Below are positions 1 through 64,000 of a DNA stretch of 64,000 bases, piece after piece. The first letter of the stretch is position 1; each line of letters opens with the position of its first letter. The notes beneath the pieces were generated by a model. The model ran no database searches and was not told the origin of the DNA. It saw only the letters and a list, made by a program, of their open reading frames with translations. The position numbers were made by a program, and so were the translations under genes. Location: assembly GCF_023276375.1 (NCBI RefSeq), contig NZ_JALLPK010000001.1, positions 1,612,001-1,676,000 of the forward strand, read 5' to 3'. The stretch is from Halocatena marina. Its GTDB lineage: Archaea; Halobacteriota; Halobacteria; Halobacteriales; Haloarculaceae.

Positions 1-419
1 GAGATCACGAGGAGTGAGAGAAATCTGAATGGAACACCACTGATCCCTCGTTCACTGTCTGCATCACGATCCTCTGCTTGATAGAGCGTCCCGTATCCGA
101 TTGCACCAACCATGATGACGGTGATTGCTGACTGGAGGTTACTCATCGAAGCGGCGAGCAGCCACACTTCCTCGGTCACCACAAACGGCGCAGACAGGAT
201 GAATCCGCCGACGATTTGCTGGGCGATGTCGTCGATGCCGAACCGGTTCACTCCTGGAAGATGTGTGAGGAGCCACCGTGTCCGTCGAATTGCACGCCGT
301 TGATTGCGCGAATCGACCGACTCTTCTGCCTCTTCGAGATGGTCTAGTAGCTCCTCAACCTCTTCATCAGGGGGCAGTGGAGCCTCGAGTGGCACCGAAC
401 GTTCTCGATCGGAGCTCAT
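1..419 (-). CDS. DUF2391 (TIGR02587-like) integral membrane protein, C-terminus cut by window edge
   Basis: The reading frame runs from an ATG at 417-419 to the window edge with no stop, so the C-terminus lies outside. The visible ~139 residues start with a soluble acidic stretch rich in Glu (residues ~13-35) and continue into hydrophobic segments. The segment around residues 63-80 (reading VGGFILSAPFVVTEEVWLLA) matches my memory of DUF2391 membrane proteins. The role of that family is unknown. Codon use and acidity fit the neighbours. The family call rests on that one motif and the layout; that it is a haloarchaeal membrane protein is more certain. Confidence 0.6.
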   Translation of the reverse strand, partial: MSSDRERSVPLEAPLPPDEEVEELLDHLEEAEESVDSRNQRRAIRRTRWLLTHLPGVNRFGIDDIAQQIVGGFILSAPFVVTEEVWLLAASMSNLQSAITVIMVGAIGYGTLYQAEDRDADSERGISGVPFRFLSLLVI

Positions 420-733
420 TAGTTGTACGAAACTCGCTGTTGGCATAGTAGACACGGTGATTGACACACGGGATGGACATTCTCCCGATGATGTTGGCAC
501 GGCTGGGAGGGCTGCCGGTGGCCGACTGCCGTCGCCACCGCATCGCCGGTTACTATTTCTTCCAGCGCGCATAGCGACGCGAGAGACGACAAGGAGTGCT
601 CGGTCACGACTGAGTAGCTAATCCAGAACGTCAGTGGAGCGATCGACCAGCCCGCGTATAACAGACCCACAAAATAAAATTAATCTGATTGTTTCTCCCA
701 TCAAGCTTTACCGATGGCGAATGAACGCTTCGT
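420..733. other. Intergenic gap between divergent genes
   Basis: About 310 nt with no convincing gene. A minus-strand open frame (419-670) begins with a short membrane-like stretch but then becomes Cys/Gln/His-rich and unlike haloarchaeal protein. It may be decayed coding DNA. The right-hand end is A/T-rich (668-690) and probably holds the promoter of the next gene. Confidence 0.4.
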
Positions 734-1153
734 ATGAGCGTCTCACCGGATGTTGAGGAACTGATCAGCAACGCCAAGCTCATGGCCCACCTTGCAACCT
801 CGGTCGACGATCGGCCACACGTTGCTCCCGTCTGGTACGCCTACGACGATGGGACGCTTTCTCTCCTCACTGGTGGGAAGAAGCTCGCAAATGTTCAGGA
901 GAACCCGCAGGTCGCAGTTTCGATCGAGAAGAACACCAATGGAGACGCTGAGTGGATGGCAACATTGCTAGGTACGGGAACCGTACAGACAGACTCCACG
1001 CGCATCAACGAGGCAGCGCGCGATGTGTTCACGAAATATCTCGGTGCCAACGAGGAGGAGTGGCCCGAATACTACCGCCAAGCACTTTCTGACGAGCCAC
1101 AGAGTACACTGATTGAGATCGATATCGCATCCGCGACCGCGACTCGATATTAG
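734..1153 (+). CDS. Pyridoxamine 5'-phosphate oxidase-family (split-barrel flavin/F420-binding) protein
   Basis: A 139-residue single-domain protein with the order expected of a PPOX-type split barrel. It has an N-terminal helix, then the strand pair around residues 20-40 (HLATSVDDRPHVAPVWYAY), a turn with GGKKLANVQENP near residues 54-66 that resembles the phosphate-contacting segment of flavin- or F420-binding members, and a GTGTVQ strand near 85. The family binds FMN, F420 or haem and mostly performs small redox reactions in the cytoplasm; the substrate cannot be told here. It is monocistronic, divergent from the membrane protein on its left and convergent with the NUDIX gene on its right. 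Confidence 0.8.
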   Translation: MSVSPDVEELISNAKLMAHLATSVDDRPHVAPVWYAYDDGTLSLLTGGKKLANVQENPQVAVSIEKNTNGDAEWMATLLGTGTVQTDSTRINEAARDVFTKYLGANEEEWPEYYRQALSDEPQSTLIEIDIASATATRY

Positions 1154-1271
1154 GAAGTCGTGTCGTCCCAGAGAACGACTGATGTGCTATCAGTTGTATC
1201 GTTGCTTTGGCGTTGTTGAGATCCTACTGTGTATATCTTAGATCAGCTGAAACAACTGGCAGGTAGGACAC

Positions 1272-1862
1272 TTATTCATCCATCCATTCTTTCTGCGCCC
1301 GTATTGCGAATTTGTGATGATCCTTATGCCACTCGGTGACGTGTTCGATCGTCCACCATTGGAGGTCATCACTTTCGTGTGAGCCCCTGAGCGTCCCACC
1401 AGTGATCTCACAGAGATACGTTGCAGAAACGTGGCTATGTGGTCCGTATTCAGTGTCTGGTCGTCGTGTATTGAGCCCTACGAGAGTTGCCGGACGAACG
1501 CTGAGACCGGTTTCCTCTCGTGTCTCGCGCACGGCTGTTTCTTCGGGTGATTCACCCGGTTCAGTCGCTCCCCCTGGGAGACACCACTTTTTGTCATCAC
1601 TTCGTTTTAGTAATAGAATTTCTTCCTCCTCATTGAAGAGTGCGGCTTGCGCTCCCACCTTCGGCGTTACGTACCCCAACTCTGCCTCGAATCGGGATTG
1701 AACCTCTGCTTTCGGTATATCCGATATCTCACCATAGTATTCACTCACAAGATCTAATATCCGGGTATACCGCTCTTCATCGTACGGACTATCTGCGTAC
1801 GCTAACCCGTTTTGGGCAAGGATTCGAAGCTCATCAAGCAACGGAAGAACGGCTTTGGCCAT
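1272..1862 (-). CDS. NUDIX hydrolase with N-terminal helical extension
   Basis: A 196-residue protein. Residues 1-60 form a helical extension of the type that precedes the catalytic domain in a subgroup of NUDIX enzymes, and residues ~68-190 form the NUDIX fold. The NUDIX box is complete at residues 98-120: Gly98, Glu104, Arg112-Glu113, Glu116-Glu117 and Gly119, which is the Mg2+-binding and catalytic helix. Such enzymes hydrolyse nucleoside diphosphates linked to another group; in this subgroup ADP-ribose-like or CDP-choline-like substrates are known, and I cannot choose between them. It starts at an ATG at 1862. The nearest gene to its right is a minus-strand regulator ending at 1955, so read-through is possible but unproven. 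Confidence 0.88.
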   Translation of the reverse strand: MAKAVLPLLDELRILAQNGLAYADSPYDEERYTRILDLVSEYYGEISDIPKAEVQSRFEAELGYVTPKVGAQAALFNEEEEILLLKRSDDKKWCLPGGATEPGESPEETAVRETREETGLSVRPATLVGLNTRRPDTEYGPHSHVSATYLCEITGGTLRGSHESDDLQWWTIEHVTEWHKDHHKFAIRAQKEWMDE

Positions 1863-1954
1863 CGTTCGTTACTAACTCATTGATGTTGAAGTTGAGACTG
1901 TTTCTATCAATGCATAACGATGACGGCAGTAGTCAAGAGCATCACCAACGAGCA

Positions 1955-2833
1955 TCAGTACTGAATTTCAAGAATCTCTACCCTCGAATTCACTAGTACT
2001 GAAACGGATGTATCGGCTACCTCGATCGTGAGACTCGCGACAAGTGGATCTGTTTGTTGGATAGTGGGAGCAGCAAACGTACACCACTCAAACTCCCAGA
2101 AGGGAGTCTCTCGGAAAGCAACTTCCGAGTCAGCAAACAACGACTGGATTCGCGGTCGATTCGAGAGGAGTAAACCAACTGGCGCACGGATCCCGGCAGG
2201 ACACTCCGAGCAGTTCCCAACAACCGGAATTTCATCAGCCTGAGTAGCGGCCGAGGGTTGGATTTCAGTCGATAGTGAGTGAGCACAGAACGGACAAATG
2301 CCGTCGTCTGCCTGCCTGAAGTACGCTCGAGTTCGCCGTGAAAATGCGTCTACAAATTCCTGAAGAGTGTACGTGTCCACAGCAGCCGGGGGGAAATCGA
2401 ACCGTGTCAGGTGCCGTTCACAGTCAGGACAACGGACGATCCCCTCACCTGCTCTATATCCGATTTCAACTGCTTCACACCCACAGGTCCCACACTGCGA
2501 GTCAACCTGCTCGAACTGACAGTTCGCACCATTCTCCAGAGAGTTCGACGCGAGCACGTTGGCTGCTCGCACTCCCGATTGGGCCAGTCGATACCCGTCT
2601 TCAGACTTCTGAACATACCCATCAACGAGTAGCCGGAGGTGGTAATTGAACTGCCCCCTGTCGCCGATGGAGACCTGTTCGAATAACTCCGTGTAGCCGA
2701 TCGTGGTATCTTCGGTGGCGAGAACCTGCACGATCTCCAAGCGCGTCGTATTTGCGAGTTGTCCGAACGAGTCGCCGTGATTCACGGCTCCAGACGGACC
2801 ATTCTCGTCCGAATTACGGCCTGGTCGCCCCAT
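1955..2833 (-). CDS. ArsR-like winged-helix protein with C-terminal zinc-ribbon domains
   Basis: I start this at the ATG at 2833; the frame stays open to 2932 but the added residues do not look like protein. From that start, residues ~19-90 form a winged helix (FGQLANTTRLEIVQVLA, then a recognition-helix region ending NYHLRLLVDGYV), as in ArsR-type haloarchaeal regulators. The rest carries two Cys clusters, CGTCGC...CPDC and CPFC...CSEC, which look like zinc ribbons, followed by a beta-rich tail. The combination resembles haloarchaeal proteins annotated as DUF7347/DUF7351. The likely role is DNA-binding regulation; the target is unknown. It lies divergent from the GNAT gene 143 nt away, which is an obvious candidate target. 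Confidence 0.75.
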   Translation of the reverse strand: MGRPGRNSDENGPSGAVNHGDSFGQLANTTRLEIVQVLATEDTTIGYTELFEQVSIGDRGQFNYHLRLLVDGYVQKSEDGYRLAQSGVRAANVLASNSLENGANCQFEQVDSQCGTCGCEAVEIGYRAGEGIVRCPDCERHLTRFDFPPAAVDTYTLQEFVDAFSRRTRAYFRQADDGICPFCAHSLSTEIQPSAATQADEIPVVGNCSECPAGIRAPVGLLLSNRPRIQSLFADSEVAFRETPFWEFEWCTFAAPTIQQTDPLVASLTIEVADTSVSVLVNSRVEILEIQY

Positions 2834-2975
2834 ACAGATGGGCACAGAACAGCCACTAATAGATACACCCGTTTGGAGGCGAGCAACGAGAATCGACTCG
2901 TTACACCAAGAATGGGAAGACAATTTCTCCAAATGAATTTACCGAGTCTCTACACACGTTCTAACGGAAATATAC

Positions 2976-3596
2976 ATGCCAGGACACATCTTCTTGGAAG
3001 GGACAGATGTCGCCCTTCGAGTGATAGAACAGACTGACCGAGACCATACGATTCTCGGTTGGGTCCGGAACAACCCTGCGTTTCGACATAGCCTCGGTTT
3101 TAATGCGCCATGGCCGCGTTCGAAAGTTCAAGAGTTCGTCGAATCCATCATCGCGGACGAATCAAGCATCAACTTCTTCATCTGTCTGTGCGATGAGGAG
3201 TGCTCTCAAGATCGGCAGGTGAATATAAGCGAAAGTAAAGGTACAGAGCTGAAGCATTTCGGAGTTGATGCATCCATTGCTGGCACGGTGAATCTGTTTG
3301 ACGTTGACGACACGTCGGGGACACTCAGCTACTGGCTCTTTAAAACACACAGGGGAAATGGGTACGCGACGGAAGCAGTGTCGCTACTACTGGAATACGC
3401 GTTCAACGAACGTGGCCTCCACAGGGTAGATGCCGAAGTGTTCGAAGGAAATAACTCGTCTGAACGGCTCCTTGACCGATTCGGGTTTGTCCACGAAGGC
3501 ACTGCCCGTGACGCTCACTTCACACGAGGGGAGTTTAGGGACACGTACCAGTTCGGCTTGCTGGCACCCGAATGGGCTGACCGGGAGGAACTATGA
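2976..3596 (+). CDS. GNAT-family N-acetyltransferase (RimJ/RimL type)
   Basis: 206 residues with the GNAT fold. Beta strands lead to the YWLFKTHRGNGYATEAVSLL segment (residues ~118-137), in which the R-G-N-G-Y-A turn is the acetyl-CoA pyrophosphate-binding loop. It is followed by a helix and the typical RLLDRFGFVHEG motif near residue 165 of the RimJ/RimL branch. These enzymes acetylate protein N-termini, amino-sugars or small amines. It carries an acidic insert at residues ~70-95. The stop overlaps the start of the next gene by 4 nt (ATGA), and that gene overlaps the following HAD gene in the same way, so the three are probably translated together. Confidence 0.88.
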   Translation: MPGHIFLEGTDVALRVIEQTDRDHTILGWVRNNPAFRHSLGFNAPWPRSKVQEFVESIIADESSINFFICLCDEECSQDRQVNISESKGTELKHFGVDASIAGTVNLFDVDDTSGTLSYWLFKTHRGNGYATEAVSLLLEYAFNERGLHRVDAEVFEGNNSSERLLDRFGFVHEGTARDAHFTRGEFRDTYQFGLLAPEWADREEL

Positions 3597-3925
3597 AGAA
3601 AAACGACACCGAACCGGACCCAACCGTCAACGGTGTCGCCGTCAACCGGTTCGAAACAGCTACTCCGATCGACCGGCTCATAGAATCGCGGTGTAAGCGA
3701 CGACTGGAGAGTTGGTGTCCGACGCGTTACTGGGTGTTACTCTCGCGTGGTAGGCTCGACGGCGTCTACTGCTACCACCCTGACCGTGAGGAACAACGAC
3801 TCGGAGAACTCTTCACCGCCGAAAATGGGCTGTTCCCCGCCAACAGAACGGACGTATACGTCGCGGCGACAACGGCGGAACTGAGAGAGAATTCACTCAG
3901 CTGTATCTCGGAGGTACGCGTATGA
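3593..3925 (+). CDS. Hypothetical 110-residue protein coupled to GNAT and HAD genes
   Basis: I do not recognise this protein. It is a small soluble protein with no signal peptide or membrane segment. It has a mixed N-terminus, an Arg/Cys-containing stretch near residues 30-45 (SRCKRRLESWC) and a Trp/Tyr-rich core. Its reality is supported by the ATGA overlaps at both ends: ATG at 3593 within the stop of the GNAT gene, and stop at 3923-3925 within the start of the HAD gene. Translational coupling on both sides suggests it acts with its neighbours, perhaps as a subunit or as part of the same small-molecule modification step, but nothing in the sequence shows a catalytic role. Confidence 0.75.
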   Translation: MKKNDTEPDPTVNGVAVNRFETATPIDRLIESRCKRRLESWCPTRYWVLLSRGRLDGVYCYHPDREEQRLGELFTAENGLFPANRTDVYVAATTAELRENSLSCISEVRV

Positions 3926-4620
3926 GAAGTCACGTCTCCCAACGTGGGTACGAGGCGGTTATTTTTGACCTCGACAGAACCCTCGTCGAGCATGATCAAG
4001 ATCCCGCAACCCTGTTCGACGCTGCGTGTTCCGCAACCGGCATAGAACCGTTCTGTCAGCCCGAAACCCTTGAACTTGCGGCCGAAGTCGTTCGAGAAGG
4101 GTCAGAAGAGTTGGATGCCGTAAGCTACGAACGCCGCGTGTTTGCAACCGCGGCCGCGGCCACTGATACCGATGTCCCCGCCAGTGAACTCGTTCAAGCG
4201 TACAACGACGTCCTAGACAATCAGGCGGTGTCCCTTCGCCCCGGTGCCGACACTGCCATCGAATCGACAGCGGACCTCGCCACTGCTATCGTGACGAACG
4301 GTTCGGAAAACACGCACACGACTAAACTCCAGGCGGTTGGACTGACAAAGCACTTCGACACGGTCATCTTTGGAACCGACGTGCCGCAGGTAAAACCGGC
4401 GAGTGATCCGTTCGAACTGGCCTTAGACCGACTGCGAGTAGAGCCCAGCAGGGTTCTGAAAGTCGGTGACTCTCTCTTTAGGGACGTCAAAGGCGCGAAC
4501 AAGCTCGGTCTCGATACCGCCTGGATCCCCTTCGACGACAGACGCCGAGGTGTGAACGATCCGGAGCCAACATACACGCTGTCGTCCCTAGCAGATCTTC
4601 CTAAGATACTCTCGTCGTGA
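3922..4620 (+). CDS. HAD-superfamily hydrolase
   Basis: 232 residues with all HAD phosphatase motifs. Motif I is FDLDRT, with Asp16 the nucleophile and Asp18 the general acid/base. Motif II is the TNG segment near residue 123. The conserved Lys is in VKPASDPF near residue 155, and motif III/IV is KVGDSLFRDVKGA near residue 180. A helical cap is inserted between motifs I and II, giving the phosphoglycolate-phosphatase/haloacid-dehalogenase class I architecture. It should remove phosphate from a small metabolite in the cytoplasm. It is the last gene of the overlapping GNAT / unknown / HAD trio, so its substrate may be linked to the acetylated product. The specific substrate cannot be predicted. 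Confidence 0.88.
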   Translation: MRSHVSQRGYEAVIFDLDRTLVEHDQDPATLFDAACSATGIEPFCQPETLELAAEVVREGSEELDAVSYERRVFATAAAATDTDVPASELVQAYNDVLDNQAVSLRPGADTAIESTADLATAIVTNGSENTHTTKLQAVGLTKHFDTVIFGTDVPQVKPASDPFELALDRLRVEPSRVLKVGDSLFRDVKGANKLGLDTAWIPFDDRRRGVNDPEPTYTLSSLADLPKILSS

Positions 4621-4864
4621 TTGCTTTGGCGGAGAGGTCTGGGGAAGCCGTGCTACTGGCGTGGAACGCTCCGAAGATGCCGTTACCGGGAGTGTAGCGT
4701 CCTCGGTCACATCTCTTCAGAAAGCCTGTAGTTGTGATTAGCGGTTTCAATGGATAGAGGAGTGTAAGATAGAGAGTGCGTATCTATGATTTTTCAGTTT
4801 CCAATGAAGATAAGGAGGATATAATAATAAATAAATTTTTACGCTTATCGAATAGATCTCAGAT

Positions 4865-5137
4865 ATGTACCGTCCGTCACGCCGTACCCTCCTTGGTGGT
4901 CTCATCGCCACGTCTGTCGGAGGAAGTGGCTGTGCTCTGAACGACTCGGAGTCTGCACCATTTACTCCCGAACAACTAGTGTTGCGGATCGCCAGTTAAC
5001 AAACACGAGCGTTCGATATTCGAATCACGCGTTCCGAGAACGAATTGTTTTTGGAGACCTACAATTTAGCCCCACCAGCTTCCGATGATAGTACGTTAGG
5101 GAACAGCCGTACAGTCCCCTCACCGATAGGGAGATAG
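4865..5137 (+). pseudogene. Haloarchaeal lipoprotein gene broken by an in-frame stop
   Basis: From ATG 4865 the frame encodes a twin-arginine lipoprotein signal (SRRTLLGGLIATSVGGSGC) with the lipobox Cys at residue 23, then stops with TAA at 4997-4999. The same frame resumes at once and reads QTRAFDIRITRSENELFLET and onward for 45 codons to a TAG at 5135-5137. The second part has the look of the beta-strand repeat found in many haloarchaeal secreted lipoproteins. The simplest reading is one nonsense mutation in a ~90-residue or longer gene, possibly also shortened at its 3' end. It lies directly beside the transposase remnant, in a stretch of decayed DNA. Confidence 0.6.
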
Positions 5138-5159
5138 CGAGCCGATGCTATCTCGCTGA

Positions 5160-5650
5160 CAATCAATGGCGGCGAAGCGGGCTCTCGTATATCGTGTCCA
5201 AGCGAATGCAGACTAGTGAACGATCACAGGCGAAGCGGCTGCTCAAGCGGGGGAGAGACCGCAACGAGACGGATCGGAAACTCCATCTCGCGATAATGAG
5301 TGGCACGAGACGACGCTGATCTACCACCGGAAAGAGAACTCTGAACACGATGACCACTGACAGAACTCGGTATTCATGTTCAACTGAGGCGTGGCATCCT
5401 CAGAGAGTATGGCTATCGCTGGGAGATCAAGAGTGGGTACAGGTCGATCAAACGATTCATGGCCGCGACGACGTCCAAGGATTTCGGACTCCGCTTCTTC
5501 TACTTCGCGTTCGCGTGGCTGCTCTACTCGATTTGGCGGGCGGTTGATCTGCTCGTTCAGGTCGAATTGACTGGGGAATACGAGCACGCACCGATTGTGA
5601 CGGCCGATAATACGCTGACGCTGCTGAAGAAGGAAACTGAAATCGGGTAG
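5160..5650 (+). pseudogene. Degenerate DDE-type transposase remnant
   Basis: Pieces of one protein lie in order but in different frames. The first, from about 5162, reads YIVSKRMQTSERSQAKRLLK. After a shift near 5290 comes NEWHETTLIYHRKENSEHDD, ended by a TGA. The C-terminal piece, to 5650, reads REYGYRWEIKSGYRSIKRF then MAATTSKDFGLRFFYFAFAW and ends TLTLLKKETEIG. The middle and end resemble the catalytic C-terminal half of haloarchaeal IS4-like transposases (Y-x2-R-W-x-I-E-like motif followed by Lys/Arg). At least two frame changes and internal stops make it inactive. The N-terminal half and terminal inverted repeats were not found. The exact IS name is uncertain. Confidence 0.65.
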
Positions 5651-6071
5651 TGAGGCACTCTGTTCGGGTTAGCCCGGCGTCCGAGTGGAAACGCTGCCAG
5701 CAGTCGCCGAAATTTGGCTATATGATTGATAGTGCAACAAGATCGCCCGCCTGAAGAGTAATCTGAACCAGTTCCTGCCTGCCGATTCGGCCAAATATAG
5801 GCATTACATACTCTCTATACCAGGTGTAGTTTCAACTCCCATATTGATGCGTTACGAAAAGTGTAGTTATCGTTATGACTGGCTTGCAGTAGCTCCCGTT
5901 TCTGTCTCTACCGATCAGAACATCGGATCAACAGTCAGAACGAGACAGAGATACGTGCGTTTCTGGAACAACAGTCATCAGCTACGTGGCCACACAAATA
6001 GTCCGTACGGTCGTCTGTGAACGGCGTTTTTTGGATCTATATTTATATTTGACCTCTCTCGTACTCTGCTC
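5651..6071. other. Intergenic gap
   Basis: About 420 nt without a credible gene. The left part is probably the outer flank of the decayed insertion element. The right end holds the promoter of the cyclase-family gene (6041-6050). Confidence 0.5.
6041..6050 (+). promoter_or_regulatory. TATA box of the cyclase-family gene
   Basis: The A/T run ATTTATATTT is centred about 27 nt before the ATG at 6072, the spacing expected for an archaeal TATA box serving a leaderless transcript. Confidence 0.55.
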
Positions 6072-6752
6072 ATGGTCGAATTCGTCGATCTGACACACAC
6101 GTTTCGGGACGGAATGCCAGGGTTTCGATTACACGACGCAGACGGAAGCTACACGGAGTATACAGCAGCAATTGAGCCGTTTCTCACTCACGAGGACGCC
6201 CGACCGAAATTCGATGGCCGGTGTTCGTTCGAAATCACTGAGATGCAATTTCAGACATCAGTTGGGACGTATCTCGATTCCCCTGCACACCGGTATGCTG
6301 GCGAAAAAGATATCGCGGAACTTGACCTGTCCGAACTAATCAACGAGGGGATCGTTATCGATGTCAGAGGAAGGGATCCATACGAAGCTATCAGTGAATC
6401 GGTGCTTCCAGCCGGTGTTGATCTCTCTGGGATGGCAGTACTGTTTAATTTCGGCTGGGATTCCCACTGGGGGACAGCGGACTACCGGGAGTATCCGTAC
6501 ATCTCAGAATCACTCATCGACCGGCTCCTTGTAGAGAACGTCGCACTCGTCGGCGTCGACACGATCAATATTGACGATGATCGGAACCTCGATCGACCTG
6601 CACACACGAAACTCTTGGCTGAAGACGTTCTCATCGTAGAGAATTTGTGCCAGTTAGATGCACTTTCCGACAGAGCGTTCCGATTGTATACGATCCCAAT
6701 CAAAGCCACCGACACGGTCGCGATGCCAATCCGGGCGTTCGCCGAGTGTTAG
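6072..6752 (+). CDS. Cyclase-family (kynurenine formamidase-like) protein with altered metal ligands
   Basis: 226 residues with the swapped-barrel cyclase/formamidase pattern: DLTHTFRDGMPGF at the N-terminus, the signature region at residues 63-73, and a GVDTINID segment near residue 160. The family hydrolyses amides or lactam-like rings using a metal held by H-x-G-T-H-x-D-x-P-x-H. Here the motif reads S-V-G-T-Y-L-D-S-P-A-H, so the first two His are Ser63 and Tyr67 while Asp69 and His73 remain. The enzyme may use a different metal site or chemistry, or be non-catalytic. It is monocistronic and convergent with the DUF364 gene. Confidence 0.8.
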   Translation: MVEFVDLTHTFRDGMPGFRLHDADGSYTEYTAAIEPFLTHEDARPKFDGRCSFEITEMQFQTSVGTYLDSPAHRYAGEKDIAELDLSELINEGIVIDVRGRDPYEAISESVLPAGVDLSGMAVLFNFGWDSHWGTADYREYPYISESLIDRLLVENVALVGVDTINIDDDRNLDRPAHTKLLAEDVLIVENLCQLDALSDRAFRLYTIPIKATDTVAMPIRAFAEC

Positions 6753-6841
6753 GCCGTCGTCAAATACGCGACTGATTTCTCAGATTTCGAGATGCCAGTG
6801 TTTCGCGTCACGTTTGCAGTGTCTGGATTTGTAGAAACGCG

Positions 6842-7642
6842 CTATCTGCGCATATCGAGTCCGGGCAGTGAGTAGTCAGCTGCGACGTACACTTTGTCGA
6901 GACCAGAATTGTGCAGATCGGTCCCGCACGCGCCAGCACGAATACCTCTCCGGACGCTATCAGCATCAGTTACCTGCGCACCAGCGAGCATCGTGACACC
7001 TGTCTCGAATGCCGGACCAGGGAGAAACGAAGCCGTTGCCCCGATCAAGACAACCGTTGGGACCGTTTCAGCGGCGTGCAAATATGTGTCAACCCCGCCG
7101 TAAATGAGCGACGATCCAGTTACAAACAGAATCTCGACGCTGTCGATTGCTTCCTCGTGCTCATCGGGTCCGAACATCGAGACCGAAACACCCGATGGTG
7201 AATCGACCTCTTCGATTGGCTCGCGCTCTACGACACGCACCTCGCGTGCGTCGAAGTTCTTGAGTGCAGGCTGGAACAGTCCGATGGTTCCGATAACGTC
7301 CGCACCGTCGATGGCTGCCATCGGATCGCCGACCCGCCAGTTCAGTTCCGGGACTGACAGGGCATTCAGCGCTGCGATTCCCGCAGCCTTCGCTACCGTG
7401 CCGGTCGGCGATGATATCGCCCATTCCGCGAGCGCCAATCCGTCCATTCCTTCAACATCGTTGCAGGAATCGCCTGGGGGACGGTGTGCAGCACCCGCAA
7501 CGCGACCAGCTGTTACCGTATCGAGTTCTACGAGGAGCAGGCGCTCGCCGATAGTCAGACGGTAGACAGTTGCTTCGCGTGCCGTCGGAGTCGGGCGCAG
7601 GCGGTTCAACACGTGGTGGAGGAGTTCTGTTTGGTCGGTCAT
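6842..7642 (-). CDS. DUF364 (Rossmann-like) protein, putative metal-chelation family
   Basis: I start it at the ATG at 7642 (MTDQTELLHHVLN); the upstream extension of the frame is Arg-rich and non-haloarchaeal in character. The resulting 266-residue protein has an N-terminal alpha/beta part with the GRVAGAAHRPPGD turn, and a C-terminal Rossmann-like half with DADVIG/GTIGLFQP and VLIGATASFLPGP loops typical of the DUF364 family (PF04016). Known structures of the family show a possible metal- or ligand-binding cleft; the reaction is not established. It is divergent from the small gene at 7942. No operon partner is visible, so the physiological role stays open. Confidence 0.78.
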   Translation of the reverse strand: MTDQTELLHHVLNRLRPTPTAREATVYRLTIGERLLLVELDTVTAGRVAGAAHRPPGDSCNDVEGMDGLALAEWAISSPTGTVAKAAGIAALNALSVPELNWRVGDPMAAIDGADVIGTIGLFQPALKNFDAREVRVVEREPIEEVDSPSGVSVSMFGPDEHEEAIDSVEILFVTGSSLIYGGVDTYLHAAETVPTVVLIGATASFLPGPAFETGVTMLAGAQVTDADSVRRGIRAGACGTDLHNSGLDKVYVAADYSLPGLDMRR

Positions 7643-7910
7643 GGTTTGGAACGACGTTCGTCGGGTTCCGTGTACAGTTCCCGCGCATCCGATATGTGCT
7701 CGTTGGGATATTCTCTGGATATCTTGGCACTGTCTCAACAGTAGAAATAGTATGTCTCTCTTCCGTGTTCGACTGTGAATAGTGATTTTGTAGTGATGTC
7801 TCCGCTCAACAGACAGCGACTTTCGCGGCCTATTCCTCCTGCGTCCTGCTGTTGGACGCGCACATCCCATACAATGATCTCACAGCTGATGCGGTGAGTG
7901 TCTGACGGAG

Positions 7911-7919
7911 GTTTTTATA
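7911..7919 (+). promoter_or_regulatory. TATA box of the 7942 gene
   Basis: The run GTTTTTATA is centred about 27 nt before the ATG at 7942. This supports that ATG over an in-frame GTG at 7927, which would fall inside the core promoter. Confidence 0.5.
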
Positions 7920-7941
7920 GTAGAGGGTGTTAGTAAATACT

Positions 7942-8238
7942 ATGCCATGTGCCGAGCACACATCACAGCGGTGTGAGCTCCGTGTCGCTGCCGATCTGCT
8001 CGCCACCCTCGATGAGCGTTTGATCGAACACCTCGCTGTCGACGCGTCTCGCACGTTCGTGCTCTACCGCGAGGCGATTCTCGATCTCACAGTCCGTGAC
8101 GGGGATCTGTCCGCAGCCCGCGTATTCACTGTCGATGTACAGGGGTTCGCGGCACGGGTAACAGATCCCAATCCCACAGCTGTTTTATCTGATTTCTGTC
8201 ACGACATCGAAGCAGCGATCGATACCGTCCGGGGCTAA
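7942..8238 (+). CDS. Hypothetical small soluble haloarchaeal protein
   Basis: 98 residues, not recognised. It is acidic (many Asp, few Lys), with regular alternation of alpha and beta stretches: a helical LATLDERLIEHLAVDAS, then strands around ILDLTVRDGDL and RVFTVDVQGFAARV, and a C-terminal helix. Cys residues occur at the N-terminus and near residue 84 but not as a clear metal motif. The start follows from the TATA box 27 nt upstream. It stands alone between the DUF364 gene, which points away, and a 380-nt gap. Confidence 0.6.
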   Translation: MPCAEHTSQRCELRVAADLLATLDERLIEHLAVDASRTFVLYREAILDLTVRDGDLSAARVFTVDVQGFAARVTDPNPTAVLSDFCHDIEAAIDTVRG

Positions 8239-8621
8239 TCACCTGTGTCCCGCGATTCGCCAACGAACCATTGATAGACGTCATGCACGATAGTATCCAG
8301 TAACACCGACGAGACCCGACGAATGACGGCTGCTCTCTGAGTCGGGCTGTTTGGCGTTGGTCACACCGAAACGCTCCATCTTCAGTCGATATCAGTAAGA
8401 GATGGTATTTCTGTCGTTGCCGCTGTGGAACGGTCGAAGTGATTCTCATTCAAGCAACGCAACACGGGTGCGACTGGCGCACGGAGTGTAGACGTGGCAC
8501 AAACAGAGTAGGTAATCATAAGGACTCGTCTGGTCGTTGACCGTACTGAATCAGTCCTCCTTTGTCGACCGATGTAGTTGTATTGTTAACACTTACCAAT
8601 ACAGAGATCTAACTCTTCTGT
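8239..8621. other. Intergenic gap
   Basis: About 380 nt. I see no gene and no clear repeat. It must contain the promoter of the SPFH gene. Confidence 0.45.
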
Positions 8622-9749
8622 ATGGTGGGACACATCCCACTTCAAGCGATTCCGGAGATAAGTATCGCTACGGCAATTGGCGTCGTCATACTCGCAATAG
8701 CCACTGTTACGGTTTGGCAGATGGTTGAAATGGTCGATGCGTACAACCGGGAAGCACTGACCGTTTTCGGTGAGTATCGAGAGATTCTCGAACCGGGAAT
8801 CAACTTCATCCCGCCGTTCGTCAGCAAGACGTACACGTTCGATATGCGGACACAGACGATCGACGTCCCGCGTCAGGAGGCGATCACACGAGACAACTCG
8901 CCGGTGACAGCCGATGCCGTCGTCTATATCCGCGTGATGAATGCGAAGAAGGCGTTTCTCGAAGTTCATGACTACATGAGAGCTGTGTCGAACCTCGCGC
9001 AGACGACGCTGCGGGCAGTGTTGGGTGACATGGAACTGGACGACACGCTGAACAAACGCCAAGAGATCAACGCGAAAATCCGAAAAGAATTGGACGAACC
9101 AACCGACGAATGGGGCATCCGTGTCGAGAGCGTCGAGGTGCGCGAAGTCAATCCTTCGATGGAGGTGCAGCAGGCGATGGAGCAACAGACGAGTGCCGAG
9201 CGTCGTCGCCGAGCGATGATTCTCGAAGCACAGGGTGAACGACGGAGTGCAATTGAGCGAGCCGAAGGGAACAAGCGATCGAATATCATTCGCGCGGAAG
9301 GCGAGAAACGCTCTCTGATCCTCGAAGCACAGGGGAATGCCATCTCCACAGTGCTGCGAGCGAAATCAGCCGAATCAATGGGCGAGCGCGCCGTCATCGA
9401 CAAAGGAATGGAAACGCTCCGTGAGATCGGACAGAACGATTCCACGACGTTCGTGCTTCCACAAGAATTGTCGTCGACGCTTGGCCGATATGGTAAGCAT
9501 CTCACTGGCAGTGATGTCCGTGAGGATGGCGAGTCCCTAGAGAGCTTGGTATTCGATCAAGAAACCCGCGACCTGCTCGGTCTCGATGACATCGAAACTA
9601 TCGTTGCCGGTCCCAACGGTGGAGCAGCCAGCGAGGAAAGCACCAAGAGAGAGGACCGATCAATCGAACAGGCTGTCGAAGACGCGTCCATCAAAAACGC
9701 AGACGAGGTCATCGAGGAGATGGATTCAGTAGCGGGAGCAAACGAATAA
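8622..9749 (+). CDS. SPFH/Band 7 (stomatin-prohibitin-like) membrane protein
   Basis: 375 residues. A single N-terminal membrane segment spans residues ~14-36. The Band 7/SPFH domain (residues ~38-195) shows FGEYREILEPGINFIPPFV, then RTQTIDVPRQEAITRDN and AVVYIRV, the classic stomatin series. An Ala/Glu/Arg-rich coiled coil (residues ~190-265) follows with repeats of ILEAQG and RAEGEKRS, and then an acidic tail unlike classic stomatins. These proteins oligomerise on the inner face of the membrane and organise microdomains or regulate membrane proteases. A partner NfeD gene, common next to such genes, is not seen here. The acidic 90-residue tail could be a docking segment; that is inference. 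Confidence 0.9.
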   Translation: MVGHIPLQAIPEISIATAIGVVILAIATVTVWQMVEMVDAYNREALTVFGEYREILEPGINFIPPFVSKTYTFDMRTQTIDVPRQEAITRDNSPVTADAVVYIRVMNAKKAFLEVHDYMRAVSNLAQTTLRAVLGDMELDDTLNKRQEINAKIRKELDEPTDEWGIRVESVEVREVNPSMEVQQAMEQQTSAERRRRAMILEAQGERRSAIERAEGNKRSNIIRAEGEKRSLILEAQGNAISTVLRAKSAESMGERAVIDKGMETLREIGQNDSTTFVLPQELSSTLGRYGKHLTGSDVREDGESLESLVFDQETRDLLGLDDIETIVAGPNGGAASEESTKREDRSIEQAVEDASIKNADEVIEEMDSVAGANE

Positions 9750-9893
9750 CGAACACGAGACGACCGAAGAACCAGTTCCTGAATTGGATGGGGACTGCAG
9801 ACGATGTCTGTCATCTCGTCTCGGCAGCAGACGAGGAGCGACTGTGATGAACGCCATGCGCTGTTCGTTTCCGGTTCGTTCAAGTAAGGAGTA

Positions 9894-10400
9894 CTATTCT
9901 CGATTCAGTTCTGTTGACCAGAGTTCAGTTCCGTCAGGTGCAATCGCACGCACTCTGTCTTGAGCTACGTTATAAAGTCGTCCAGCAATGTAGATGAGAC
10001 GCTCTCTGTTATTTCGAGAACGGTGCCATCGTTTTCGACCATCGGTCGCGTTCAAGGCTGTAAGCCTTGCTTCGCTCCGAACGAATACGGTGTCATCGCT
10101 GACGACGAGCGACTGTAAATTCGAGCTGCTTACGGCATACGTCCATGCACGTACTGGGTTGTGTCGTGGTGGTGTTGCAAACGGATTATGGCGTGTTCGA
10201 GCGTAATTGTAATCTCTCATTGGCCACTGTCCGGGAGATAGATGCCAATCGGCGGCGATCGGTCGCTCGAATGTTCCGAGTCGGAACGCTTCGAGACGAG
10301 CTTGGAGCGTCGCACAACCAGCTATCGAGCTGCTTATCGAAAGCGTAGCAACGGTAAGTAGCTTCCGTCGATTCAGTGCTGTTGATCGTTTAGAAGGCAT
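9894..10400 (-). CDS. Truncated PQQ-like beta-propeller lipoprotein
   Basis: The protein starts at ATG 10400, with an in-frame GTG at 10409 as an alternative. It opens with a twin-arginine-type signal (NRRKLLTVATLSISSSIAGC) whose lipobox Cys gives a membrane-anchored lipoprotein. Mature residues include the PQQ-like blade signatures SLVVSDDTVFVRSEARLTAL..DGRKRW and a second partial blade ending RAIAPDGTELWSTELNRE. Full-length members have seven or eight blades and about 400 residues; this one stops after about two (168 residues), so it is truncated and probably not functional as a propeller. No continuation in another frame was found downstream, where the SPFH gene ends 144 nt away. Confidence 0.65.
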   Translation of the reverse strand: MPSKRSTALNRRKLLTVATLSISSSIAGCATLQARLEAFRLGTFERPIAADWHLSPGQWPMRDYNYARTRHNPFATPPRHNPVRAWTYAVSSSNLQSLVVSDDTVFVRSEARLTALNATDGRKRWHRSRNNRERLIYIAGRLYNVAQDRVRAIAPDGTELWSTELNRE

Positions 10401-10766
10401 TTCTCTCACTCTCGCCTCTTATTTCATTCTATTTTTCTGTGAGTTTTGAACGTTTAACAATTCACACCATCCCGGTTGGTGCTTCGAAAGCTCGTGATCG
10501 TCCGATAATGGACACCCACCACAGACTGAACGCGGTCCAAAGAAACCCAAACGGGAATGGTATCAAGATCAAACTGGATGAGCCAGTACAATTCTCTTTG
10601 AAGCACCCAGAAGATGCCTCGGTATGAGTATCTCATAGTGGAATAACGTTTTTCGAAGGCAGTTTCCGACCGACAGATTCTGACTGCAGAGTTCGCCCAA
10701 AGTGTGTGCTTTCAGCGGCAACGCTAACGGCATGGATGCTGTATGGTATCACATAGGTGTGAGAGA
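10401..10766. other. Intergenic gap with possible small-protein remnant
   Basis: About 365 nt. On the minus strand, roughly 10485-10600, one frame reads a hydrophobic stretch IPFPFGFLWTAFSLWWVSII followed by a stop, but it has no ATG or GTG start. It may be the end of a decayed membrane protein. The rest shows nothing I can name. Confidence 0.3.
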
Positions 10767-11936
10767 ATGGCTTCAAAACCTACACAGATCCACATTGAGC
10801 GACCGAATCTAAAATGGTGGGTGGCTGGCCTGATCGTGTTCGGCATAATCGCCTCCGTCGCGTACGCGTTCCTACCGTGGGTCGTGTTCGGCGTGTTTGT
10901 TTATTACGTTGCGAGGCCGATTAACCGTCGTTTCCGGAAGCAGACTGAGAGAAAGAACCTCTCAGCCGCGCTCTCGCTGCTTCTCATCGTTGTGCCGGTT
11001 GTGCTTTTCCTGGGCGTGTTTTTCTCGATCGCCGCTGGGCAACTGTCCACGTTCGTAACCTCTGATACAGCGACGCGACTTCTCGCACAGTCACCGATTA
11101 ACATGGGTACTGTCCCGGATACTCCGAATCAGCTAATCGACAGGGCGACCACAACAATCAAAAATCCGTCGGTACAATCGGCACTCGGCGACGCCCAAGC
11201 CTTCATTGGTGCTATCGCATCTTCGATTTTCATGATGTTTCTCTCATTACTGCTGGGGTTTTTCCTCCTCGTCGAGGATCAGCGTCTCGCTCGGTGGGGC
11301 AAAAAGCAGATACTCGGAGACGATACGCTGTCGATTGATTATCTCGAGGCGGTCGACACGGGGTTGAACTCAATCTACTTCGGATATACGCTGACTATCT
11401 TCGTCATCATGATCCTGACCGCGGTCATCTACAACGTGTTCAATCTCTTTGCACCGGGAAATCTCGTTATTCCAGCGGCAATACTACTGGCGGTTGTTAC
11501 CGGCGTTTTCACGCTCGTTCCGTTGGTTGGCCGCTCCGTCGTCTACCTCGCTATTACTGCGTTCCTCGCACTGGGGGCAATTCAGAGAAACCCAGCGTAT
11601 CTCTGGTATCCACTCGTGTTCTTCCTATTCATGACGCTAGCATTCGACAATGTCGTCCGAACTTATATTCGACCGTATCTCTCTGGGAAAATGTTTCACT
11701 TCTCCCTCGTCATGTTCGCTTATTTGCTCGGTCCTCTCCTGTTTGGATGGTACGGAATCTTTCTTGGACCGCTGCTGATGGTGGTCGTTGTCCAGTTCCT
11801 TCAAATCGTCGTCCCCCAACTTCGTGGTGAGGAACCGCCATCCGATCTCGACATCGGGCCGACGGCTCAAGAGACAGACGATGATTTCAAAGACACCACG
11901 ACAGGAGACGAAGCTACTGGGGGAGGGAGTAGATGA
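10767..11936 (+). CDS. AI-2E-family transporter (PF01594)
   Basis: I use the ATG at 10767; an upstream in-frame ATG at 10743 would add a short, unlikely leader. 389 residues. Two membrane segments open the protein (residues ~18-50), then a long soluble loop with predicted helices, then five or six more membrane segments and a hydrophilic acidic tail. The pattern, and the PRINRRFRKQTERKNLSAALSLLL and FLGPLLMVVVVQF segments, fit the AI-2E/YdiK/PerM permease family, whose members export or move varied small molecules or act as sodium/proton antiporters. The substrate is unknown. It is monocistronic and convergent with the TIGR00341 gene. Confidence 0.88.
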   Translation: MASKPTQIHIERPNLKWWVAGLIVFGIIASVAYAFLPWVVFGVFVYYVARPINRRFRKQTERKNLSAALSLLLIVVPVVLFLGVFFSIAAGQLSTFVTSDTATRLLAQSPINMGTVPDTPNQLIDRATTTIKNPSVQSALGDAQAFIGAIASSIFMMFLSLLLGFFLLVEDQRLARWGKKQILGDDTLSIDYLEAVDTGLNSIYFGYTLTIFVIMILTAVIYNVFNLFAPGNLVIPAAILLAVVTGVFTLVPLVGRSVVYLAITAFLALGAIQRNPAYLWYPLVFFLFMTLAFDNVVRTYIRPYLSGKMFHFSLVMFAYLLGPLLFGWYGIFLGPLLMVVVVQFLQIVVPQLRGEEPPSDLDIGPTAQETDDDFKDTTTGDEATGGGSR

Positions 11937-12047
11937 CGAGGCTACACCCCTGATTTCATTGTGTCGTATAGAGCCAACGAATCCAAATCCATTCTGAACA
12001 AACGACACAAGCCATAGCACACAATATCGTTTTCTATACAAACACTC

Positions 12048-13331
12048 TCAGGTTGAGCTCTGTCCTCGCACAAATTCGACATCAACGACGATATCTTCGC
12101 CTGTCATTTTCGTCAGACGGTCATCAATCCGTTGTGCAACATCTGGTGGGAACTGTGCACTCGGTCCATGCGCCACGACGACGGTAACATCAGCTGGTTC
12201 ACCGAAAAGTACGTCATCAAGTTTGTAGTCAACAGTGACTTCTTCGAATTCCAGCTCACCAAACTGACCGTCGTCGAACATTGCCTTTACCTTTGTGTTT
12301 GCACTGGTCTCAACAGTTCCAACTTCGAATGACGCCCAAGTGACGGCACCGAGGACGATCGACAACAGGACGAGGCCGATAATAATGGTCGTGATGCGGA
12401 TTCGAACTGCTCTGAGTGCCTGTGAGGCGTGCTCGCCTTTCTCGGGTCGGTAGCCAGCGATCCACAACAGGACAAGTGCTGCGAGATTGATAGCGAACAG
12501 ATTCACCAGTACGAGGACGCCTGCGGTGAGGAAGACACCGGGATGTCCCCACGTGAGGCCAAGTCCTGCGGTCGCGGCAGGAGGAATGAGTGCTACTGCG
12601 ATGGCGACTCCAACGAGCGGCGACCCAGATCCCCGGATGACACTCACGGCACCGGCAACGCCCGATCCGAGCGCGAGGAAGAGAGAGAGGAAGTTCGGTG
12701 AGGTTCGTTCGAGGACCTGCGGAATTGTCCGAATATCGATCGGAGGTAACAGGAACGTCTCTTTCAACAGCAGGCCAAGAGTGGCAGCCGTCATCACTGT
12801 GGCGAGCAGGCCGGTTACCTGTAGTGTCACACCACGCGATGTCATATCAGAGTCCGCAAGAACTGCCCCAACGCTGGCAGAGATGGCCGGTCCCATCAGT
12901 GGCGCAATAACCATCGCTCCGATAATGGTTGCTGCCGAATTGAGAAGCAGTCCTGTCGTTGCGATGAGCGTGCTCACCACCAAAAAAATAAAAAATGTCG
13001 AGGATTCGGGCGCGAGATCCTCGGCATGCGCAACGAGTTCATCACGAGAGATACGGTAGCCCTGGTACCGGTTTTTCAATGCCCCGATCCGCTCGGAGAT
13101 GACCGTCTCTGTCGACATGACGATGGTGTAGGATTCTTCTTTGATGCCTGCTGCGTACAAATTATCGAGAACGGGTTCGACGCCAGACTCGGGGACCGGA
13201 AAAGAGACGAGCGCTTCGAAGTCGCCACGACCAGTCTCCTCCCAGACAGCATAATCAATTCCCTCATCGTCGAGCACTGCAAGAATGTCTGTTCGACCAC
13301 CCTCCGGAATGAGTACCTGGACGAGACGCAT
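12048..13331 (-). CDS. TIGR00341 (DUF389) membrane protein
   Basis: 427 residues. Residues 1-75 form a ferredoxin-like soluble domain (MRLVQVLIPEGGRTDILAVL), followed by a short linker. A hydrophobic core of about six membrane segments carries the family features SSTFFIFLVVSTLIATTGLL, NSAATIIGAMVIAPLMGPA and VALIPPAATAGLGLTWG. The C-terminus is an additional soluble alpha/beta domain of ~80 residues. The family is widespread in haloarchaea and cyanobacteria; its transport or signalling role is not established. It lies in its own unit, next to a universal stress protein gene on the same strand. Confidence 0.9.
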   Translation of the reverse strand: MRLVQVLIPEGGRTDILAVLDDEGIDYAVWEETGRGDFEALVSFPVPESGVEPVLDNLYAAGIKEESYTIVMSTETVISERIGALKNRYQGYRISRDELVAHAEDLAPESSTFFIFLVVSTLIATTGLLLNSAATIIGAMVIAPLMGPAISASVGAVLADSDMTSRGVTLQVTGLLATVMTAATLGLLLKETFLLPPIDIRTIPQVLERTSPNFLSLFLALGSGVAGAVSVIRGSGSPLVGVAIAVALIPPAATAGLGLTWGHPGVFLTAGVLVLVNLFAINLAALVLLWIAGYRPEKGEHASQALRAVRIRITTIIIGLVLLSIVLGAVTWASFEVGTVETSANTKVKAMFDDGQFGELEFEEVTVDYKLDDVLFGEPADVTVVVAHGPSAQFPPDVAQRIDDRLTKMTGEDIVVDVEFVRGQSST

Positions 13332-13586
13332 GTAGACAGTACGTCCCTCTCGAATATAGCCTGTTATTTATATGGCCTCTACCTTTACAGGAGAATTATA
13401 ATTTTCACCGACAACGATACCAACACCTTCATGAAACTACAATAGGTCGATCATACGATTGCCGCATTGGATTTCAGCTAATATCCAGCTTACGCAAGGT
13501 CGCATCCGACGCTCTATGCTGTTTGTCCGTCACAACTCCTTGAACTATTAGCGTCGCCGTCACGTTCTGAATGACTGATTCGTCGT

Positions 13587-14030
13587 TTATTCGCTGTCCT
13601 CATCCTCGACGCGAACAATATGTACTGGGATAGAGGTACGGCGGATGACGGTTTCGGTAACACTTCCGAGAAGGAGCCGATCGAGCCCTGATCTGCCGTG
13701 AGTGCCCATGACGATGCAGTCGATGTCATTTGTATCGGCGTACTTGATGATCCAGTCAGCGGGTGGTCCCTCTTCGACAGCCGTAACAGCCTCTACGTTC
13801 GATCGAGTAGCCTGCTTGGCGACCGATTCGACGGCACGTTCACTCTCTGATTCGAGTGCTTCGTGGAGACCAACCCATTCTGCGTCCGGGATTGTTCCAA
13901 AGCGCCGGTCATCGACCACTGATAGCACGTGAATCGTTGCGTCGGTGACGTGGGCAAGGTCGATGCCTTCCTCAATTGCAGCTTCAACCCCTTCGCTTCC
14001 GTCGGTTGGGATCAAGATTGTATCGTACAT
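13587..14030 (-). CDS. Universal stress protein (UspA domain)
   Basis: 147 residues, the standard length of a single UspA domain. It begins MYDTILIPTDGSEGVEAAIE with the nucleotide-contacting Asp. It contains the ATP-binding signature G-x2-G-x9-G-S near residues 110-125 (MGTHGRSGLDRLLLGSVTE), so it is of the ATP-binding type. Such proteins are dimeric cytoplasmic stress factors. Haloarchaea carry many copies, and this one may pair functionally with the tandem-Usp gene at 14297, which diverges from it across a 260-nt A/T-rich gap containing the inverted repeat GTTATG..CATAAC at 14082-14099. Confidence 0.92.
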   Translation of the reverse strand: MYDTILIPTDGSEGVEAAIEEGIDLAHVTDATIHVLSVVDDRRFGTIPDAEWVGLHEALESESERAVESVAKQATRSNVEAVTAVEEGPPADWIIKYADTNDIDCIVMGTHGRSGLDRLLLGSVTETVIRRTSIPVHIVRVEDEDSE

Positions 14031-14296
14031 GTACTTACCTCAGATCCGGTAGTAGAGACTCTGTCTGCGAACGTGCTAAGAGTTATGTTAACTCATAACA
14101 CATTACTTATCTGATATATGTGAATAACTAGTAACAATGGGAGAAACACAAATGATAATACGTAAGCATATAGTTAGTGTATTGTATCAAAACACGTCTT
14201 ATTCCGTTATCATCTCAAATTTTATTCGGAGGTAACGGGAGAAACGGCATTATATCCGGGAGCTGTAGCTTCCAATTGAAGATGAGTTGATTGAGC

Positions 14297-15292
14297 ATGC
14301 AACCTCCATACTCCGGAAACGGCCAGAGTGACGCACGCATTTTCGATAAGATAATCAAGTCGTCTCCTATCAGTGCTATTTCAGAATCGAACCGATACCG
14401 TCTTCTCCTCCCTCTTTTGGAGAAGAATAATGATGAGACGAATGAGCGACTCCTTCGTGTCGGGGTGACGATCGCGAGTCAGTGGGCCGGTGAAGTGCTC
14501 ATCACGTGTGTTGTTCGCGTGCCAGATCAGACGCCGTACGAAGCGTTTTCAGCAGACAAGTTGTTGATGCGAACGGCGCGTAGACGGACAGAACGCCTCG
14601 TAGAACAGGCACAAGAGTTCGCACCGACACGAGGGATGATCTGTCTCACACACAACGAACGACGAGCAATTACCAATATCATCGATCGGTACGATTGCCA
14701 CGGAACGCTGCTGAAAGTACATAGCGACCACTCGCAACGACGACGATTGCTCAGCGGTGCGACCGTCGAGAAAATCATAGTACGAGCACCGTCAGACGTG
14801 TTCGTCTTGAAGCTCATCGAAGCAGACGAGCGACCAAAACGTCTCCTCGTCGCTGTGAGCGGTGGCCCCCACTCCGGATTGGCAGCCGAAACGGCACGCG
14901 CAATTGCTCGAGAGTCGGGTTCATCAATCGATATCGTCCATGTCCTTACCGAAGATGCCACCGAGAGTCAACGAAATGAAGGCAAGCACATTCTCGATGC
15001 CGCTGCACAAATCGTGGACGGTGTCGACGTCGAGAGAAAGATCGTCACCGGTCAGAGCGTCGCAACGGCGATTATCGATCAGTCGGATTCGTACGACATG
15101 ACGATCCTCGGCTCACCGGCGAAAGGACTTCTCAAACAGTTCATCTTTGGTTCTATCCCTAATTCTGTGAACCGAGGCGTCAAGCAACCGGTGTTGATGA
15201 CAAAACACGGTTCGAAGAACAATCGATCGGGTTTCTATCGCTGGCTCCGGGAGAAGAAATCGATCCACGAGAGTAAAGTAGAGTTTCAATAG
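14297..15292 (+). CDS. Tandem-domain universal stress protein
   Basis: 331 residues from ATG 14297 (a TTG lies in frame 6 nt earlier). There are two Usp-like alpha/beta halves, residues ~30-165 and ~175-305. The first half is divergent and lacks a clear ATP motif. The second retains RLLVAVSGGPHSGLAAETAR and the GSPAKGLLKQFIFGS loop, which is a weak form of the G-x2-G-x9-G-S nucleotide signature. It ends in a basic tail. The region 14249-14255 upstream is TATA-like. A role in sensing nucleotides or stress follows from the family; no ligand can be named. Confidence 0.75.
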   Translation: MQPPYSGNGQSDARIFDKIIKSSPISAISESNRYRLLLPLLEKNNDETNERLLRVGVTIASQWAGEVLITCVVRVPDQTPYEAFSADKLLMRTARRRTERLVEQAQEFAPTRGMICLTHNERRAITNIIDRYDCHGTLLKVHSDHSQRRRLLSGATVEKIIVRAPSDVFVLKLIEADERPKRLLVAVSGGPHSGLAAETARAIARESGSSIDIVHVLTEDATESQRNEGKHILDAAAQIVDGVDVERKIVTGQSVATAIIDQSDSYDMTILGSPAKGLLKQFIFGSIPNSVNRGVKQPVLMTKHGSKNNRSGFYRWLREKKSIHESKVEFQ

Positions 15293-15493
15293 CTGATAAG
15301 CACCCGTACATACAAACAAATCGCAACGATCGAGTACGGAGTGAGGATGGAGTGTCAGCGGCGCGTACGACCATCGAGGATATGCAAATCCATAAACAGA
15401 CGATTAACCGATAGTTGATCATCAAACTGATTGGTGGGGCCACACCCACGGATCAAGTAAAATAATATACAACCGACGTCCCGAGTTCCGAGA

Positions 15494-18400
15494 TCAGATG
15501 AGTCGGGCCCGCTCACTCGGTGATAGTGGGAGTCGGTGATTGCTGCCATCACTTGAGTCACTACGTTCGCCCGCGAAGACAGGCGCCGGGGGCGCTCCGT
15601 TGTGGAACGCAGGTGGCGATATGGTGTTCTCAAACACCGGTGCCGGTGGAATAGACGCCTGTTGACTGCTGTTTGCGATGGTAACTGTCACTGGCTGGGT
15701 TACGACTTCTTGCAGAGTAGAGACGGCGGATTCGTAATCCCCCGGCGCTGCATCCGCTGCGATCTGATACGTGAACTCGACTGTCGTGCTCTCGCCGCCA
15801 GCGAGTGTGACCTGCTGTGGTACGGCACTCGGTTGGAAGTTACCCAGCATCTCCTGTGTGCCGAACGTTTCGAGATCGTACTCACTGACCGTCGACGCTT
15901 CCATGAAGAAGTAGTAGATGGACTGGGTCCCCTGTTCATCACCGGTGTTGGTAATGGTTGCCTCAACAGTGATCTCCTCGCCAGGACTGGCCACAGAAGG
16001 ACTAGTCAAGTTCGACACGGCAAAGTACGCCGGTTCTGGTTCGCCGCTCTGGACGGTGGTGTTCGTCAGTTGCTGGTCATCGTCGCTTACGATGCCGTGC
16101 TCGTAGGTGCGCTCGTCGTCCGGCACTATGTACGTGAACTCGACCGTTGCGTTCTCGTCAGGACCGAGGGTCATCTCGGTCGTGTTCTCAGTCGTATTGT
16201 TGAACACATACGCGATATCTTGCGTACCGGTTGCGTTTCCAGTGTTCGCAATCGTCGCGTTGACCGCTATCTCCTCTCCGGGAGCGGCTTCAGTCGGTGC
16301 AGAGAGGTTAGACACCGAGTAGTTTGCCTCATCAGGATCTTCCGCAGCCGCAATCGTGATGAACGTCGATTTGATCTCGTCGGCAGAGATACCGTGTTCG
16401 TACGCTCCTGGTTCTCTCTCTTCCGAAATTTGATAGGAGAACGTTACGGTCGTGCTCTCTCCGCCGTCGAGTGTTACCTCTTTGAACAGATCAGATGTGG
16501 CATCGATCATATTCCCACCGAAATCAGTGCCCGGTGGGAAGTAGAAGACTGTACGAGTGTCTTGCTGTTCGCCGATGTTCGTGATCGTCGCGCTCACGTT
16601 GACCGTATCGCCCTGTACTGCGGTGTCGGGCGCACTCAGGTTCGATACTTCGAAGAACGTTCCAAGAGTGAGGTTCTGCGTGCTCGTCTCGTTCGCATCG
16701 ACTTCCACGAAGGTGATATCCGATGCGTCGTAGCCGTCCGCTTTCGCTCGAAGCGCGTACGTACCACGGTCGAGACCCTCTATCTCGTAGTGTCCGCTCT
16801 CGTTGGTTGTCACATTGAACGCGCCCTGATCGGCGTCGACAACGTTCGCACCCGCGAGAGGGACGCCCGCAGCGTTTGTCACAGTGCCCGTGATGGTACC
16901 GTCGCGCGGAGTGATTTCGAAGTCAACGCCCGTGATTTCCTCACCGGGGGCGACCGTGACAACCTGCTCGGGTTGGTAGTCCGATGGCGTGTCGAGGACG
17001 TTCACGACGTAATTACCGCTTGGCACCGAAAGCGTATACGTACCGTTCTCGTCGGTTTTCGTCTCGTAGACGGTTCCGTCGTTGTCCTCAGCGGCAACAG
17101 TAACGTTCGCAACCGGATCGCCGGTGTCGCTAGCAGTGACCGTACCGCTCATCGATCCGTTCATCGGCGTGAGTTCGAAGCCGACAGTTGCGGTGTCGTT
17201 CGTCGGTACGTCGACTGAGTCGGTTACAGTACTGTACCCATCGGCTGACACCGTGACGTTGTGTGTGACGGCAGGTACGTCCACGATTCGGTACGTTCCG
17301 TTTGCGCCAGTCACAGCGGTGAAGTTGCCGTCACCTTCGATATCAATCGTCGCGCCTTCGATGGGGGTGTCTGTGACTGCGTCGGTGACAGTGCCGTTGA
17401 CGGTGCCACGGTCGACATCGATGGTCACCGGTGTAGTGGCAGTGTCGTCCTCGGAACTGACGGTATGGAGCCAGTCAGCCGAAATATCCAGATCATCACC
17501 GACTGTGTGCGTGAACTCGACGGATTCAGTGTCTCCCGGAGCAAGCGTGACGTTCTCCGAAGTGTTCTGCTGAGTCACATCGGTCGTACCAGCCGAGCCA
17601 CTGACGTGCGTTACGCTGTTTGCAAGAATTTTGTTCGCCGCATCGGTCATATCTGGGTTTTCGACAAAGGGCTCTCGACCGAGCGAGGATGCAAGGACCG
17701 TCGAATTAGCAGCATCGACGCCGAGGGCCGGACCGCCTTGGCCCGTATTCTGAGCACCGACGGTGGCGATGGCCTGACCACCGTAGCTGCTGAACCAACT
17801 GCGATCGGCGTAGCTCGCGGTGTGAATGTCTACCGTCTCGCCCGATTCAGCAACTCCGTCGAAGATCGGGTGGTCCTGCGTGACGGTGTAGTAGACGGGG
17901 GAAGCACCGTCATCAGCGTCATTAGTGCTGGCCGGATTGCCGGTCGCATCAGCCAATTCAGGAATGGCGTCACTCCCAGATCCCCAGCCATCGAGCCAGA
18001 CGACACCGGTCTGTTGACCGTTGGTCGCCTCGACGAACGCCTGAACGTCAAGTTCAGACGGATTGAGGTCCTGTATCACGAACGTGTCGTATTCGTTGAC
18101 CGCCTCCATCGCGTTTTGGTCTTCGACCAGCGTGACGTTGTATCGGTCAGAGAGTTCCTCACGGAGTGTTGAAACGACTTGGTCACCAAATCCTTCCTCA
18201 GAGTCGACGACAGCAACCTCGGTATTGTCTTGCATCAGATCGTACGTCACTGTCTGTTCGCCGGTCGCATTACCAGTGTTCTCGACTGAAGCAGAGACGT
18301 TGATCGTCTCACCGACCGAAGCCTCAGAGGGAGCATCGGTGATCTCGACATCAAAGAACGCTTCGAGCACCGTGATGGTGGCCGACATCGAATCATCGTC

Positions 18401-20743
18401 GGTACCGACGCTGTGTTCGTAGGTGCCTGCGCTTACTCCGTCCGTCTCGATATCCTCAAACACGACAGTGGTGCTCTCACCGGGAGCAAGCGTTACGTTC
18501 GTTGTTTGCTCAACTCCTCCATCGAAGCGGTACTCGACGGTTTGGGTACCCACGCTGTTACCCGTGTTTGTAATTGTCGCGTTTGCGTCGAACGCCTCGC
18601 CCTGCTCGATCTCGGTGGCTGCATGCAGGTTAGAGACTTCGAAGTTCGCACCGAGAACGGTGAGTTCGTCAGTTGCAGAATCGTCTTCGCTGAACACCCC
18701 GAGATGGTACTCGCCTGCGCCGATCTCCGAGGTGTCGATTTCGAACGTGACTGTGGTTTCGTGTGGTCGGTCAACTGGATTGTCGATCCCTGCGGGTGCC
18801 ATGTCAACCGTTTCGTTCGCGACCGGTACGCTGTCTCCGAGATCACTTTCGTTTTCGGCAGCGTGGAGCGATATCTCTTGGATCGCACCCGCATCGCCGG
18901 GATTTTCGAGATCGACAGTGACGTTGATCATCTCATCATTACTGACCTCGTCGGGCACAGAGAGGTTCGACACCACGATTTTGCCCTCAGAAAGCGTGTC
19001 CTGAACCTTCCGCTGGAGCAGGTTCAGATCCTCGGTGGTGACTGCACCGTCCCGGTTCATGTCCGCGAGATTCTCGTTGAACGACTCGGGGACTTCGCCG
19101 TAGAGGTACTGCTGCATCAGTTGGACATCTTCGACGTTGACCGCATCGTTCTCGTTGACGTCGCCGAGTTCGAACTGCGGTGCAACAGTAGCGACCTGCT
19201 CTGTCGCGTTGTACACGTCGATGATACCCATTCCGTAGCGGGTATCCTTTTGCTCTGTAGGTTCCTCCCAATCATCGGGCTTCCACGCTGTCTTGTTGAG
19301 TGCCTGCTGGATCTCAGAGACGGTGAGATCCGGGTTCGCCGAATGAACCAACGCGACTGCGCCTGCGACGTGTGGGGTGGCCATGGAGGTGCCCGAAAGT
19401 GTCTGATAGCTCCCACCAGGTTCAGCACTCAGGACGTCGACGCCAGGCGCAGAGACGTTCGGTTTAACGAACGTATCGGGCCACGCTGCTGGAGGATTAT
19501 CCCAGTTGCTCGTATCGATGACTCCACCGCTGGAGAATTCTGCAATCTCACCGTTCGCATTCGAAGCCCCGATGCTGAAGGTTCTAAAGTCGTTACCGGG
19601 TGATCCCACACAGCCCTCGCCTGAGTTCCCGGCCGCAGCGACAAAGCTCGTCCCGGATGCCTTGGTGTTCTCGACCACAGGAATCCACGCCTGCGAGTAG
19701 ACGGGTCCAAAGAGACCACAGCCCGCACCGAGGCTGAGACTCGCCACATCGGCCCCCTCGCCAACTGCCCACTGGACACCACCGATGACTTGTTCAGAGG
19801 TCCCGCTCCCCCCGGGGATAACCATTCCGTGCATCAACTGAACGTCAGGTGCGACGCCGATTGCGGTACCACTTGCATCGCCGCCAGCGATAGTGCCGCT
19901 GACGTGCGTGCCGTGATAGGCGCTATCGCGTGGCTCGGAGTCAGGGATTGGTTCCCCATTCTCATCAATTTCGGCCCACCCACCGGGATAGGTCGGATCA
20001 GACGCGTTTTCGGTGTAGAGATCGAGATCTGGATGATCGATGTCGACGCCGGTGTCGAGCACTGCGACTTTGGTGTCTTCGCCGCGCGTGTCGAACTCGC
20101 TCCAAACCTCGGTCGCGTTGATCTGGTCCAGACCGTAGGTAGTGTTAGTTTCGGCGGATTGTGCGTCCATCGACTGCACGCTGTCGTTTGTCTTGCTTGA
20201 TGTTGGGGTCGACAGGGTGCGACTCTTGACGACTGCCTTGACACCGTCAATCGCAGCGAGCGACCGAACGTCGGTCTGATCGGTATCGATAACAACTGAG
20301 ACGATGTTTGCGATCCAGAACCTGTTCGTGACCGTGACGCTCTGTAAATCGTCCGCAGCCGTCGTTACAGACGGCTGTGTTGACGAAGCGTGCGATTTGA
20401 GCGTTTTAATTATTTCGTCACGGCCTGCTTTCTGATCAATAGATGCCTGATCGAGAACGAGGAGTGCACGCGTTTTCCCTTTCGTTTCTTTCAGGGCTGG
20501 ATCGATCGTTGCCTCCGATTGAACCTGAGTTGGGGACTGGCCGAGGCTGTCGCTTCGCTCGGACTGTAACTCATCTAATCCGAAATCGGAGTGCTGTTGT
20601 GCAACACCGATGCTCGTGTCGATACTACTGTCTCCCACCTGCTGTTGCGCTACCACTGACCCAGTGAAGGGCACAACTATGGAAAGCGTAACAACAAACG
20701 CGAAAACAACCGCCAGAAGTCGTCTTCTTTGTTTGTGTGTCAT
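15494..20743 (-). CDS. Giant secreted subtilisin-like protease with dockerin-like segment, CARDB-like and carboxypeptidase-regulatory-like repeats
   Basis: 1749 residues. A Sec-type signal peptide (residues ~6-32) is followed by a propeptide-like region (~85-175). The S8 peptidase domain (~200-520) has Asp230 (VAVLDTGVDI), His277 (HGTHVSG), oxyanion Asn373 and Ser453 (GTSMATPH). Residues 525-585 are a dockerin-like pair of Ca2+-binding loops (DVNENDAVNVEDV and DMNRDGAVTTEDL). CARDB-like beta domains follow. An amidotransferase-like fold at ~841-1049 interrupts the third. Next are three carboxypeptidase-regulatory-like repeats (~1115-1358) and more CARDB-like domains to ~1690. No C-terminal membrane anchor or PGF-CTERM motif is visible. 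It probably acts outside the cell, attached through its repeats. Confidence 0.93.
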   Translation of the reverse strand: MTHKQRRRLLAVVFAFVVTLSIVVPFTGSVVAQQQVGDSSIDTSIGVAQQHSDFGLDELQSERSDSLGQSPTQVQSEATIDPALKETKGKTRALLVLDQASIDQKAGRDEIIKTLKSHASSTQPSVTTAADDLQSVTVTNRFWIANIVSVVIDTDQTDVRSLAAIDGVKAVVKSRTLSTPTSSKTNDSVQSMDAQSAETNTTYGLDQINATEVWSEFDTRGEDTKVAVLDTGVDIDHPDLDLYTENASDPTYPGGWAEIDENGEPIPDSEPRDSAYHGTHVSGTIAGGDASGTAIGVAPDVQLMHGMVIPGGSGTSEQVIGGVQWAVGEGADVASLSLGAGCGLFGPVYSQAWIPVVENTKASGTSFVAAAGNSGEGCVGSPGNDFRTFSIGASNANGEIAEFSSGGVIDTSNWDNPPAAWPDTFVKPNVSAPGVDVLSAEPGGSYQTLSGTSMATPHVAGAVALVHSANPDLTVSEIQQALNKTAWKPDDWEEPTEQKDTRYGMGIIDVYNATEQVATVAPQFELGDVNENDAVNVEDVQLMQQYLYGEVPESFNENLADMNRDGAVTTEDLNLLQRKVQDTLSEGKIVVSNLSVPDEVSNDEMINVTVDLENPGDAGAIQEISLHAAENESDLGDSVPVANETVDMAPAGIDNPVDRPHETTVTFEIDTSEIGAGEYHLGVFSEDDSATDELTVLGANFEVSNLHAATEIEQGEAFDANATITNTGNSVGTQTVEYRFDGGVEQTTNVTLAPGESTTVVFEDIETDGVSAGTYEHSVGTDDDSMSATITVLEAFFDVEITDAPSEASVGETINVSASVENTGNATGEQTVTYDLMQDNTEVAVVDSEEGFGDQVVSTLREELSDRYNVTLVEDQNAMEAVNEYDTFVIQDLNPSELDVQAFVEATNGQQTGVVWLDGWGSGSDAIPELADATGNPASTNDADDGASPVYYTVTQDHPIFDGVAESGETVDIHTASYADRSWFSSYGGQAIATVGAQNTGQGGPALGVDAANSTVLASSLGREPFVENPDMTDAANKILANSVTHVSGSAGTTDVTQQNTSENVTLAPGDTESVEFTHTVGDDLDISADWLHTVSSEDDTATTPVTIDVDRGTVNGTVTDAVTDTPIEGATIDIEGDGNFTAVTGANGTYRIVDVPAVTHNVTVSADGYSTVTDSVDVPTNDTATVGFELTPMNGSMSGTVTASDTGDPVANVTVAAEDNDGTVYETKTDENGTYTLSVPSGNYVVNVLDTPSDYQPEQVVTVAPGEEITGVDFEITPRDGTITGTVTNAAGVPLAGANVVDADQGAFNVTTNESGHYEIEGLDRGTYALRAKADGYDASDITFVEVDANETSTQNLTLGTFFEVSNLSAPDTAVQGDTVNVSATITNIGEQQDTRTVFYFPPGTDFGGNMIDATSDLFKEVTLDGGESTTVTFSYQISEEREPGAYEHGISADEIKSTFITIAAAEDPDEANYSVSNLSAPTEAAPGEEIAVNATIANTGNATGTQDIAYVFNNTTENTTEMTLGPDENATVEFTYIVPDDERTYEHGIVSDDDQQLTNTTVQSGEPEPAYFAVSNLTSPSVASPGEEITVEATITNTGDEQGTQSIYYFFMEASTVSEYDLETFGTQEMLGNFQPSAVPQQVTLAGGESTTVEFTYQIAADAAPGDYESAVSTLQEVVTQPVTVTIANSSQQASIPPAPVFENTISPPAFHNGAPPAPVFAGERSDSSDGSNHRLPLSPSERARLI

Positions 20744-21115
20744 TATTTCAGTTCATATTCCACCCGTATATCATTGATACATTATCTAATACCAATAATT
20801 GTAGATGGCCAATGCATTACTCATTTACTGAATTATTAAACTTTATGATTTTTAGTTATATCAACATTAATATGGAGAATGAATATGGATACGCAAGTAG
20901 TAGTATTGAGGTCAATATGAAATGCCGATATAGCCGATCGATTGTACAGTAATCCAGCTTGACAATGTAACGCCAACCCGCAGACAGGAAATGACAGAAA
21001 TCACGCCGGTGGCTGGACGAATGTAAATATTATATTTCTAATTGATTTTATTCTGGATTTTCATATGCGTGGCAAATAGATAACAGTTATATCGATACCA
21101 ATTGTTGGTATCAGT
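20744..21115. other. A/T-rich intergenic gap
   Basis: About 370 nt of A/T-rich DNA holding the promoter of the subtilase on the left and, on the right, a TATA box plus inverted repeat for the small gene at 21116. No other gene is seen. Confidence 0.5.
21086..21112 (+). promoter_or_regulatory. TATA box and operator-like inverted repeat before the 21116 gene
   Basis: The TATA-like GTTATAT is at 21086-21092, 26 nt ahead of the ATG. Between it and the ATG lies a perfect 8-bp inverted repeat with a 3-nt spacer, GATACCAA at 21094-21101 and TTGGTATC at 21105-21112. A protein bound there would cover the transcription start, so a repressor site is likely; this is inference. Confidence 0.5.
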
Positions 21116-21286
21116 ATGGCTGCGACGGTAACAGAAACAATTCGAGGCGGCAACATGGGTGTATGGACAGCGATTGGCGTCGGAACAGGGGCCGCCGTTG
21201 GGGTAGCAACGGGTGATCTCGCTCTGTGGAGCGCAGTCGGTATTGCTAGTGGCGTTGCCTTGGGCTCGATCTCGGATCGAAGCTAG
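21116..21286 (+). CDS. Small glycine/alanine-rich membrane protein
   Basis: 56 residues from ATG 21116 to TAG 21284-21286. After a short polar head it has two hydrophobic runs separated by GDLALW: VWTAIGVGTGAAVGVATG and SAVGIASGVALGSIS. The Gly-x3-Gly spacing is that of glycine zippers, which pack helices in membranes. The TATA box and inverted repeat just upstream support that it is a real, regulated gene. The function is unknown; similar small membrane proteins are common in haloarchaea. Confidence 0.65.
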   Translation: MAATVTETIRGGNMGVWTAIGVGTGAAVGVATGDLALWSAVGIASGVALGSISDRS

Positions 21287-21442
21287 ACAATCGTCTCTTC
21301 TATTCAGGAAGGCAATAAAGCGAATTGTATTCGTCTGATTCATCGCTGATGTTATTATTCATTGGAACGTATAGATATAGTAACAAGATCTATACAGTGT
21401 GCGTTAGCAGCTTCTAGTATTCTACCGTGAAGTGATGTACGC

Positions 21443-22108
21443 ATGCCCGATCGGACAGACCTCACCGTCGTCTGTTATGCCCGCACGATGTACCTCGCAG
21501 AGCCGGTCGACAGCTGTCTCACGACGCTCCGACAGTGTGCCACAACAGGGACGATCGATGCGCTGTTGTTCCGTGAATGGCCACCCACTATCCAGCTTTC
21601 AGATGATGGCCCGACTAGCGAACCGCGCGAAGCGATTCAGCGATTTCGTGCGTGGGCCACACGAGAAGATGTTCGTCTTTACCTATCATTTGACGAGATG
21701 ACCCTTCGATCGACGATTGTTGACGAGCAGCGGACTGTCTTGCGTCCACCGGTAGTGTGTCTGGCGTTTTACGTTGCGGGCGAGTTGGCCGCGGTCTATC
21801 CGCACACGAATGGTGATCGTACACACCACATCTTGACAGTGATCGAGACCTTACGGAACGGGGAACTTCCACCGCGAGTAGCAACCTTCGCTTCTCACGA
21901 GCCGGTTCTGCTCCGAACGTGTCCACAGTGTAATGATACCTGCCCGACGGGACACGGCATCTACGCTTGTCGCTCCTGCCGGTGGGTCGCTGGCACTACA
22001 GCGACTGGCAGCTATCGACGCTTCCCCACGATTGAGGCGCAGTGGGACTCTGATTCCGGCTCCCTCCCCTCAGACGTTGGCACGTCTCCACCACACAGAA
22101 AGCGGTGA
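21443..22108 (+). CDS. Haloarchaeal HTH-domain-like protein with C-terminal zinc ribbon
   Basis: 221 residues. The N-terminal ~150 residues (DLTVVCYARTMYLAEPVDSC, then a helical stretch and the strand pair RPPVVCLAFYVAGELAAVYPH) match my recollection of a haloarchaeal domain annotated as HTH_63-like. The C-terminus holds CPQCNDTC and CRSC, a zinc-ribbon pair near residues 160-180, followed by a disordered polar tail. A role in nucleic-acid binding or regulation is plausible but not shown. It is monocistronic. The family name is uncertain; the zinc-ribbon part is clear. Confidence 0.6.
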   Translation: MPDRTDLTVVCYARTMYLAEPVDSCLTTLRQCATTGTIDALLFREWPPTIQLSDDGPTSEPREAIQRFRAWATREDVRLYLSFDEMTLRSTIVDEQRTVLRPPVVCLAFYVAGELAAVYPHTNGDRTHHILTVIETLRNGELPPRVATFASHEPVLLRTCPQCNDTCPTGHGIYACRSCRWVAGTTATGSYRRFPTIEAQWDSDSGSLPSDVGTSPPHRKR

Positions 22109-22283
22109 CATATCACTGAAGTCGGTCCTGGACGAGTCGGTCACGAACACCTCTCGCCCTATTCATCTGATCAACTGAAGAGCACAACTGAACGAAACGT
22201 TCGTACTCTTTCACAATCACAGATACATTTATCAACTTTCTAGTTTTGAATTGTCCAACAAACATAACAAAATATAGTCATAG

Positions 22284-22318
22284 ATAAACCTGTGTTTATA
22301 GTGATGTATGGCATACAT
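22284..22318 (+). promoter_or_regulatory. Two inverted repeats upstream of the SnoaL-like gene
   Basis: ATAAAC (22284-22289) and GTTTAT (22294-22299) form one inverted repeat over a TATA-like stretch. ATGTATG (22304-22310) and CATACAT (22312-22318) form a second around one central G. They lie 20-55 nt before the ATG at 22339 and could be regulator sites. Confidence 0.35.
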
Positions 22319-22338
22319 TTGTACTTGGGGTGGAAAAT

Positions 22339-22770
22339 ATGTCACAGACATCAGAGAACACAGAGATTGTTCGAAAATTCGTAGAGCAAGCGTTCAATAA
22401 CGGAGATCTCGGTGCTGCCGACGAGTACATTGCCGCAGATTTTGTTCGGCACGACCCTGCCGCCGAAGACATTCGTGGACGAGATGAATATAAAGAATTC
22501 ATCGAGATGAACAGAGATGCGTTCCCCGACTACCACGAAAACATCGAGAGCATCATTGCACAGGATGACACGGTGATGTATCGGTGGAAATTACACGGCA
22601 CACAGAAGGGCGAGATTATGGGGGTCGAGCCAACTGGAAACGAAGTTGAGGTTACCGGAATGATTGAAATGCGCCTCGAAGACGGAGAGATCACCGAGCT
22701 GTGGGGTGATTTCGATGCATTGGGAATGCTCGAACAGCTCGACGCGATTCCCGAACAAGTCGCCGAGTAA
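22339..22770 (+). CDS. SnoaL-like (ester/polyketide cyclase fold) protein
   Basis: 143 residues from the ATG at 22339; an in-frame GTG at 22330 is possible. It has the SnoaL/NTF2-like cone: a first helix with EIVRKFVEQAFNNGDLGAAD, then YIAADFVRHDPA, a helix, and the strands DDTVMYRWKLHGTQKGEIMG, TGNEVEVTGMIEMRLEDGEI and TELWGDFDALGML. The family binds hydrophobic or cyclic ligands and often isomerises or hydrolyses them. The conserved His and Asp positions of SnoaL (HDP near residue 41 and DFDALG at the end) are present, so catalysis is possible. The substrate is unknown. Upstream inverted repeats suggest it is regulated. Confidence 0.8.
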   Translation: MSQTSENTEIVRKFVEQAFNNGDLGAADEYIAADFVRHDPAAEDIRGRDEYKEFIEMNRDAFPDYHENIESIIAQDDTVMYRWKLHGTQKGEIMGVEPTGNEVEVTGMIEMRLEDGEITELWGDFDALGMLEQLDAIPEQVAE

Positions 22771-22889
22771 CCCTCTGTCTACGATAACGTCTCGCTATTA
22801 TTCAATATCAGTCATATGAGAGAAACGTGGTAGAAAGTGCCTCTGAACCTCAATCGCTCCGTCTATCGTCTGCGGTTGTCCCTTTGTCA

Positions 22890-24308
22890 TCAGATTAATT
22901 TCGCATCTGTTTCGTCATCAGATCCACTCGTGAGCGGGACGATCTTCCCCGGATTCAGGATTCCTTTCGGATCGATCGTTTGTTTGATGGCACGCATGAG
23001 TTCAACCGCCGTCTCGCCGTGTTCGAGTTCCATGAATTTCCGCTTGCCGACGCCGATTCCGTGTTCACCAGTGATGGTCCCATCGAGGTCGAGGGCACGT
23101 TTGATGAGTTCGGCGTAGGCTTCCAGAGCACGGGCTGCCTCCTCTGTATCGTCGTAGTCCGCCAGCACGAGGTAGTGGAGATTTCCGTCGCCTGCGTGGC
23201 CAAAGCAGGGGACGAAAAGATCGTACTCTTCGGCAACGGTCTTGACCGCAGCGATCATCTCAGGATATCGCCCGATGGGGACGGTCACGTCACCCGGGGG
23301 ACCGAGGCCGAGATCAGGATCGAACGACTCGGCGGCGTAGGTAATATCCTTGCGCGCCTGCCAGAGGCGTTCCATCTCCGCACCAGAGGCTATCGTTAGA
23401 TGTTCCATCTCGTGGGCGTTGAAGATACTCCGACAGAAATCAATCTCTTCGTCGATTCCGTGGTCTGCATGAAATTCGAGGAAGATCATCGGTTTCTCCG
23501 GTAGTTCAGTATCCGAGTAGTCGTTGGCCAACACAGCAGTCTGATCGTCAATGAGTTCGATCTTAGCGACATCGACGCCGGCGGTAATCGCATCGGAGAT
23601 GGCTTCGGTAGCATCGGTCAGCGTCGGAAAAACTGCTCGTCCACCCTTGATCTGCTCGGGGCGTCCAGCGAGCTGTAGCGTCGCTCGTGTGATGATACCT
23701 AATGTCCCCTCACTACCAATGAGCAACTCCTTGATATTGTAGCCGCTCGATGTTTTGGCTGCTTTGCTTCCAACGTTTATCACCGATCCATCGGCTAACA
23801 CGACCGTCAGTTCGAGCACCCAATCGGCGACTTCTCCATACTTGACGGTCTGTTGGCCGGATGCGTCGGTCGCGATCATTCCGCCAATTGTCGAAATCGA
23901 ACCGGATGAGGGCAACGGTGGAAAAAATAGCCCGTAGCGTTCGAGAGCTTCGTTGACATCATCGCCAATAACGCCAGCTTCTACCTCTATCTGAAGATCG
24001 TTAGGCCCGATCTCGACGATTGAATCCATCTGTGTCGTGTCGAGACTGATGCCACCCTCAATCGGTGTCGCGTTGGCTTCTAATCCTGTTCCCGCGGCGT
24101 AGGGTGTGACTGGCACTCCACGATCGTTGGCGGCCGCAACGACCCGTGAGACGTCTGTGGTTGACTCTGCGAAGACGACAGCGTCTGGTTCGACTTCGTC
24201 CGTTTCGCTTGTCCCGAAATCACCGGCGTGATTCTCTCGATCGGATTGACTCCACGAAATATCTCCATCCAGATCGAGATTGTCGAGAAATGAACAATCA
24301 TGTGTCAT
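22890..24308 (-). CDS. FAD-linked oxidoreductase, glycolate/D-lactate dehydrogenase (GlcD-like)
   Basis: 472 residues with the VAO/PCMH fold. The N-terminal FAD-binding half has the VTPYAAGTGLEANATPIEGG phosphate loop and the LPSSGSISTIGGMIATDASG dinucleotide segment. The C-terminal FAD-oxidase substrate domain has FGHAGDGNLHYLV near residue 380, which holds the metal-binding/catalytic His, and ends DGTITGEHGIGVGKRKFM. This pattern is that of GlcD and of D-lactate or D-2-hydroxyacid dehydrogenases, which pass electrons to the quinone pool at the membrane. GlcE/GlcF partners are not adjacent, so a single-subunit D-lactate-type enzyme is more likely. An MFS carrier gene lies upstream on the same strand, 312 nt away. 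Confidence 0.88.
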   Translation of the reverse strand: MTHDCSFLDNLDLDGDISWSQSDRENHAGDFGTSETDEVEPDAVVFAESTTDVSRVVAAANDRGVPVTPYAAGTGLEANATPIEGGISLDTTQMDSIVEIGPNDLQIEVEAGVIGDDVNEALERYGLFFPPLPSSGSISTIGGMIATDASGQQTVKYGEVADWVLELTVVLADGSVINVGSKAAKTSSGYNIKELLIGSEGTLGIITRATLQLAGRPEQIKGGRAVFPTLTDATEAISDAITAGVDVAKIELIDDQTAVLANDYSDTELPEKPMIFLEFHADHGIDEEIDFCRSIFNAHEMEHLTIASGAEMERLWQARKDITYAAESFDPDLGLGPPGDVTVPIGRYPEMIAAVKTVAEEYDLFVPCFGHAGDGNLHYLVLADYDDTEEAARALEAYAELIKRALDLDGTITGEHGIGVGKRKFMELEHGETAVELMRAIKQTIDPKGILNPGKIVPLTSGSDDETDAKLI

Positions 24309-24620
24309 ATGTTATACAGGGCCGTTCAACGTTATTAAACCCAATGTTGCATCACTGTCTGTTCAGTGAATGACTGCTTTCCCGGCTACTGAGTTGCGGG
24401 AGCAGCTCTTACCAACAGCAGATGACACGTCTGTTACATATTAACTACTGGTGATCGGTTTGTTACCGAACCATTCCGATCGTTACTGAGTCAGTTGTGA
24501 TACGAACGGCCGACGCAAGAAAGGTCTGTTTGTACACTGTTCTCTGACCGCCCAACAGCGGAGGCGACGAAGATCAAGAGTGAGACAGGGCGAAAAAGCC
24601 GAGGATTTTCAGTTGACGTT
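24309..24620. other. Intergenic gap
   Basis: About 310 nt with the promoter of the FAD enzyme at its left edge. No gene or strong repeat is seen. Confidence 0.45.
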
Positions 24621-25871
24621 TCAAATTCGGTACATCGCAAGAAATGCAAGAGCACCGATTGCACTCACACCAGCTACCAACGGAAACGCTGCACCCAAGC
24701 CAAACTGCTCAGCAGCAACACCGAACAACAAAGGTCCTATCGCGCCACCAAGCGACCCCGCTGTGAGCATCACACCAAACAAGCTCCCACTGAACGCTTG
24801 CTCGGAGTACTGTGACGTGATGGCATTCATAGCGGGCAGCGCTGCCCACAGCACGACACCGAGAATGAAAAACCACACGAAGAGGGCAATGAGGACTAAC
24901 GGAACGAGAGTTGTCGTGCCCAGTACGACCGTTGAGATAGCCATTGCCACGAAACCGAGCGTTCGTCGATCCATGGTGTCTGCGAGAGAGCCGCCCCCAA
25001 GCGAGGAGACACCCGCACCGACGAGCATGACGAAGAATATCCCATTGGCGACCGCGGCAGTCGTTCCCACGTGCTCAACGAGGTAGGACGTCACAAAGGT
25101 GCGAACCGCACCAATCTCTGTAGCGATGGTAAGGTTAGCAAGAAATAATACCGCAACCCAGCGTTCGAGTGGTACCGACCCGAACATGCTGTGATCGGAC
25201 CACGACGTTCCGCTTTCAGCACTGCTGTGTGCCTCATCTTTTCCGTCAGTGCCGCCGTCAGGTTTGGCTGTGGCTGCGTTGTCTGGCTCTACGTCATGGA
25301 AAACAATCAAAAAGATGACTGCATAGACCACACCCACCGCTGCGCTCACCGTGAGAGCGAACCGCCAGTCGAAGAGTGCTGCGAGACCGCCTACGAGCGC
25401 CGGCGCAAGGGCAGTTCCCACGACGCCACCGAGTCCATGAATTCCCATCGCTTTCCCCTCGGTGTCACCACGCTCTAAATCACTAATGAGCGACATCCCC
25501 GTTGGGTGATAGGTGCTTCCGCCGATGCCAGCGAGAGCCTCGGCGGCAACGAGTGTCCAATAGTTCTGTGCCCCGGCGGCAACGAGAATCCCCGCCGCTA
25601 GCACGATCATCCCTGCAGCGAGAAGCCACCGTTGACCAATCCGGTCTGCCAGAATTCCTGCTGGTAACTGAAATATCGAATATGTGGCAAAGAAGATGGT
25701 GAGAAGCGCTCCAGCCTCGCCGTACGAAATCGAAAAGTCGTTCACCAGTAACGGCAGGATTGGAGGGAGTGCAACACTGTAGAATTCGTTGACAGCGTGC
25801 GCGACCGTAATGAGCCAGACTTCGCGGGGATTCGAGACAGATACGATCCGTGAGATGAACGAACGCGACAC
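24621..25871 (-). CDS. Major facilitator superfamily transporter
   Basis: 416 residues from a GTG at 25871. About 12 membrane segments in two six-helix halves are joined by a polar acidic loop (residues ~195-225). The inter-helix 2-3 motif ADRIGQRWLLAAG of MFS proteins is present near residue 80, and its repeat DTMDRRTLGFVAM appears in the second half. The early sequence AHAVNEFYSVALPPILPLLV is close to the fosmidomycin-resistance/Fsr-like and related exporter branch. The carried compound is unknown. Same-strand proximity to the GlcD-like gene might indicate transport of a hydroxyacid, but this is only positional. Confidence 0.85.
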   Translation of the reverse strand: MSRSFISRIVSVSNPREVWLITVAHAVNEFYSVALPPILPLLVNDFSISYGEAGALLTIFFATYSIFQLPAGILADRIGQRWLLAAGMIVLAAGILVAAGAQNYWTLVAAEALAGIGGSTYHPTGMSLISDLERGDTEGKAMGIHGLGGVVGTALAPALVGGLAALFDWRFALTVSAAVGVVYAVIFLIVFHDVEPDNAATAKPDGGTDGKDEAHSSAESGTSWSDHSMFGSVPLERWVAVLFLANLTIATEIGAVRTFVTSYLVEHVGTTAAVANGIFFVMLVGAGVSSLGGGSLADTMDRRTLGFVAMAISTVVLGTTTLVPLVLIALFVWFFILGVVLWAALPAMNAITSQYSEQAFSGSLFGVMLTAGSLGGAIGPLLFGVAAEQFGLGAAFPLVAGVSAIGALAFLAMYRI

Positions 25872-25895
25872 AAGTACACTTCTATCGTATAGACA

Positions 25896-26108
25896 ATGAG
25901 AGTTGTCGTTACGGATGGATTAGCACCGTTACTGGTCGACAATACAGAACACGTTCTTGACCACCCACTCCTTCTGGAAGGAAAATTCAGTTTCGATGGT
26001 CTCGTTCCATCGGAAACGTGTTTTCAAACAGTCGAACTTCGGTTCGCGGACGTTCAATTACGAGCAATAGCAACCCGAACTGCCCTCACTGATATTCAGG
26101 ACGAGTAA
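25896..26108 (+). CDS. Hypothetical 70-residue protein
   Basis: The frame opens at ATG 25896, only 24 nt from the divergent MFS start, and ends at 26106-26108. It has haloarchaeal composition (acidic, rich in Val, Asp and Leu) and codons ending in G or C at the usual frequency. I recognise no domain, signal or membrane segment. A sequence this close to another start leaves almost no promoter space, so it may be translated from a shared divergent promoter or not at all. Confidence 0.35.
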   Translation: MRVVVTDGLAPLLVDNTEHVLDHPLLLEGKFSFDGLVPSETCFQTVELRFADVQLRAIATRTALTDIQDE

Positions 26109-26492
26109 CAGATTGTCTCGACTGCACTCCCCGGTTGAGATCGAAATCAAATTGATCAGGATTCGACGTAGATACATCATCCAGTACCCTTAATCACCTA
26201 TTATCCACTAATAATAGTATCGTAGGTAGTATAGTTTTCGTTACTCATTAGATACCATAACCTGAAATATCAATTATGAATTTAGTGACGGATGAAATCC
26301 CGCTCATGGAGGCCACTTATCGGGAGGAATCGAATATTGGCCGGCAACCAACACAATCATGCATCTATTATGAGAATAATATCTTCGATCAAATTTACAT
26401 ATGCCATATTGTAATAGTCGACTACACTCTATTTAATAATTAATTAGTGACGCAAACATTATAAGAGATCGACCTTGAAGGAGAAAACCCCA
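26109..26492. other. A/T-rich intergenic gap
   Basis: About 385 nt, markedly A/T-rich from 26180 on. One open frame of 55 codons (26276-26443) starts with ATG but its composition (Asn, Tyr, Ile-rich) is unlike the neighbouring proteins, so I do not call it. The DNA is typical of a haloarchaeal regulatory region or of old transferred DNA. Confidence 0.35.
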
Positions 26493-27092
26493 ATGGCACA
26501 CACACGATCACATATCCAAGTGCTCTGCGATCAGCTCGAACAAGAGATCACACCGTGGCCGCGTGCACAAACGTTTGAAGCAGGTGATCTCGTGGTCGAT
26601 CGACACGAACTTCCGCTCTGGGGATCCGACGCGATTGAAGCCGCTGCTGTCGTCCTCTATCGTCGGGTCCCTGATGCAAAACAAGCTGGAGTCGTCACCG
26701 AAGAGGGACCGACAACCGTCGCATGTCTCAACCCCGAGTATCCTGCTGACGATGCCGTGTACCGGATTGCAAAAGTATCGAGGCTTGACTGTGACGTTCC
26801 GGGTTGGCGACGATGGAACGCAAAAAATGCTCGTGATCAGGGTGAAGGATTCAAACGCGAACTGCATACCTATCAAACCGAGCAATCGGTTGCTATTACG
26901 ACCCACGATTATCCCGCTTCACGGCTGTATCCTGCCGGTCGACTCACACTCCCACAACCGCATGAAGACGACGAACGAGCGATTGCAGAAGCCATGGAAG
27001 AAAGACCGTATCTCCAACCACGGGGCGAACGCTATGGTGCTCGTGTGTCCCAGCATCCAGATGGCAGAAGATCACGTCGTCAGAGCGGATAG
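26493..27092 (+). CDS. Hypothetical haloarchaeal protein, about 199 residues
   Basis: I start it at ATG 26493 (MAHTRSHIQ), although the frame is open from 26475. Two overlapping frames exist here; this one has the acidic composition and sensible alpha/beta layout (CDQLEQEITPWPRAQTFEAG, then a strand run WGSDAIEAAAVVLYRRV and AGVVTEEGPTTVACLNPEYP). It ends in an Arg/Gln-rich tail. No family is recognised, and there is no signal or membrane segment. It is isolated: A/T-rich DNA lies before it and a palindrome 150 nt after it. Confidence 0.6.
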   Translation: MAHTRSHIQVLCDQLEQEITPWPRAQTFEAGDLVVDRHELPLWGSDAIEAAAVVLYRRVPDAKQAGVVTEEGPTTVACLNPEYPADDAVYRIAKVSRLDCDVPGWRRWNAKNARDQGEGFKRELHTYQTEQSVAITTHDYPASRLYPAGRLTLPQPHEDDERAIAEAMEERPYLQPRGERYGARVSQHPDGRRSRRQSG

Positions 27093-27240
27093 GATATGAT
27101 AGAGGCAGTCTCGGAATGCCCCCCATCCGCCAGTCGGTGTGGTCCGCACGTTTGACACTGCAGTGACTGAGAAGAGAGTCAATCGAGATGAGAGAGCACG
27201 CGAAAACCGTTGCTTGAGGTGGTTCATCAAAAAGCATATG

Positions 27241-27267
27241 CCATACGTCGTTTCAAACGACGTATGG
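27241..27267. repeat. Perfect 27-bp palindrome (13-bp arms)
   Basis: CCATACGTCGTTT at 27241-27253 and AAACGACGTATGG at 27255-27267 are exact inverted repeats around a single C at 27254. The right arm contains the ATG (27264-27266) of the small membrane protein gene. As DNA it would bind a dimeric regulator; as RNA it would form a 13-bp stem that hides the start codon. No similar repeat was noticed elsewhere in the window. Confidence 0.75.
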
Positions 27268-27407
27268 TTCTCCTCCAACACCTTCCCGGTGGGCCAGAGC
27301 TTTTTGTCGTCGCACAATTGATACTTATGCCGCTCGCCTTCATCTATATCGTGTATAAATTAGTTCAGGGGTTCAAAGCGTATCAGGAAGGCAAGAACCA
27401 AACCTGA
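27264..27407 (+). CDS. Small single-pass membrane protein
   Basis: 47 residues from ATG 27264. It starts MVLLQHLPGGPELFVVAQLI and continues as one hydrophobic helix (residues ~12-32), then a basic/polar tail VQGFKAYQEGKNQT. The PGGPEL start and helix-plus-tail layout recall short haloarchaeal TatA-like proteins, but the FG hinge of TatA is absent, so I do not call it TatA. An earlier in-frame TTG (27210) would add an unlikely leader. The start codon sits inside the 27-bp palindrome, which suggests that its transcription or translation is controlled. Confidence 0.5.
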   Translation: MVLLQHLPGGPELFVVAQLILMPLAFIYIVYKLVQGFKAYQEGKNQT

Positions 27408-27935
27408 GTCGCAGCGATCAGTGCGGTTAGACAGTTCCCGGAGATGAAGAACGTCCTACTGTGACGACGCAGTAGTACAGTATTGGTCAATCCAGCCGGA
27501 GCCATCCGAAATGAATGACCATGCGAACCGTTCGATAATGCTTTGCTCAGTTCGCAACCAAAGACGAGATCCATCATTGACGCGTCAGTAATGCAGGCAT
27601 ATGCGTGTCGCTGCAATGAACAGTACCACGCAGCCTTCTGAGAAACATCCACGACAACCTCATTACCAACAAGTGTTCAACACTGTGTCTTAGTTCTATT
27701 ACTCCGAACACGAATCAGCTCTGATTTCCCAAAAACTCATAGACGCCGCATGTACGAGAATATTACCATATACTCAAATTTACGTATATTACAACTATTG
27801 TTTTGGCCCAATTACATATTCAAACGAGCCAGTAAGAATACATTACCTACAGTAGAATTAAGTTAATATTGATATATCTAAAGTAATCATCGTTAAGATA
27901 GCATTAATAGACTATGCTCCATCGAACCATTTGCA
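27408..27935. other. Intergenic gap, strongly A/T-rich on its right side
   Basis: About 530 nt. A minus-strand open frame at 27383-27652 is Cys/Ser/His-rich and I do not accept it. From 27740 on the DNA is very A/T-rich and presumably contains the promoter of the small gene at 27936. I see no repeat or RNA gene. Confidence 0.4.
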
Positions 27936-28067
27936 ATGGAAGAAAGCACAACGCTAACACAGTACCTAGCAGAGCACCCACGCATGATCGGCGTCGCAGC
28001 CGTTATGTGCTTCCTACTGACGCAAGTCGGTAACGCTGCAGCCGCTGGCGGTGGAACGATCGGGTAA
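27936..28067 (+). CDS. DUF7503-like hydrophobic micro-protein
   Basis: 43 residues. A polar start MEESTTLTQYLAEHPRMIGV is followed by one hydrophobic segment (AAVMCFLLTQVGNAAAAGG). The pattern 'EHPRM(I/M)G + hydrophobic + Q-x-G-x-A-AA' matches my recollection of the tiny haloarchaeal family DUF7503, whose members often sit near DUF7504 and HTH (DUF7344) genes. It is convergent with the CHAT gene cluster 345 nt to its right. A small membrane-associated partner or sensor is one possibility. The family assignment is from memory. Confidence 0.7.
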   Translation: MEESTTLTQYLAEHPRMIGVAAVMCFLLTQVGNAAAAGGGTIG

Positions 28068-28411
28068 TCTGTTGTTACCCGGACATTCTCTCGCGCAATA
28101 ACGAAGAGAATCCAGAACTACCAGCAACTGTAGATCTACTGGTCGTTGGCCAGTCGTCGGCTGTGGGGAGAATGGATATCGCTCGATTCCGTTGGGAGGA
28201 GTCGTGACGCACTCAATGAGCATAGTCACTGGGACGATTGTGGAGAGTCCGATGGAGTGAGCAAGGTACCGTTGCGTTCTCAGTTCCAATGTGATTTTTC
28301 GGAGCATCCCTATCCACAGAATCAGCTCTGAAACACCGTATGGTGTGTGAATCAGCTCTCGGCAGCCTGCACTACTGAGCTAGAGAGGAGTACGAACACG
28401 GATCTTAGCCG
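28068..28411. other. Intergenic gap between the micro-protein and the CHAT cluster
   Basis: About 345 nt between two convergent genes. No gene is supported; open frames on both strands are short and low-complexity. Confidence 0.4.
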
Positions 28412-28893
28412 TCAGTTTAGCGCGAGAGAGCTTGTTGGCGACTCAGAGCATTTTACCGGAGTGGACGTAGGCGGCCGTCTGAGAGACAAACAGGACGCTG
28501 TCTCAGTGAACTCCGTTAGCTTGAGTTCAACGCGCTCACAAACGAACACACCGGCGATTACAGCAGCCTGTCGGATTACCTCAGACAACGAATCGATAGC
28601 CGAGAGCTCGCTCTTGCCATCGTAAAACGGCCCAGCTCCATTCGCTCAAGTGAAAGGGCAACGACCAGCAGCGATTGATCACCACGCGTAGAATTGATGA
28701 GAACGGACGCAACATCAGTTGTAGAGATACACAGATGGACTGGAGGAGCAAATCTCACGACGCCCTGCGCTGTCTCAGTGAAACGACAGTCAAAGCACAC
28801 CGAGTCGACGCGAGGTATCAGATCGCGGTAATAGCTCGCTGAAAATCGTTGTTCAGCAATTGGCCGTTCGGGATTATTGAAATGAGCCGTCAC
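28412..28893 (-). pseudogene. Third gene of the CHAT cluster, interrupted by a -1 frame change
   Basis: The gene starts at GTG 28893, overlapping the CHAT stop by 4 nt (GTGA). Its first frame runs 105 codons and stops at 28576. From about 28632 the -1 frame continues with good protein character (FYDGKSELSAIDSLSEVIRQ, then AAVIAGVFVCERVEL) to a TGA at 28412-28414. An in-frame TGA at 28646-28648 limits the change of frame to 28619-28645, a region with a TTTT run on the coding strand. The product would be ~160 residues of alpha/beta type, rich in strands (VVRFAPPVHLCISTTDVASV), with no known family. The sequence shows either a single-base deletion or a programmed -1 shift. Confidence 0.6.
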
Positions 28894-30998
28894 CGATCAT
28901 CGTCAGAGTTTGAATGAGAGAGCGGCGGAACAGAGACATCTGTCGACCACACCAGTTCGCTTCCGAGCACGACTGGCACCCGCTCCAACCGGAGAAATCG
29001 ATCCAACATATCCGCCGAGACTGTAAACGACGGGAGTTCCCCACCCGTTAGGAAATACTGATCGATGCCGTCGATAAACGGAGTGAACACCGAACCGATT
29101 CCCGGTTCTGTCGTTGGATACGTCGTGAGCTGGACAGAATACGTCTGGGCATCCGCCGACGGAGTGATTGAGCAGACGTACGGGGTGCCGCTTTCGCTCT
29201 GCGTGATTTGGATACTCCCATCACCGACGACAATGTACTGGCGGCCGGTTCGCCGGTGGGATTGCGTGATTGCAAGCGCAGATCGGAGAGAAAACCCGCA
29301 GTTCAGCAGCCGTGCCACCACCTGACCAATTCCGGTTGCGTCGTCATTTCCAATATCACTGTGGGTGACGATCCCGCCGACACTGCCTGCTTCGATCAGT
29401 TTCGTCCCAACCTCGTATGAGCGACAGCTGTTCAACAGAAACGTATCGATCCCGACCGTTGTCAACGAAGCCGTCTCAAGCGTACCATCGCGGCAGATAA
29501 ATCCATCAGGTATCGTATGACCGATGTAGTGAAAGAAATCAGTCTCGGTTCGTAGCAAATCGTGAAGGTCAGCGACAGAGCAGTCTTGGTGAACTGTGAT
29601 ATCGAACGGAAGCTCGTCTCGATCGCCGTACAGGGCCGTCCCTGCTGTGTACTCATCTAGCATCGCCGAATCATTACAGACGACAGTAATATCGATCTCG
29701 TCGGTTGACTGGCGCCGGTGAAGCTTGTTCTGGAATGCAACGGGGATGAGTTTGTTCGCTTGGAGTGGTATCCGGGGTCCGAGCCAAGCGTGTTCCAAGG
29801 TGGGGGTCGAGGGAAGAGTGATATAGCGATCAGTAAGTGCAAAGCTCTCTGCCGACCGGAGCTGTGTCTCACCACGCATGAACGCATCCATCTCCTGCTG
29901 GAGTCCGACCTGATCGTTCGTGCTGGACGCTGGTACGGTCGGCCGAACGAACGACAGGTAGTTCACGAGATACGGAAGCTGTTCGAGAATCGAAGCATCG
30001 GGCGTGACGTGTGTCGTGAGGGGCCACTGGGGAACCACATCCACGATATCTTCGAACGGAACGGCGAGATACTGCTCGATCTGCTCTGATAACGGTGCAT
30101 CATACAGGTCAGTAATCTCGAATGGGAGACGTGATTCGACAACGGTCCGTTCGTGGAGATCGATCTTGTAGCGTCCCTCCGTCCGTATGATACAGTCGAA
30201 GAACAGAACCTGCTTGAGGAGACGTTCGACATCGTTCTGGAACCCCCGAAGCGAATGATCGAACCGGTAAATAACCCCATTCTCAGTTACGATACGAGGC
30301 AACTCTCCAATGACGACCTCGGCTCCGAGATAGTAGGCAAGCGGGCTCACTGCGTAGATCAGTGCTTCGCGGTCCGGGATTTCGATTCGAACGCCTGTTT
30401 CCGGACGTGTGATATTGTCCGGCACGTAGAATCGATCCCCGAGTTCGATTGCGGGCGGATGACCTCGTAGGGAAGGGAGTGATCGTTCACAGCTCGTCGT
30501 TTTCAATGCCGAGCCGAATGTCGAAATCGCCGCCGCCATATCTTCGGGTGTTTCCGTCGTGGTGATCGTCCCTGCTGGAGCTTCGTGATACGATCGAGCA
30601 CCGATACAGACTCGAGTCGCATCGGTGAACTCCAGTTTCATGTGCGCTTCCCACGAAGCGATTGTGATTGTGCTGTGTACCCGGAGGAAGATCTTGATGG
30701 GGGCTAACAGTTCAATGATGTATGTTTGCTCCGGGAGTTGCTCGTACGCGTGTTCTTCTGCATGGAGCAGACGGTTCCCATCCGTATCACGAACGTACAC
30801 CGGAACCACGTAGGGAAGCGTGAGATATTCTGTAGTGATCTCAACTGCTCTGTCAGTTGGGGCGGAGAACTGGTCTGTTTCGGTTGGGATTGGATCGATA
30901 GGCTCGGCTGTCGTGAGTGGAAACTGCCGCCGCTGAATGGGATCAACGATGGTGAGTTCAGGTGAGGTAGAAGTCGCACTAAACCGCATGTGTGGCAT
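28890..30998 (-). CDS. CHAT-type (caspase-like) cysteine peptidase with large unknown N-terminal region
   Basis: 702 residues from ATG 30998, preceded by GGTGAG; a TTG at 31022 is an alternative. The C-terminal third is CHAT-like: a strand ending in FFHYIGH (His494), then LETASLTTVGIDTFLLNSC (Cys525) and GIVTHSDIGN, with the spacing of the caspase His/Cys dyad. CHAT peptidases belong to clan CD with caspases and separase. No TPRs are present; residues 1-400 are a beta-rich region with no family I know. It overlaps the next gene by 4 nt and follows the HalOD1 gene by 80 nt, so the three form one operon. Its target is unknown. Activation by the HalOD1 partner is inferred. Confidence 0.78.
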   Translation of the reverse strand: MPHMRFSATSTSPELTIVDPIQRRQFPLTTAEPIDPIPTETDQFSAPTDRAVEITTEYLTLPYVVPVYVRDTDGNRLLHAEEHAYEQLPEQTYIIELLAPIKIFLRVHSTITIASWEAHMKLEFTDATRVCIGARSYHEAPAGTITTTETPEDMAAAISTFGSALKTTSCERSLPSLRGHPPAIELGDRFYVPDNITRPETGVRIEIPDREALIYAVSPLAYYLGAEVVIGELPRIVTENGVIYRFDHSLRGFQNDVERLLKQVLFFDCIIRTEGRYKIDLHERTVVESRLPFEITDLYDAPLSEQIEQYLAVPFEDIVDVVPQWPLTTHVTPDASILEQLPYLVNYLSFVRPTVPASSTNDQVGLQQEMDAFMRGETQLRSAESFALTDRYITLPSTPTLEHAWLGPRIPLQANKLIPVAFQNKLHRRQSTDEIDITVVCNDSAMLDEYTAGTALYGDRDELPFDITVHQDCSVADLHDLLRTETDFFHYIGHTIPDGFICRDGTLETASLTTVGIDTFLLNSCRSYEVGTKLIEAGSVGGIVTHSDIGNDDATGIGQVVARLLNCGFSLRSALAITQSHRRTGRQYIVVGDGSIQITQSESGTPYVCSITPSADAQTYSVQLTTYPTTEPGIGSVFTPFIDGIDQYFLTGGELPSFTVSADMLDRFLRLERVPVVLGSELVWSTDVSVPPLSHSNSDDDR

Positions 30999-31078
30999 GC
31001 TCACCGCCGAATAGCTCTCCAAACGATACGTGTGGTGAGTGGATCATGGTACCGAAGAAGATCCTCGTCGAAACGCTC

Positions 31079-32023
31079 TCAGAGCGGCATCCACCGTGTC
31101 GTAAAGTTACTCGTTTGGAGATGCCAGCGGTATTCTGGCCCGTGTTCACTGACGCGCATCTCAACGACGATCTCGAAGCTCTGGCGCACATTCTGTACTT
31201 GTGAGGAGTCAAATGCGTACGGAAGTTGGAACTGTCCCATTCCGTCTCGCTGTTTGATGGCATTGCAGATCTGAGTCAGCGAAGTCGTGATCTGGTCGGG
31301 ATCGGCTCTGTCGACGAATGGCCGCAGTGAATCGAAACAGAATCGGAGATCTGCTGGCTCAAACGTCTCATTGTGGTGTTCGAGATCAGAAAGTGTCTGG
31401 AGAATTGCCGCTTGAACGTCTTCAAGCGAGCCAGACACTCTCGACAGTTCCAGATCGGTCTGCGTCGTATTAGTCTGTGCTGCAGCAGAGCGAGCTGAAT
31501 CACCAGTCGAAATTACGTGTGCTCGCTGCTGTGGAATTTGTGCATCCGAGAGGCGGTGAACGGCTGTTTGCGTCGGACGATCCGAGAGTGCAAAGAGAGC
31601 TGTCCGATCACGGCCGGCATCGCCGAGCAGGCGTGTGCTCAACTCATCACGAATAGCGTCTGGGACTGTACCGCACACGAGAAGATTCACTCCCTGTTGT
31701 TTGAGGCGATCGAATTCAGAGAGTAGCGTGATCGTCCCATCCGCCTTGGCAGAGACATGATACCCATGGAAGGAAAAACAGACCGTGCCGTGTGGTCGTT
31801 TGGTGCCGTCTGCTTTCGGCTGAAACAGGGCATCTAATGCACTCGGGTTGATGACTTCGTGCAGTGCCTGATGGAGTTGCGTCGGATCGACCTCGCTAGC
31901 GCGCGCAACGCCCATGACGATCTCAGTACTCAGCGACTGATCGGACCCCAGTGTGAGCTGTAGTGTCCGCGAGATTGGATCTGGATCCACGTGTGGTTCC
32001 GTGTCGGTACTGTTCGGAGACAT
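31079..32023 (-). CDS. HalOD1 output domain plus RecA-like-fold (DUF7504-type) protein
   Basis: 314 residues. Residues ~18-90 match HalOD1, a haloarchaeal signal-output domain: SLSTEIVMGVARASEVDPTQ, then LHEVINPSALDALF, then GTVCFSFHGYHVSAKADGTI. Residues ~105-190 resemble the DUF7504 RecA-like fold (VNLLVCGTVPDAIRDELSTRL, then RDRTALFALSDRPTQTAVHRL) but no Walker A motif (GxxxxGK[ST]) is present, so nucleotide hydrolysis is doubtful. The C-terminal ~100 residues are helical and acidic. It begins the operon that continues with the CHAT peptidase, with its TATA box at 32071-32080. It is the likely regulatory or sensing component. Confidence 0.75.
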   Translation of the reverse strand: MSPNSTDTEPHVDPDPISRTLQLTLGSDQSLSTEIVMGVARASEVDPTQLHQALHEVINPSALDALFQPKADGTKRPHGTVCFSFHGYHVSAKADGTITLLSEFDRLKQQGVNLLVCGTVPDAIRDELSTRLLGDAGRDRTALFALSDRPTQTAVHRLSDAQIPQQRAHVISTGDSARSAAAQTNTTQTDLELSRVSGSLEDVQAAILQTLSDLEHHNETFEPADLRFCFDSLRPFVDRADPDQITTSLTQICNAIKQRDGMGQFQLPYAFDSSQVQNVRQSFEIVVEMRVSEHGPEYRWHLQTSNFTTRWMPL

Positions 32024-32416
32024 CGTTCTTCGCTAGGGACCTCGACAGTTGTCCGTAAAAAATGCTCGTTATTTATATAATATCACTATTACGTAATTTG
32101 GTCCCTAACAGAAGAGATCTGGTAAACGACGAACGAAAACTAGGCTGGTATAATACGCTAGTTCTGTGCGTGCGAATCGATTGTCGTATGGCCTTTTACA
32201 AAGCTAAAATATGTAATTAACAGAGGATATAACAATATATTGTAAAAATAGACGAGTCGAACAATCGTGAACTTCATCGAATCGACGACAGTGTGCGTCC
32301 GACGCTCCGACCGATTGCACCGATACACTCTTTCCGAACGTGTCTCATCCAATCACTGCGGATCGTCCGTATCCACACTTCTTAAGAGAACAGTTGAATT
32401 ATCGAGACGGAGCGTA
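32024..32416. other. Regulatory gap between the HalOD1 and DUF7344-like genes
   Basis: About 390 nt. It holds the promoter of the HalOD1-CHAT operon and long A/T-rich tracts near 32205-32250. No gene is supported. Confidence 0.45.
32071..32080 (-). promoter_or_regulatory. TATA box of the HalOD1-CHAT operon
   Basis: On the minus strand the sequence TTATATAAAT lies about 50 nt before the ATG at 32023. This implies a short 5' leader of about 25 nt; the GAGGTC inside it may serve as a ribosome-binding site. Confidence 0.55.
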
Positions 32417-32848
32417 TTAGGTCGATTCAGCGTTCCGATCCACCCGTTGAACCTCCTCATGATGGTTAAGGTGGTTACTCACCACATCTAATACCTCGCA
32501 CATCGTGTCAGCGTGCGTTCCGGGAGAGAGCGTCTCACTCTCTTCATCGAAGTGGACCGCTCCTGTGTTCTCAAGTTTTGGGATGTGGGCGTGATAGAGC
32601 GAAACGTACATGCGCTCGTGCATGTGCTCATCGACAGCCTCTTCGTCGACAGCGTGTTCCCATGCAGCAAGCGTGGTTGCGAGTGCAGACAGTGTCCACT
32701 GATCATCCATCGTGAATGCATACAATACAGAGCGACGCCGGAAATGAGAAAGCACCTCGAATACGCCATCCAAATCAAAATCATCAGAATCAACAGTCGC
32801 GTGTGATTGTTGAAACAATGCGGCTTGTGTGTCGTCCCCATCGACCAT
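32417..32848 (-). CDS. DUF7344-like winged-helix protein
   Basis: 143 residues. A winged-helix region spans ~28-105: DLDGVFEVLSHFRRRSVLYA, a helix-turn with TLSALATTLAAWEHAVDEEA, then the recognition helix MYVSLYHAHIPKLENTGAVH and the wing FDEESETLSP. This resembles the DUF7344 domain, a haloarchaeal HTH that I recall near DUF7503/DUF7504 genes. The acidic linkers at both ends are haloarchaeal. It is on the same strand and immediately upstream of the HalOD1 operon, with its own TATA box, so it is the first candidate for that operon's regulator. Confidence 0.75.
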   Translation of the reverse strand: MVDGDDTQAALFQQSHATVDSDDFDLDGVFEVLSHFRRRSVLYAFTMDDQWTLSALATTLAAWEHAVDEEAVDEHMHERMYVSLYHAHIPKLENTGAVHFDEESETLSPGTHADTMCEVLDVVSNHLNHHEEVQRVDRNAEST

Positions 32849-33321
32849 TGTATAAATATCTAAGTGGTGCTAATAAATAATTCTAGTTCCCGATTATAAA
32901 CGGTATCCACACCACAGTACGTGGACAGCGTGACCAATAGCGTTCGTGTGCCGTCGTATGAACCGGATCACTCAGGAGAGGTGACTAGTCGTCTCGCACA
33001 AGCATCACTTGAGATGATGGTTCTTTAAGTGACTCTGGCGATAAGGTAGATATATAGACGGTGTTTCTCGCTGTTTCTCTCGACTCGCTGTCGCTGTTTA
33101 CGGTCACAGCATACTCACTGTACTCAGCTCTACCGGCGCCGTGACGGGAGTGTCCCGACTGTCTAACAAAACAGAGTGACACTCTGTAAGACACTGTTGT
33201 GAACAGTTCGGGCGGGTTTTATGCTGTTTCGGGCTGAAGTAAAGCGAGTGACTGTTCAATCGATCGGCGCTGCGGTCGGACGAGTAATACGTCATACGTA
33301 TTGGTGCAGCACTGCAGGCTC
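32849..33321. other. Intergenic gap between divergent genes, with an 8-bp-arm palindrome
   Basis: About 470 nt. It contains the perfect inverted repeat ACAGAGTG (33171-33178) and CACTCTGT (33180-33187) around one A, about 135 nt before the CAP-domain gene. No gene is supported. Confidence 0.45.
32871..32880 (-). promoter_or_regulatory. TATA box of the DUF7344-like gene
   Basis: Minus-strand TTATTTATTA is centred 27 nt before the ATG at 32848, the spacing of a leaderless archaeal transcript. Confidence 0.6.
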
Positions 33322-34044
33322 ATGGGTCGGATAATCAGTCGTTTCTTCGGTGTCGTTATCCGAATCGTGCTCTGTGTAGTAGTACTGTCGTTTCTGGTCT
33401 CAATCGGAGTGTCAATGGGAGTGATTGATGCCGGACCAGCAGCCGATAGCACGATTGAAACCCCGGAACCACTCCCAGATTGGTCGTTTGTATGGGAAAT
33501 ACCGATCGATGGAGATTCCGGAGCAGATCTGCAAGAGCAATCTGATTCCGCAGACAGAGCGTCTGTTGGTGATCCCGTTCAGGGGCCTCCAGGGACGACA
33601 CGCATCGAAAACGGACAGGCATCGATTAGTTCCAACGAGATCGAAGTACGTGTCCACAAGCGGGTCAACGTGATTCGGACGGAGAACAACTTATCAAAGT
33701 TAGAGCACAGCGGCGAGATAGCTACGATCTCGCGAACGTACAGCTATGACATGGGAGAACGAGAGTATTTCAGTCACGTTAGTCCCGAAGGGGAGAGACC
33801 CGACGACCGGTTCGGTGATCTGTATCCGAGCAAGTGCCACGCTATTGGCGAAAATCTCGCACGCTTGAGTGGTGTCATAGCCCTGGATGCTGACGACATC
33901 GCAGAACGAGTCGTCGATGGGTGGATGAACTCCAAAGGCCACCGTAAGAATATTCTCACCGATAAATGGGACAGTCAAGGAATTGGTGTCTATATCGACG
34001 GCAGGAGCGTGTACGTCACCCAGGAATTCTGTGACGAATGGTAA
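33322..34044 (+). CDS. CAP-domain (SCP/PR-1-like) secreted or membrane-anchored protein
   Basis: 240 residues from ATG 33322 (an in-frame TTG at 33301 would extend it). An N-terminal membrane segment or signal (residues ~4-33), a disordered acidic linker (~38-110) and a C-terminal CAP domain (~112-240) are visible. The CAP signatures are HKRVNVIRTENNL, YSYDMGEREYFSHVSPEG, GENLARL, and VDGWMNSKGHRKNIL, with the His residues that form the metal-binding cavity, ending in VYVTQEFCDEW. CAP proteins act outside the cell, in archaea with unknown targets. It is alone; the 8-bp palindrome ~135 nt upstream may control it. Confidence 0.88.
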   Translation: MGRIISRFFGVVIRIVLCVVVLSFLVSIGVSMGVIDAGPAADSTIETPEPLPDWSFVWEIPIDGDSGADLQEQSDSADRASVGDPVQGPPGTTRIENGQASISSNEIEVRVHKRVNVIRTENNLSKLEHSGEIATISRTYSYDMGEREYFSHVSPEGERPDDRFGDLYPSKCHAIGENLARLSGVIALDADDIAERVVDGWMNSKGHRKNILTDKWDSQGIGVYIDGRSVYVTQEFCDEW

Positions 34045-34192
34045 TAGATCCAACACCAACATTTGAACTAATTTCGACAAGCACCCCTGTCGGGTCTGCT
34101 ATTCGCTGCGAGAGCAGCCTACTATCTGACCCTAAATCACAACACAGGTGTCGAACACGGTGTCTCGGCCGTGATGTACTCTTCTCAGAGCG

Positions 34193-34468
34193 TTATCCCA
34201 ACACGCGATCTACGAGTCGCTGTCCGAGACTCCGCTGGCTGATGACCGTTGCGTCTGTTTTGAGCCGGTATGCGAGATAGTCAGTCGATACTGGTCGCCA
34301 TCGACGGTCGGTATCGCCTGGATTAATCGTCTCAAGATCGTAGATGTCGATCAGATCATTTCGTTTCCCGATCGTGATGGACCTGATATTGGCGACGACG
34401 TATCGGTGGTCATCCATTTCTACTGTATCTCCCACAGAGAGGGTAAGCCCATGATCATCCATCGTCAT
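34193..34468 (-). CDS. Hypothetical protein with short beta-rich domain
   Basis: 91 residues from ATG 34468; the frame extends to 34498 but without a better start. It begins MTMDDHGLTLSVGDTVEMDD and continues with RYVVANIRSITIGKRNDLID, a small beta-barrel-like layout, then a basic C-terminus (LAYRLKTDATVISQRSLGQR). I do not recognise a family. It may bind nucleic acid or act as a small adaptor; no evidence decides this. Confidence 0.5.
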   Translation of the reverse strand: MTMDDHGLTLSVGDTVEMDDHRYVVANIRSITIGKRNDLIDIYDLETINPGDTDRRWRPVSTDYLAYRLKTDATVISQRSLGQRLVDRVLG

Positions 34469-34730
34469 TTGTCTGCTTACACCATACATAATTAACATTT
34501 TCTATTTGGTATTTCTTTTGTAATTACTACTTGAACTGTCTCAGCACGTTGTGAGCAAGCTAGTCAGAGTCCGGTACAGCGTTCTCAAAGTGATGATAAT
34601 CCAGATGGAGTGACATTCAGAGTCAGCACACTTCAGATGGCTTATCAGATATGGCTCAACGACCAGTTTCGCAGTCAGAAATTCACCATCAGAATTGGTT
34701 CGACAGCTTACCACACACTTTGTTAGTAAC

Positions 34731-35723
34731 TTATTCAGGCAGATCCATCGCGTGAAAGAGGCGGTACGTGACGAGTTGGGCGGCAAGATCGACGACAGTA
34801 TCACGATCCCCAACATCGGAAAATAGTCCCAATGAAACTCGTCCGTCTGCTGCATCACGATGTCCGCTGACGTTTCCCAATCCCTCGAAGGTACCACGCA
34901 AGAGCTTGCCGACGTGAACGCTTGGACTGGTCGAACGAGCACTCAACTGTATTTCGTCTTCAATCACCCCAAAGATCACGGCAGTGTTGATGCCTTCGAG
35001 GTTGATGAGGAAATCAGCGGCTTGTGGAATGGCGTTGCGCTCGGTTGTTGTACCGACGTGTGAAACGAGTGATGAACTCCGCACTGTTCGATTATCGATC
35101 GCATCGCTCAGCGCGTCGATCGTCGCGGGTGTGTACGGTGGTGTCAGCAACTGTCCGAGAAGATCAAGGTCAACATACGGATGCAGATACTCAGCTGCGA
35201 CGTATTCGTGGATCGTCGCGCCGCGAATGAACTCAAGCGTTTCACGCCGTATCGCAAACAACAACGCCGTTGCTAAGTCTGCTTCTGGTTCGATTTCGAG
35301 ATCGTGAAGATACCCGACCAGAATTGTCGCTGTCGCTCCAGAATCCTCCCGATGAACGAAACGCGCGTCGATTTTGTCGGCTGGATGATGATCAATCACG
35401 ATGTCGATCTGTGTATCGGGTGGTATCTCGTTGTTGATGCCAGGGATCGAATGATCGACGAATGCCGTGAGATCGTGATCCAACGCCATTGTTAAATCGA
35501 ATAAATGTAAATTGATATCGAGAAGATTAACGAATGTACGAGTTTGACGGTGTGAGATCTGACCACTGTAGTAGATATCGATTGTTTTTACACTGTTTTC
35601 GTCAGCTATTCGCTCAAGCGCCAATGCACTAGCGAGACAATCCGGGTCGGGATTGTTGTGGCAGACGATACCAAGAGAGTCATTGTCAGCCAAGAGATTA
35701 GAGAGATCCTGTTCTTTACTCAT
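34731..35723 (-). CDS. DHH-family phosphoesterase (RecJ/NrnA-like)
   Basis: 330 residues. It has the DHH motifs: HNNPDPDCLASALALERIAD (residues ~21-40, with the Asp pair that binds metal), FVDHSIPG (~88) and VIDHHPADKI (~108, the Asp-His-His signature). A C-terminal DHHA1-like part carries VSGHRDAADGRVSLGLF. Enzymes of this type remove phosphate from 3'-phosphoadenosine phosphate, cyclic dinucleotides or short RNA (NrnA), or degrade DNA (RecJ). The length of 330 residues suits the smaller NrnA-like or archaeal members. It is separate from its neighbours. Confidence 0.88.
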   Translation of the reverse strand: MSKEQDLSNLLADNDSLGIVCHNNPDPDCLASALALERIADENSVKTIDIYYSGQISHRQTRTFVNLLDINLHLFDLTMALDHDLTAFVDHSIPGINNEIPPDTQIDIVIDHHPADKIDARFVHREDSGATATILVGYLHDLEIEPEADLATALLFAIRRETLEFIRGATIHEYVAAEYLHPYVDLDLLGQLLTPPYTPATIDALSDAIDNRTVRSSSLVSHVGTTTERNAIPQAADFLINLEGINTAVIFGVIEDEIQLSARSTSPSVHVGKLLRGTFEGLGNVSGHRDAADGRVSLGLFSDVGDRDTVVDLAAQLVTYRLFHAMDLPE

Positions 35724-35881
35724 GTAATGTGTTAACGGTTCGAAAACTATGAATCCAGTGCTGTATGATTTCAGACATTGATCTGAGCACAGTCAATCGT
35801 AATTTAGCTTTTTCTGCTGTGGAGTATTGAAAGGCAGCTCTGATGAGCAATTGATGGTTGAGTGAGTAGTGAGAACCTAAC

Positions 35882-36532
35882 TCATTCAGACATGTCGACA
35901 CCTTCAGTGGCCGCAACTGTCCGGGTGTTTTTCTCAGTCTCGATTCGCCAGCGATCAATCTCTTCCTCGTATGCGGCGAGCTGTTCGCTGATCTGTTCTT
36001 TGAGTTCGTCGTCGACAATGTTCACCTCAAAGACGTAGTTTTTCTCGTTGTCCTGTATCCGTGATACGTTCGCACTAATCAGTTCGTTGTCGAAATAACA
36101 CGGGGAAACTTGCGTCATTACGTGCTTATAGACAGGTTCTTCAGCCGCACGAATTGCTTTTCGCCCTGCTGAATCGACAGCACGGGCCGCATACGTAACG
36201 GCGTCTTTTCCTTCGGAAATTGCCTCGTTGATCTCGCCCTCTATGATATTGTTGGTTGCGTCCGACAGTTCCTTGCCAGCAGTTCGAACGTCTTCATCAG
36301 GCAAGGCGCCTGCCCGCTCACCATCACCTCTTGAGACACTCGCTTGCTCGGCGGTCTTTTCGATAATATCGTCGTTGATTCGCTCGTGGGCTTTTGGCCG
36401 CCACTCGTTCCACTCTTCGAATGATTCGCCGTCAATACCGACAGAATTCAATGCCGCACTGATTCGTTCACCGTGTTCGACGATCGCAACCCACTCCCCT
36501 TCTTGGATGAATCCAAAGACGCTTTCCTTCAT
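35882..36532 (-). CDS. DUF5828-family protein
   Basis: 216 residues from ATG 36532 (MKESVFGFIQEGEW); the frame stays open upstream but without family similarity. It matches the haloarchaeal DUF5828 pattern that I recall: VAIVEHGERISAALNSVGID, then EEWNEWRPKAHERINDDIIE, EQASVSRGDGERAGALPDED, and the long strand-helix region YFDNELISANVSRIQD..YVFEVNIVDDELKEQI. Its function is not known; the family is common in haloarchaea. It lies 146 nt downstream of a PiT transporter on the same strand, which may indicate a joint unit. Confidence 0.85.
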   Translation of the reverse strand: MKESVFGFIQEGEWVAIVEHGERISAALNSVGIDGESFEEWNEWRPKAHERINDDIIEKTAEQASVSRGDGERAGALPDEDVRTAGKELSDATNNIIEGEINEAISEGKDAVTYAARAVDSAGRKAIRAAEEPVYKHVMTQVSPCYFDNELISANVSRIQDNEKNYVFEVNIVDDELKEQISEQLAAYEEEIDRWRIETEKNTRTVAATEGVDMSE

Positions 36533-36678
36533 TTGATCAATAAAAGCTCCCATCCGACGAGTAGTCGTCGCAGGCACGTGCCAGTAGACAAACGGTGTTC
36601 TCTGATTGTAAAGTGTGAGTTGAGGTACGAATAGCACCGGCCGCGTAGCGAGGTGCATAGCACACTCACTGTCGCTCA

Positions 36679-37878
36679 TCAGAATACGATTTCGACAGCC
36701 TCCATGATACCGTATCCAACGACAACTGCAAACGCGAATGAACCCACCCACGCAAGTACGGTGTAGAACATCTTTCGAGTGCTCATTCCAGAACCACTCG
36801 CTGCGAAGCCACTGCCGACGACCGCACTGACAATAATCTCGTTAAATGACACTGGAATCCCGAATAGCACAGCCGTCTGTGCGATCGCAAATGAGGGGAT
36901 CAGTGCGGCAATCGATCGCCGTGGACCAAGCGAAGCGTAGTCCTGAGCGATTGCTTTAATCAGCCGTGGGGAACCCATCCACGAGCCTACTAAGAGGCCA
37001 ATACCGCCAAACGCAAGCAGTGCCAGCAACGGCACTGTAATCGAGAGTGAGGCGTCATTGAACGCTGCAAGCAGTGGTCCGACTGCGAGTCCCACTTGGC
37101 TGCCACCCGCTGAAAACGCGACGAGGCCACCGAGTACCAACAGAAAGTGTCGCTGGGCGCTTTCGATATCAGAATCGAGATCCCATCGGAGAATGACTGC
37201 TAACAGGAGAGCGACAATCAGCGAGACGAACGATTGTCCAAAGAGTGGCGACATAGGAAGCTCAAGTCCCGCCGTAACGACCCCTGCAATCGATGCACTG
37301 TCTGAATTGGAACCGAGAAGGCTAAACGGGATATTCGCGAGGACAAGACCAACAACGGCGCCAAGGACAGGTATACTGTGGTGTTCGGAAATGCTATCAC
37401 ATCGGAGCAGCCGCCCTGTGAGATACGCGATGCCGCCGCCAACAAATGGGATGAGAACCCACAGTGTGCCGATCTCGATGTATGCAGCCCACGCAGGATG
37501 CCCTCCGAGAGCGAGGCCAACACCAATCACGGAGCCTGTAACAGTAAACGCCGTTGCGATTGGGTAACCGGTGAAGATACCGACCGCCACGAGACCGGCT
37601 GCAAGCAACAAGAGGACTGTCGCTGCTAACGCGGTGAGCGAGACGCCGCCAACGAGACCAGTACCGACCGCATCCGCGACGTTTTCACCTTGGAGGACGG
37701 CACCAGCGAGTCCGAGTATGCCGACGAAAAAACCAGCCCGCATCACAGAAATGGCGCGTGCGCCAACAGCTGGGGCGAAAGGAGCCGATCCAGACGAGCC
37801 AGCACCGATCGTCCAGGCCATAAAGAGACTCGCCACACCAGCAGTGATGAGGATCAGTAGTTGTTCGACGGGAACCAT
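36679..37878 (-). CDS. PiT/PHO4-family inorganic phosphate transporter
   Basis: 399 residues from ATG 37878; the frame is open to 38379 but overlaps the divergent M20 gene and has no membrane character there. About 10-11 membrane segments. The PiT repeat signatures are MAWTIGAGSSGSAPFAPAVG in the first half and GGIGLLVGSWMGSPRL in the second (GANDVANA-like positions are replaced by G-A-G-S-S-G-S-A). Such permeases bring phosphate in with Na+ or H+, but this divergent signature could mean another anion, such as sulfate. No DUF47 accessory gene is adjacent; DUF5828 follows instead. Confidence 0.82.
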   Translation of the reverse strand: MVPVEQLLILITAGVASLFMAWTIGAGSSGSAPFAPAVGARAISVMRAGFFVGILGLAGAVLQGENVADAVGTGLVGGVSLTALAATVLLLLAAGLVAVGIFTGYPIATAFTVTGSVIGVGLALGGHPAWAAYIEIGTLWVLIPFVGGGIAYLTGRLLRCDSISEHHSIPVLGAVVGLVLANIPFSLLGSNSDSASIAGVVTAGLELPMSPLFGQSFVSLIVALLLAVILRWDLDSDIESAQRHFLLVLGGLVAFSAGGSQVGLAVGPLLAAFNDASLSITVPLLALLAFGGIGLLVGSWMGSPRLIKAIAQDYASLGPRRSIAALIPSFAIAQTAVLFGIPVSFNEIIVSAVVGSGFAASGSGMSTRKMFYTVLAWVGSFAFAVVVGYGIMEAVEIVF

Positions 37879-37997
37879 GGCTGAGCTACACGAATTGTGA
37901 GGAAAATCCCGAGGCTTGCCCCTGCAGACGCGAAAGAGTTGCTTTGCAAGTCCCTCCGACCGCAATGTATAGTTGTTACTACTGAGAATCATCACGG

Positions 37998-39179
37998 ATG
38001 ACTGTGGTAGATAGAGACGCGGAACTCGAAACGCTCGCACGCGATCTTGTCCGCATCGAATCAGAGAGCCCACCGGGGAACGAAGCCGCTGTTGTCGAAT
38101 GTGTGACTGATTGGTTGGAGACGAATAATATCGACCATCACATTGTGGAGAAGCCGTACGAGGACAGACCACAACTCGCTGCCCGCGTCGGTTCGGGGGA
38201 TCCAACTGTGGTGTACAACGGTCACGTAGATGTCGTTCCCGCTGGCGACCCCGATCGCTGGACGAATAATCCATACGACGGTCACATCGAAGACGGAATG
38301 CTCTATGGGCGGGGGGCAGCGGATATGAAAACAGGGCTGGCAGTGGGGCTGTGTGCGCTCCGGTCGATGCGAGAGACACTCAAAGACGGACACCGGAGCG
38401 GTTCCGTCGTTCTGCACGCCGCGATTGGTGAGGAGACGGCTGATCCCGGCACAAAAACACTCCTTGAAGAAGGATATGATGGTGACTACGGGATTGTTCT
38501 GGAACCGACCGACTTTCGGGTAGCCACGCGGTCGAAGGGACTTGCGTGCTATGAGCTTACGGTCTACGGTGAGCAATCACACGCGAGCCGCCCCGATCAG
38601 GGGAGCAACGCTATCGAGACGGCCGGCCAGCTCCTCGATATCATAGCGGAGTACGACGCTGACCTCCGGAAAAACAAAGACCCTCTCGTCGGCCATGCCT
38701 ACGCGACGGTCACACAGATGGAAGCCGGTACCGATTCGAACATGGCGGTGCTGCCCGAGGAGGCGACTCTTCTACTCGATCGGCGCGTTCTTCCGGCGGA
38801 ATCGCTCGATGATGTGGACAGAGAGATTGTGACGCTGCTCGATCGCCTCGAGACAGAACACGGCGCCGGCGCGTCGTGGCGACGAGTGCAAGAGTATGCC
38901 GCAGCGTCTGTTCCAACGGATACACATCTTGCACAGGTGCTTCGGTCACACGTCGATGCAGTGACTGGAACGCTGCCCGATCCGTGGGGTATTGAAGCCG
39001 CTACCGACGTCCGAAACTTCGTGAACGACGCTGGGATGGAAGCCGTTACGTGGGGGCCGGGGCACCTCGAACAGGCACACACAGTCGACGAATGCGTTGA
39101 TCTGCGTGATGCTGCTGCGGGGCTCGAAATTCTCAAGCGGACAACTGAAGACCTGCTCGAATCAGCAGACAATGGGTGA
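37998..39179 (+). CDS. M20-family metallopeptidase (ArgE/DapE-like)
   Basis: 393 residues. It has the M20 metal ligands: YNGHVDVVPAGD (His near residue 75), GRGAADMKTGLAV (Asp near 109), AIGEETADPGT (Glu-Glu, near 145), and EQAHTVDECVD (C-terminal His). The dimerisation domain lies at ~185-300. The ArgE/DapE/CPG2 group deacylates N-acyl-amino acids or hydrolyses C-terminal peptide bonds with two zinc ions in the cytoplasm. Lack of an arg or dap cluster points to a scavenging carboxypeptidase or acyl-amino-acid hydrolase. It diverges from the PiT gene. Confidence 0.9.
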   Translation: MTVVDRDAELETLARDLVRIESESPPGNEAAVVECVTDWLETNNIDHHIVEKPYEDRPQLAARVGSGDPTVVYNGHVDVVPAGDPDRWTNNPYDGHIEDGMLYGRGAADMKTGLAVGLCALRSMRETLKDGHRSGSVVLHAAIGEETADPGTKTLLEEGYDGDYGIVLEPTDFRVATRSKGLACYELTVYGEQSHASRPDQGSNAIETAGQLLDIIAEYDADLRKNKDPLVGHAYATVTQMEAGTDSNMAVLPEEATLLLDRRVLPAESLDDVDREIVTLLDRLETEHGAGASWRRVQEYAAASVPTDTHLAQVLRSHVDAVTGTLPDPWGIEAATDVRNFVNDAGMEAVTWGPGHLEQAHTVDECVDLRDAAAGLEILKRTTEDLLESADNG

Positions 39180-39310
39180 ATATTCCTGATGTCATCTGAT
39201 AGACCATATCAAATAATATTGTGATACTATAATGTTCTAAATTCTGATTTTTCGAGAGTACACTGTGTAGACCAGATGCCTTCGGAAGCATATAATATTC
39301 TAAATGAAAA

Positions 39311-41056
39311 TTGAATGTTTCTTATGAGATCCTCTTATCACCGGCTTTTTTACCAGTGCTCGCTTCCGTCGTCGCTGTGCAAGCAGATAGACAATCATCA
39401 CTTCACCCAGTGTTCAACGATGGTCGCGTATGGCTTGTATCTGCGATGATCGTCTCTCTCATCATCTCTGCTGTGTACTACATCACACATCCGTATCCAG
39501 CGTACGGTGCAGGGCTATTTCTCGCAATGGCCGACCAGATACAAGCCACTGGGTATCATTTCCCAACGACTATACCTCACTACACACTCGGAGGCGTTCC
39601 GTTCGCGTATCCACCACTGCAGTTCTTCGTGGTTGCTGTACTGCTCGACCTTGGAGCCGACCCGCTACTTCTCACACGAGTCCTTCCAGGGAGTATCATC
39701 GCACTCTACCTCATTCCATTCTATGCATTGGCAAAAGAAATACTCGGTTCAGTGCAGATAGCGGGCCTTGCGACAGTCATTCTCGCGGCGACCCCTGATG
39801 TGCTGTCGTGGCACCTCTCAGCCGGAGGGATCGTTCGTGCACCGGCGTACTTACTGTTGCTTACCGGACTCTACAGTGGCGTCCGTCTGTTCAAGACCGG
39901 TCAGCGTCAATGGCTTGCATCGTCAGTCGTGCTGTTTGGACTGATGGTCCTCTCACACCCGACGTACACGTCGTTTTTCGCCACGAGCTATCTTCTCTTG
40001 TACGTGGCGTACGATCGGTCGCTGTTGGGATTGGTCAGGGGCGCGTCGGTCGCTGCTGGAGGATTCATCTTGGCGGCACCGTGGTGGACACACGTCCTCA
40101 ACAACTACGGCATGGCAACGATTACTGGCGCTGCCGCCACGCACGAAGGACTCATCAACGAATTACCGCTTATCATCGCTCGGTTGTCCGGACCCTTCCA
40201 CGCAGGAAATGCAATATTGGTGTGGAATGTCCTGATATTCGTCGGGATCGCGGTTTTACTCTGGCGAAGAGAGGGTGTCCTTCCGGCGTGGTTCGCGCTT
40301 GCCGTCTTGGTGATGAATGAGCCCCGATTTCCACTCGTCCCTGGTGTCATGCTCGCTGCCGTCGCGCTGCACTCGCTTCTCACTCATCAGCTCGGAGATG
40401 GAACCGACGCGGACTGGCAGCAATGGCGATCGGTCGCTCGATGGGGAATTCGAGGGTCGGTTGTTGTCGTCGTTGGTTTCATGATCTTCGTTGGCGGCGT
40501 CTACGCGTCGGGTTCGTTGGTCGGTGGCGGTCCGTCGATGGTTTCGTTCATTGATGACGACGACATGACAACAATGAATTGGGTACAAAATGAAACGCCA
40601 CCCGACGCCAAGTTTGTCGTGCTCGGTGATGCTGGAGAGTGGTTCCCGTACTTCACCGACCGTACGATGCTCGTTGGCCGATGGGGTGTCGAGTGGACCA
40701 CTCCTGCGGAGTACCGAGCGCAACTCACGAAGTACTGGGAACTTTCGACCTGCCACACCGAACAGTGTCTCACAGAGACATTGCATCGACACAACGTGAA
40801 TCCCGAGTACGTGTATGTCCCGACTGAACAGTACGCTGCGCTGGGGATTGTACAACACCAACCACCGTCGATGCGCCAAACACTCGTTGATTCCGAGAGA
40901 TATCAATTAGAACACGAGAGTGAAGGAGCAGCAGTGTTCCGAGTTGTCGGAGAACAGGACATCACTCGGGAAAACAGTAGTCATTCGCAGTCCACGTCTT
41001 CTCGTAGAACAACGACCGCCATCACTACCGAGAACGTGGGTGACGGCGTAGCGTAG
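39311..41056 (+). CDS. Polytopic membrane protein, GT-C glycosyltransferase-like
   Basis: About 581 residues with ~11 membrane segments and a soluble C-terminal domain (~410-530). Its large loop after the first helices, YITHPYPAYGAGLFLAMAD then TIPHYTLGGVPFAYPPLQFF, resembles GT-C-fold lipid-linked sugar transferases and related haloarchaeal membrane proteins. The C-terminal segment (PPDAKFVVLGDAGEWFPYFT) is common in this family. The start is unclear: this frame begins with TTG 39311, while an ATG at 39315 opens a different frame (MFLMRSSYHRLF) that runs into this one across the TTTTTT tract near 39345. A small frameshift at the N-terminus is possible. Confidence 0.65.
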   Translation: MNVSYEILLSPAFLPVLASVVAVQADRQSSLHPVFNDGRVWLVSAMIVSLIISAVYYITHPYPAYGAGLFLAMADQIQATGYHFPTTIPHYTLGGVPFAYPPLQFFVVAVLLDLGADPLLLTRVLPGSIIALYLIPFYALAKEILGSVQIAGLATVILAATPDVLSWHLSAGGIVRAPAYLLLLTGLYSGVRLFKTGQRQWLASSVVLFGLMVLSHPTYTSFFATSYLLLYVAYDRSLLGLVRGASVAAGGFILAAPWWTHVLNNYGMATITGAAATHEGLINELPLIIARLSGPFHAGNAILVWNVLIFVGIAVLLWRREGVLPAWFALAVLVMNEPRFPLVPGVMLAAVALHSLLTHQLGDGTDADWQQWRSVARWGIRGSVVVVVGFMIFVGGVYASGSLVGGGPSMVSFIDDDDMTTMNWVQNETPPDAKFVVLGDAGEWFPYFTDRTMLVGRWGVEWTTPAEYRAQLTKYWELSTCHTEQCLTETLHRHNVNPEYVYVPTEQYAALGIVQHQPPSMRQTLVDSERYQLEHESEGAAVFRVVGEQDITRENSSHSQSTSSRRTTTAITTENVGDGVA

Positions 41057-41172
41057 CGTTCGATCAATTCAATCAGAGACCCAGCACGAAGCACTCCACC
41101 GGCCCCCGATAATCGAAACGAGTAGACTGACCAGCAGGGGTTGGGTCCGCTGTGCGTTTTCTGCTGTCCGCA

Positions 41173-42495
41173 TTAGTGCGTTTTCTCGACGTGATACCAC
41201 TCTCCAGTCCAACTGATCACGTACTCGGTCAATGCTTTCGTCGCTACGAGACCATAGAGCGGGAAAATGATCGGCGTCAACAGCCACCCCCAGCCCACCC
41301 GCTCAACCGTCCCATTGGAGTAGTCGACACATCGTATGAGACCGGTGATCCCAACCACCGTGACGACTGGGAGAAGGACTACTGTTTCGGCACTGACGAT
41401 AAATAACACCATGAACTTCGATGTGAGTGAGAGAAGCAGGATATTTCCGGCAACGGTGCTCAAACAAATTCCCAGACTCAGCAGGTCACGACGATTCTGT
41501 GGAGGGAGACTCTCACGAAGCAGCGCATGAAACACTTGGGCGTAGCCACTCATCCATCGTTTGCGCTGCCCCCACCAATCGCCGACTGTATGAGCAGCTT
41601 CAATCGTGGACGGATACTGCGTCATTTCTCGTACATCGAGGCCTTGTTTGTAACATTGATACGCGAAAGCGTAATCTTCCGTGAGCATCGTCGGATCGTA
41701 ACCTCCGGTCGCCTCGACGGAGCTTCGGTGCATGACAACGGCTCGACTGGCAGCCATTCGAAATTCGGTGAAATAATAGAGCAATCGTCGTCCGGTGTAA
41801 CTCAACAGAATGGATTCATAATACGCGATCGTCTCTATGATACCAGTTGTGCGGGGAACCGTCCGTCCCTGTACGATATCACACTCCTCAAGTGTAGCCG
41901 CTGCACTCCGGAGAAACTGTGGATGAACGGATTCGTCGGCATCGAAGACAGCAATATAGTCCGACTCGGTTGTCTCGATAGCGAAATTGATAGCATCAGC
42001 CTTCGATCCAGAATAGCGCGTATTGATACGGCACTCGACATCAGCGTCGGTTGCAGCCGCAAGCGTTCTCGCCCGTTGAATACTCGCTTGATCGTCAGGT
42101 TCGCACACGATACAGACGCTAACAGGCACCGTCGATTCCACCAGACTAGAGACGCTCACATTGAGGATATCAGCATCTCTGTAGACGGGAACGATCGCCG
42201 TTATCGATCGGGGGTCCGAGACATCAGTGCGTTCGTCTCTGTCGTGATGGTTGAGGATCTGCGCGAGGAACAGTATCCCAGACAACAGTATAACACCGGT
42301 GAATGTAACAGCCGAGACGACTGCCTGCAGCGTGACGACAATAATACTCACCACGATCAAGTCGAGACGGACGGTTATGATTGCCAACCCTCGCAGTAGT
42401 TCGTGGGCGAATATCCAGCCAGATATACCAATAAAGCAAAGGCGATCCAACCATCGCCGGAAAGACAACCGCGATAGCCATCGACTATGACGCAT
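41173..42495 (-). CDS. Membrane glycosyltransferase, family 2 (cellulose-synthase-like)
   Basis: 440 residues from ATG 42495, with GGAGG 11 nt upstream. Two N-terminal membrane segments, a GT2 domain (~90-330), then three or four membrane segments. The catalytic motifs are AIVPVYRDAD, the D-A-D that binds metal and sugar-nucleotide (IAVFDADESVHP), LTEDYAFAY (the base), and QRKRWMSGY (Q-x2-R-W, holding the growing chain). This is the arrangement of processive enzymes that make and export beta-linked glycans or transfer sugars to lipid carriers. The upstream gene overlaps it by 11 nt. It converges with the GT-C-like gene, so the region may serve surface glycan synthesis. Confidence 0.88.
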   Translation of the reverse strand: MRHSRWLSRLSFRRWLDRLCFIGISGWIFAHELLRGLAIITVRLDLIVVSIIVVTLQAVVSAVTFTGVILLSGILFLAQILNHHDRDERTDVSDPRSITAIVPVYRDADILNVSVSSLVESTVPVSVCIVCEPDDQASIQRARTLAAATDADVECRINTRYSGSKADAINFAIETTESDYIAVFDADESVHPQFLRSAAATLEECDIVQGRTVPRTTGIIETIAYYESILLSYTGRRLLYYFTEFRMAASRAVVMHRSSVEATGGYDPTMLTEDYAFAYQCYKQGLDVREMTQYPSTIEAAHTVGDWWGQRKRWMSGYAQVFHALLRESLPPQNRRDLLSLGICLSTVAGNILLLSLTSKFMVLFIVSAETVVLLPVVTVVGITGLIRCVDYSNGTVERVGWGWLLTPIIFPLYGLVATKALTEYVISWTGEWYHVEKTH

Positions 42496-42868
42496 ACTGC
42501 CGATCATCCTCCCAAAAATAGCCACACACTCGGTGCAAGATGCGAGGAGAGTCGTCTCCACCGACGCCTGTCCAGCCCGCGCGTACGACCCAATCGACGA
42601 GGTCGAGCGTTCTGGTAGAGACCAAGAGAGGCCAAACGTACAGCATCACAGAGACCATCGAGCTGATGCGGGCATCGTTGAATTCGATCCATCGCTGTTC
42701 GACGAATGCAGCGTTCTGAGTCGCAGTATCCACGAGACGTCTCGACTGCGCTGTTTCGTTTGCGAACGTGACATCAGTTGCTGTAAAAATATCGCACCGA
42801 CTGCGATCGATAAGCTGTGTTATCGTGGCGTCATCAGAACTGCACACTCTTGATAGGACTTCTGACAT
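42485..42868 (-). CDS. Hypothetical protein coupled to the GT2 gene
   Basis: 127 residues from ATG 42868; the frame is open to 42892. It overlaps the start of the GT2 gene by 11 nt, so the two are co-translated. It reads as a soluble N-terminal part (SEVLSRVCSSDDATITQLID), one hydrophobic segment (SMVSVMLYVWPLLVSTRTLD), and a polar C-terminus. No family is recognised. A possible role as an accessory subunit of the glycosyltransferase rests only on the overlap. Confidence 0.55.
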   Translation of the reverse strand: MSEVLSRVCSSDDATITQLIDRSRCDIFTATDVTFANETAQSRRLVDTATQNAAFVEQRWIEFNDARISSMVSVMLYVWPLLVSTRTLDLVDWVVRAGWTGVGGDDSPRILHRVCGYFWEDDRQYAS

Positions 42869-43086
42869 GACTTTCGACTTCTGTCTGACCAACAGTTGCG
42901 AAAGACTGCTCTTCCCTTCGATATGAAAGTACTGGCTGACGATGCGATCACCGTATCCAAACTCACTGTATTCTGTCCTAACACCCCGTAATATCGTGTG
43001 AGTACCCAGTCAGAGGGCTAATTCGATCCTGTTACTTCCTCAGTAAGAAAAACTGATACTGTTGGTCATCCATCAAGATGCGTTTC

Positions 43087-43221
43087 TCACGACCGACCCT
43101 CGGTAGGGATCGCCTCAAGCGCGTTCGGATCATCAGTGATCCCAGCAATCGATATCGGATGAACGATGGTCGTCGTGCTGTCCAGTATAGAAAGACCGAT
43201 CGATACGGCGGCCACGGCCAT
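43087..43221 (-). CDS. Possible small membrane protein downstream of the S9 peptidase
   Basis: 44 residues from ATG 43221, 25 nt after the S9 peptidase stop. It has one hydrophobic run (MAVAAVSIGLSILDSTTTIV) and a polar tail. Frame and spacing fit a small operon member, but the length is short and no homologue is known to me, so the call is weak. Confidence 0.25.
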   Translation of the reverse strand: MAVAAVSIGLSILDSTTTIVHPISIAGITDDPNALEAIPTEGRS

Positions 43222-43246
43222 TGACAGCCATCTCTGGATGGTTCGT

Positions 43247-45040
43247 TCAGACGTGCTCTTCGAGAAATTCGACGACTGTTCCGTACGCTGTGATTCGGTT
43301 TTCGAGCTTGCTGAATCCGTGTCCCTCGTCTTCGAAGATGACTTTCTCTGTCGGAACGTGTTCGCTCGCTTCGTCGGTAATCTGCTCAGCTTCACCGACA
43401 GGAACGCGCGGGTCGTTCGCGCCGTGGAGGACAAGAAGGGGTGCACGGATATTTTCGATCGAGTTAATCGGTGAAATATTTTGGAGAAAGTCCCGATCAT
43501 CCAGTGAGCCGTACTCTGCTTCACGGTGCTCTCGTCGCCATTCTCCAGTGTTCTCTAAGAAGGTGACAAAGTTTGCGATGCCGACCATATCGACACCCGC
43601 AGCCCAGCGGTCGGGGTATTCAGTCAGTGCAGCGAGCACCATGAATCCACCGTAAGAGCCACCGAAAGCGACAGCGCGGTCACCATCTATCTCTGGACGA
43701 TCAGTCAACCAGTCTACACCCGCCTCGATATCTGCGACGGAATCCATCCGCTTTTCGACGTTATCGAGATTCATGTACTCGCGGCCGTATCCTGCAGAAC
43801 CGCGGACGTTCGGTTCGAAGACAGCGTAGCCGTTGTCGATGAAGTACTGGCGAAGAGAGCGAAAGGATGGTCGGCGCTGAGATTCCGGACCGCCGTGGAT
43901 GTCGACGATAACCGGGAATGATCCATCGCCGTCGGGAACGGTGAGGAACGCCGGAATTTCGAGATCGTCAAACGACTCAAAGTGGACGAGATCGGGAGAC
44001 CGGAACAGCTCTTTCGGGATGCCAGCCGTCGAAGCGTCAGTCCATCGCGCGTCCTCGCCGGTGTCACGGTCGAAAACGTGGACGTTTGCGTTTTCTGTCG
44101 GTGCAGAGACGGCAACCGCGATCTCATCGGCGTCAGGCCCGAACGAAAGGCCGACGATGACGCCGTCAGGGAGTGCGGGTGCTGGGAGTGGCTGCTGTTC
44201 GCGGTTGGCGTCGAGTTCGAACAGCGAGAGGTCACTGTACCCCTCGACGTTGCGAATGACAGCGAGTGTCCGCGAATCGTGATCAATCCCGATACCCGAA
44301 ACGTTCCAATCACCGCCATCGTATGCGACAGTGAGTTCACCCGTTTTTGGGTCGAGTTCGGCGAGTTCGAGCGTGTCGGACAGTCGGTCGGTCGTGACGT
44401 AGAGAACGTCTCCGTCGGGACCCCACGCAACCGATCCGTATCGGACGCCATCATACTCGTCGGTGAGATGTGTCGTCTCCTCGGATTCGAGATCGAGACA
44501 GTAGAGGTCGTGATCGCGATTCGAGTGTGATTCGTGGATAATGAGGCGTGTGTCGTCCGGGCTCCACCCTCCGACAGACAGCCAGTCCTTTTCCTGACCG
44601 TCGAAGACGAGTTCGGCGTCTCCTCCCGTCTCCGACCGGTGCTGAACGTAGGCATCGAAGTTTGCCTCGTCCCGGCGGTTGGCAGTGAACGCGAATTGCT
44701 CGCCGTCGTGACTCCACCCACCCCACTGGTGGATGGCGTCAGGGTGTTGAGTGAGGTTCACCTCCTCACTCCCATCACCAGCGAGACGGAACAACTGCCT
44801 GCGCTCGTTTCCGCCTTCGTCCATGCCGAAAACAAGTTCGTCGCGCGTCGGTGAGTAGGAAGCGAATCCGATAGCCTCCTCGTGAAAGGAAAGCTGATCC
44901 GGCCACGCCTGCGAGTCGTCGAGTTGCCACACTTGCGGGACACCAGTCGTATCCATCATGAAAGCGAGCTGTCCGTCGGGACCGAACGATGGCCCGCTTG
45001 CACTCCGGATGTTGAGGTACCGCTCGATGTTATAGGCCAT
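43247..45040 (-). CDS. S9-family serine peptidase (prolyl oligopeptidase / acylaminoacyl-peptidase type)
   Basis: 597 residues. The N-terminal beta-propeller spans ~1-340, with repeated blades such as DELVFGMDEGGNERRQLFRL and KDWLSVGGWSPDDTRLIIHE. The alpha/beta-hydrolase domain spans ~350-597. The catalytic triad is Ser462 (AFGGSYGGF), Asp543 (HGANDPRVP) and His574 (DEGHGF). This is the structure of acylaminoacyl and dipeptidyl peptidases, which cleave short peptides in the cytoplasm; there is no signal peptide. It is in its own unit, with a gap of ~190 nt to the divergent DUF3311 gene. Confidence 0.92.
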   Translation of the reverse strand: MAYNIERYLNIRSASGPSFGPDGQLAFMMDTTGVPQVWQLDDSQAWPDQLSFHEEAIGFASYSPTRDELVFGMDEGGNERRQLFRLAGDGSEEVNLTQHPDAIHQWGGWSHDGEQFAFTANRRDEANFDAYVQHRSETGGDAELVFDGQEKDWLSVGGWSPDDTRLIIHESHSNRDHDLYCLDLESEETTHLTDEYDGVRYGSVAWGPDGDVLYVTTDRLSDTLELAELDPKTGELTVAYDGGDWNVSGIGIDHDSRTLAVIRNVEGYSDLSLFELDANREQQPLPAPALPDGVIVGLSFGPDADEIAVAVSAPTENANVHVFDRDTGEDARWTDASTAGIPKELFRSPDLVHFESFDDLEIPAFLTVPDGDGSFPVIVDIHGGPESQRRPSFRSLRQYFIDNGYAVFEPNVRGSAGYGREYMNLDNVEKRMDSVADIEAGVDWLTDRPEIDGDRAVAFGGSYGGFMVLAALTEYPDRWAAGVDMVGIANFVTFLENTGEWRREHREAEYGSLDDRDFLQNISPINSIENIRAPLLVLHGANDPRVPVGEAEQITDEASEHVPTEKVIFEDEGHGFSKLENRITAYGTVVEFLEEHV

Positions 45041-45200
45041 AGATCGGAATGTCTGCGATGCCTGATTAGCGTTTTGAATCCATCAGTTGACATTCCCCTA
45101 TTGAGACGAATTGCGTCGTGTGAATGATATCATAATTTTATTAATTTCGCTAGGAGGAAGCTTCGTGTACGCTCTTTACGACCAGATAGGCACATAACAT

Positions 45201-45210
45201 TTAATATAGT
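45201..45210 (+). promoter_or_regulatory. TATA box of the DUF3311 / SSS / hyuAB operon
   Basis: TTAATATAGT is centred about 24 nt before the ATG at 45229, consistent with a leaderless start for the whole transport and hydrolysis operon. Confidence 0.55.
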
Positions 45211-45228
45211 GTTAAAACATGGCATAGC

Positions 45229-45528
45229 ATGGAACACCCAACGTCTCGTCCGAGGAAGATCACAACAACAATTTTTGTGGTGTTTACGCTTGGGATGAAT
45301 CCCCCGATCATTTTCTGGATGGATCTACCAACGATCGTCTTCGGGACCGATCTGCTGTATCTGTGGACCGTTTGCTGGGGAGTTCTCATCTCTATCGTGT
45401 TAATATGGGCAGCGTGGAACGATGCGCTTGCACTGACAGAAGATCAAGTACCGCCTGAGTTGCGTGGAACTGAAGGCGTCGTGACGCAGTCCAGACGCGA
45501 TGAGACAGCAACGGAGGGACAGCGCTGA
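45229..45528 (+). CDS. DUF3311-family membrane protein, companion of the SSS transporter
   Basis: 99 residues. Two membrane segments (IFVVFTLGMNPPIIFWMD.. and YLWTVCWGVLISIVLIWAAW) and a polar acidic tail. The family typically precedes a sodium:solute symporter gene, and here the stop (45526-45528) overlaps the next start by 1 nt. It is likely a small subunit or assembly partner of the transporter. Confidence 0.87.
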   Translation: MEHPTSRPRKITTTIFVVFTLGMNPPIIFWMDLPTIVFGTDLLYLWTVCWGVLISIVLIWAAWNDALALTEDQVPPELRGTEGVVTQSRRDETATEGQR

Positions 45529-47066
45529 TGGTGTCGACACAAGCAATGATCGCGCTCGCAACGATCGGCGTCTATCTCATCATCATTCTCGCGATCGGGT
45601 ATCGTGGCTGGCAGGTTGGCAAACTCAACGTCGACGACTGGATGGCTGCTGACCGCGGCCTCGGGATTGCGGTGTTGCTCTTTACATTCGCTGCCTCCTA
45701 TCACTCTGCGTTTGCATTCCTCGGAATCGGTGGATTCATTTACGCCAATGGAATCGGCATTTTCAGTATCTCTACGTTTTATCTCTCAATCTCTGGAATC
45801 ATTCTGTGGGTCGTTGGATCGCGTGTCTGGTTGCTCGGGAAAAAATACGGATACATCACGCCATCGGATCTGCTTGGGGACTTCTACGAATCACCACTCT
45901 TGGCAAAACTGGTGAGTCTCGCACTGATCGTCTTTACATTCCCGTATATTGCAACACAGATGATCGGCAGCGGCATCATCTTCGAGACTGCTACGCAGGG
46001 TGTCTTGAGCTTCGAGGTCGGTGCAGCACTCTTCTTGCTCGTCGGCGTGCTCTACGTCTGGCTCGGTGGGTTGCGTGCAGTCGCGTGGACGGACGCTGTT
46101 CAAGGCGTGTTCATGTTCGGTGCGATGTGGATCGCTGGCTGGTTCTTCGTTTTCACGGCCTATCGAGGACCACAGGCATTCTGGACGGAGATCGTGCGAG
46201 AGTTCAGTGCGTACGTCACCCTTCCCGGCCCGACTGGTGCGATCACTCCTGCGTTCTATGTATCGTTTGCTGTCATGACTGGAATTGGCGTGGCGATGAC
46301 GCCACACATCTTCCTCCGATTCGTCTCGGCGCGTTCTCCGCGGGTGTTGAAATGGGTTGCAGCGTTCGGCACCGCGTATCTCATTCTGTTCTATCTCCCG
46401 ACAGCGTTTCTGGGACTCGGTGCAGTGGCGGCGTTTCCCGATCTCGCACGGCCTGATGCGGCGATTCCATCCGTTCTCTATCAATTCACGCCGACGTGGT
46501 TCGCCTCGATCGTCGTTGCCGGGGCTGTTGCGGCTGCGATGAGCACGGCTGATTCACAGCTGCACGCGGTGTCGGCGCTCATTACCCGCGATTGGTACCA
46601 GCCATTCGCTGGTGCGGATGTGGACGAGCAGACGGTTACTCGGTTCGCTCAGATGATCGTCCCCGTACTTGGATTGATCTCGTACGTGATCGCGATTCAG
46701 CAGTTCGAGTTTATTATTCTTCTCACGGCGGTCACGTTCTATGGAGCAGCCCAGATCTTCCCGTTGCTCATCGGCGCGTTGTACTGGAACGAAGCATCAC
46801 GCGAAGGGGCACTCAGTGGCTTTGTCGTTGGAGTGCTCGTCACCTCGGCCCTCGAATTCGGAATCCTCACGCTACCGAGCGGCTTCCCCGGATTCGTCAG
46901 CGGCTTCTACGGTCTCATCAGCAACAGCGTCGTTTTTATCGTGGTTAGTCTCGCTGTCGAAGGGGTTTCGGCTGAAGCCCGTAAGCGGACCCAAGGCTAC
47001 ATCAATTATGCAGTTACTCGTGGCTGGGAAACTGATGACGGAACAGCCGTGGGCAACGATGACTGA
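45528..47066 (+). CDS. Sodium:solute symporter (SSS family)
   Basis: 512 residues with about 13 membrane segments. The SSS features are visible: FAASYHSAFAFLGIGGFIYA near residue 50 (sodium and substrate site of helix 2-3), YVWLGGLRAVAWTDAVQGVF near 180 (family signature region), and AGAVAAAMSTADSQLHAVSA near 330, where the Ser-Thr pair binds Na+. It belongs to the branch that is encoded with DUF3311. The operon context with HyuA/HyuB suggests that it imports a hydantoin, oxoproline or similar cyclic amide compound. Confidence 0.92.
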   Translation: MVSTQAMIALATIGVYLIIILAIGYRGWQVGKLNVDDWMAADRGLGIAVLLFTFAASYHSAFAFLGIGGFIYANGIGIFSISTFYLSISGIILWVVGSRVWLLGKKYGYITPSDLLGDFYESPLLAKLVSLALIVFTFPYIATQMIGSGIIFETATQGVLSFEVGAALFLLVGVLYVWLGGLRAVAWTDAVQGVFMFGAMWIAGWFFVFTAYRGPQAFWTEIVREFSAYVTLPGPTGAITPAFYVSFAVMTGIGVAMTPHIFLRFVSARSPRVLKWVAAFGTAYLILFYLPTAFLGLGAVAAFPDLARPDAAIPSVLYQFTPTWFASIVVAGAVAAAMSTADSQLHAVSALITRDWYQPFAGADVDEQTVTRFAQMIVPVLGLISYVIAIQQFEFIILLTAVTFYGAAQIFPLLIGALYWNEASREGALSGFVVGVLVTSALEFGILTLPSGFPGFVSGFYGLISNSVVFIVVSLAVEGVSAEARKRTQGYINYAVTRGWETDDGTAVGNDD

Positions 47067-47117
47067 TTATGACTGACAAGATTTCGAACGCTGTAGCAGT
47101 ACGTCGAATCACTGGCT

Positions 47118-49232
47118 ATGAGTGGAATTAGTAATGATACAGACACTGATACTAGTACAAGTACAGATCCAGATATGAATTCGAATGACACAGTTCGTGT
47201 GGGTGTAGACATCGGCGGCACGTTCACTGACATCGTGACGGTTCGAGACGGCCGAATAGAGGTAACGAAGACGCCATCGACACCGGATGCTCCCGAGAAT
47301 GGAGTCATGGACGGGCTCGAAAAAGCATGTGAACGCGAGGGCTGGGAGTTCGATTCAGTCTCTTTTCTCGGACACGGCACGACAGTAGCAACGAACGCCG
47401 TGCTCGAACAGACGTGGGCCGAAACCGCTCTTGTGACGACAGCAGGCTTTCGAGACGTTCTCGAGATCGGTCGACAAGCCCGCCCCGATATCTACGATTT
47501 TCAGGCTGAGAAACCGACGCCGTTCGTTCCCCGTGATCGGCGATTCGAAGTGACCGAACGCCTCGACGAACGAGGACAGGTTCTCACCGCTCTCGACGAG
47601 GAGAGCGTGCAGGCCATCGCAGAGCGACTCACAGCGTCGGAAGTCGAGAGCATAGCGGTGGCCCTACTCTTCTCGTTTGAGAACGCTGCTCACGAGAAAC
47701 GGGTGCGTGAGTTGTTACAGGAGACTGGACTCGATCTGACGTACTCGCTTTCGAGTGATGTGCTTCCCGAGATCAGAGAGTACGAACGGACTCTTGTCAC
47801 GGCGATGAACGCCGCACTCAAACCGGTGATGGCTCGTTATATCGGCAATCTCGAAGCCGAGACAGCCACCGCAGGCATCGATACTGAACTCACGATCATG
47901 CAGTCAAACGGTGGGATTATCGCTGCTGATACCGCCCGCGAGCGAGCGGTGCGAACGCTCCTCTCCGGTCCTGCTGCTGGAGTGCAAGGCGCGACTGCGA
48001 TTGCCGAGCGGTGTGGGTTCTCGGATGTGATCACGATGGACATGGGCGGCACCTCTTGTGATGTATCGCTCGTTGAAGGAGGCGATCCACTCGTTTCGAC
48101 CGACGTCGAGATCGGTGAGTATCCGATCGGTGTGCCGATGATCGATGTCCATACGATCGGATCTGGCGGCGGATCGATCGCTTGGATCGATCCGGGTGGG
48201 GCACTCAGGGTCGGACCACGCTCTGCGGGTGCCGATCCAGGACCGATCTGCTATGGACGTGGTGGCACGGAACCGACGGTCACCGATGCGCAACTACTCT
48301 TAGGGCGGCTCAACCCGAGTGAGTTCCTCTCGGGTGAACTCGACGCCGAAACCGAAGACGTTCGTCGGATGACTGAACAGAAGCTCGCTGATTCGCTGGG
48401 ACAGACTATCGAAGAGACAGCTCAGGGAATCGTCGATGTTGCAAACGCGAACATGCAACGAGCGCTCCGCGTCGTCTCGGTCGAGCGTGGTCACGATCCA
48501 CGCGAGTTTGGTCTCGTCGCGTTCGGAGGAGCAGGACCGCTCCACGCCTGCGAGATCGCTTGTGAGCTCGAAATCCCACAGGTCATTATCCCTCGTACGG
48601 CTGGCGTCCTCTCTGCCCTCGGATTGCTCGTGAGCGACGTGCTGTACGACTACAGCACCTCGCGCGTTCGACCGCTCGCTGATGTCACCCCCACGGAACT
48701 CGAACAGATATTTGAAGACTTCGAGGAACGCGGTCACGACCGGCTGTCCGAGGAGGGGCGATTAGCCGACGAGAAGCGATTCGAGCGCACGCTTGATCTT
48801 CGATACGCCGGTCAGTCGTTCGAGCTTTCGGTGCCAGCGGGGAACGAGCTCGACGAGGCGAGCCTCGATGCTGTCCGTGAGACGTTCCACGCACACCACG
48901 AGCAGCGCTACGGTCACGCATATCCCGAAGAACCCATCGAACTCGTAACAGTCCGACTACGTGCGCGTGGTCTCGTTACCCAACCGGATCTTACAGCTGG
49001 AGGTTCGGATGACTCTCTTGTGGACGCATGCAAGGAGATCCGTAAGGTGATCTACGACGGCAACGCTCACGAGACGCGGATCTACGATCGGACCAAGTTG
49101 CCGATTGAAGCTGACGTTTCGGGCCCGGCGATTCTCGAAGGATCCGAAAGCACCGTCGTCATCCCTCCAAACCAACGCGCCCGCGTTGATGGGTACGGAA
49201 ACGTACTCGTGGAGGTGTTCCCCGATGACTGA
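47118..49232 (+). CDS. hyuA: Hydantoinase/oxoprolinase A subunit (HyuA)
   Basis: 704 residues from ATG 47118; an ATG at 47175 (MNSNDTVRVGVDIGG) is an alternative, as the intervening residues are Thr/Asp/Ser-rich low complexity. It contains the N-terminal hydantoinase A ATPase fold (VGVDIGGTFTDIVTV, LGHGTTVATNAVLEQ), the central acetate-kinase/Hsp70-like core (SNGGIIAADTARERAVRTLLSG, DMGGTSCDVSLVEGG, IGSGGGSIAWIDPGGALRVG) and a C-terminal domain. With HyuB it makes an ATP-dependent hydrolase of N-methylhydantoin, 5-oxoproline or similar. The stop overlaps the start of HyuB by 8 nt, so the subunits are co-translated. Confidence 0.92.
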   Translation: MSGISNDTDTDTSTSTDPDMNSNDTVRVGVDIGGTFTDIVTVRDGRIEVTKTPSTPDAPENGVMDGLEKACEREGWEFDSVSFLGHGTTVATNAVLEQTWAETALVTTAGFRDVLEIGRQARPDIYDFQAEKPTPFVPRDRRFEVTERLDERGQVLTALDEESVQAIAERLTASEVESIAVALLFSFENAAHEKRVRELLQETGLDLTYSLSSDVLPEIREYERTLVTAMNAALKPVMARYIGNLEAETATAGIDTELTIMQSNGGIIAADTARERAVRTLLSGPAAGVQGATAIAERCGFSDVITMDMGGTSCDVSLVEGGDPLVSTDVEIGEYPIGVPMIDVHTIGSGGGSIAWIDPGGALRVGPRSAGADPGPICYGRGGTEPTVTDAQLLLGRLNPSEFLSGELDAETEDVRRMTEQKLADSLGQTIEETAQGIVDVANANMQRALRVVSVERGHDPREFGLVAFGGAGPLHACEIACELEIPQVIIPRTAGVLSALGLLVSDVLYDYSTSRVRPLADVTPTELEQIFEDFEERGHDRLSEEGRLADEKRFERTLDLRYAGQSFELSVPAGNELDEASLDAVRETFHAHHEQRYGHAYPEEPIELVTVRLRARGLVTQPDLTAGGSDDSLVDACKEIRKVIYDGNAHETRIYDRTKLPIEADVSGPAILEGSESTVVIPPNQRARVDGYGNVLVEVFPDD

Positions 49233-50985
49233 TTCAGAGACCACAACCGATGGGACGCCCACAATTGATCCGGTAACGCTCGAAATTGTTCGCAACGCCT
49301 GTGAAGCGATCACAGAAGAGATGAACGCGAACCTAATCCGGACCGGGTATTCACCGAACATCAAAGAACGACGAGACTGCTCGTGTGCGCTCTTCGACGC
49401 TGATGGAGAGATGATCAGTCAAGCCGAGAATATGCCGGTTCATCTCGGTGCAATGCCTTTCTCGGTTGCGGCTGCCATCGAGCGATACCCACCAGAGACG
49501 CTTGAACCAGGGGACGCAATTCTACTCAATGATCCGTTTCGAGGCGGGGCGCATCTCCCAGATCTAACGCTCGTCACACCAGTATTCGTCAAAGAGCGAG
49601 TCGTCGCCTATGCGGCAAACCGCGCCCACCACGCGGACATCGGAGGTTCGCGGGCGGGAAGCGTCGCTGCCGACTCGACCGAAATCTATCAAGAAGGGCT
49701 TCGGATCCCGCCAATCAAACTGTATGAAGGGGGCGAGCCGAACGACACTGCCATGGAGATGATCCGTGCGAATGTTCGCACGCCTGATGAGCGCCGTGGA
49801 GACCTGCGGGCACAGGAGGCTGCGAACGAGACCGGCCGTCAGCGTTTCGAAGCGCTCACCGAAAAGTACGGAACAACGCTCCTAACAGCAGCACTTGAGG
49901 AGATCAAAGACTACTCGGAGCGACGAATGCGCGCCGAAATCGAGTCGCTACCCGATGGGATCTACTCGTTCGAAGATGTCCTCGACGACGACGGGCGCGG
50001 AGCGACGGATCTTCCTGTCGCCACGACAGTGACGATCGATGATGATTCGATCATGGTCGATTTCGATGGAACAGCCGAACAGACCGCAGGACCGGTGAAC
50101 GCGGTCTTTGCTGTGACTGCCTCTGCGACGTATTATGCGGTTCGCTGCGTCACCGACCCTGATATTCCACCGAACCACGGCTGCTATCGACCGATCGATA
50201 TCTCAGCACCTGCTGGAACGATCGTGAATCCCGAGCCGCCAGCGGCGGTTGTCGGTGGGAATTTAGAGACCTCCCAGCGGATCACCGACGTGGTGCTCGG
50301 CGCGCTTGCAGACGCCGCCACAGAGCGCGTTCTCGCGGGCTGTCAGGGAACGATGAACAACGTCACGTTCGGAGGAACTGATCCCCGTGATGATTCCCCA
50401 TACGCATTCTACGAGACACAAGGTGGTGGTTTTGGTGGGCGGGCGGGGATTGACGGAATGGATGGTGTCCATGTTCACATGAGTAACACGATGAACACGC
50501 CGGTTGAGGTGCTCGAAACGGTCTATCCGCTGCGGGTGATGCGCTATGAACTGCGCAACAATTCCGGCGGAGCAGGCGAGTTTCGCGGTGGACTTGGTCT
50601 TCGACGAGATATTGGTGTGCGCAAGCACAGTGCGGCGTTCAGTTTGCTTGCCGATCGACATCGTCACGAACCGTACGGACTTGCGGGGGGGTCCGAAGGA
50701 GGATCTGGTGTCGCGTATCTGTTCGAAAACGGTCTCGACGAGGGCACGAGTACGAGCGATAGCGACCGAGAGCGCCTCCCTGGGAAGGTCGTCCGAGAAC
50801 TCACGCCGGGATCTGTCGTGAGTATCCGTACGCCCGGAGCCGGTGGATACGGCGAGCCTGAGGAACGGGATCCGGAGGCGATCGCACGTGACATTAAACT
50901 CGGGAAGGTGTCCACCGAAGCGGCACGCGAGAGGTACGGATTCTCGGACGCCACCTTCGATGACATCGATTTGGACGCCCCGTAG
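49225..50985 (+). CDS. hyuB: Hydantoinase B / oxoprolinase B subunit (HyuB)
   Basis: 586 residues from ATG 49225, inside the end of hyuA (ATGACTGA). It begins with TIDPVTLEIVRNACEAITEE, the usual HyuB start. The signature segments are RDCSCALFDADGEMISQAEN, MPVHLGAMPFSV, LNDPFRGGAHLPDLTLVTPV (Asp/His metal site), NRAHHADIGG, and the C-terminal GEFRGGLGLRRDI and TPGAGGYGEPEERDP. These carry the metal-dependent amide hydrolysis step, with ATP supplied by HyuA. The pair belongs to the single transport-and-degradation operon starting at 45229. Confidence 0.93.
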   Translation: MTDSETTTDGTPTIDPVTLEIVRNACEAITEEMNANLIRTGYSPNIKERRDCSCALFDADGEMISQAENMPVHLGAMPFSVAAAIERYPPETLEPGDAILLNDPFRGGAHLPDLTLVTPVFVKERVVAYAANRAHHADIGGSRAGSVAADSTEIYQEGLRIPPIKLYEGGEPNDTAMEMIRANVRTPDERRGDLRAQEAANETGRQRFEALTEKYGTTLLTAALEEIKDYSERRMRAEIESLPDGIYSFEDVLDDDGRGATDLPVATTVTIDDDSIMVDFDGTAEQTAGPVNAVFAVTASATYYAVRCVTDPDIPPNHGCYRPIDISAPAGTIVNPEPPAAVVGGNLETSQRITDVVLGALADAATERVLAGCQGTMNNVTFGGTDPRDDSPYAFYETQGGGFGGRAGIDGMDGVHVHMSNTMNTPVEVLETVYPLRVMRYELRNNSGGAGEFRGGLGLRRDIGVRKHSAAFSLLADRHRHEPYGLAGGSEGGSGVAYLFENGLDEGTSTSDSDRERLPGKVVRELTPGSVVSIRTPGAGGYGEPEERDPEAIARDIKLGKVSTEAARERYGFSDATFDDIDLDAP

Positions 50986-51563
50986 TTCAGCCACTTGTAA
51001 TCGGTGTGTTCGACTTCGTGTGTATCATCGATCACGACTGCTGCGAACTCGCCTCGAATAGATCTCTACACTATGTTATGGATCGTCGACAAATATTCGA
51101 AATTACCTATTCGAGGTGTTGGTGGAGGAACTGAACGTTCATTATTGTGGTCAATATTTTAATAGTATAATTCATTGTAGGTGCCTGATTGAGGTATTGG
51201 ATTGTGACAATACTCCCGTCTCGAAGACGAATGAAATGATGACAACGTCTGTCTCTTTCGGTCAGCACGATGATCGAGTCAGTTGAATGTGAACAGCCGG
51301 TATCGTATCGTCAGACTAGCGCTTCGGCGAACCGATATACTTTCACTGGATCGTCCAAAATGCTTGTAACGATCAGGACGTGATCGCTGTGACCAACACG
51401 CATTGTCTTTCACTCATGATGTCGGAATTTTACTCAATCCACTCTCTCGTGAAAGATCCGAGACCCATTGAGAGCGGCACAGTTACAACAGAGACAAGCC
51501 GCGGAAAACACGAACGTAGTGGTCGTGCGGGAGAACACGACGACACCGCTCACTACGGCTAAT
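50986..51563. other. Intergenic gap
   Basis: About 580 nt between two plus-strand genes, with A/T-rich DNA at 51130-51190. I find no gene or RNA candidate. It contains the promoter of the gene at 51564. Confidence 0.4.
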
Positions 51564-51962
51564 ATGCTCATATTTCAAGCACTGGGCGGTGGTCTCGATA
51601 GCACTATCGGGCTGCTCTGTGTCGGATTCGGGGTCCTTCTCGTCTGTTTCGGATTGGGATGGCAAATCGTCCGGGCATCAAAACGTAACACAGACAATAA
51701 ACAAACATCGCCCAGCAGACAAACGGACAAAAGCAGCTGGGGCGCTGCGAAGAGACAAAATGACAGTTGGGGAACAGATAATCGAGCCAGCAACAATCGA
51801 AAGTCGCGTGCTGAAGACAGTACCAGCGCCGATGGCGGCCTTTCCAACGATACTGGTGATTTTGTGTTTACTGACGAGGAAGCTGACAAGAATGACTTTG
51901 TTTTCACTGACGAGAACGACGAGAGTGACGATGAGAGAGACCAGCGGCCGTGGGGAGACTAG
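51564..51962 (+). CDS. Small membrane protein with acidic tail and repeated short motifs
   Basis: 132 residues from ATG 51564; the upstream frame extension is not protein-like. One hydrophobic segment (residues ~11-36), a Ser/Asn/Lys/Gln-rich linker (~40-95) containing SWG twice, and an acidic tail. The tail repeats the heptamer DFVFTDE at 99-105 and 111-117 and ends RPWGD. This looks like a single-pass protein that presents a linear motif in the cytoplasm, for binding a partner or for modification of Thr. No family is known to me. It stands alone. Confidence 0.6.
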   Translation: MLIFQALGGGLDSTIGLLCVGFGVLLVCFGLGWQIVRASKRNTDNKQTSPSRQTDKSSWGAAKRQNDSWGTDNRASNNRKSRAEDSTSADGGLSNDTGDFVFTDEEADKNDFVFTDENDESDDERDQRPWGD

Positions 51963-52679
51963 TCGCTGAAAATCACTCCTAGGTCGTGGAAAGTCGAACA
52001 CCCACTCACAGTACAGACGGATCATATCGATCTATCAATTACAGTTTCCACGACGTAATCCGTCTCTGTCGAATGCCTATTCACTTCCTACCCATACACA
52101 TTCTATATTCTCACACCGATACATATCACCAGTGACAAAAGCAGAGTAGTTAAAATCCTCACACAATAGTACAATGATATATGTATAATCAAAGGAGATT
52201 TGTCCGTGTTATATAGGACACAACATGTGAGTAGCTCGGAACCCAAACGTTACTTCTGTCAGTACCGTCCCAAAGACGTTGATTTCGTAACATCTCGTAT
52301 CTATCGTTGAATCTACCGTCTAAATCGTTATTCTCACCTGTGAAAACTGGATTGATATCGATATCGAATTGTTTATCACGGAATATTGATCGCATTTGAA
52401 TAATCAATCAACCATGAATTCAAAAGTTTTGATATGGTAATTCCTCTCTTTTGTTCGAAATTAGTTGGACTCGATCGATACTCTACTAGTGACTAGAGCA
52501 GACAAGAATATTTTATGTCACTATTAGTGCGAGTGCCAACAGATTCAATCGAAACGCTGTGCTCTTTCACGGTCGAAAATCCATAGAACAGCCAGCATCC
52601 TAATCGACGGAATCGGCGGCAATCCCGTGAGCCACCACGGCGACATTGTTTAGATCAACAACGCGGTGTCTCGGAAACA
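51963..52679. other. Long intergenic gap
   Basis: About 715 nt, A/T-rich between 52070 and 52450. Open frames here are short and of non-haloarchaeal composition. I see no repeat unit or RNA gene; the rightmost 100 nt hold the 3' region of the minus-strand isomerase gene. Confidence 0.4.
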
Positions 52680-53402
52680 CTATTCTGAGCAGAGCCGACG
52701 AAGGTTCGCGGCCGTATCTTCGAGATCGGTATCCTCGTGCTCGTACAGTAGACACGCGCAACCGACATCTCGGAGGACACTAGTTATCGCAGCGAGATCG
52801 ACATCACCGTCACCGATTCGTGTGAGTTCGCCGGTTTCTGTGTTCGCGTCGACGACGTGAGCTTGTGGGACGTCGCCGAGACGACGGAGGAGTGCCGACG
52901 GATCGCCTCCAGCACGGATCACGTGCCCAATGTCGACCTGCGGTCGCACCCGATCGCCAGTCATCGCAAAGAGGTGTTCAAGAGCATAGGTTCCGTCGAT
53001 GTCTACAAACTCATGCGTGTGATTGTGATAGAGGAGATCCAGTCCGTGCGCATCCGCATTGTTCGCAATGTCGAGCAGTCGCGCTGCCGCCGATTCGATT
53101 CCTTCGCGCGATTGGAAATACTCGGCGTCGAGACTCGGTATCGTCAGCGTCTCAGCTCCAAACGATCGAAACAGATCGACTGTCGCTTCGAAATCATCCT
53201 CAAGACGGTCGATCCCGACGTGTGCGCCCGCAACTTCAAGATCTGTTCGTTCGATGGCTTGACGGACAGCGTCTGTCTCCTCGTACACTCTGTACGCGAA
53301 CTCGACAGTATCGAAGCCCGCGTTGGCAACGCGATCGAGAATCGTTGGCAGCGGCTCATCAACGTTTCTGAGCGAGTACAACTGAATACCGGGCGTAAGC
53401 AT
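52680..53402 (-). CDS. Sugar phosphate isomerase/epimerase (xylose-isomerase-like TIM barrel)
   Basis: 240 residues from ATG 53402 (MLTPGIQLYSLRNV, the usual start); ATG 53444 is possible. The TIM barrel of the AP-endonuclease-2/xylose-isomerase superfamily is shown by GFDTVEFAYRVY, EVAGAHVGIDRL, LLYHNHTHEFVDIDG (metal-binding His-Glu), RPQVDIGHVIRAG (Asp and His), and LLYEHEDTDLED. The family isomerises or epimerises sugars or dehydrates keto-inositols. The neighbouring Gfo/Idh dehydrogenase, 101 nt upstream on the same strand, is a classic partner for sugar or inositol conversion. Confidence 0.87.
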   Translation of the reverse strand: MLTPGIQLYSLRNVDEPLPTILDRVANAGFDTVEFAYRVYEETDAVRQAIERTDLEVAGAHVGIDRLEDDFEATVDLFRSFGAETLTIPSLDAEYFQSREGIESAAARLLDIANNADAHGLDLLYHNHTHEFVDIDGTYALEHLFAMTGDRVRPQVDIGHVIRAGGDPSALLRRLGDVPQAHVVDANTETGELTRIGDGDVDLAAITSVLRDVGCACLLYEHEDTDLEDTAANLRRLCSE

Positions 53403-53503
53403 CGGAATCAGTAGACGCGGAACTGTAATAGTCGTTTTCCTCATGTCATCGATACACGCAGACTCCGCCGAGTGGATGACCACCGCATACGACGATTCGT
53501 ACC

Positions 53504-54658
53504 CTACGGTTCCATCGCTGTTGATTCGGAGCGTTCGGCGACTTCTTCGGCAGAAAGCTCTCGGCCCGCTTTCTCGGAGAGATAGATTCCTTCCATGATG
53601 AGCATAGAGCGAAGCGCAATTTCGCCGGTCGGTACCGGATCGACCGCACCGCAAAGGGTCTGAATCCAATGATCGAACTGGTTCAGACGCTCGCCGATGT
53701 CGTACCCTGTTTCGCTTTCGAGAAGACCATGTCTGGCTTCGTAGTTCTCGAGATCGAGATCGACGGTGGCCTCGTAATCATCAATCGTCGTCCGGAATTC
53801 GAAGGGGTCCAGTTGGACACTACCGGTGCTCCCGGCGACGTACTCCGGTTCATCCGGAGCGTACGTGTGCCAAGCTGTGTGAACATCGAGTCTCGTTCCG
53901 TCTCCGAGACGAACAGTCCCGACGCCGCAGTCCTCCAACGAGTAATCGGTTTCATCGAGGCGCGAGTGGTACGTGTCGGCGTTATCACCAACCATCTCTT
54001 CGGATAGCTGATCGTCGGTGAAGTTCCACGTCTGCCCTGTGATGCGCTCGACAGGGGGATTCCCGAGGAGCAAGAGCATCCGACCGATCACGTAGGTTCC
54101 AATATCAAAGACGGCACCGCCACCAGCGGTTCGTTCGTGGACGAAAGACGGTGTTCCGTAGCCGTCGATATACGGACGACCGCGTCGACGGTTGAACACC
54201 GATCGAGCGTACGCAATGTCTCCGAGCTTGCCACGACTGATGAGACGTTCCGCTGCCGTTGTTTCGGGCTCGAACAAGCGAACATTTTGGACACCCAGCT
54301 GTCGGTTGTTCGTTTTGGCGGCTTCACTCATTCGTCTCGCGTCGGCGTAACTGCCAGCCATCGGCTTCTCACAGAAGACGTGCTTTCCCGCTTCGAGCGC
54401 ATCAATCGAAACCGGCGCATGGAGATTATTGTGGACGCAAACGCTAATCGCGTCGATAGCGGCGTCGTCCAGCATCTCTCTGTAGTCTGTGTACACACGC
54501 TCGGTGCCGTGTTCACGAGCGAGTGCCGTCGCTGCCTCCTCGTCAATATCGGCGACAGCCGCTATCTCCGCGCTGTCAACGCGCTCGTACTCGCTCGCAT
54601 GCTGTTGTCCACGGTTCCCGGCACCAACAATACCGACCCGAACGGTGTCAAAGGACAC
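53504..54658 (-). CDS. Gfo/Idh/MocA-family NAD(P)-dependent oxidoreductase
   Basis: 384 residues from GTG 54658. An N-terminal Rossmann fold (VRVGIVGAGNRGQQHASEYE, VADIDEEAATALA), then the EKP motif (HVFCEKPMAG) whose Lys is the catalytic residue, and the C-terminal alpha/beta domain with GGGAVFDIGTYVIGRMLLLL. The family oxidises or reduces sugars and inositols. It is paired with the isomerase gene and lies divergent from the exported glucanase-like gene, so it is probably part of sugar catabolism. Confidence 0.9.
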   Translation of the reverse strand: MSFDTVRVGIVGAGNRGQQHASEYERVDSAEIAAVADIDEEAATALAREHGTERVYTDYREMLDDAAIDAISVCVHNNLHAPVSIDALEAGKHVFCEKPMAGSYADARRMSEAAKTNNRQLGVQNVRLFEPETTAAERLISRGKLGDIAYARSVFNRRRGRPYIDGYGTPSFVHERTAGGGAVFDIGTYVIGRMLLLLGNPPVERITGQTWNFTDDQLSEEMVGDNADTYHSRLDETDYSLEDCGVGTVRLGDGTRLDVHTAWHTYAPDEPEYVAGSTGSVQLDPFEFRTTIDDYEATVDLDLENYEARHGLLESETGYDIGERLNQFDHWIQTLCGAVDPVPTGEIALRSMLIMEGIYLSEKAGRELSAEEVAERSESTAMEP

Positions 54659-54880
54659 GTCAGACGACCTCCAGACGGAGATCTATCGCATCATATGGAT
54701 TGGATTCGTGTTTTCCCGGTCGGTCGTTATACCATTTCATTTAGCCTGAACTCTCGTTCATATGCCATAAACCTTCGCATGGTCGTTCTCGACTGCAGCG
54801 TATTGTGGAAAGAAGGATCGGTCTCAGTCGCGTTATTCGACTCATCATTAATTCCACCCCGTATATTTAATATCTAGGGA

Positions 54881-54890
54881 TAAATATTGA
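54881..54890 (+). promoter_or_regulatory. TATA box of the exported glucanase-like gene
   Basis: TAAATATTGA is centred 24 nt before the ATG at 54909. A second A/T run, GTATATTTAA at 54861-54870, could serve the divergent gene. Confidence 0.5.
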
Positions 54891-54908
54891 GAGCTGATAC
54901 ATCAACGT

Positions 54909-56321
54909 ATGACTGAGCGTAGATTTATTAGCGACAGGCGCAGAGACATCCTTCGAGCCATTGGCGCGACTGGAATCGCGTCGATCTCAAGCATCGGAAC
55001 TGCCATTGCGACCAGCGACAAGGACGAGCAAACGGGTGATCAACCGACAGTTGGAGGAGATCACAGAGAGAACCGACTCCGCGGCATTGCCCGCCGTCAC
55101 TATCGCTTCTTCGAGGAGTTCACCTCAGATATTGGGCTTCCAGATGATATCGTCGACGTGGGCGGGGATTCGATGAGTCGGTCGTACCGGACATCTCCCT
55201 CGAACATCGCGATGTACCTCATCAGCACAGTCGGTGCAGCAGCACTCGGATTTGTCCCTGATACTAAGGCACGGAGACGAATCAACACTGTCGTCAGTAC
55301 ACTCGAATCGCTCGAGAAGTGGAACGGGCTGTTCCTTCGATGGTACGACATTCGGACTGGACAACCCTGGATGGAGACCCACGATGGAACGAAGTTCGTC
55401 TCTACCGTCGATAACGGCCACTTGACGGCTGCATTGGTCGTCGTTGGAGAGGCATACGACGACGACCTTGCAGAGCGTGCACGAGCACTCGTTGCGTCAC
55501 AGGACTATTCATCGTTCTATCACCCAGACAACGGACAGCTGCGGGGCGGGTACGACTACGAGTCTGGCGTGACCGATTGGACGTACGGTATGGTAAACAG
55601 CGAGCCTCGCGTTGCCAGCTACTGCGCCATTGGGATGGGCGACATCCCCGACACCCACTGGTGGCAGCCCAACCGAACATTCGGCCCGGACGCCGATTGG
55701 ACCCAACAAGCAGCTGAAGGAGAGAACCGAACGTACGACGGTGTCACGGTGTTCGAGGGCCACTACGAGTACAATGGGACTGCCTACGTCCCGAGCTGGG
55801 GCGGTGCGCAGTTCGAGGCGCTGATGCCTTCGCTGTTCATCAAAGAGCAGGAACTCGGAACGGACGGATTTGGAAAGAATAACGCCCACTGGTCGCGCGT
55901 TCAGATTGATTTCGCACGGGAACAAGGCTGGCCCGTCTGGGGCCTTTCACCTTGTGGAACGCCCGACGGATACGGTACGTACGGCGTGCCAGAACAAGGA
56001 GCATGGGACGGACACTACGCTCCTGGACCCATCGTCACGCCACACGCGACGTTCCTCGCACTGGACTATGCACCCGAGGCTGCCATCGAGAACGTCAAAC
56101 AGCTCCGAAAGATGGGCATCGATGGAGCATACGGATTCTACGATTCAGTGAACGCCGAAACCGGCGAACTCACAGAGAAGTTCTACGCCCTCGATCAGGG
56201 AATGTCGATCGCCGCCATCGCAAACCATCTCACTGATGGCGTCATTCGGGAATATTTCCATGAGAGCGATATCGGAGAACGCCCAGAACACCTCCTCGAA
56301 CGGGAAACGTTCTCAATCTGA
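54909..56321 (+). CDS. Tat-exported glucanase-like protein (glycoamylase/GH144-type)
   Basis: 470 residues. The twin-arginine signal is SDRRRDILRAIGATGIASIS. The mature part has the alpha/alpha barrel features of PF10091-type enzymes (glucoamylase-like, related to endo-beta-1,2-glucanases): RHYRFFEEFTSD near residue 65, SNIAMYLISTVGAAALGFV near 100, FLRWYDIRTGQPWMETHDGT near 145, FVSTVDNGHLTAALVVVGEA, WGGAQFEALMPSLFI near 300, and GIDGAYGFYDSVNAETGELT near 410. It should act outside the cell on a glucan; the linkage is not determined. Divergent Gfo/Idh and isomerase genes and a sugar-type ABC cluster support carbohydrate use. Confidence 0.8.
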   Translation: MTERRFISDRRRDILRAIGATGIASISSIGTAIATSDKDEQTGDQPTVGGDHRENRLRGIARRHYRFFEEFTSDIGLPDDIVDVGGDSMSRSYRTSPSNIAMYLISTVGAAALGFVPDTKARRRINTVVSTLESLEKWNGLFLRWYDIRTGQPWMETHDGTKFVSTVDNGHLTAALVVVGEAYDDDLAERARALVASQDYSSFYHPDNGQLRGGYDYESGVTDWTYGMVNSEPRVASYCAIGMGDIPDTHWWQPNRTFGPDADWTQQAAEGENRTYDGVTVFEGHYEYNGTAYVPSWGGAQFEALMPSLFIKEQELGTDGFGKNNAHWSRVQIDFAREQGWPVWGLSPCGTPDGYGTYGVPEQGAWDGHYAPGPIVTPHATFLALDYAPEAAIENVKQLRKMGIDGAYGFYDSVNAETGELTEKFYALDQGMSIAAIANHLTDGVIREYFHESDIGERPEHLLERETFSI

Positions 56322-56539
56322 GCGATCGACGCCAGTGGAGTTTCCACGAACTGAGTGTGACGAATCCGATCATTCATATCCAGTCCTCGAATTACCATCG
56401 ACTATGAAACGATCGGGACATTCGATAATGGTAGCTAGTATGAGAGCAGACGACGTTCGTAAAGAGAGTCATTGGAGCGATGGAGAAAGAAATGAGAGAG
56501 AGTGGGAGGAAGGAAAAAAAGAGGAGGGGGTACGAGGCG

Positions 56540-56806
56540 ATGTCTAGCTCGGACCGTGCGAGTGGTGAAAAAGAAGCGACTGGGATCGAACCATTTCTGA
56601 ATACGATCTGTCCCTACTCGTGGGTACTCGCAATCGCGTTCGGTCTGAGTCTCTTGTTCGCACTCTTTTCACTGCTGAGCGTTGTTTTCATCCCTGCATC
56701 TGCACCCAGCTACCCTATTGCCTTTCTGACGCTCGTCCTCGATGGGTTGATCGTCGCCATTCTTGCGCCGATGCTCTATCTCTGTCGCCGCCACAACGTC
56801 TTGTGA
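56540..56806 (+). CDS. Small two-helix membrane protein
   Basis: 88 residues from ATG 56540. A polar acidic head (MSSSDRASGEKEATGIEPFL) is followed by two membrane segments: VLAIAFGLSLLFALFSLLSV and FLTLVLDGLIVAILAPMLYL. A charged C-terminus follows. No family is recognised. It is followed after 61 nt by another small membrane protein gene of similar build, so the pair may act together or derive from a duplication. Confidence 0.55.
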   Translation: MSSSDRASGEKEATGIEPFLNTICPYSWVLAIAFGLSLLFALFSLLSVVFIPASAPSYPIAFLTLVLDGLIVAILAPMLYLCRRHNVL

Positions 56807-56867
56807 TGGATCGAATGGCAAACATTCAGGAACAAATATAATACGTTTGGACGCAAACGAAGATGGT

Positions 56868-57098
56868 ATGCCAACTACGAACACGAAGAGTGGACCGATC
56901 GATGTCGTAACTGGGGTGCTATCGGCTGTCCGTCGGTCGCTGCTGGTTGCAATGGCTGCGTTCGGTTTCCTACTCATTCTTCTCGGGATGAGTATCACAA
57001 ACGGTGTTTACGCCGGGATGTTTGGGATCTGGGGTGCGATGCTGATCGTGATCGCTCTCATTGGAATCGGCGCCATCCAACTGCTCAAACGTATCTAA
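56868..57098 (+). CDS. Small two-helix membrane protein
   Basis: 76 residues from ATG 56868. A short polar N-terminus, then two hydrophobic segments: SLLVAMAAFGFLLILLGMSI and GIWGAMLIVIALIGIGAIQL. The C-terminus is basic (LKRI). No family is recognised. It lies between the glucanase-like gene and the ABC cluster, and is convergent with the latter. Confidence 0.55.
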   Translation: MPTTNTKSGPIDVVTGVLSAVRRSLLVAMAAFGFLLILLGMSITNGVYAGMFGIWGAMLIVIALIGIGAIQLLKRI

Positions 57099-57233
57099 TC
57101 GTTATTCGATCCGTTTCGCGCGTGATAGACGCACCGGTCATGGGTCAGCACCCTTGCGAGACGAGAGACGATACATGCACGCGACGCTGTCCTGTTGATG
57201 AAAATTAGATCGATTCGAAAAGAGTACTGACCG

Positions 57234-58337
57234 TCAGAAATCTAGCTCTTGCTGTATCCGATCGTCAGTACCATCCAATTCCGGACTATTCCAGTACTCG
57301 TGGGTCGAGTCCTGTCGGAAACACGCCGTTCGTTGTCCACTTCCCGCAACATCCAAGAGATCGGGGGCCTCTTTCGTGCAGGCCTCTCGGGCGACAGGAC
57401 AGCGGGTGTGGAACCGACAGCCAGCAGGTGGATCGACTGGATCTGGAATGTCAATCTCACGGACTGGCGTATCGATCGATCGCCCATCGTCATCGGAATG
57501 AATACTCGGCGTTGCCCACTTCAACACCTTCGTGTACGGGTGTTTTGGCTGTTTGATTATTTGGTCTGCCGGACCAATCTCTACGAGTTCGCCAAGATAC
57601 ATGATGCCGATGCGTCCGTCGGCTTTCTCTGCAAGGTAGCGGGCGTTCGCCAGATCGTGGCTGATGAACAGAAACGACGTCTCGAAGCGCTCTCTGAGAT
57701 CAAGCATGAGATCCATCATGTCGACCCGGAGCGAGACATCGAGTGCCGACACCGCTTCGTCACCGAGCACAAGATCTGGGTTCAACAGAAGCGACCGGAT
57801 CAGCGCGATGCGTTGTTGCTCGCCGCCTGAAAGCTGATGTGGATACCGGAACGCGTAGTCCTCGACGGGCTGGACACCGACTGTGTCGAGCAGTTCGAAG
57901 ACACGTTCGTGTCGCTCCTCCTTGGAGAGATCCGAGTGCCACTTTTCGAGAGGAGCGCTCAGCGTGGCAATGACTTTCTGATTCGGATTCAACGCGCTTC
58001 CAGGGTCCTGATGGACCATCTGAAGCGACCGTCGGATCTTCTCGAACTCGATGTCCACATCGCCGTTGTTCTCACGAGCATCCCAGATGTTCTGTCCACG
58101 GTAGGTGACCGACCCAGCTGTCGGTCGCTGGACGCCGATGGCGGTTCGGCCGAGAGTTGTCTTCCCACAGCCGCTTTCACCGACAAGCACGACGACATCG
58201 CCCGAGTAGATGTCGAGCGAGACGCCATCAACTGCGCGAACACGATCTGGCTCCGAGCGGAAGTCGAACAGTCCGGTCGACTCCTCGAAGTGGACCGAAA
58301 CATCGTCGAGAGAAACGACGGGCGCTGTTTTACTCAT
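57234..58337 (-). CDS. ABC transporter ATP-binding protein, DppF/OppF type
   Basis: 367 residues. Walker A GESGCGKT (residues ~54-61), Q-loop HQDPGSALNP, the signature LSGGEQQR, Walker B LVLGDEAVSALD, and the switch His (LFISHD) are all present. The C-terminal oligo-HPY extension has the Cys cluster GCRFHTRCPVAREAC typical of this family. It is the second ATPase of the operon, overlapping the first by 8 nt. With DppD it powers import. Confidence 0.93.
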   Translation of the reverse strand: MSKTAPVVSLDDVSVHFEESTGLFDFRSEPDRVRAVDGVSLDIYSGDVVVLVGESGCGKTTLGRTAIGVQRPTAGSVTYRGQNIWDARENNGDVDIEFEKIRRSLQMVHQDPGSALNPNQKVIATLSAPLEKWHSDLSKEERHERVFELLDTVGVQPVEDYAFRYPHQLSGGEQQRIALIRSLLLNPDLVLGDEAVSALDVSLRVDMMDLMLDLRERFETSFLFISHDLANARYLAEKADGRIGIMYLGELVEIGPADQIIKQPKHPYTKVLKWATPSIHSDDDGRSIDTPVREIDIPDPVDPPAGCRFHTRCPVAREACTKEAPDLLDVAGSGQRTACFRQDSTHEYWNSPELDGTDDRIQQELDF

Positions 58338-59385
58338 CTGTCCACCCCAAATCTATTGCTATTTCATCACGAGCTGTTTCGGTGTGGAAGCAGGCAGCGA
58401 CGTGATCAGCGTCTCCTTCGACACCGTGCAGCTCTGGATCCGTCCGCTGGCATCGTTCCGTTGCGATCGGACATCGGGGATGATACGAGCAGCCGTTCAA
58501 CCGCTCGACGGGATCGGGACTCTGTCCATCGATCGCAGACATCTTATCCAACGGACCCTCCAGAACGGGAACCGCCTTCAGCAGCGCACGGGCATAGGGA
58601 TGTGCCGGATCGCTCGTCATTGTGTTCGTTTCACCCACTTCGACGATGTCAAACGCATACATCACTCCAAGTCGATCCGAGATATCCGCGACGAGTGAGA
58701 AGTCGTGAGTGATGAAAACGACCGTTAGGTCATACTTCTCCTGAAGCTTCTCCATCAGGGAGATGATCGACCGCTGCATCAGCAAATCGAGCGCGGCCGT
58801 CGGTTCATCCATTACCAACACTGCTGGTTCGAGCAGGAGCGATAGCGCAATGAGTGCGCGTTGACTCATTCCACCCGACAGTTCGTGGGGGTACGAATCG
58901 AGTACGCGATCTGGATCGAGATACAGATCCGACAGCAGTTCCCGACTGTGAGCCATCCCCTCCCGGACGTTCTTATTGTGGGCCTGTAGGGTCTCTCTGA
59001 AGTGGCCACGGATCGTGAGTGTGGGATTGAACGAACTCATTGCCCCTTGGAACACCATCGCAATCTCCTCCCAGAGAACGTTCGAGAGCGTTTTCTTCGA
59101 GGCAGAAACGAGTTCGATCGATTCACCATCCTGTGGGTAATAGGTTATTTCGCCGGTCAGCTCGCCAGGTTTCTCAACTGCATCGAGCATCGCTGATGCC
59201 AGCATGGACTTGCCGCTTCCGCTCTCGCCAACGATACCGAGGATCTCGTGGCGATAGAGATCGAGCGAGACATCGTCTAAGACACGCGCGATGCCTCGAT
59301 CCATCGAGAACGTAACAGATGCATTCTGCATTTCGAGAACCGTGTCCATCCGACCAGTATTGAGACGAGATCGTTGTTGTGACAT
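58330..59385 (-). CDS. ABC transporter ATP-binding protein, DppD/OppD type
   Basis: 351 residues. Walker A GESGSGKS, signature LSGGMSQR, Walker B VLVMDEPTAALDLL, the switch His in VFITHD, and the C-terminal oligo-HPY Cys cluster (GCSYHPRCPIATERC) are visible. Its start overlaps the stop of the permease gene upstream by 1 nt (TAATG). It pairs with the DppF-type protein to form the ATPase dimer. Confidence 0.93.
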   Translation of the reverse strand: MSQQRSRLNTGRMDTVLEMQNASVTFSMDRGIARVLDDVSLDLYRHEILGIVGESGSGKSMLASAMLDAVEKPGELTGEITYYPQDGESIELVSASKKTLSNVLWEEIAMVFQGAMSSFNPTLTIRGHFRETLQAHNKNVREGMAHSRELLSDLYLDPDRVLDSYPHELSGGMSQRALIALSLLLEPAVLVMDEPTAALDLLMQRSIISLMEKLQEKYDLTVVFITHDFSLVADISDRLGVMYAFDIVEVGETNTMTSDPAHPYARALLKAVPVLEGPLDKMSAIDGQSPDPVERLNGCSYHPRCPIATERCQRTDPELHGVEGDADHVAACFHTETARDEIAIDLGWTDE

Positions 59386-60413
59386 TAGTAGTTCGACTCC
59401 ATTACCGTCGGTGAGTCTTCAGTATTCGACTCCTCTGTTGTGGTACGTTTTTCGTGGCGTGCTCTGACGCGAGGGTTGAACAGCCTGTCGCATCCTTGAG
59501 CGAACATCACGAGACCGAATGCGAGAATCATCACGGTCAGCATCGGTGCAAGCAACCAGTGTGCCGCCTCCCACGTGTAGAGCGCACCAGACTGTTGGTA
59601 TGCGTTGTTCAGCATGATTCCCCAGTTCAAGTTCGTGAAGGGGAGGACACCGAGGAAGTACAGCCCCATCGATGCGAAGATCATTCCCTTCATGGAGTTA
59701 ACGAGGTTGATTAGCACGTACGGCATGATGTTTGGGAGAAGATCGTTCTTGAGGATGTAACCCGTATCAAGCCCCATGATTCGAGAGGCTTCCACGTAGT
59801 TTGCCTCGCGCAACGAGAGTATCTCCGATCTAATCGCTCGCGCGAGACCGGCCCATCCCGTGAGCGAAAGGATGAATCCGAGGACGATCGGACTCTTTGG
59901 CTGCAAAATAGTGACGACGAGGATGAGCAACGGCAACCCTGGGAGCATCATCACCGTATCACTAGTGAACATGATAGCGGTGTCGAGCTTCCCTCCTTTG
60001 TATCCCGCGATCATTCCGAGGGTCGTGCCGACGGTGATGACCCAGAGTCCACCCGATAGCATGATTTGCAGCATGGCCGGTGTCGAGTGAACTAGTTGTG
60101 CGAATATCCCGCGACCGAGGGCGTCGGCACCGAGAGGATACTGCAGCAGTTGGAGTGGAGCCAACATCCGTTCCGTCTCATTCGGCTGCGGGCTGTGGAC
60201 CAACGCCACACCGACGGTTCCTAGAAGGAGGTAGCAGACGATGATGAGAAATCCGAGCCGAGCACGAACGTCGGACCAGATGATCGAAAACGGCGTGAGA
60301 ACGAACTCATCGAGCGCCTGACGAGTGCGGTCGGACCGCGTCGTCGAGTAGCTCGACGTCGTCCCGAACGGACCGTCTTCCGGCTTGGATCCGTCGTCGT
60401 TAGTATGACTCAC
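59385..60413 (-). CDS. ABC transporter permease, DppC/OppC type
   Basis: 342 residues from a GTG at 60413, which overlaps the preceding permease by 14 nt; a longer frame (to 60494) would overlap it more and lacks sense. A polar acidic N-terminus (~1-40) is followed by about six membrane segments. The EAA loop that contacts the ATPase is at SLREANYVEASRIMGLDTGY. It forms the second half of the channel with the DppB-type permease. Confidence 0.9.
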   Translation of the reverse strand: MSHTNDDGSKPEDGPFGTTSSYSTTRSDRTRQALDEFVLTPFSIIWSDVRARLGFLIIVCYLLLGTVGVALVHSPQPNETERMLAPLQLLQYPLGADALGRGIFAQLVHSTPAMLQIMLSGGLWVITVGTTLGMIAGYKGGKLDTAIMFTSDTVMMLPGLPLLILVVTILQPKSPIVLGFILSLTGWAGLARAIRSEILSLREANYVEASRIMGLDTGYILKNDLLPNIMPYVLINLVNSMKGMIFASMGLYFLGVLPFTNLNWGIMLNNAYQQSGALYTWEAAHWLLAPMLTVMILAFGLVMFAQGCDRLFNPRVRARHEKRTTTEESNTEDSPTVMESNY

Positions 60414-61416
60414 GGCCCTCACCTCCGGCCTCAATCCGCGGATCGACCATTCCGTATGTGACATCTGCAATGAAGATCCCGACAACAGTGGCAACCGTCA
60501 CGAGGATGAACGAACCCATCATGAGGGGGTAGTCCCGTGACATAGTCGCCTTGAACATGATGTAACCGACGCCTTGATATCCGAAGATCTGCTCAAGAAT
60601 GATTGATCCACCGAAAACGCTTGCAATACCCATCATGATCCCGGTGTACATCGGGAGAATCGCGTTGCGAGCGACGTACCTGAGGGCGATTCGGTGCTGG
60701 GGCAACGCTCTGATCCGGGCCGCCCGGATGTAGTCCGCTCCGAGCTCACTGATAGCGTTGCTCCGCAACCCGAGCGCCGTCCCGCCGAAGGCAACGAGCA
60801 CCATCGACGTGATCGGAAGCGTTGCGTGATACGCGACGCTCATCATAAACGGGAGGTTGAAGCCCGGTTCGACCCCAGATGCGTAGGCTCCACTCGTTGG
60901 GAAGACTCCCCACATGAATCCGAAAACGTAGATGAGGAGAATCGCCAGCATGTAGTAGGGAATTGATCCGGATATCAGCGTGTACGTCGTCATCCCGATG
61001 TCGAATCGACCTCCCTCGTTGTAAGCCATAAGCCCACCGACAACAATCCCGATCACCAGACCGAGAAACAGCGTTGTCGTCGAGAGGAACAGCGTCCACG
61101 GCATTGCCCGCCAGATGACTTGTGATACCGGCTCACCGAACCAGACCGATGTCCCGAAATCGCCCTGCACTGCGGACGTCATGTAGCTAAGATACTGCAT
61201 GTGCAGCGGCTGGTCTGGGTACACGTTCGTGTACGCAGCGGCGAGATTGTTGATTTCCTCCACGGACATGGATGTCTGACTCTTCATGAGCTTGTTCTTG
61301 ATGTACGTTTTGGGACCACCGGGGAGTAGCCGAATGAGAAAAAATGTAAGGCTTACTGCCACGTAAATTGTTGCCAACGCATAGAGTGCCCGTTTGACGA
61401 GATATCTCGTATTCAT
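60400..61416 (-). CDS. ABC transporter permease, DppB/OppB type
   Basis: 338 residues from ATG 61416 (MNTRYLVKRALYALATIYVA, the usual start). Six membrane segments with the typical first loop (RLLPGGPKTYIKNKLM), and the EAA loop GADYIRAARIRALPQHRI. It pairs with DppC and is fed by the Tat lipoprotein encoded 309 nt upstream. Confidence 0.92.
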   Translation of the reverse strand: MNTRYLVKRALYALATIYVAVSLTFFLIRLLPGGPKTYIKNKLMKSQTSMSVEEINNLAAAYTNVYPDQPLHMQYLSYMTSAVQGDFGTSVWFGEPVSQVIWRAMPWTLFLSTTTLFLGLVIGIVVGGLMAYNEGGRFDIGMTTYTLISGSIPYYMLAILLIYVFGFMWGVFPTSGAYASGVEPGFNLPFMMSVAYHATLPITSMVLVAFGGTALGLRSNAISELGADYIRAARIRALPQHRIALRYVARNAILPMYTGIMMGIASVFGGSIILEQIFGYQGVGYIMFKATMSRDYPLMMGSFILVTVATVVGIFIADVTYGMVDPRIEAGGEGRESY

Positions 61417-61725
61417 GTATTGCACCCACACGCCCGAGCTGCTCGCCAGCCCGATGTCTCCTCCCACCGATCAGTTATCTGTCCACTCATGACTCGATAG
61501 TAGGAATCATCAGATGATTCATAATAAAAGTATGGTATTGAACACGCCATACTACTACGACACACGGTAACCACGTCGGGTCGGACGAGTCCAGCCAACT
61601 CGAATTCGACGACGATATCGAACCGTCAACCACTACACGCGTGAATCGACTCCGATGACCGAACTGATCATCGTTTTCTGTGGTGTACAGATAGTTACGG
61701 GGACGAACTGTACGACGTCAATACG
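61417..61725. other. Gap between binding-protein and permease genes
   Basis: About 310 nt inside the ABC operon. It could hold a processing or attenuation site or a second promoter, as is common between an abundant binding protein and its permeases. I see no clear hairpin or gene. Confidence 0.4.
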
Positions 61726-63498
61726 CTACTGGGTCGCTTTCAGTTTCCCTTGACGTGGAAGCCACGAGAACAGACCGTCGTAGTACGTCATGGCTTTGTC
61801 GTCTTTCGATGGATACTCCCAGCCGTCAGTGTTGTACCAGATCTGATCGAGTTTCTCCTGAACGGGAAGGCACGGGAGAGTGTAGTTGTACAGCCATGCT
61901 AGTTTTTGCATGAGCTTCTTCTCGGTGGATTTATCGACTTTCTTTTCGAGATTGCCGAGCACATCGTTCGGATCGACGGTGTTCAGTGTTCCGTTGGGCT
62001 TCCCGACCGGTGGGATCTTCACAGTGTCCGGCGGACTAATTGCACCCTGCACTTCCTGATCGGCGTACGTGAGCCGATACGTGTAATACGGATAGGCAAT
62101 ACCCGCAGCCCATCCGTAGGTTGCCACCCGGAAGTTACCGTTCGGCCACAGGTCGCTGAGATAAGAACTGGAGTCGCTCGTTTTCACTTGCGATTGAATT
62201 CCGAAGTTCTTCAACTGAGAGACCATCGTCTGGACGGAGAGGGTGAAATCGCTCCAGCCGGCAGGGACGTTGATCGGGAGCGAGAACTTCTTGCCGTTCG
62301 GTTCGTGCCATGTGCCACCTTTCTTCGTGAATCCCTCCTTTTTCAGGAGACGCTCTGCCTTGGCCGTATCCTTCTCGTATTTTTTCATCTTTCCGGTAAG
62401 GTCACCGAGCCACTTGTCCGTCGCCGCGTTGGTGATACCGTCCGGAACCTTCACTGGCTTCTTCGTCGCATCGGAGTTCTTTGCGATCGTCTTCCGGTCG
62501 AAGAGGTGGGCGATCGCCCATCGGACGTTCCGTTTTTTCAACACCGGATCGTCGTGGTTGAACCACAGTCCCATTCCCCAGTTGGCCGGATAGTTTTTGT
62601 GTTTGATCGCGTCGGGGAATGTCTCTCCGACAGAGCTTTCCACGAACGATTTCGTCCCATCGAGATTCCCGGTCTTTATCGCTCCCCATCGCTTCTGATT
62701 TCCACCACCCATCTGATTGAACTCCACCGTCGGGAAGTTGATCTTATCGGCGTCCGGATGCTTATCGTATTTCTTTAATGTGATTTTTCCAGGTGTTACT
62801 TGATCGACCTGCCACGGACCATGCCCGTATGGCTCACCGATCTTGTCGTTGACCAGCTTTTCACGTACTTTTTGTTGAACGTCATCCGAGGACGCCTGAT
62901 CGTACTGGGAAACGTACTTCTTAAACACGTCGTGTTTGATGTTCAACCTCTTTGTGAGGATAGTCTGTTCGAGAATGCTCGCGTTCGTCGGTTCTTTTAG
63001 CCCGATTTCGACCGTCGTTTTGTCTTTCTCCGAGATTGTGTCGATGGTCTCTGGCGCGCCGTTCACGAGGAATTCGAGCTTCAGTGTGGACGCGAGATCC
63101 TTCGAATCGACCTTCGATCCGTCCCACCACGTCAGCCCATCGCGGAGCTGTAGCTGCATCGCATCCTTCCCGACTGACCAGTCGGTGATCAGATACGGGT
63201 AGTACTCTCCAGTGAAATCGTTCTGCGCGGCGAACGGATCCCAGATATAATTATAGATAGCGGCCTGTTGCTCCTTGAAGTTGAGCGGGTTGTAGTGTTT
63301 CTTCGTGAGATTCCCGTCTCCTGCCTCTCCAATCCACGCAGCAGTGGTCGAGGAGCCGCCACCGGATCCATTCCCACCTGATTCGTTGTTTGATCCCATA
63401 CAGCCGGCGACGCCCACGACGCCGATGAGTCCAGCTGTGTGAAGCAACTGCCGCCGAGTCTTCGTAGTAGGTTCTCTCGCCATGGTCCGTTGTGCCAT
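61726..63498 (-). CDS. Tat lipoprotein, family 5 extracellular solute-binding protein
   Basis: 590 residues from ATG 63498, 22 nt after the TATA box; a later in-frame ATG at 63483 is possible. A twin-arginine signal (TKTRRQLLHTAGLIGVVGVA) ends in a lipobox Cys, then a Gly/Ser-rich linker. The binding-protein domains follow: LRDGLTWWDGSKVDSKDLAS near residue 125, VRWAIAHLFDRKTIAKNSDA near 325, and YGWAAGIAYPYYTYRLTYAD near 470. Family 5 proteins bind peptides, nickel or oligosaccharides; the neighbouring sugar enzymes favour an oligosaccharide here. It starts the transport operon. Confidence 0.9.
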   Translation of the reverse strand: MAQRTMAREPTTKTRRQLLHTAGLIGVVGVAGCMGSNNESGGNGSGGGSSTTAAWIGEAGDGNLTKKHYNPLNFKEQQAAIYNYIWDPFAAQNDFTGEYYPYLITDWSVGKDAMQLQLRDGLTWWDGSKVDSKDLASTLKLEFLVNGAPETIDTISEKDKTTVEIGLKEPTNASILEQTILTKRLNIKHDVFKKYVSQYDQASSDDVQQKVREKLVNDKIGEPYGHGPWQVDQVTPGKITLKKYDKHPDADKINFPTVEFNQMGGGNQKRWGAIKTGNLDGTKSFVESSVGETFPDAIKHKNYPANWGMGLWFNHDDPVLKKRNVRWAIAHLFDRKTIAKNSDATKKPVKVPDGITNAATDKWLGDLTGKMKKYEKDTAKAERLLKKEGFTKKGGTWHEPNGKKFSLPINVPAGWSDFTLSVQTMVSQLKNFGIQSQVKTSDSSSYLSDLWPNGNFRVATYGWAAGIAYPYYTYRLTYADQEVQGAISPPDTVKIPPVGKPNGTLNTVDPNDVLGNLEKKVDKSTEKKLMQKLAWLYNYTLPCLPVQEKLDQIWYNTDGWEYPSKDDKAMTYYDGLFSWLPRQGKLKATQ

Positions 63499-63514
63499 CA
63501 CAACCGATTTGCTA

Positions 63515-63524
63515 TGATATATAA
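63515..63524 (-). promoter_or_regulatory. TATA box of the ABC transporter operon
   Basis: The minus strand reads ATTATATATC, centred ~22 nt before the ATG at 63498. This spacing supports that ATG and a leaderless message. Confidence 0.6.
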
Positions 63525-63607
63525 TTTTTGGTATTTAGTACACAGTATGTGATACAGTATCCAAGTTGAGCTCTGGGGCTCCTTATTTGAGCTGCGACCG
63601 TCGTTTG

Positions 63608-64000
63608 CTACAGTACGATCCGTTGTCCTGACTCGTCGCTCCGTTGGACCGCATCGATGATCCGCTGGACTGCAGCACCGTCCTCGAAATCAGGACTGTG
63701 TTTGCCGTCCGACTCGATCGCGGTGAGGAACTCGTAGTGTTCGTGAACGAACGTGTGCTCCCAGCCAATGACGTGGCCCGGCGGCCACCAGACATCGCCG
63801 TACGGATCGTCGTCGTTGGTGACAAGCACCGTCTGGAAGCCGCGGTCGTCACCGTGGTGAACTTCGAGTTCGTTGAGCCGCGCGAGATCAAATTTCACAG
63901 CACCATCAGTTCCGTGGACTTCGAAGTTGTTGTTGTTCGTCTCCCCGTGTGCCTGCCGACTCGCCTGCAGAATCCCCATCGCGCCGTTCTCGAAGTCGAC
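63608..64000 (-). CDS. Gfo/Idh/MocA-family oxidoreductase, N-terminus outside window
   Basis: The frame enters from the right edge and ends at 63608. The visible ~130 residues are the C-terminal half of a Gfo/Idh/MocA enzyme: the strand DFENGAMGILQASRQAHGET, then FEVHGTDGAVKFDLARLNEL, and WWPPGHVIGWEHTFVHEHYE, ending in GAAVQRIIDAVQRSDESGQR, the family's typical final helix. It lies 109 nt upstream of the binding-protein gene on the same strand and is likely expressed with the importer. The catalytic Lys region is beyond the window. Confidence 0.85.
   Translation of the reverse strand, partial: VDFENGAMGILQASRQAHGETNNNNFEVHGTDGAVKFDLARLNELEVHHGDDRGFQTVLVTNDDDPYGDVWWPPGHVIGWEHTFVHEHYEFLTAIESDGKHSPDFEDGAAVQRIIDAVQRSDESGQRIVL

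What the first reader, a model, noticed from the sequence alone, without database searches (positions are those of the whole stretch)
28412..32848. CHAT (caspase-like) peptidase module with HalOD1/RecA-like partner
Seen: four same-strand genes in order, DUF7344-like HTH, HalOD1 plus RecA-like protein, CHAT-type peptidase with His494/Cys525 motifs (HYIGH, LLNSC), and a third gene overlapping it by 4 nt. Known: CHAT peptidases are clan CD cysteine proteases often triggered by a sensor, and some act in prokaryotic immunity; HalOD1 is a haloarchaeal signal-output domain. Inferred: the HalOD1 protein senses a signal and switches on the peptidase, making a stress, development or defence circuit. The 400-residue N-terminal region without TPRs matches no CHAT partner type I know.
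Basis: partly seen in the sequence, partly recalled or inferred. Interest (0 to 1): 0.85.

Follow-up and report, generated by a model that had tools for sequence, protein, structure and literature searches.

The report
Archaeal caspase-like protease with micropeptide partner
Most salt-loving archaea examined carry an unrecognised caspase-like protein-cutting enzyme, and next to most copies of its main branch sits a gene for a tiny signal-peptide-like peptide that was not found away from it; this makes an old puzzle about caspase-like activity in these organisms testable.

Summary
The protease (28890-30998, minus) is a diverged CHAT-type peptidase: catalytic His and Cys are kept in 122 of 122 proteins of its two active clades, and 23 of 64 relatives match Pfam CHAT weakly. 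It is core to haloarchaea (365 of 391 genomes) and was not found in the phage or viral searches. The partner is HalOD1 fused to DUF7504, a KaiC-like fold; 0 of 50 CHAT-adjacent DUF7504 proteins show a Walker A motif. DUF7504 lies within 2 kb of 49 of 104 main-clade genes. It is encoded convergently within 300 nt of the protease stop in 92 of 104 main-clade loci; all 36 DUF7503 hits over cut-off in 47 genomes lie beside such a gene. It looks like a signal peptide plus a 6-10 residue tail. Best reading: a sensor-gated CHAT protease whose cognate substrate or effector is DUF7503; also a candidate for the orphan caspase-like activity of Haloferax volcanii.

The parts
28890..30998 (-). CHAT-type cysteine peptidase, 702 aa from ATG at 30998 (TTG at 31022 would add 8 aa); family unnamed in Pfam
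   Evidence: family in 365 of 391 class genomes
29517..29519 (-). codon of catalytic His494 (HYIGH)
   Evidence: sequence; His in 122 of 122 main-clade and clade-B proteins
29424..29426 (-). codon of catalytic Cys525 (LLNSC)
   Evidence: sequence; Cys in 122 of 122 main-clade and clade-B proteins
31079..32023 (-). HalOD1-DUF7504 protein, 314 aa: output domain fused to a KaiC-like domain without a Walker A motif; 56 nt upstream of the TTG start of the protease
   Evidence: a TATA-like TTATATAAAT lies at 32080-32071 (by eye)
27936..28067 (+). DUF7503 micropeptide, 43 aa, convergent with the protease gene; 822 nt between the two genes, unlike 92 of 104 loci where the gap is at most 300 nt
   Evidence: own HMM E 1.1e-17; Pfam PF24335 E 8.9e-14, 51 bits against a cut-off of 27
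28068..28889 (.).
32417..32848 (-). DUF7344 (HTH-like) protein, nearby but not a conserved partner

Best explanation
The protease is a soluble CHAT-type (clan CD, His-Cys) endopeptidase that works as a module with two partners. DUF7503, a membrane-bound or exported micropeptide encoded tail-to-tail with it, is its cognate substrate or effector. The DUF7504 protein, a KaiC-like domain without a P-loop that is fused here to the HalOD1 output domain, is the regulator that gates it. A signal reaches DUF7504/HalOD1, the protease is licensed, and it cuts (or is docked by) DUF7503 at the membrane; the invariant Pro followed by Arg/Lys just before the hydrophobic stretch is a candidate cut site on the cytoplasmic side. 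Shown: the genes, the invariant dyad, the family's spread, the obligate-looking gene pairing, the KaiC-like fold without a Walker A motif. Inferred: activity, physical contact, direction of control, cut site, physiological output.
For: His494 and Cys525 kept in 122 of 122 proteins of the two active clades. 23 of 64 members match Pfam CHAT at E up to 1, best 1.5e-4, and one matches Peptidase_C25 at 1.2e-3. 365 of 391 genomes of the class and 78 of 86 genera. DUF7503 convergent within 300 nt in 92 of 104 main-clade loci, 0 of 18 clade B, 0 of 7 degenerate clade, 0 of 4 methanogen relatives at E 1e-10. In 47 chosen genomes 36 of 36 DUF7503 hits over the Pfam cut-off lie beside a CHAT gene, all convergent, and 0 of 21 genomes without a main-clade gene have one over cut-off. 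Among named plasmids 13 of 13 records with a DUF7503-like place also have the CHAT gene beside it. DUF7503 genes vary most at third codon positions (0.24/0.20/0.49). DUF7504 beside 49 of 104 main-clade genes and 15 of 15 in genus g40. KaiC-like fold; Walker A in 0 of 50. Pro followed by Arg/Lys in 91 of 93 micropeptides, [DE]xP[RK] in 65 of 93; separase, a CHAT relative, cuts after ExxR (passage of PMC9729208).
Against: No structure: the model of the protease has mean pLDDT 55 and about 25-50 over the catalytic domain, and its Foldseek hits are meaningless. Profile searches of solved structures found nothing. CHAT matches whose bits were shown are under the Pfam cut-off, and the window protein itself matches no family. 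DUF7503 is missing within 300 nt at 12 of 104 main-clade genes (8 had none nearby), and 5 of 41 hand-picked main-type genes in whole genomes had none over cut-off. About half of main-clade genes have no DUF7504 nearby. Pairing proves association, not cleavage. In the window the pair is split by 822 nt. The acidic part of the ExxR-like motif is absent in 28 of 93 micropeptides.
Confidence: 0.55

Rival explanations
1. DUF7503 is a peptide pheromone precursor: a Sec signal peptide ending in an AxA-type site, releasing a 6-10 residue peptide that usually ends in Gly-Pro. The protease belongs to its maturation or response, and DUF7504/HalOD1 ties it to population or stress sensing.
For: A/V-x-A-like site at a fixed place in 88 of 93, tail after it 6-10 residues in 93 of 93, 76 of 93 end in GP, 90 of 93 tails distinct. 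Only 22 of 96 tails hold a charged residue. Recalled, from no call: the CHAT protein HetF of cyanobacteria acts in a pathway with short peptide signals (PatS/PatX).
Against: No export, cleavage or extracellular peptide shown; small residues at the end of a membrane helix give an AxA look; 64 of 93 have a 19-residue hydropathy peak of 1.6 or more, typical of a membrane helix. The protease has no obvious signal peptide, so it would act on the other side of the membrane.
Confidence: 0.2
2. DUF7503 is a membrane toxin or pore, or a holin-like effector, restrained or released by the protease: a regulated cell-death or stress module.
For: Single hydrophobic stretch, size of small membrane toxins (recalled comparison), obligate-looking link to a caspase-like protease.
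Against: Near-universal and mostly chromosomal, several copies per genome, no viral or PADLOC link: unlike patchy toxin systems.
Confidence: 0.12
3. The protease is mainly a housekeeping peptidase and the source of the strong caspase-like (LEVDase) activity of haloarchaeal extracts; DUF7503 is only a membrane anchor or inhibitor.
For: PMC3615174 (parts 1-3 of 5 read) reports dominant, zVAD-sensitive caspase-like activity in H. volcanii, also Halorubrum and Haloarcula, with no gene identified. Haloferax volcanii rings in the control searches for DUF7503 and DUF7504; 15 of 15 genomes of a Haloferax-like genus have exactly one family gene. Clade B sits in a conserved housekeeping locus beside serine hydroxymethyltransferase, TbsP and YcaO genes.
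Against: The same paper reports similar activity in Pyrococcus furiosus and Sulfolobus solfataricus; I saw no member there (DUF7503, DUF7504 and CHAT control searches ring in neither; the family itself was not searched there). zVAD and LEVD imply Asp at P1, whereas separase-like enzymes prefer basic residues. Proteasomes are an alternative the authors themselves raise. H. volcanii's own gene was inferred, not seen.
Confidence: 0.2
4. An anti-phage defence module, as CHAT peptidases are in Craspase and gasdermin systems.
For: CHAT peptidases serve in immunity elsewhere (passages of PMC9729208); family members also lie on 25 plasmid records.
Against: 365 of 391 genomes, clade B in a housekeeping locus, no PADLOC hit in the module or ten further window proteins, no phage or viral hit.
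Confidence: 0.05

Closest known systems
TPR-CHAT / Csx29 of Craspase (type III-E CRISPR)
   Same: CHAT-type His-Cys peptidase held in a partner-controlled module (passages of PMC9729208)
   Different: no TPR Pfam hit here, no CRISPR gene in the scans made, H-to-C spacing 31 residues against 42 (H585-C627), partner is KaiC-like plus a micropeptide
HalOD1-iKaiC proteins (Galperin et al. 2018, PMC5847659)
   Same: that paper already lists HalOD1-iKaiC as an architecture, iKaiC being an inactivated KaiC-like domain (passages): the window's partner fits it
   Different: the words caspase, CHAT and protease do not occur in that paper's main text, so no protease link is made there; its source paper (Makarova 2017, mBio) is not held and was not seen
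Prokaryotic orthocaspases and metacaspases (p20; PMC6426788)
   Same: clan CD His-Cys logic; both families include copies that lost the dyad
   Different: that survey counted only 93 archaeal p20 proteins and no archaeal pseudo-variant (passages); the haloarchaeal family is far more frequent and has a dyad-less clade, so it was apparently not captured there
DUF7503 (PF24335) and DUF7504 (PF24336) in Pfam
   Same: both families exist in Pfam, with neighbouring numbers
   Different: no function; their link to a CHAT protease is not stated in the Pfam descriptions shown
HetF (CHAT) of cyanobacteria (PMC8406250)
   Same: a CHAT protein with a developmental role; passages only
   Different: HetF has TPR and membrane segments; no sequence comparison was made

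Membership tests
CHAT peptidases (PF12770), clan CD | His in a G-H context and downstream Cys after a hydrophobic strand | tested here: met
   HYIGH and LLNSC; both residues in 122 of 122 active-clade proteins
CHAT peptidases (PF12770), clan CD | match to the Pfam model over its cut-off | tested here: not met
   window protein no match; 23 of 64 relatives match at E up to 1, best 1.5e-4; where bits are shown 19.6-22.4 against a cut-off of 24. CHAT-type is therefore a likeness, not curated membership
CHAT peptidases (PF12770), clan CD | caspase-like alpha/beta fold | tested here: inconclusive
   model pLDDT 55, catalytic region mostly under 50; Foldseek uninformative
CHAT peptidases (PF12770), clan CD | proteolytic activity dependent on Cys | not testable with these tools
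   bench assay needed
TPR-CHAT / Craspase | TPR repeats and a CRISPR effector | tested here: not met
   no TPR match in the window protein nor among the families listed for 64 members; no PADLOC hit
HalOD1-iKaiC | HalOD1 plus KaiC-like domain without P-loop | tested here: met
   HalOD1 and DUF7504 in Pfam, KaiC fold, no Walker A in 50 of 50 CHAT-adjacent DUF7504 proteins
DUF7503 | match to PF24335 over its cut-off | tested here: met
   51.2 bits against 27
Anti-phage defence system | known defence gene or defence-island context, patchy distribution | tested here: not met
Source of H. volcanii caspase-like activity | gene present in H. volcanii | tested here: inconclusive
   DUF7503 and DUF7504 ring in H. 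volcanii; the protease gene there is inferred from 36 of 36 pairings

The most novel reading that the evidence does not exclude
Haloarchaea have a peptide-based signalling system that has escaped notice: DUF7503 is a secreted 6-10 residue pheromone precursor with a hypervariable tail, and each copy is paired with its own caspase-like CHAT protease, gated by a P-loop-less KaiC/HalOD1 sensor. It would be an archaeal counterpart of peptide-and-protease signalling in bacteria, and the protease would be the missing haloarchaeal caspase-like activity.
Probability: 0.12. Interest if true: 0.95.

Novelty: new variant of a known kind. Interest (0 to 1): 0.8.

Why it matters
A protease family present in 365 of 391 sampled haloarchaeal genomes mostly carries no name: 22 of the 25 best plasmid matches are annotated hypothetical or not at all. 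It gives a concrete gene for an activity reported in 2012 without a gene (PMC3615174), in a genetically tractable organism that seems to hold a single copy. It ties two Pfam families of unknown function (DUF7503, DUF7504) to a function, and shows an obligate-looking protease and micropeptide pair, a rare lead for membrane or peptide signalling in archaea.

Tried and rejected
Defence module: PADLOC negative for the module and ten further window proteins, distribution near-universal. Fourth gene 28576-28893: rejected. DUF7344 as a partner: not conserved. Solved-structure sequence searches: nothing. The 822-nt spacer as a mobile element: single copy in the own genome and no convincing terminal repeats. 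The REC/HalX-like gene next to DUF7504 in one clade is a possible third partner, not followed further. Viral relatives: none. Library searches: 'CHAT domain' with 'haloarchaea' and with 'HVO_' gave no paper; 'CHAT domain, archaea, caspase, prokaryotic' gave 5, seen as a listing, one of them (PMC8406250) later in passages; 'metacaspase, Haloferax' and 'caspase-like activity, Haloferax volcanii' gave 5 and 4. So absence from print is claimed only for these searches.

It drops three weak long versions in one genome (L122, L123, L126) that one search had counted, and shows that the partner-less L057_6844 only has its tandem neighbour's peptide nearby.
Full report
The observation. On the minus strand the window encodes a DUF7344 protein (32848-32417), a HalOD1-DUF7504 protein (32023-31079) and a 702-710 aa protein with HYIGH and LLNSC motifs. 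The genus is probably Halocatena: a contig of same-genus genome G042 has the length of a Halocatena salina plasmid record (532,509 bases).

The protease family. The window protein matches no Pfam, NCBIfam or PADLOC family, but its family is huge. It was found in 130 of 146 genomes of the window's own family, 365 of 391 sampled genomes of the class and 78 of 86 genera, with five copies in the own genome and 25 plasmid records. No relative was found in phages or IMG/VR contigs (the scans of viral contigs use short patterns). Of 64 members, 23 match Pfam CHAT at E up to 1, best 1.5e-4; where bits were shown they were under the cut-off of 24. The catalytic His and Cys are present in 104 of 104 main-clade and 18 of 18 clade-B proteins. 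Of annotated plasmid copies, one is called CHAT domain-containing and one caspase family. The structure model is too poor to confirm the fold (mean pLDDT 55; Foldseek uninformative).

Four groups in the tree (FastTree, SH-like supports only, long-branch warnings printed; 133 rows left after removing identical C-termini from 154 hits). (i) The main clade, 104 rows, including the window. (ii) Clade B, 18 rows (support 95), nine of which sit in a conserved locus with serine hydroxymethyltransferase, TbsP and YcaO genes. (iii) A clade of seven proteins (support 100) that keep the N-terminal ~360 residues (E about 1e-90) but have lost the dyad: none of the seven has Cys at the catalytic column, and one has a chance His. 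(iv) Four proteins of one non-haloarchaeal family (G458, G467, G476, G485), three with the dyad and one without. The strong conservation of the N-terminal region in the dyad-less clade says that it has a role of its own.

The KaiC-like partner. DUF7504 genes lie within 2 kb of 49 of 104 main-clade genes: 36 upstream on the same strand, 11 downstream on the same strand, 2 otherwise (many loci were fetched with only about 1.5 kb of flank). In genus g40, 15 of 15 genomes have exactly one family gene and a DUF7504 gene just upstream of it. g40 is Haloferax-like: 20 kb of a non-chromosomal contig of one member matches six Haloferax plasmids at 80-82% over 52-71%, the next genus covering 15%; a second member's contig was much less telling. 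The model of the window partner (mean pLDDT 78) matches KaiC (best E 1.7e-7), and none of 50 CHAT-adjacent DUF7504 proteins shows GxxxxGK[ST]. HalOD1-iKaiC is a known architecture (passages of PMC5847659). In the window's own subclade the DUF7504 domain starts about 100 or more residues in, which leaves room for the HalOD1 fusion (HalOD1 annotated in Haladaptatus, Halostagnicola and Natronosalvus relatives). In one other clade DUF7504 is followed by a REC-like gene.

The micropeptide. NCBI annotation of Haladaptatus and Halomarina plasmids shows a 44-49 aa hypothetical gene tail-to-tail with the protease. An HMM from such ORFs, searched over all ORFs of 25 codons or more in the loci held, finds a copy convergent within 300 nt in 92 of 104 main-clade loci; three more (window, L044, L069) have one elsewhere within 1.5 kb, one has only its tandem neighbour's, and eight have none. 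Clade B, the dyad-less clade and the methanogen relatives have none at E 1e-10, though three clade-B-like genes of genome G245 have weak, longer look-alikes. The loci are those I fetched, not a random sample. Pfam knows the peptide as DUF7503 (NCBIfam nothing). In 47 chosen genomes the family hits 24 over the cut-off with 36 genes: 36 of 36 lie beside a family gene, downstream and convergent, 35 within 276 nt and the window's at 832 (match ends). The 23 genomes without a hit over the cut-off include G212, which has a main-clade gene, and G245, with many clade-B-like genes; the other 21 have no known main-clade gene (four of them judged by match strength only). Conversely 5 of 41 main-type genes in these genomes had no DUF7503 over cut-off. 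Thirteen of 13 named plasmid records with a DUF7503-like place have the protease gene beside it (one query, low sensitivity). Divergence by codon position is 0.24/0.20/0.49, as for a coding gene under purifying selection.

What the micropeptide looks like. The consensus is YLxEHP(R/K)MxGVLFTxLLLLSQAGxxAA followed by a tail. Of 93 clear members, 91 have Pro-Arg/Lys before the hydrophobic stretch and 65 have [DE]xP[RK]; 88 have an A/V-x-A-like site at a fixed place; the tail after it is 6-10 residues in 93 of 93 and distinct in 90 of 93; 76 end in GP. The window copy ends in GGGTIG, without GP. A 19-residue hydropathy peak of 1.6 or more occurs in 64 of 93. So it is either a signal peptide with a short mature tail or a one-helix membrane peptide; I cannot tell which.

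Mechanism. The most economical reading is a protease with a dedicated membrane peptide as substrate or effector and a KaiC-like regulator. Separase, the structural relative of CHAT, cuts after ExxR (passage of PMC9729208), and the EHPR/EHPK motif resembles that; this is a lead, not a test, and the acidic residue is missing in 28 of 93. Directions of control are inferred.

Link to an open question. PMC3615174 (parts 1-3 of 5 read) reports that H. volcanii extracts have very strong zVAD-sensitive caspase-like activity and that no gene is known. Haloferax volcanii rings for DUF7503 and for DUF7504 in the control searches. Since 36 of 36 DUF7503 genes lay beside the protease, H. volcanii very probably has the protease; I did not see it directly, and the Pfam CHAT control search does not ring there. 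Against the link: the activity is also reported for archaea in which I saw none of these families, and the authors raise the proteasome.

Novelty. The domains are known or listed; the family-wide protease, its pairing with DUF7503 and the dyad-less clade were not found in the library searches made. I rate it a new variant of a known kind (partner-controlled CHAT protease), with a bolder reading as peptide signalling.

Noticed in passing
L114-L120 (loci of G208, G152, G182, G174, G191, G396, G157): A clade of seven CHAT-family proteins that keep the N-terminal ~360 residues but have lost His and Cys: pseudo-proteases, all next to unrelated genes in the stretches seen.
   Followed up: partly
L038 (own genome C1:403000-411500), L072-L074, L076, L108, L130, L132, L133: Clade B of the family sits between a serine hydroxymethyltransferase gene and TbsP/YcaO genes in several haloarchaeal families: a conserved core locus without DUF7503 or DUF7504.
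   Followed up: partly
G458:C1, G467:C1, G476:C3, G485:C61 (L151-L154): Single relatives outside haloarchaea; two contig lengths (3,179,916 and 2,957,635) equal those I recall for Methanocella arvoryzae and M. paludicola. One of the four lacks the dyad.
   Followed up: partly
G166:C1:417052-423293; G245 (12 matches): Three tandem family genes in G166, and an expansion to about a dozen copies in G245, three of them with longer DUF7503-like neighbours (L122, L123, L126).
   Followed up: no
window 29493-29495 (Cys502 codon, minus): A second invariant Cys (GFxCxDG) between His and catalytic Cys: 122 of 122 active-clade proteins, 5 of 7 dyad-less ones and 4 of 4 methanogen relatives; role unknown.
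   Followed up: partly
L036, L037, L050, L053-L055, L058, L063, L064: CHAT followed by a 333-525 nt gap, then DUF7504 and mostly a REC-like ~190 aa gene on the same strand; in several of these loci the gap holds the convergent DUF7503 gene.
   Followed up: partly
window 15494-20743 minus: 1749-aa S8 subtilase with dockerin, carboxypeptidase-regulatory and CARDB domains.
   Followed up: no
window 33301-34044 plus: CAP/YkwD-like secreted-type protein next to the module.
   Followed up: no
window 34731-35723 minus: DHH/DHHA1 phosphoesterase-like protein.
   Followed up: no
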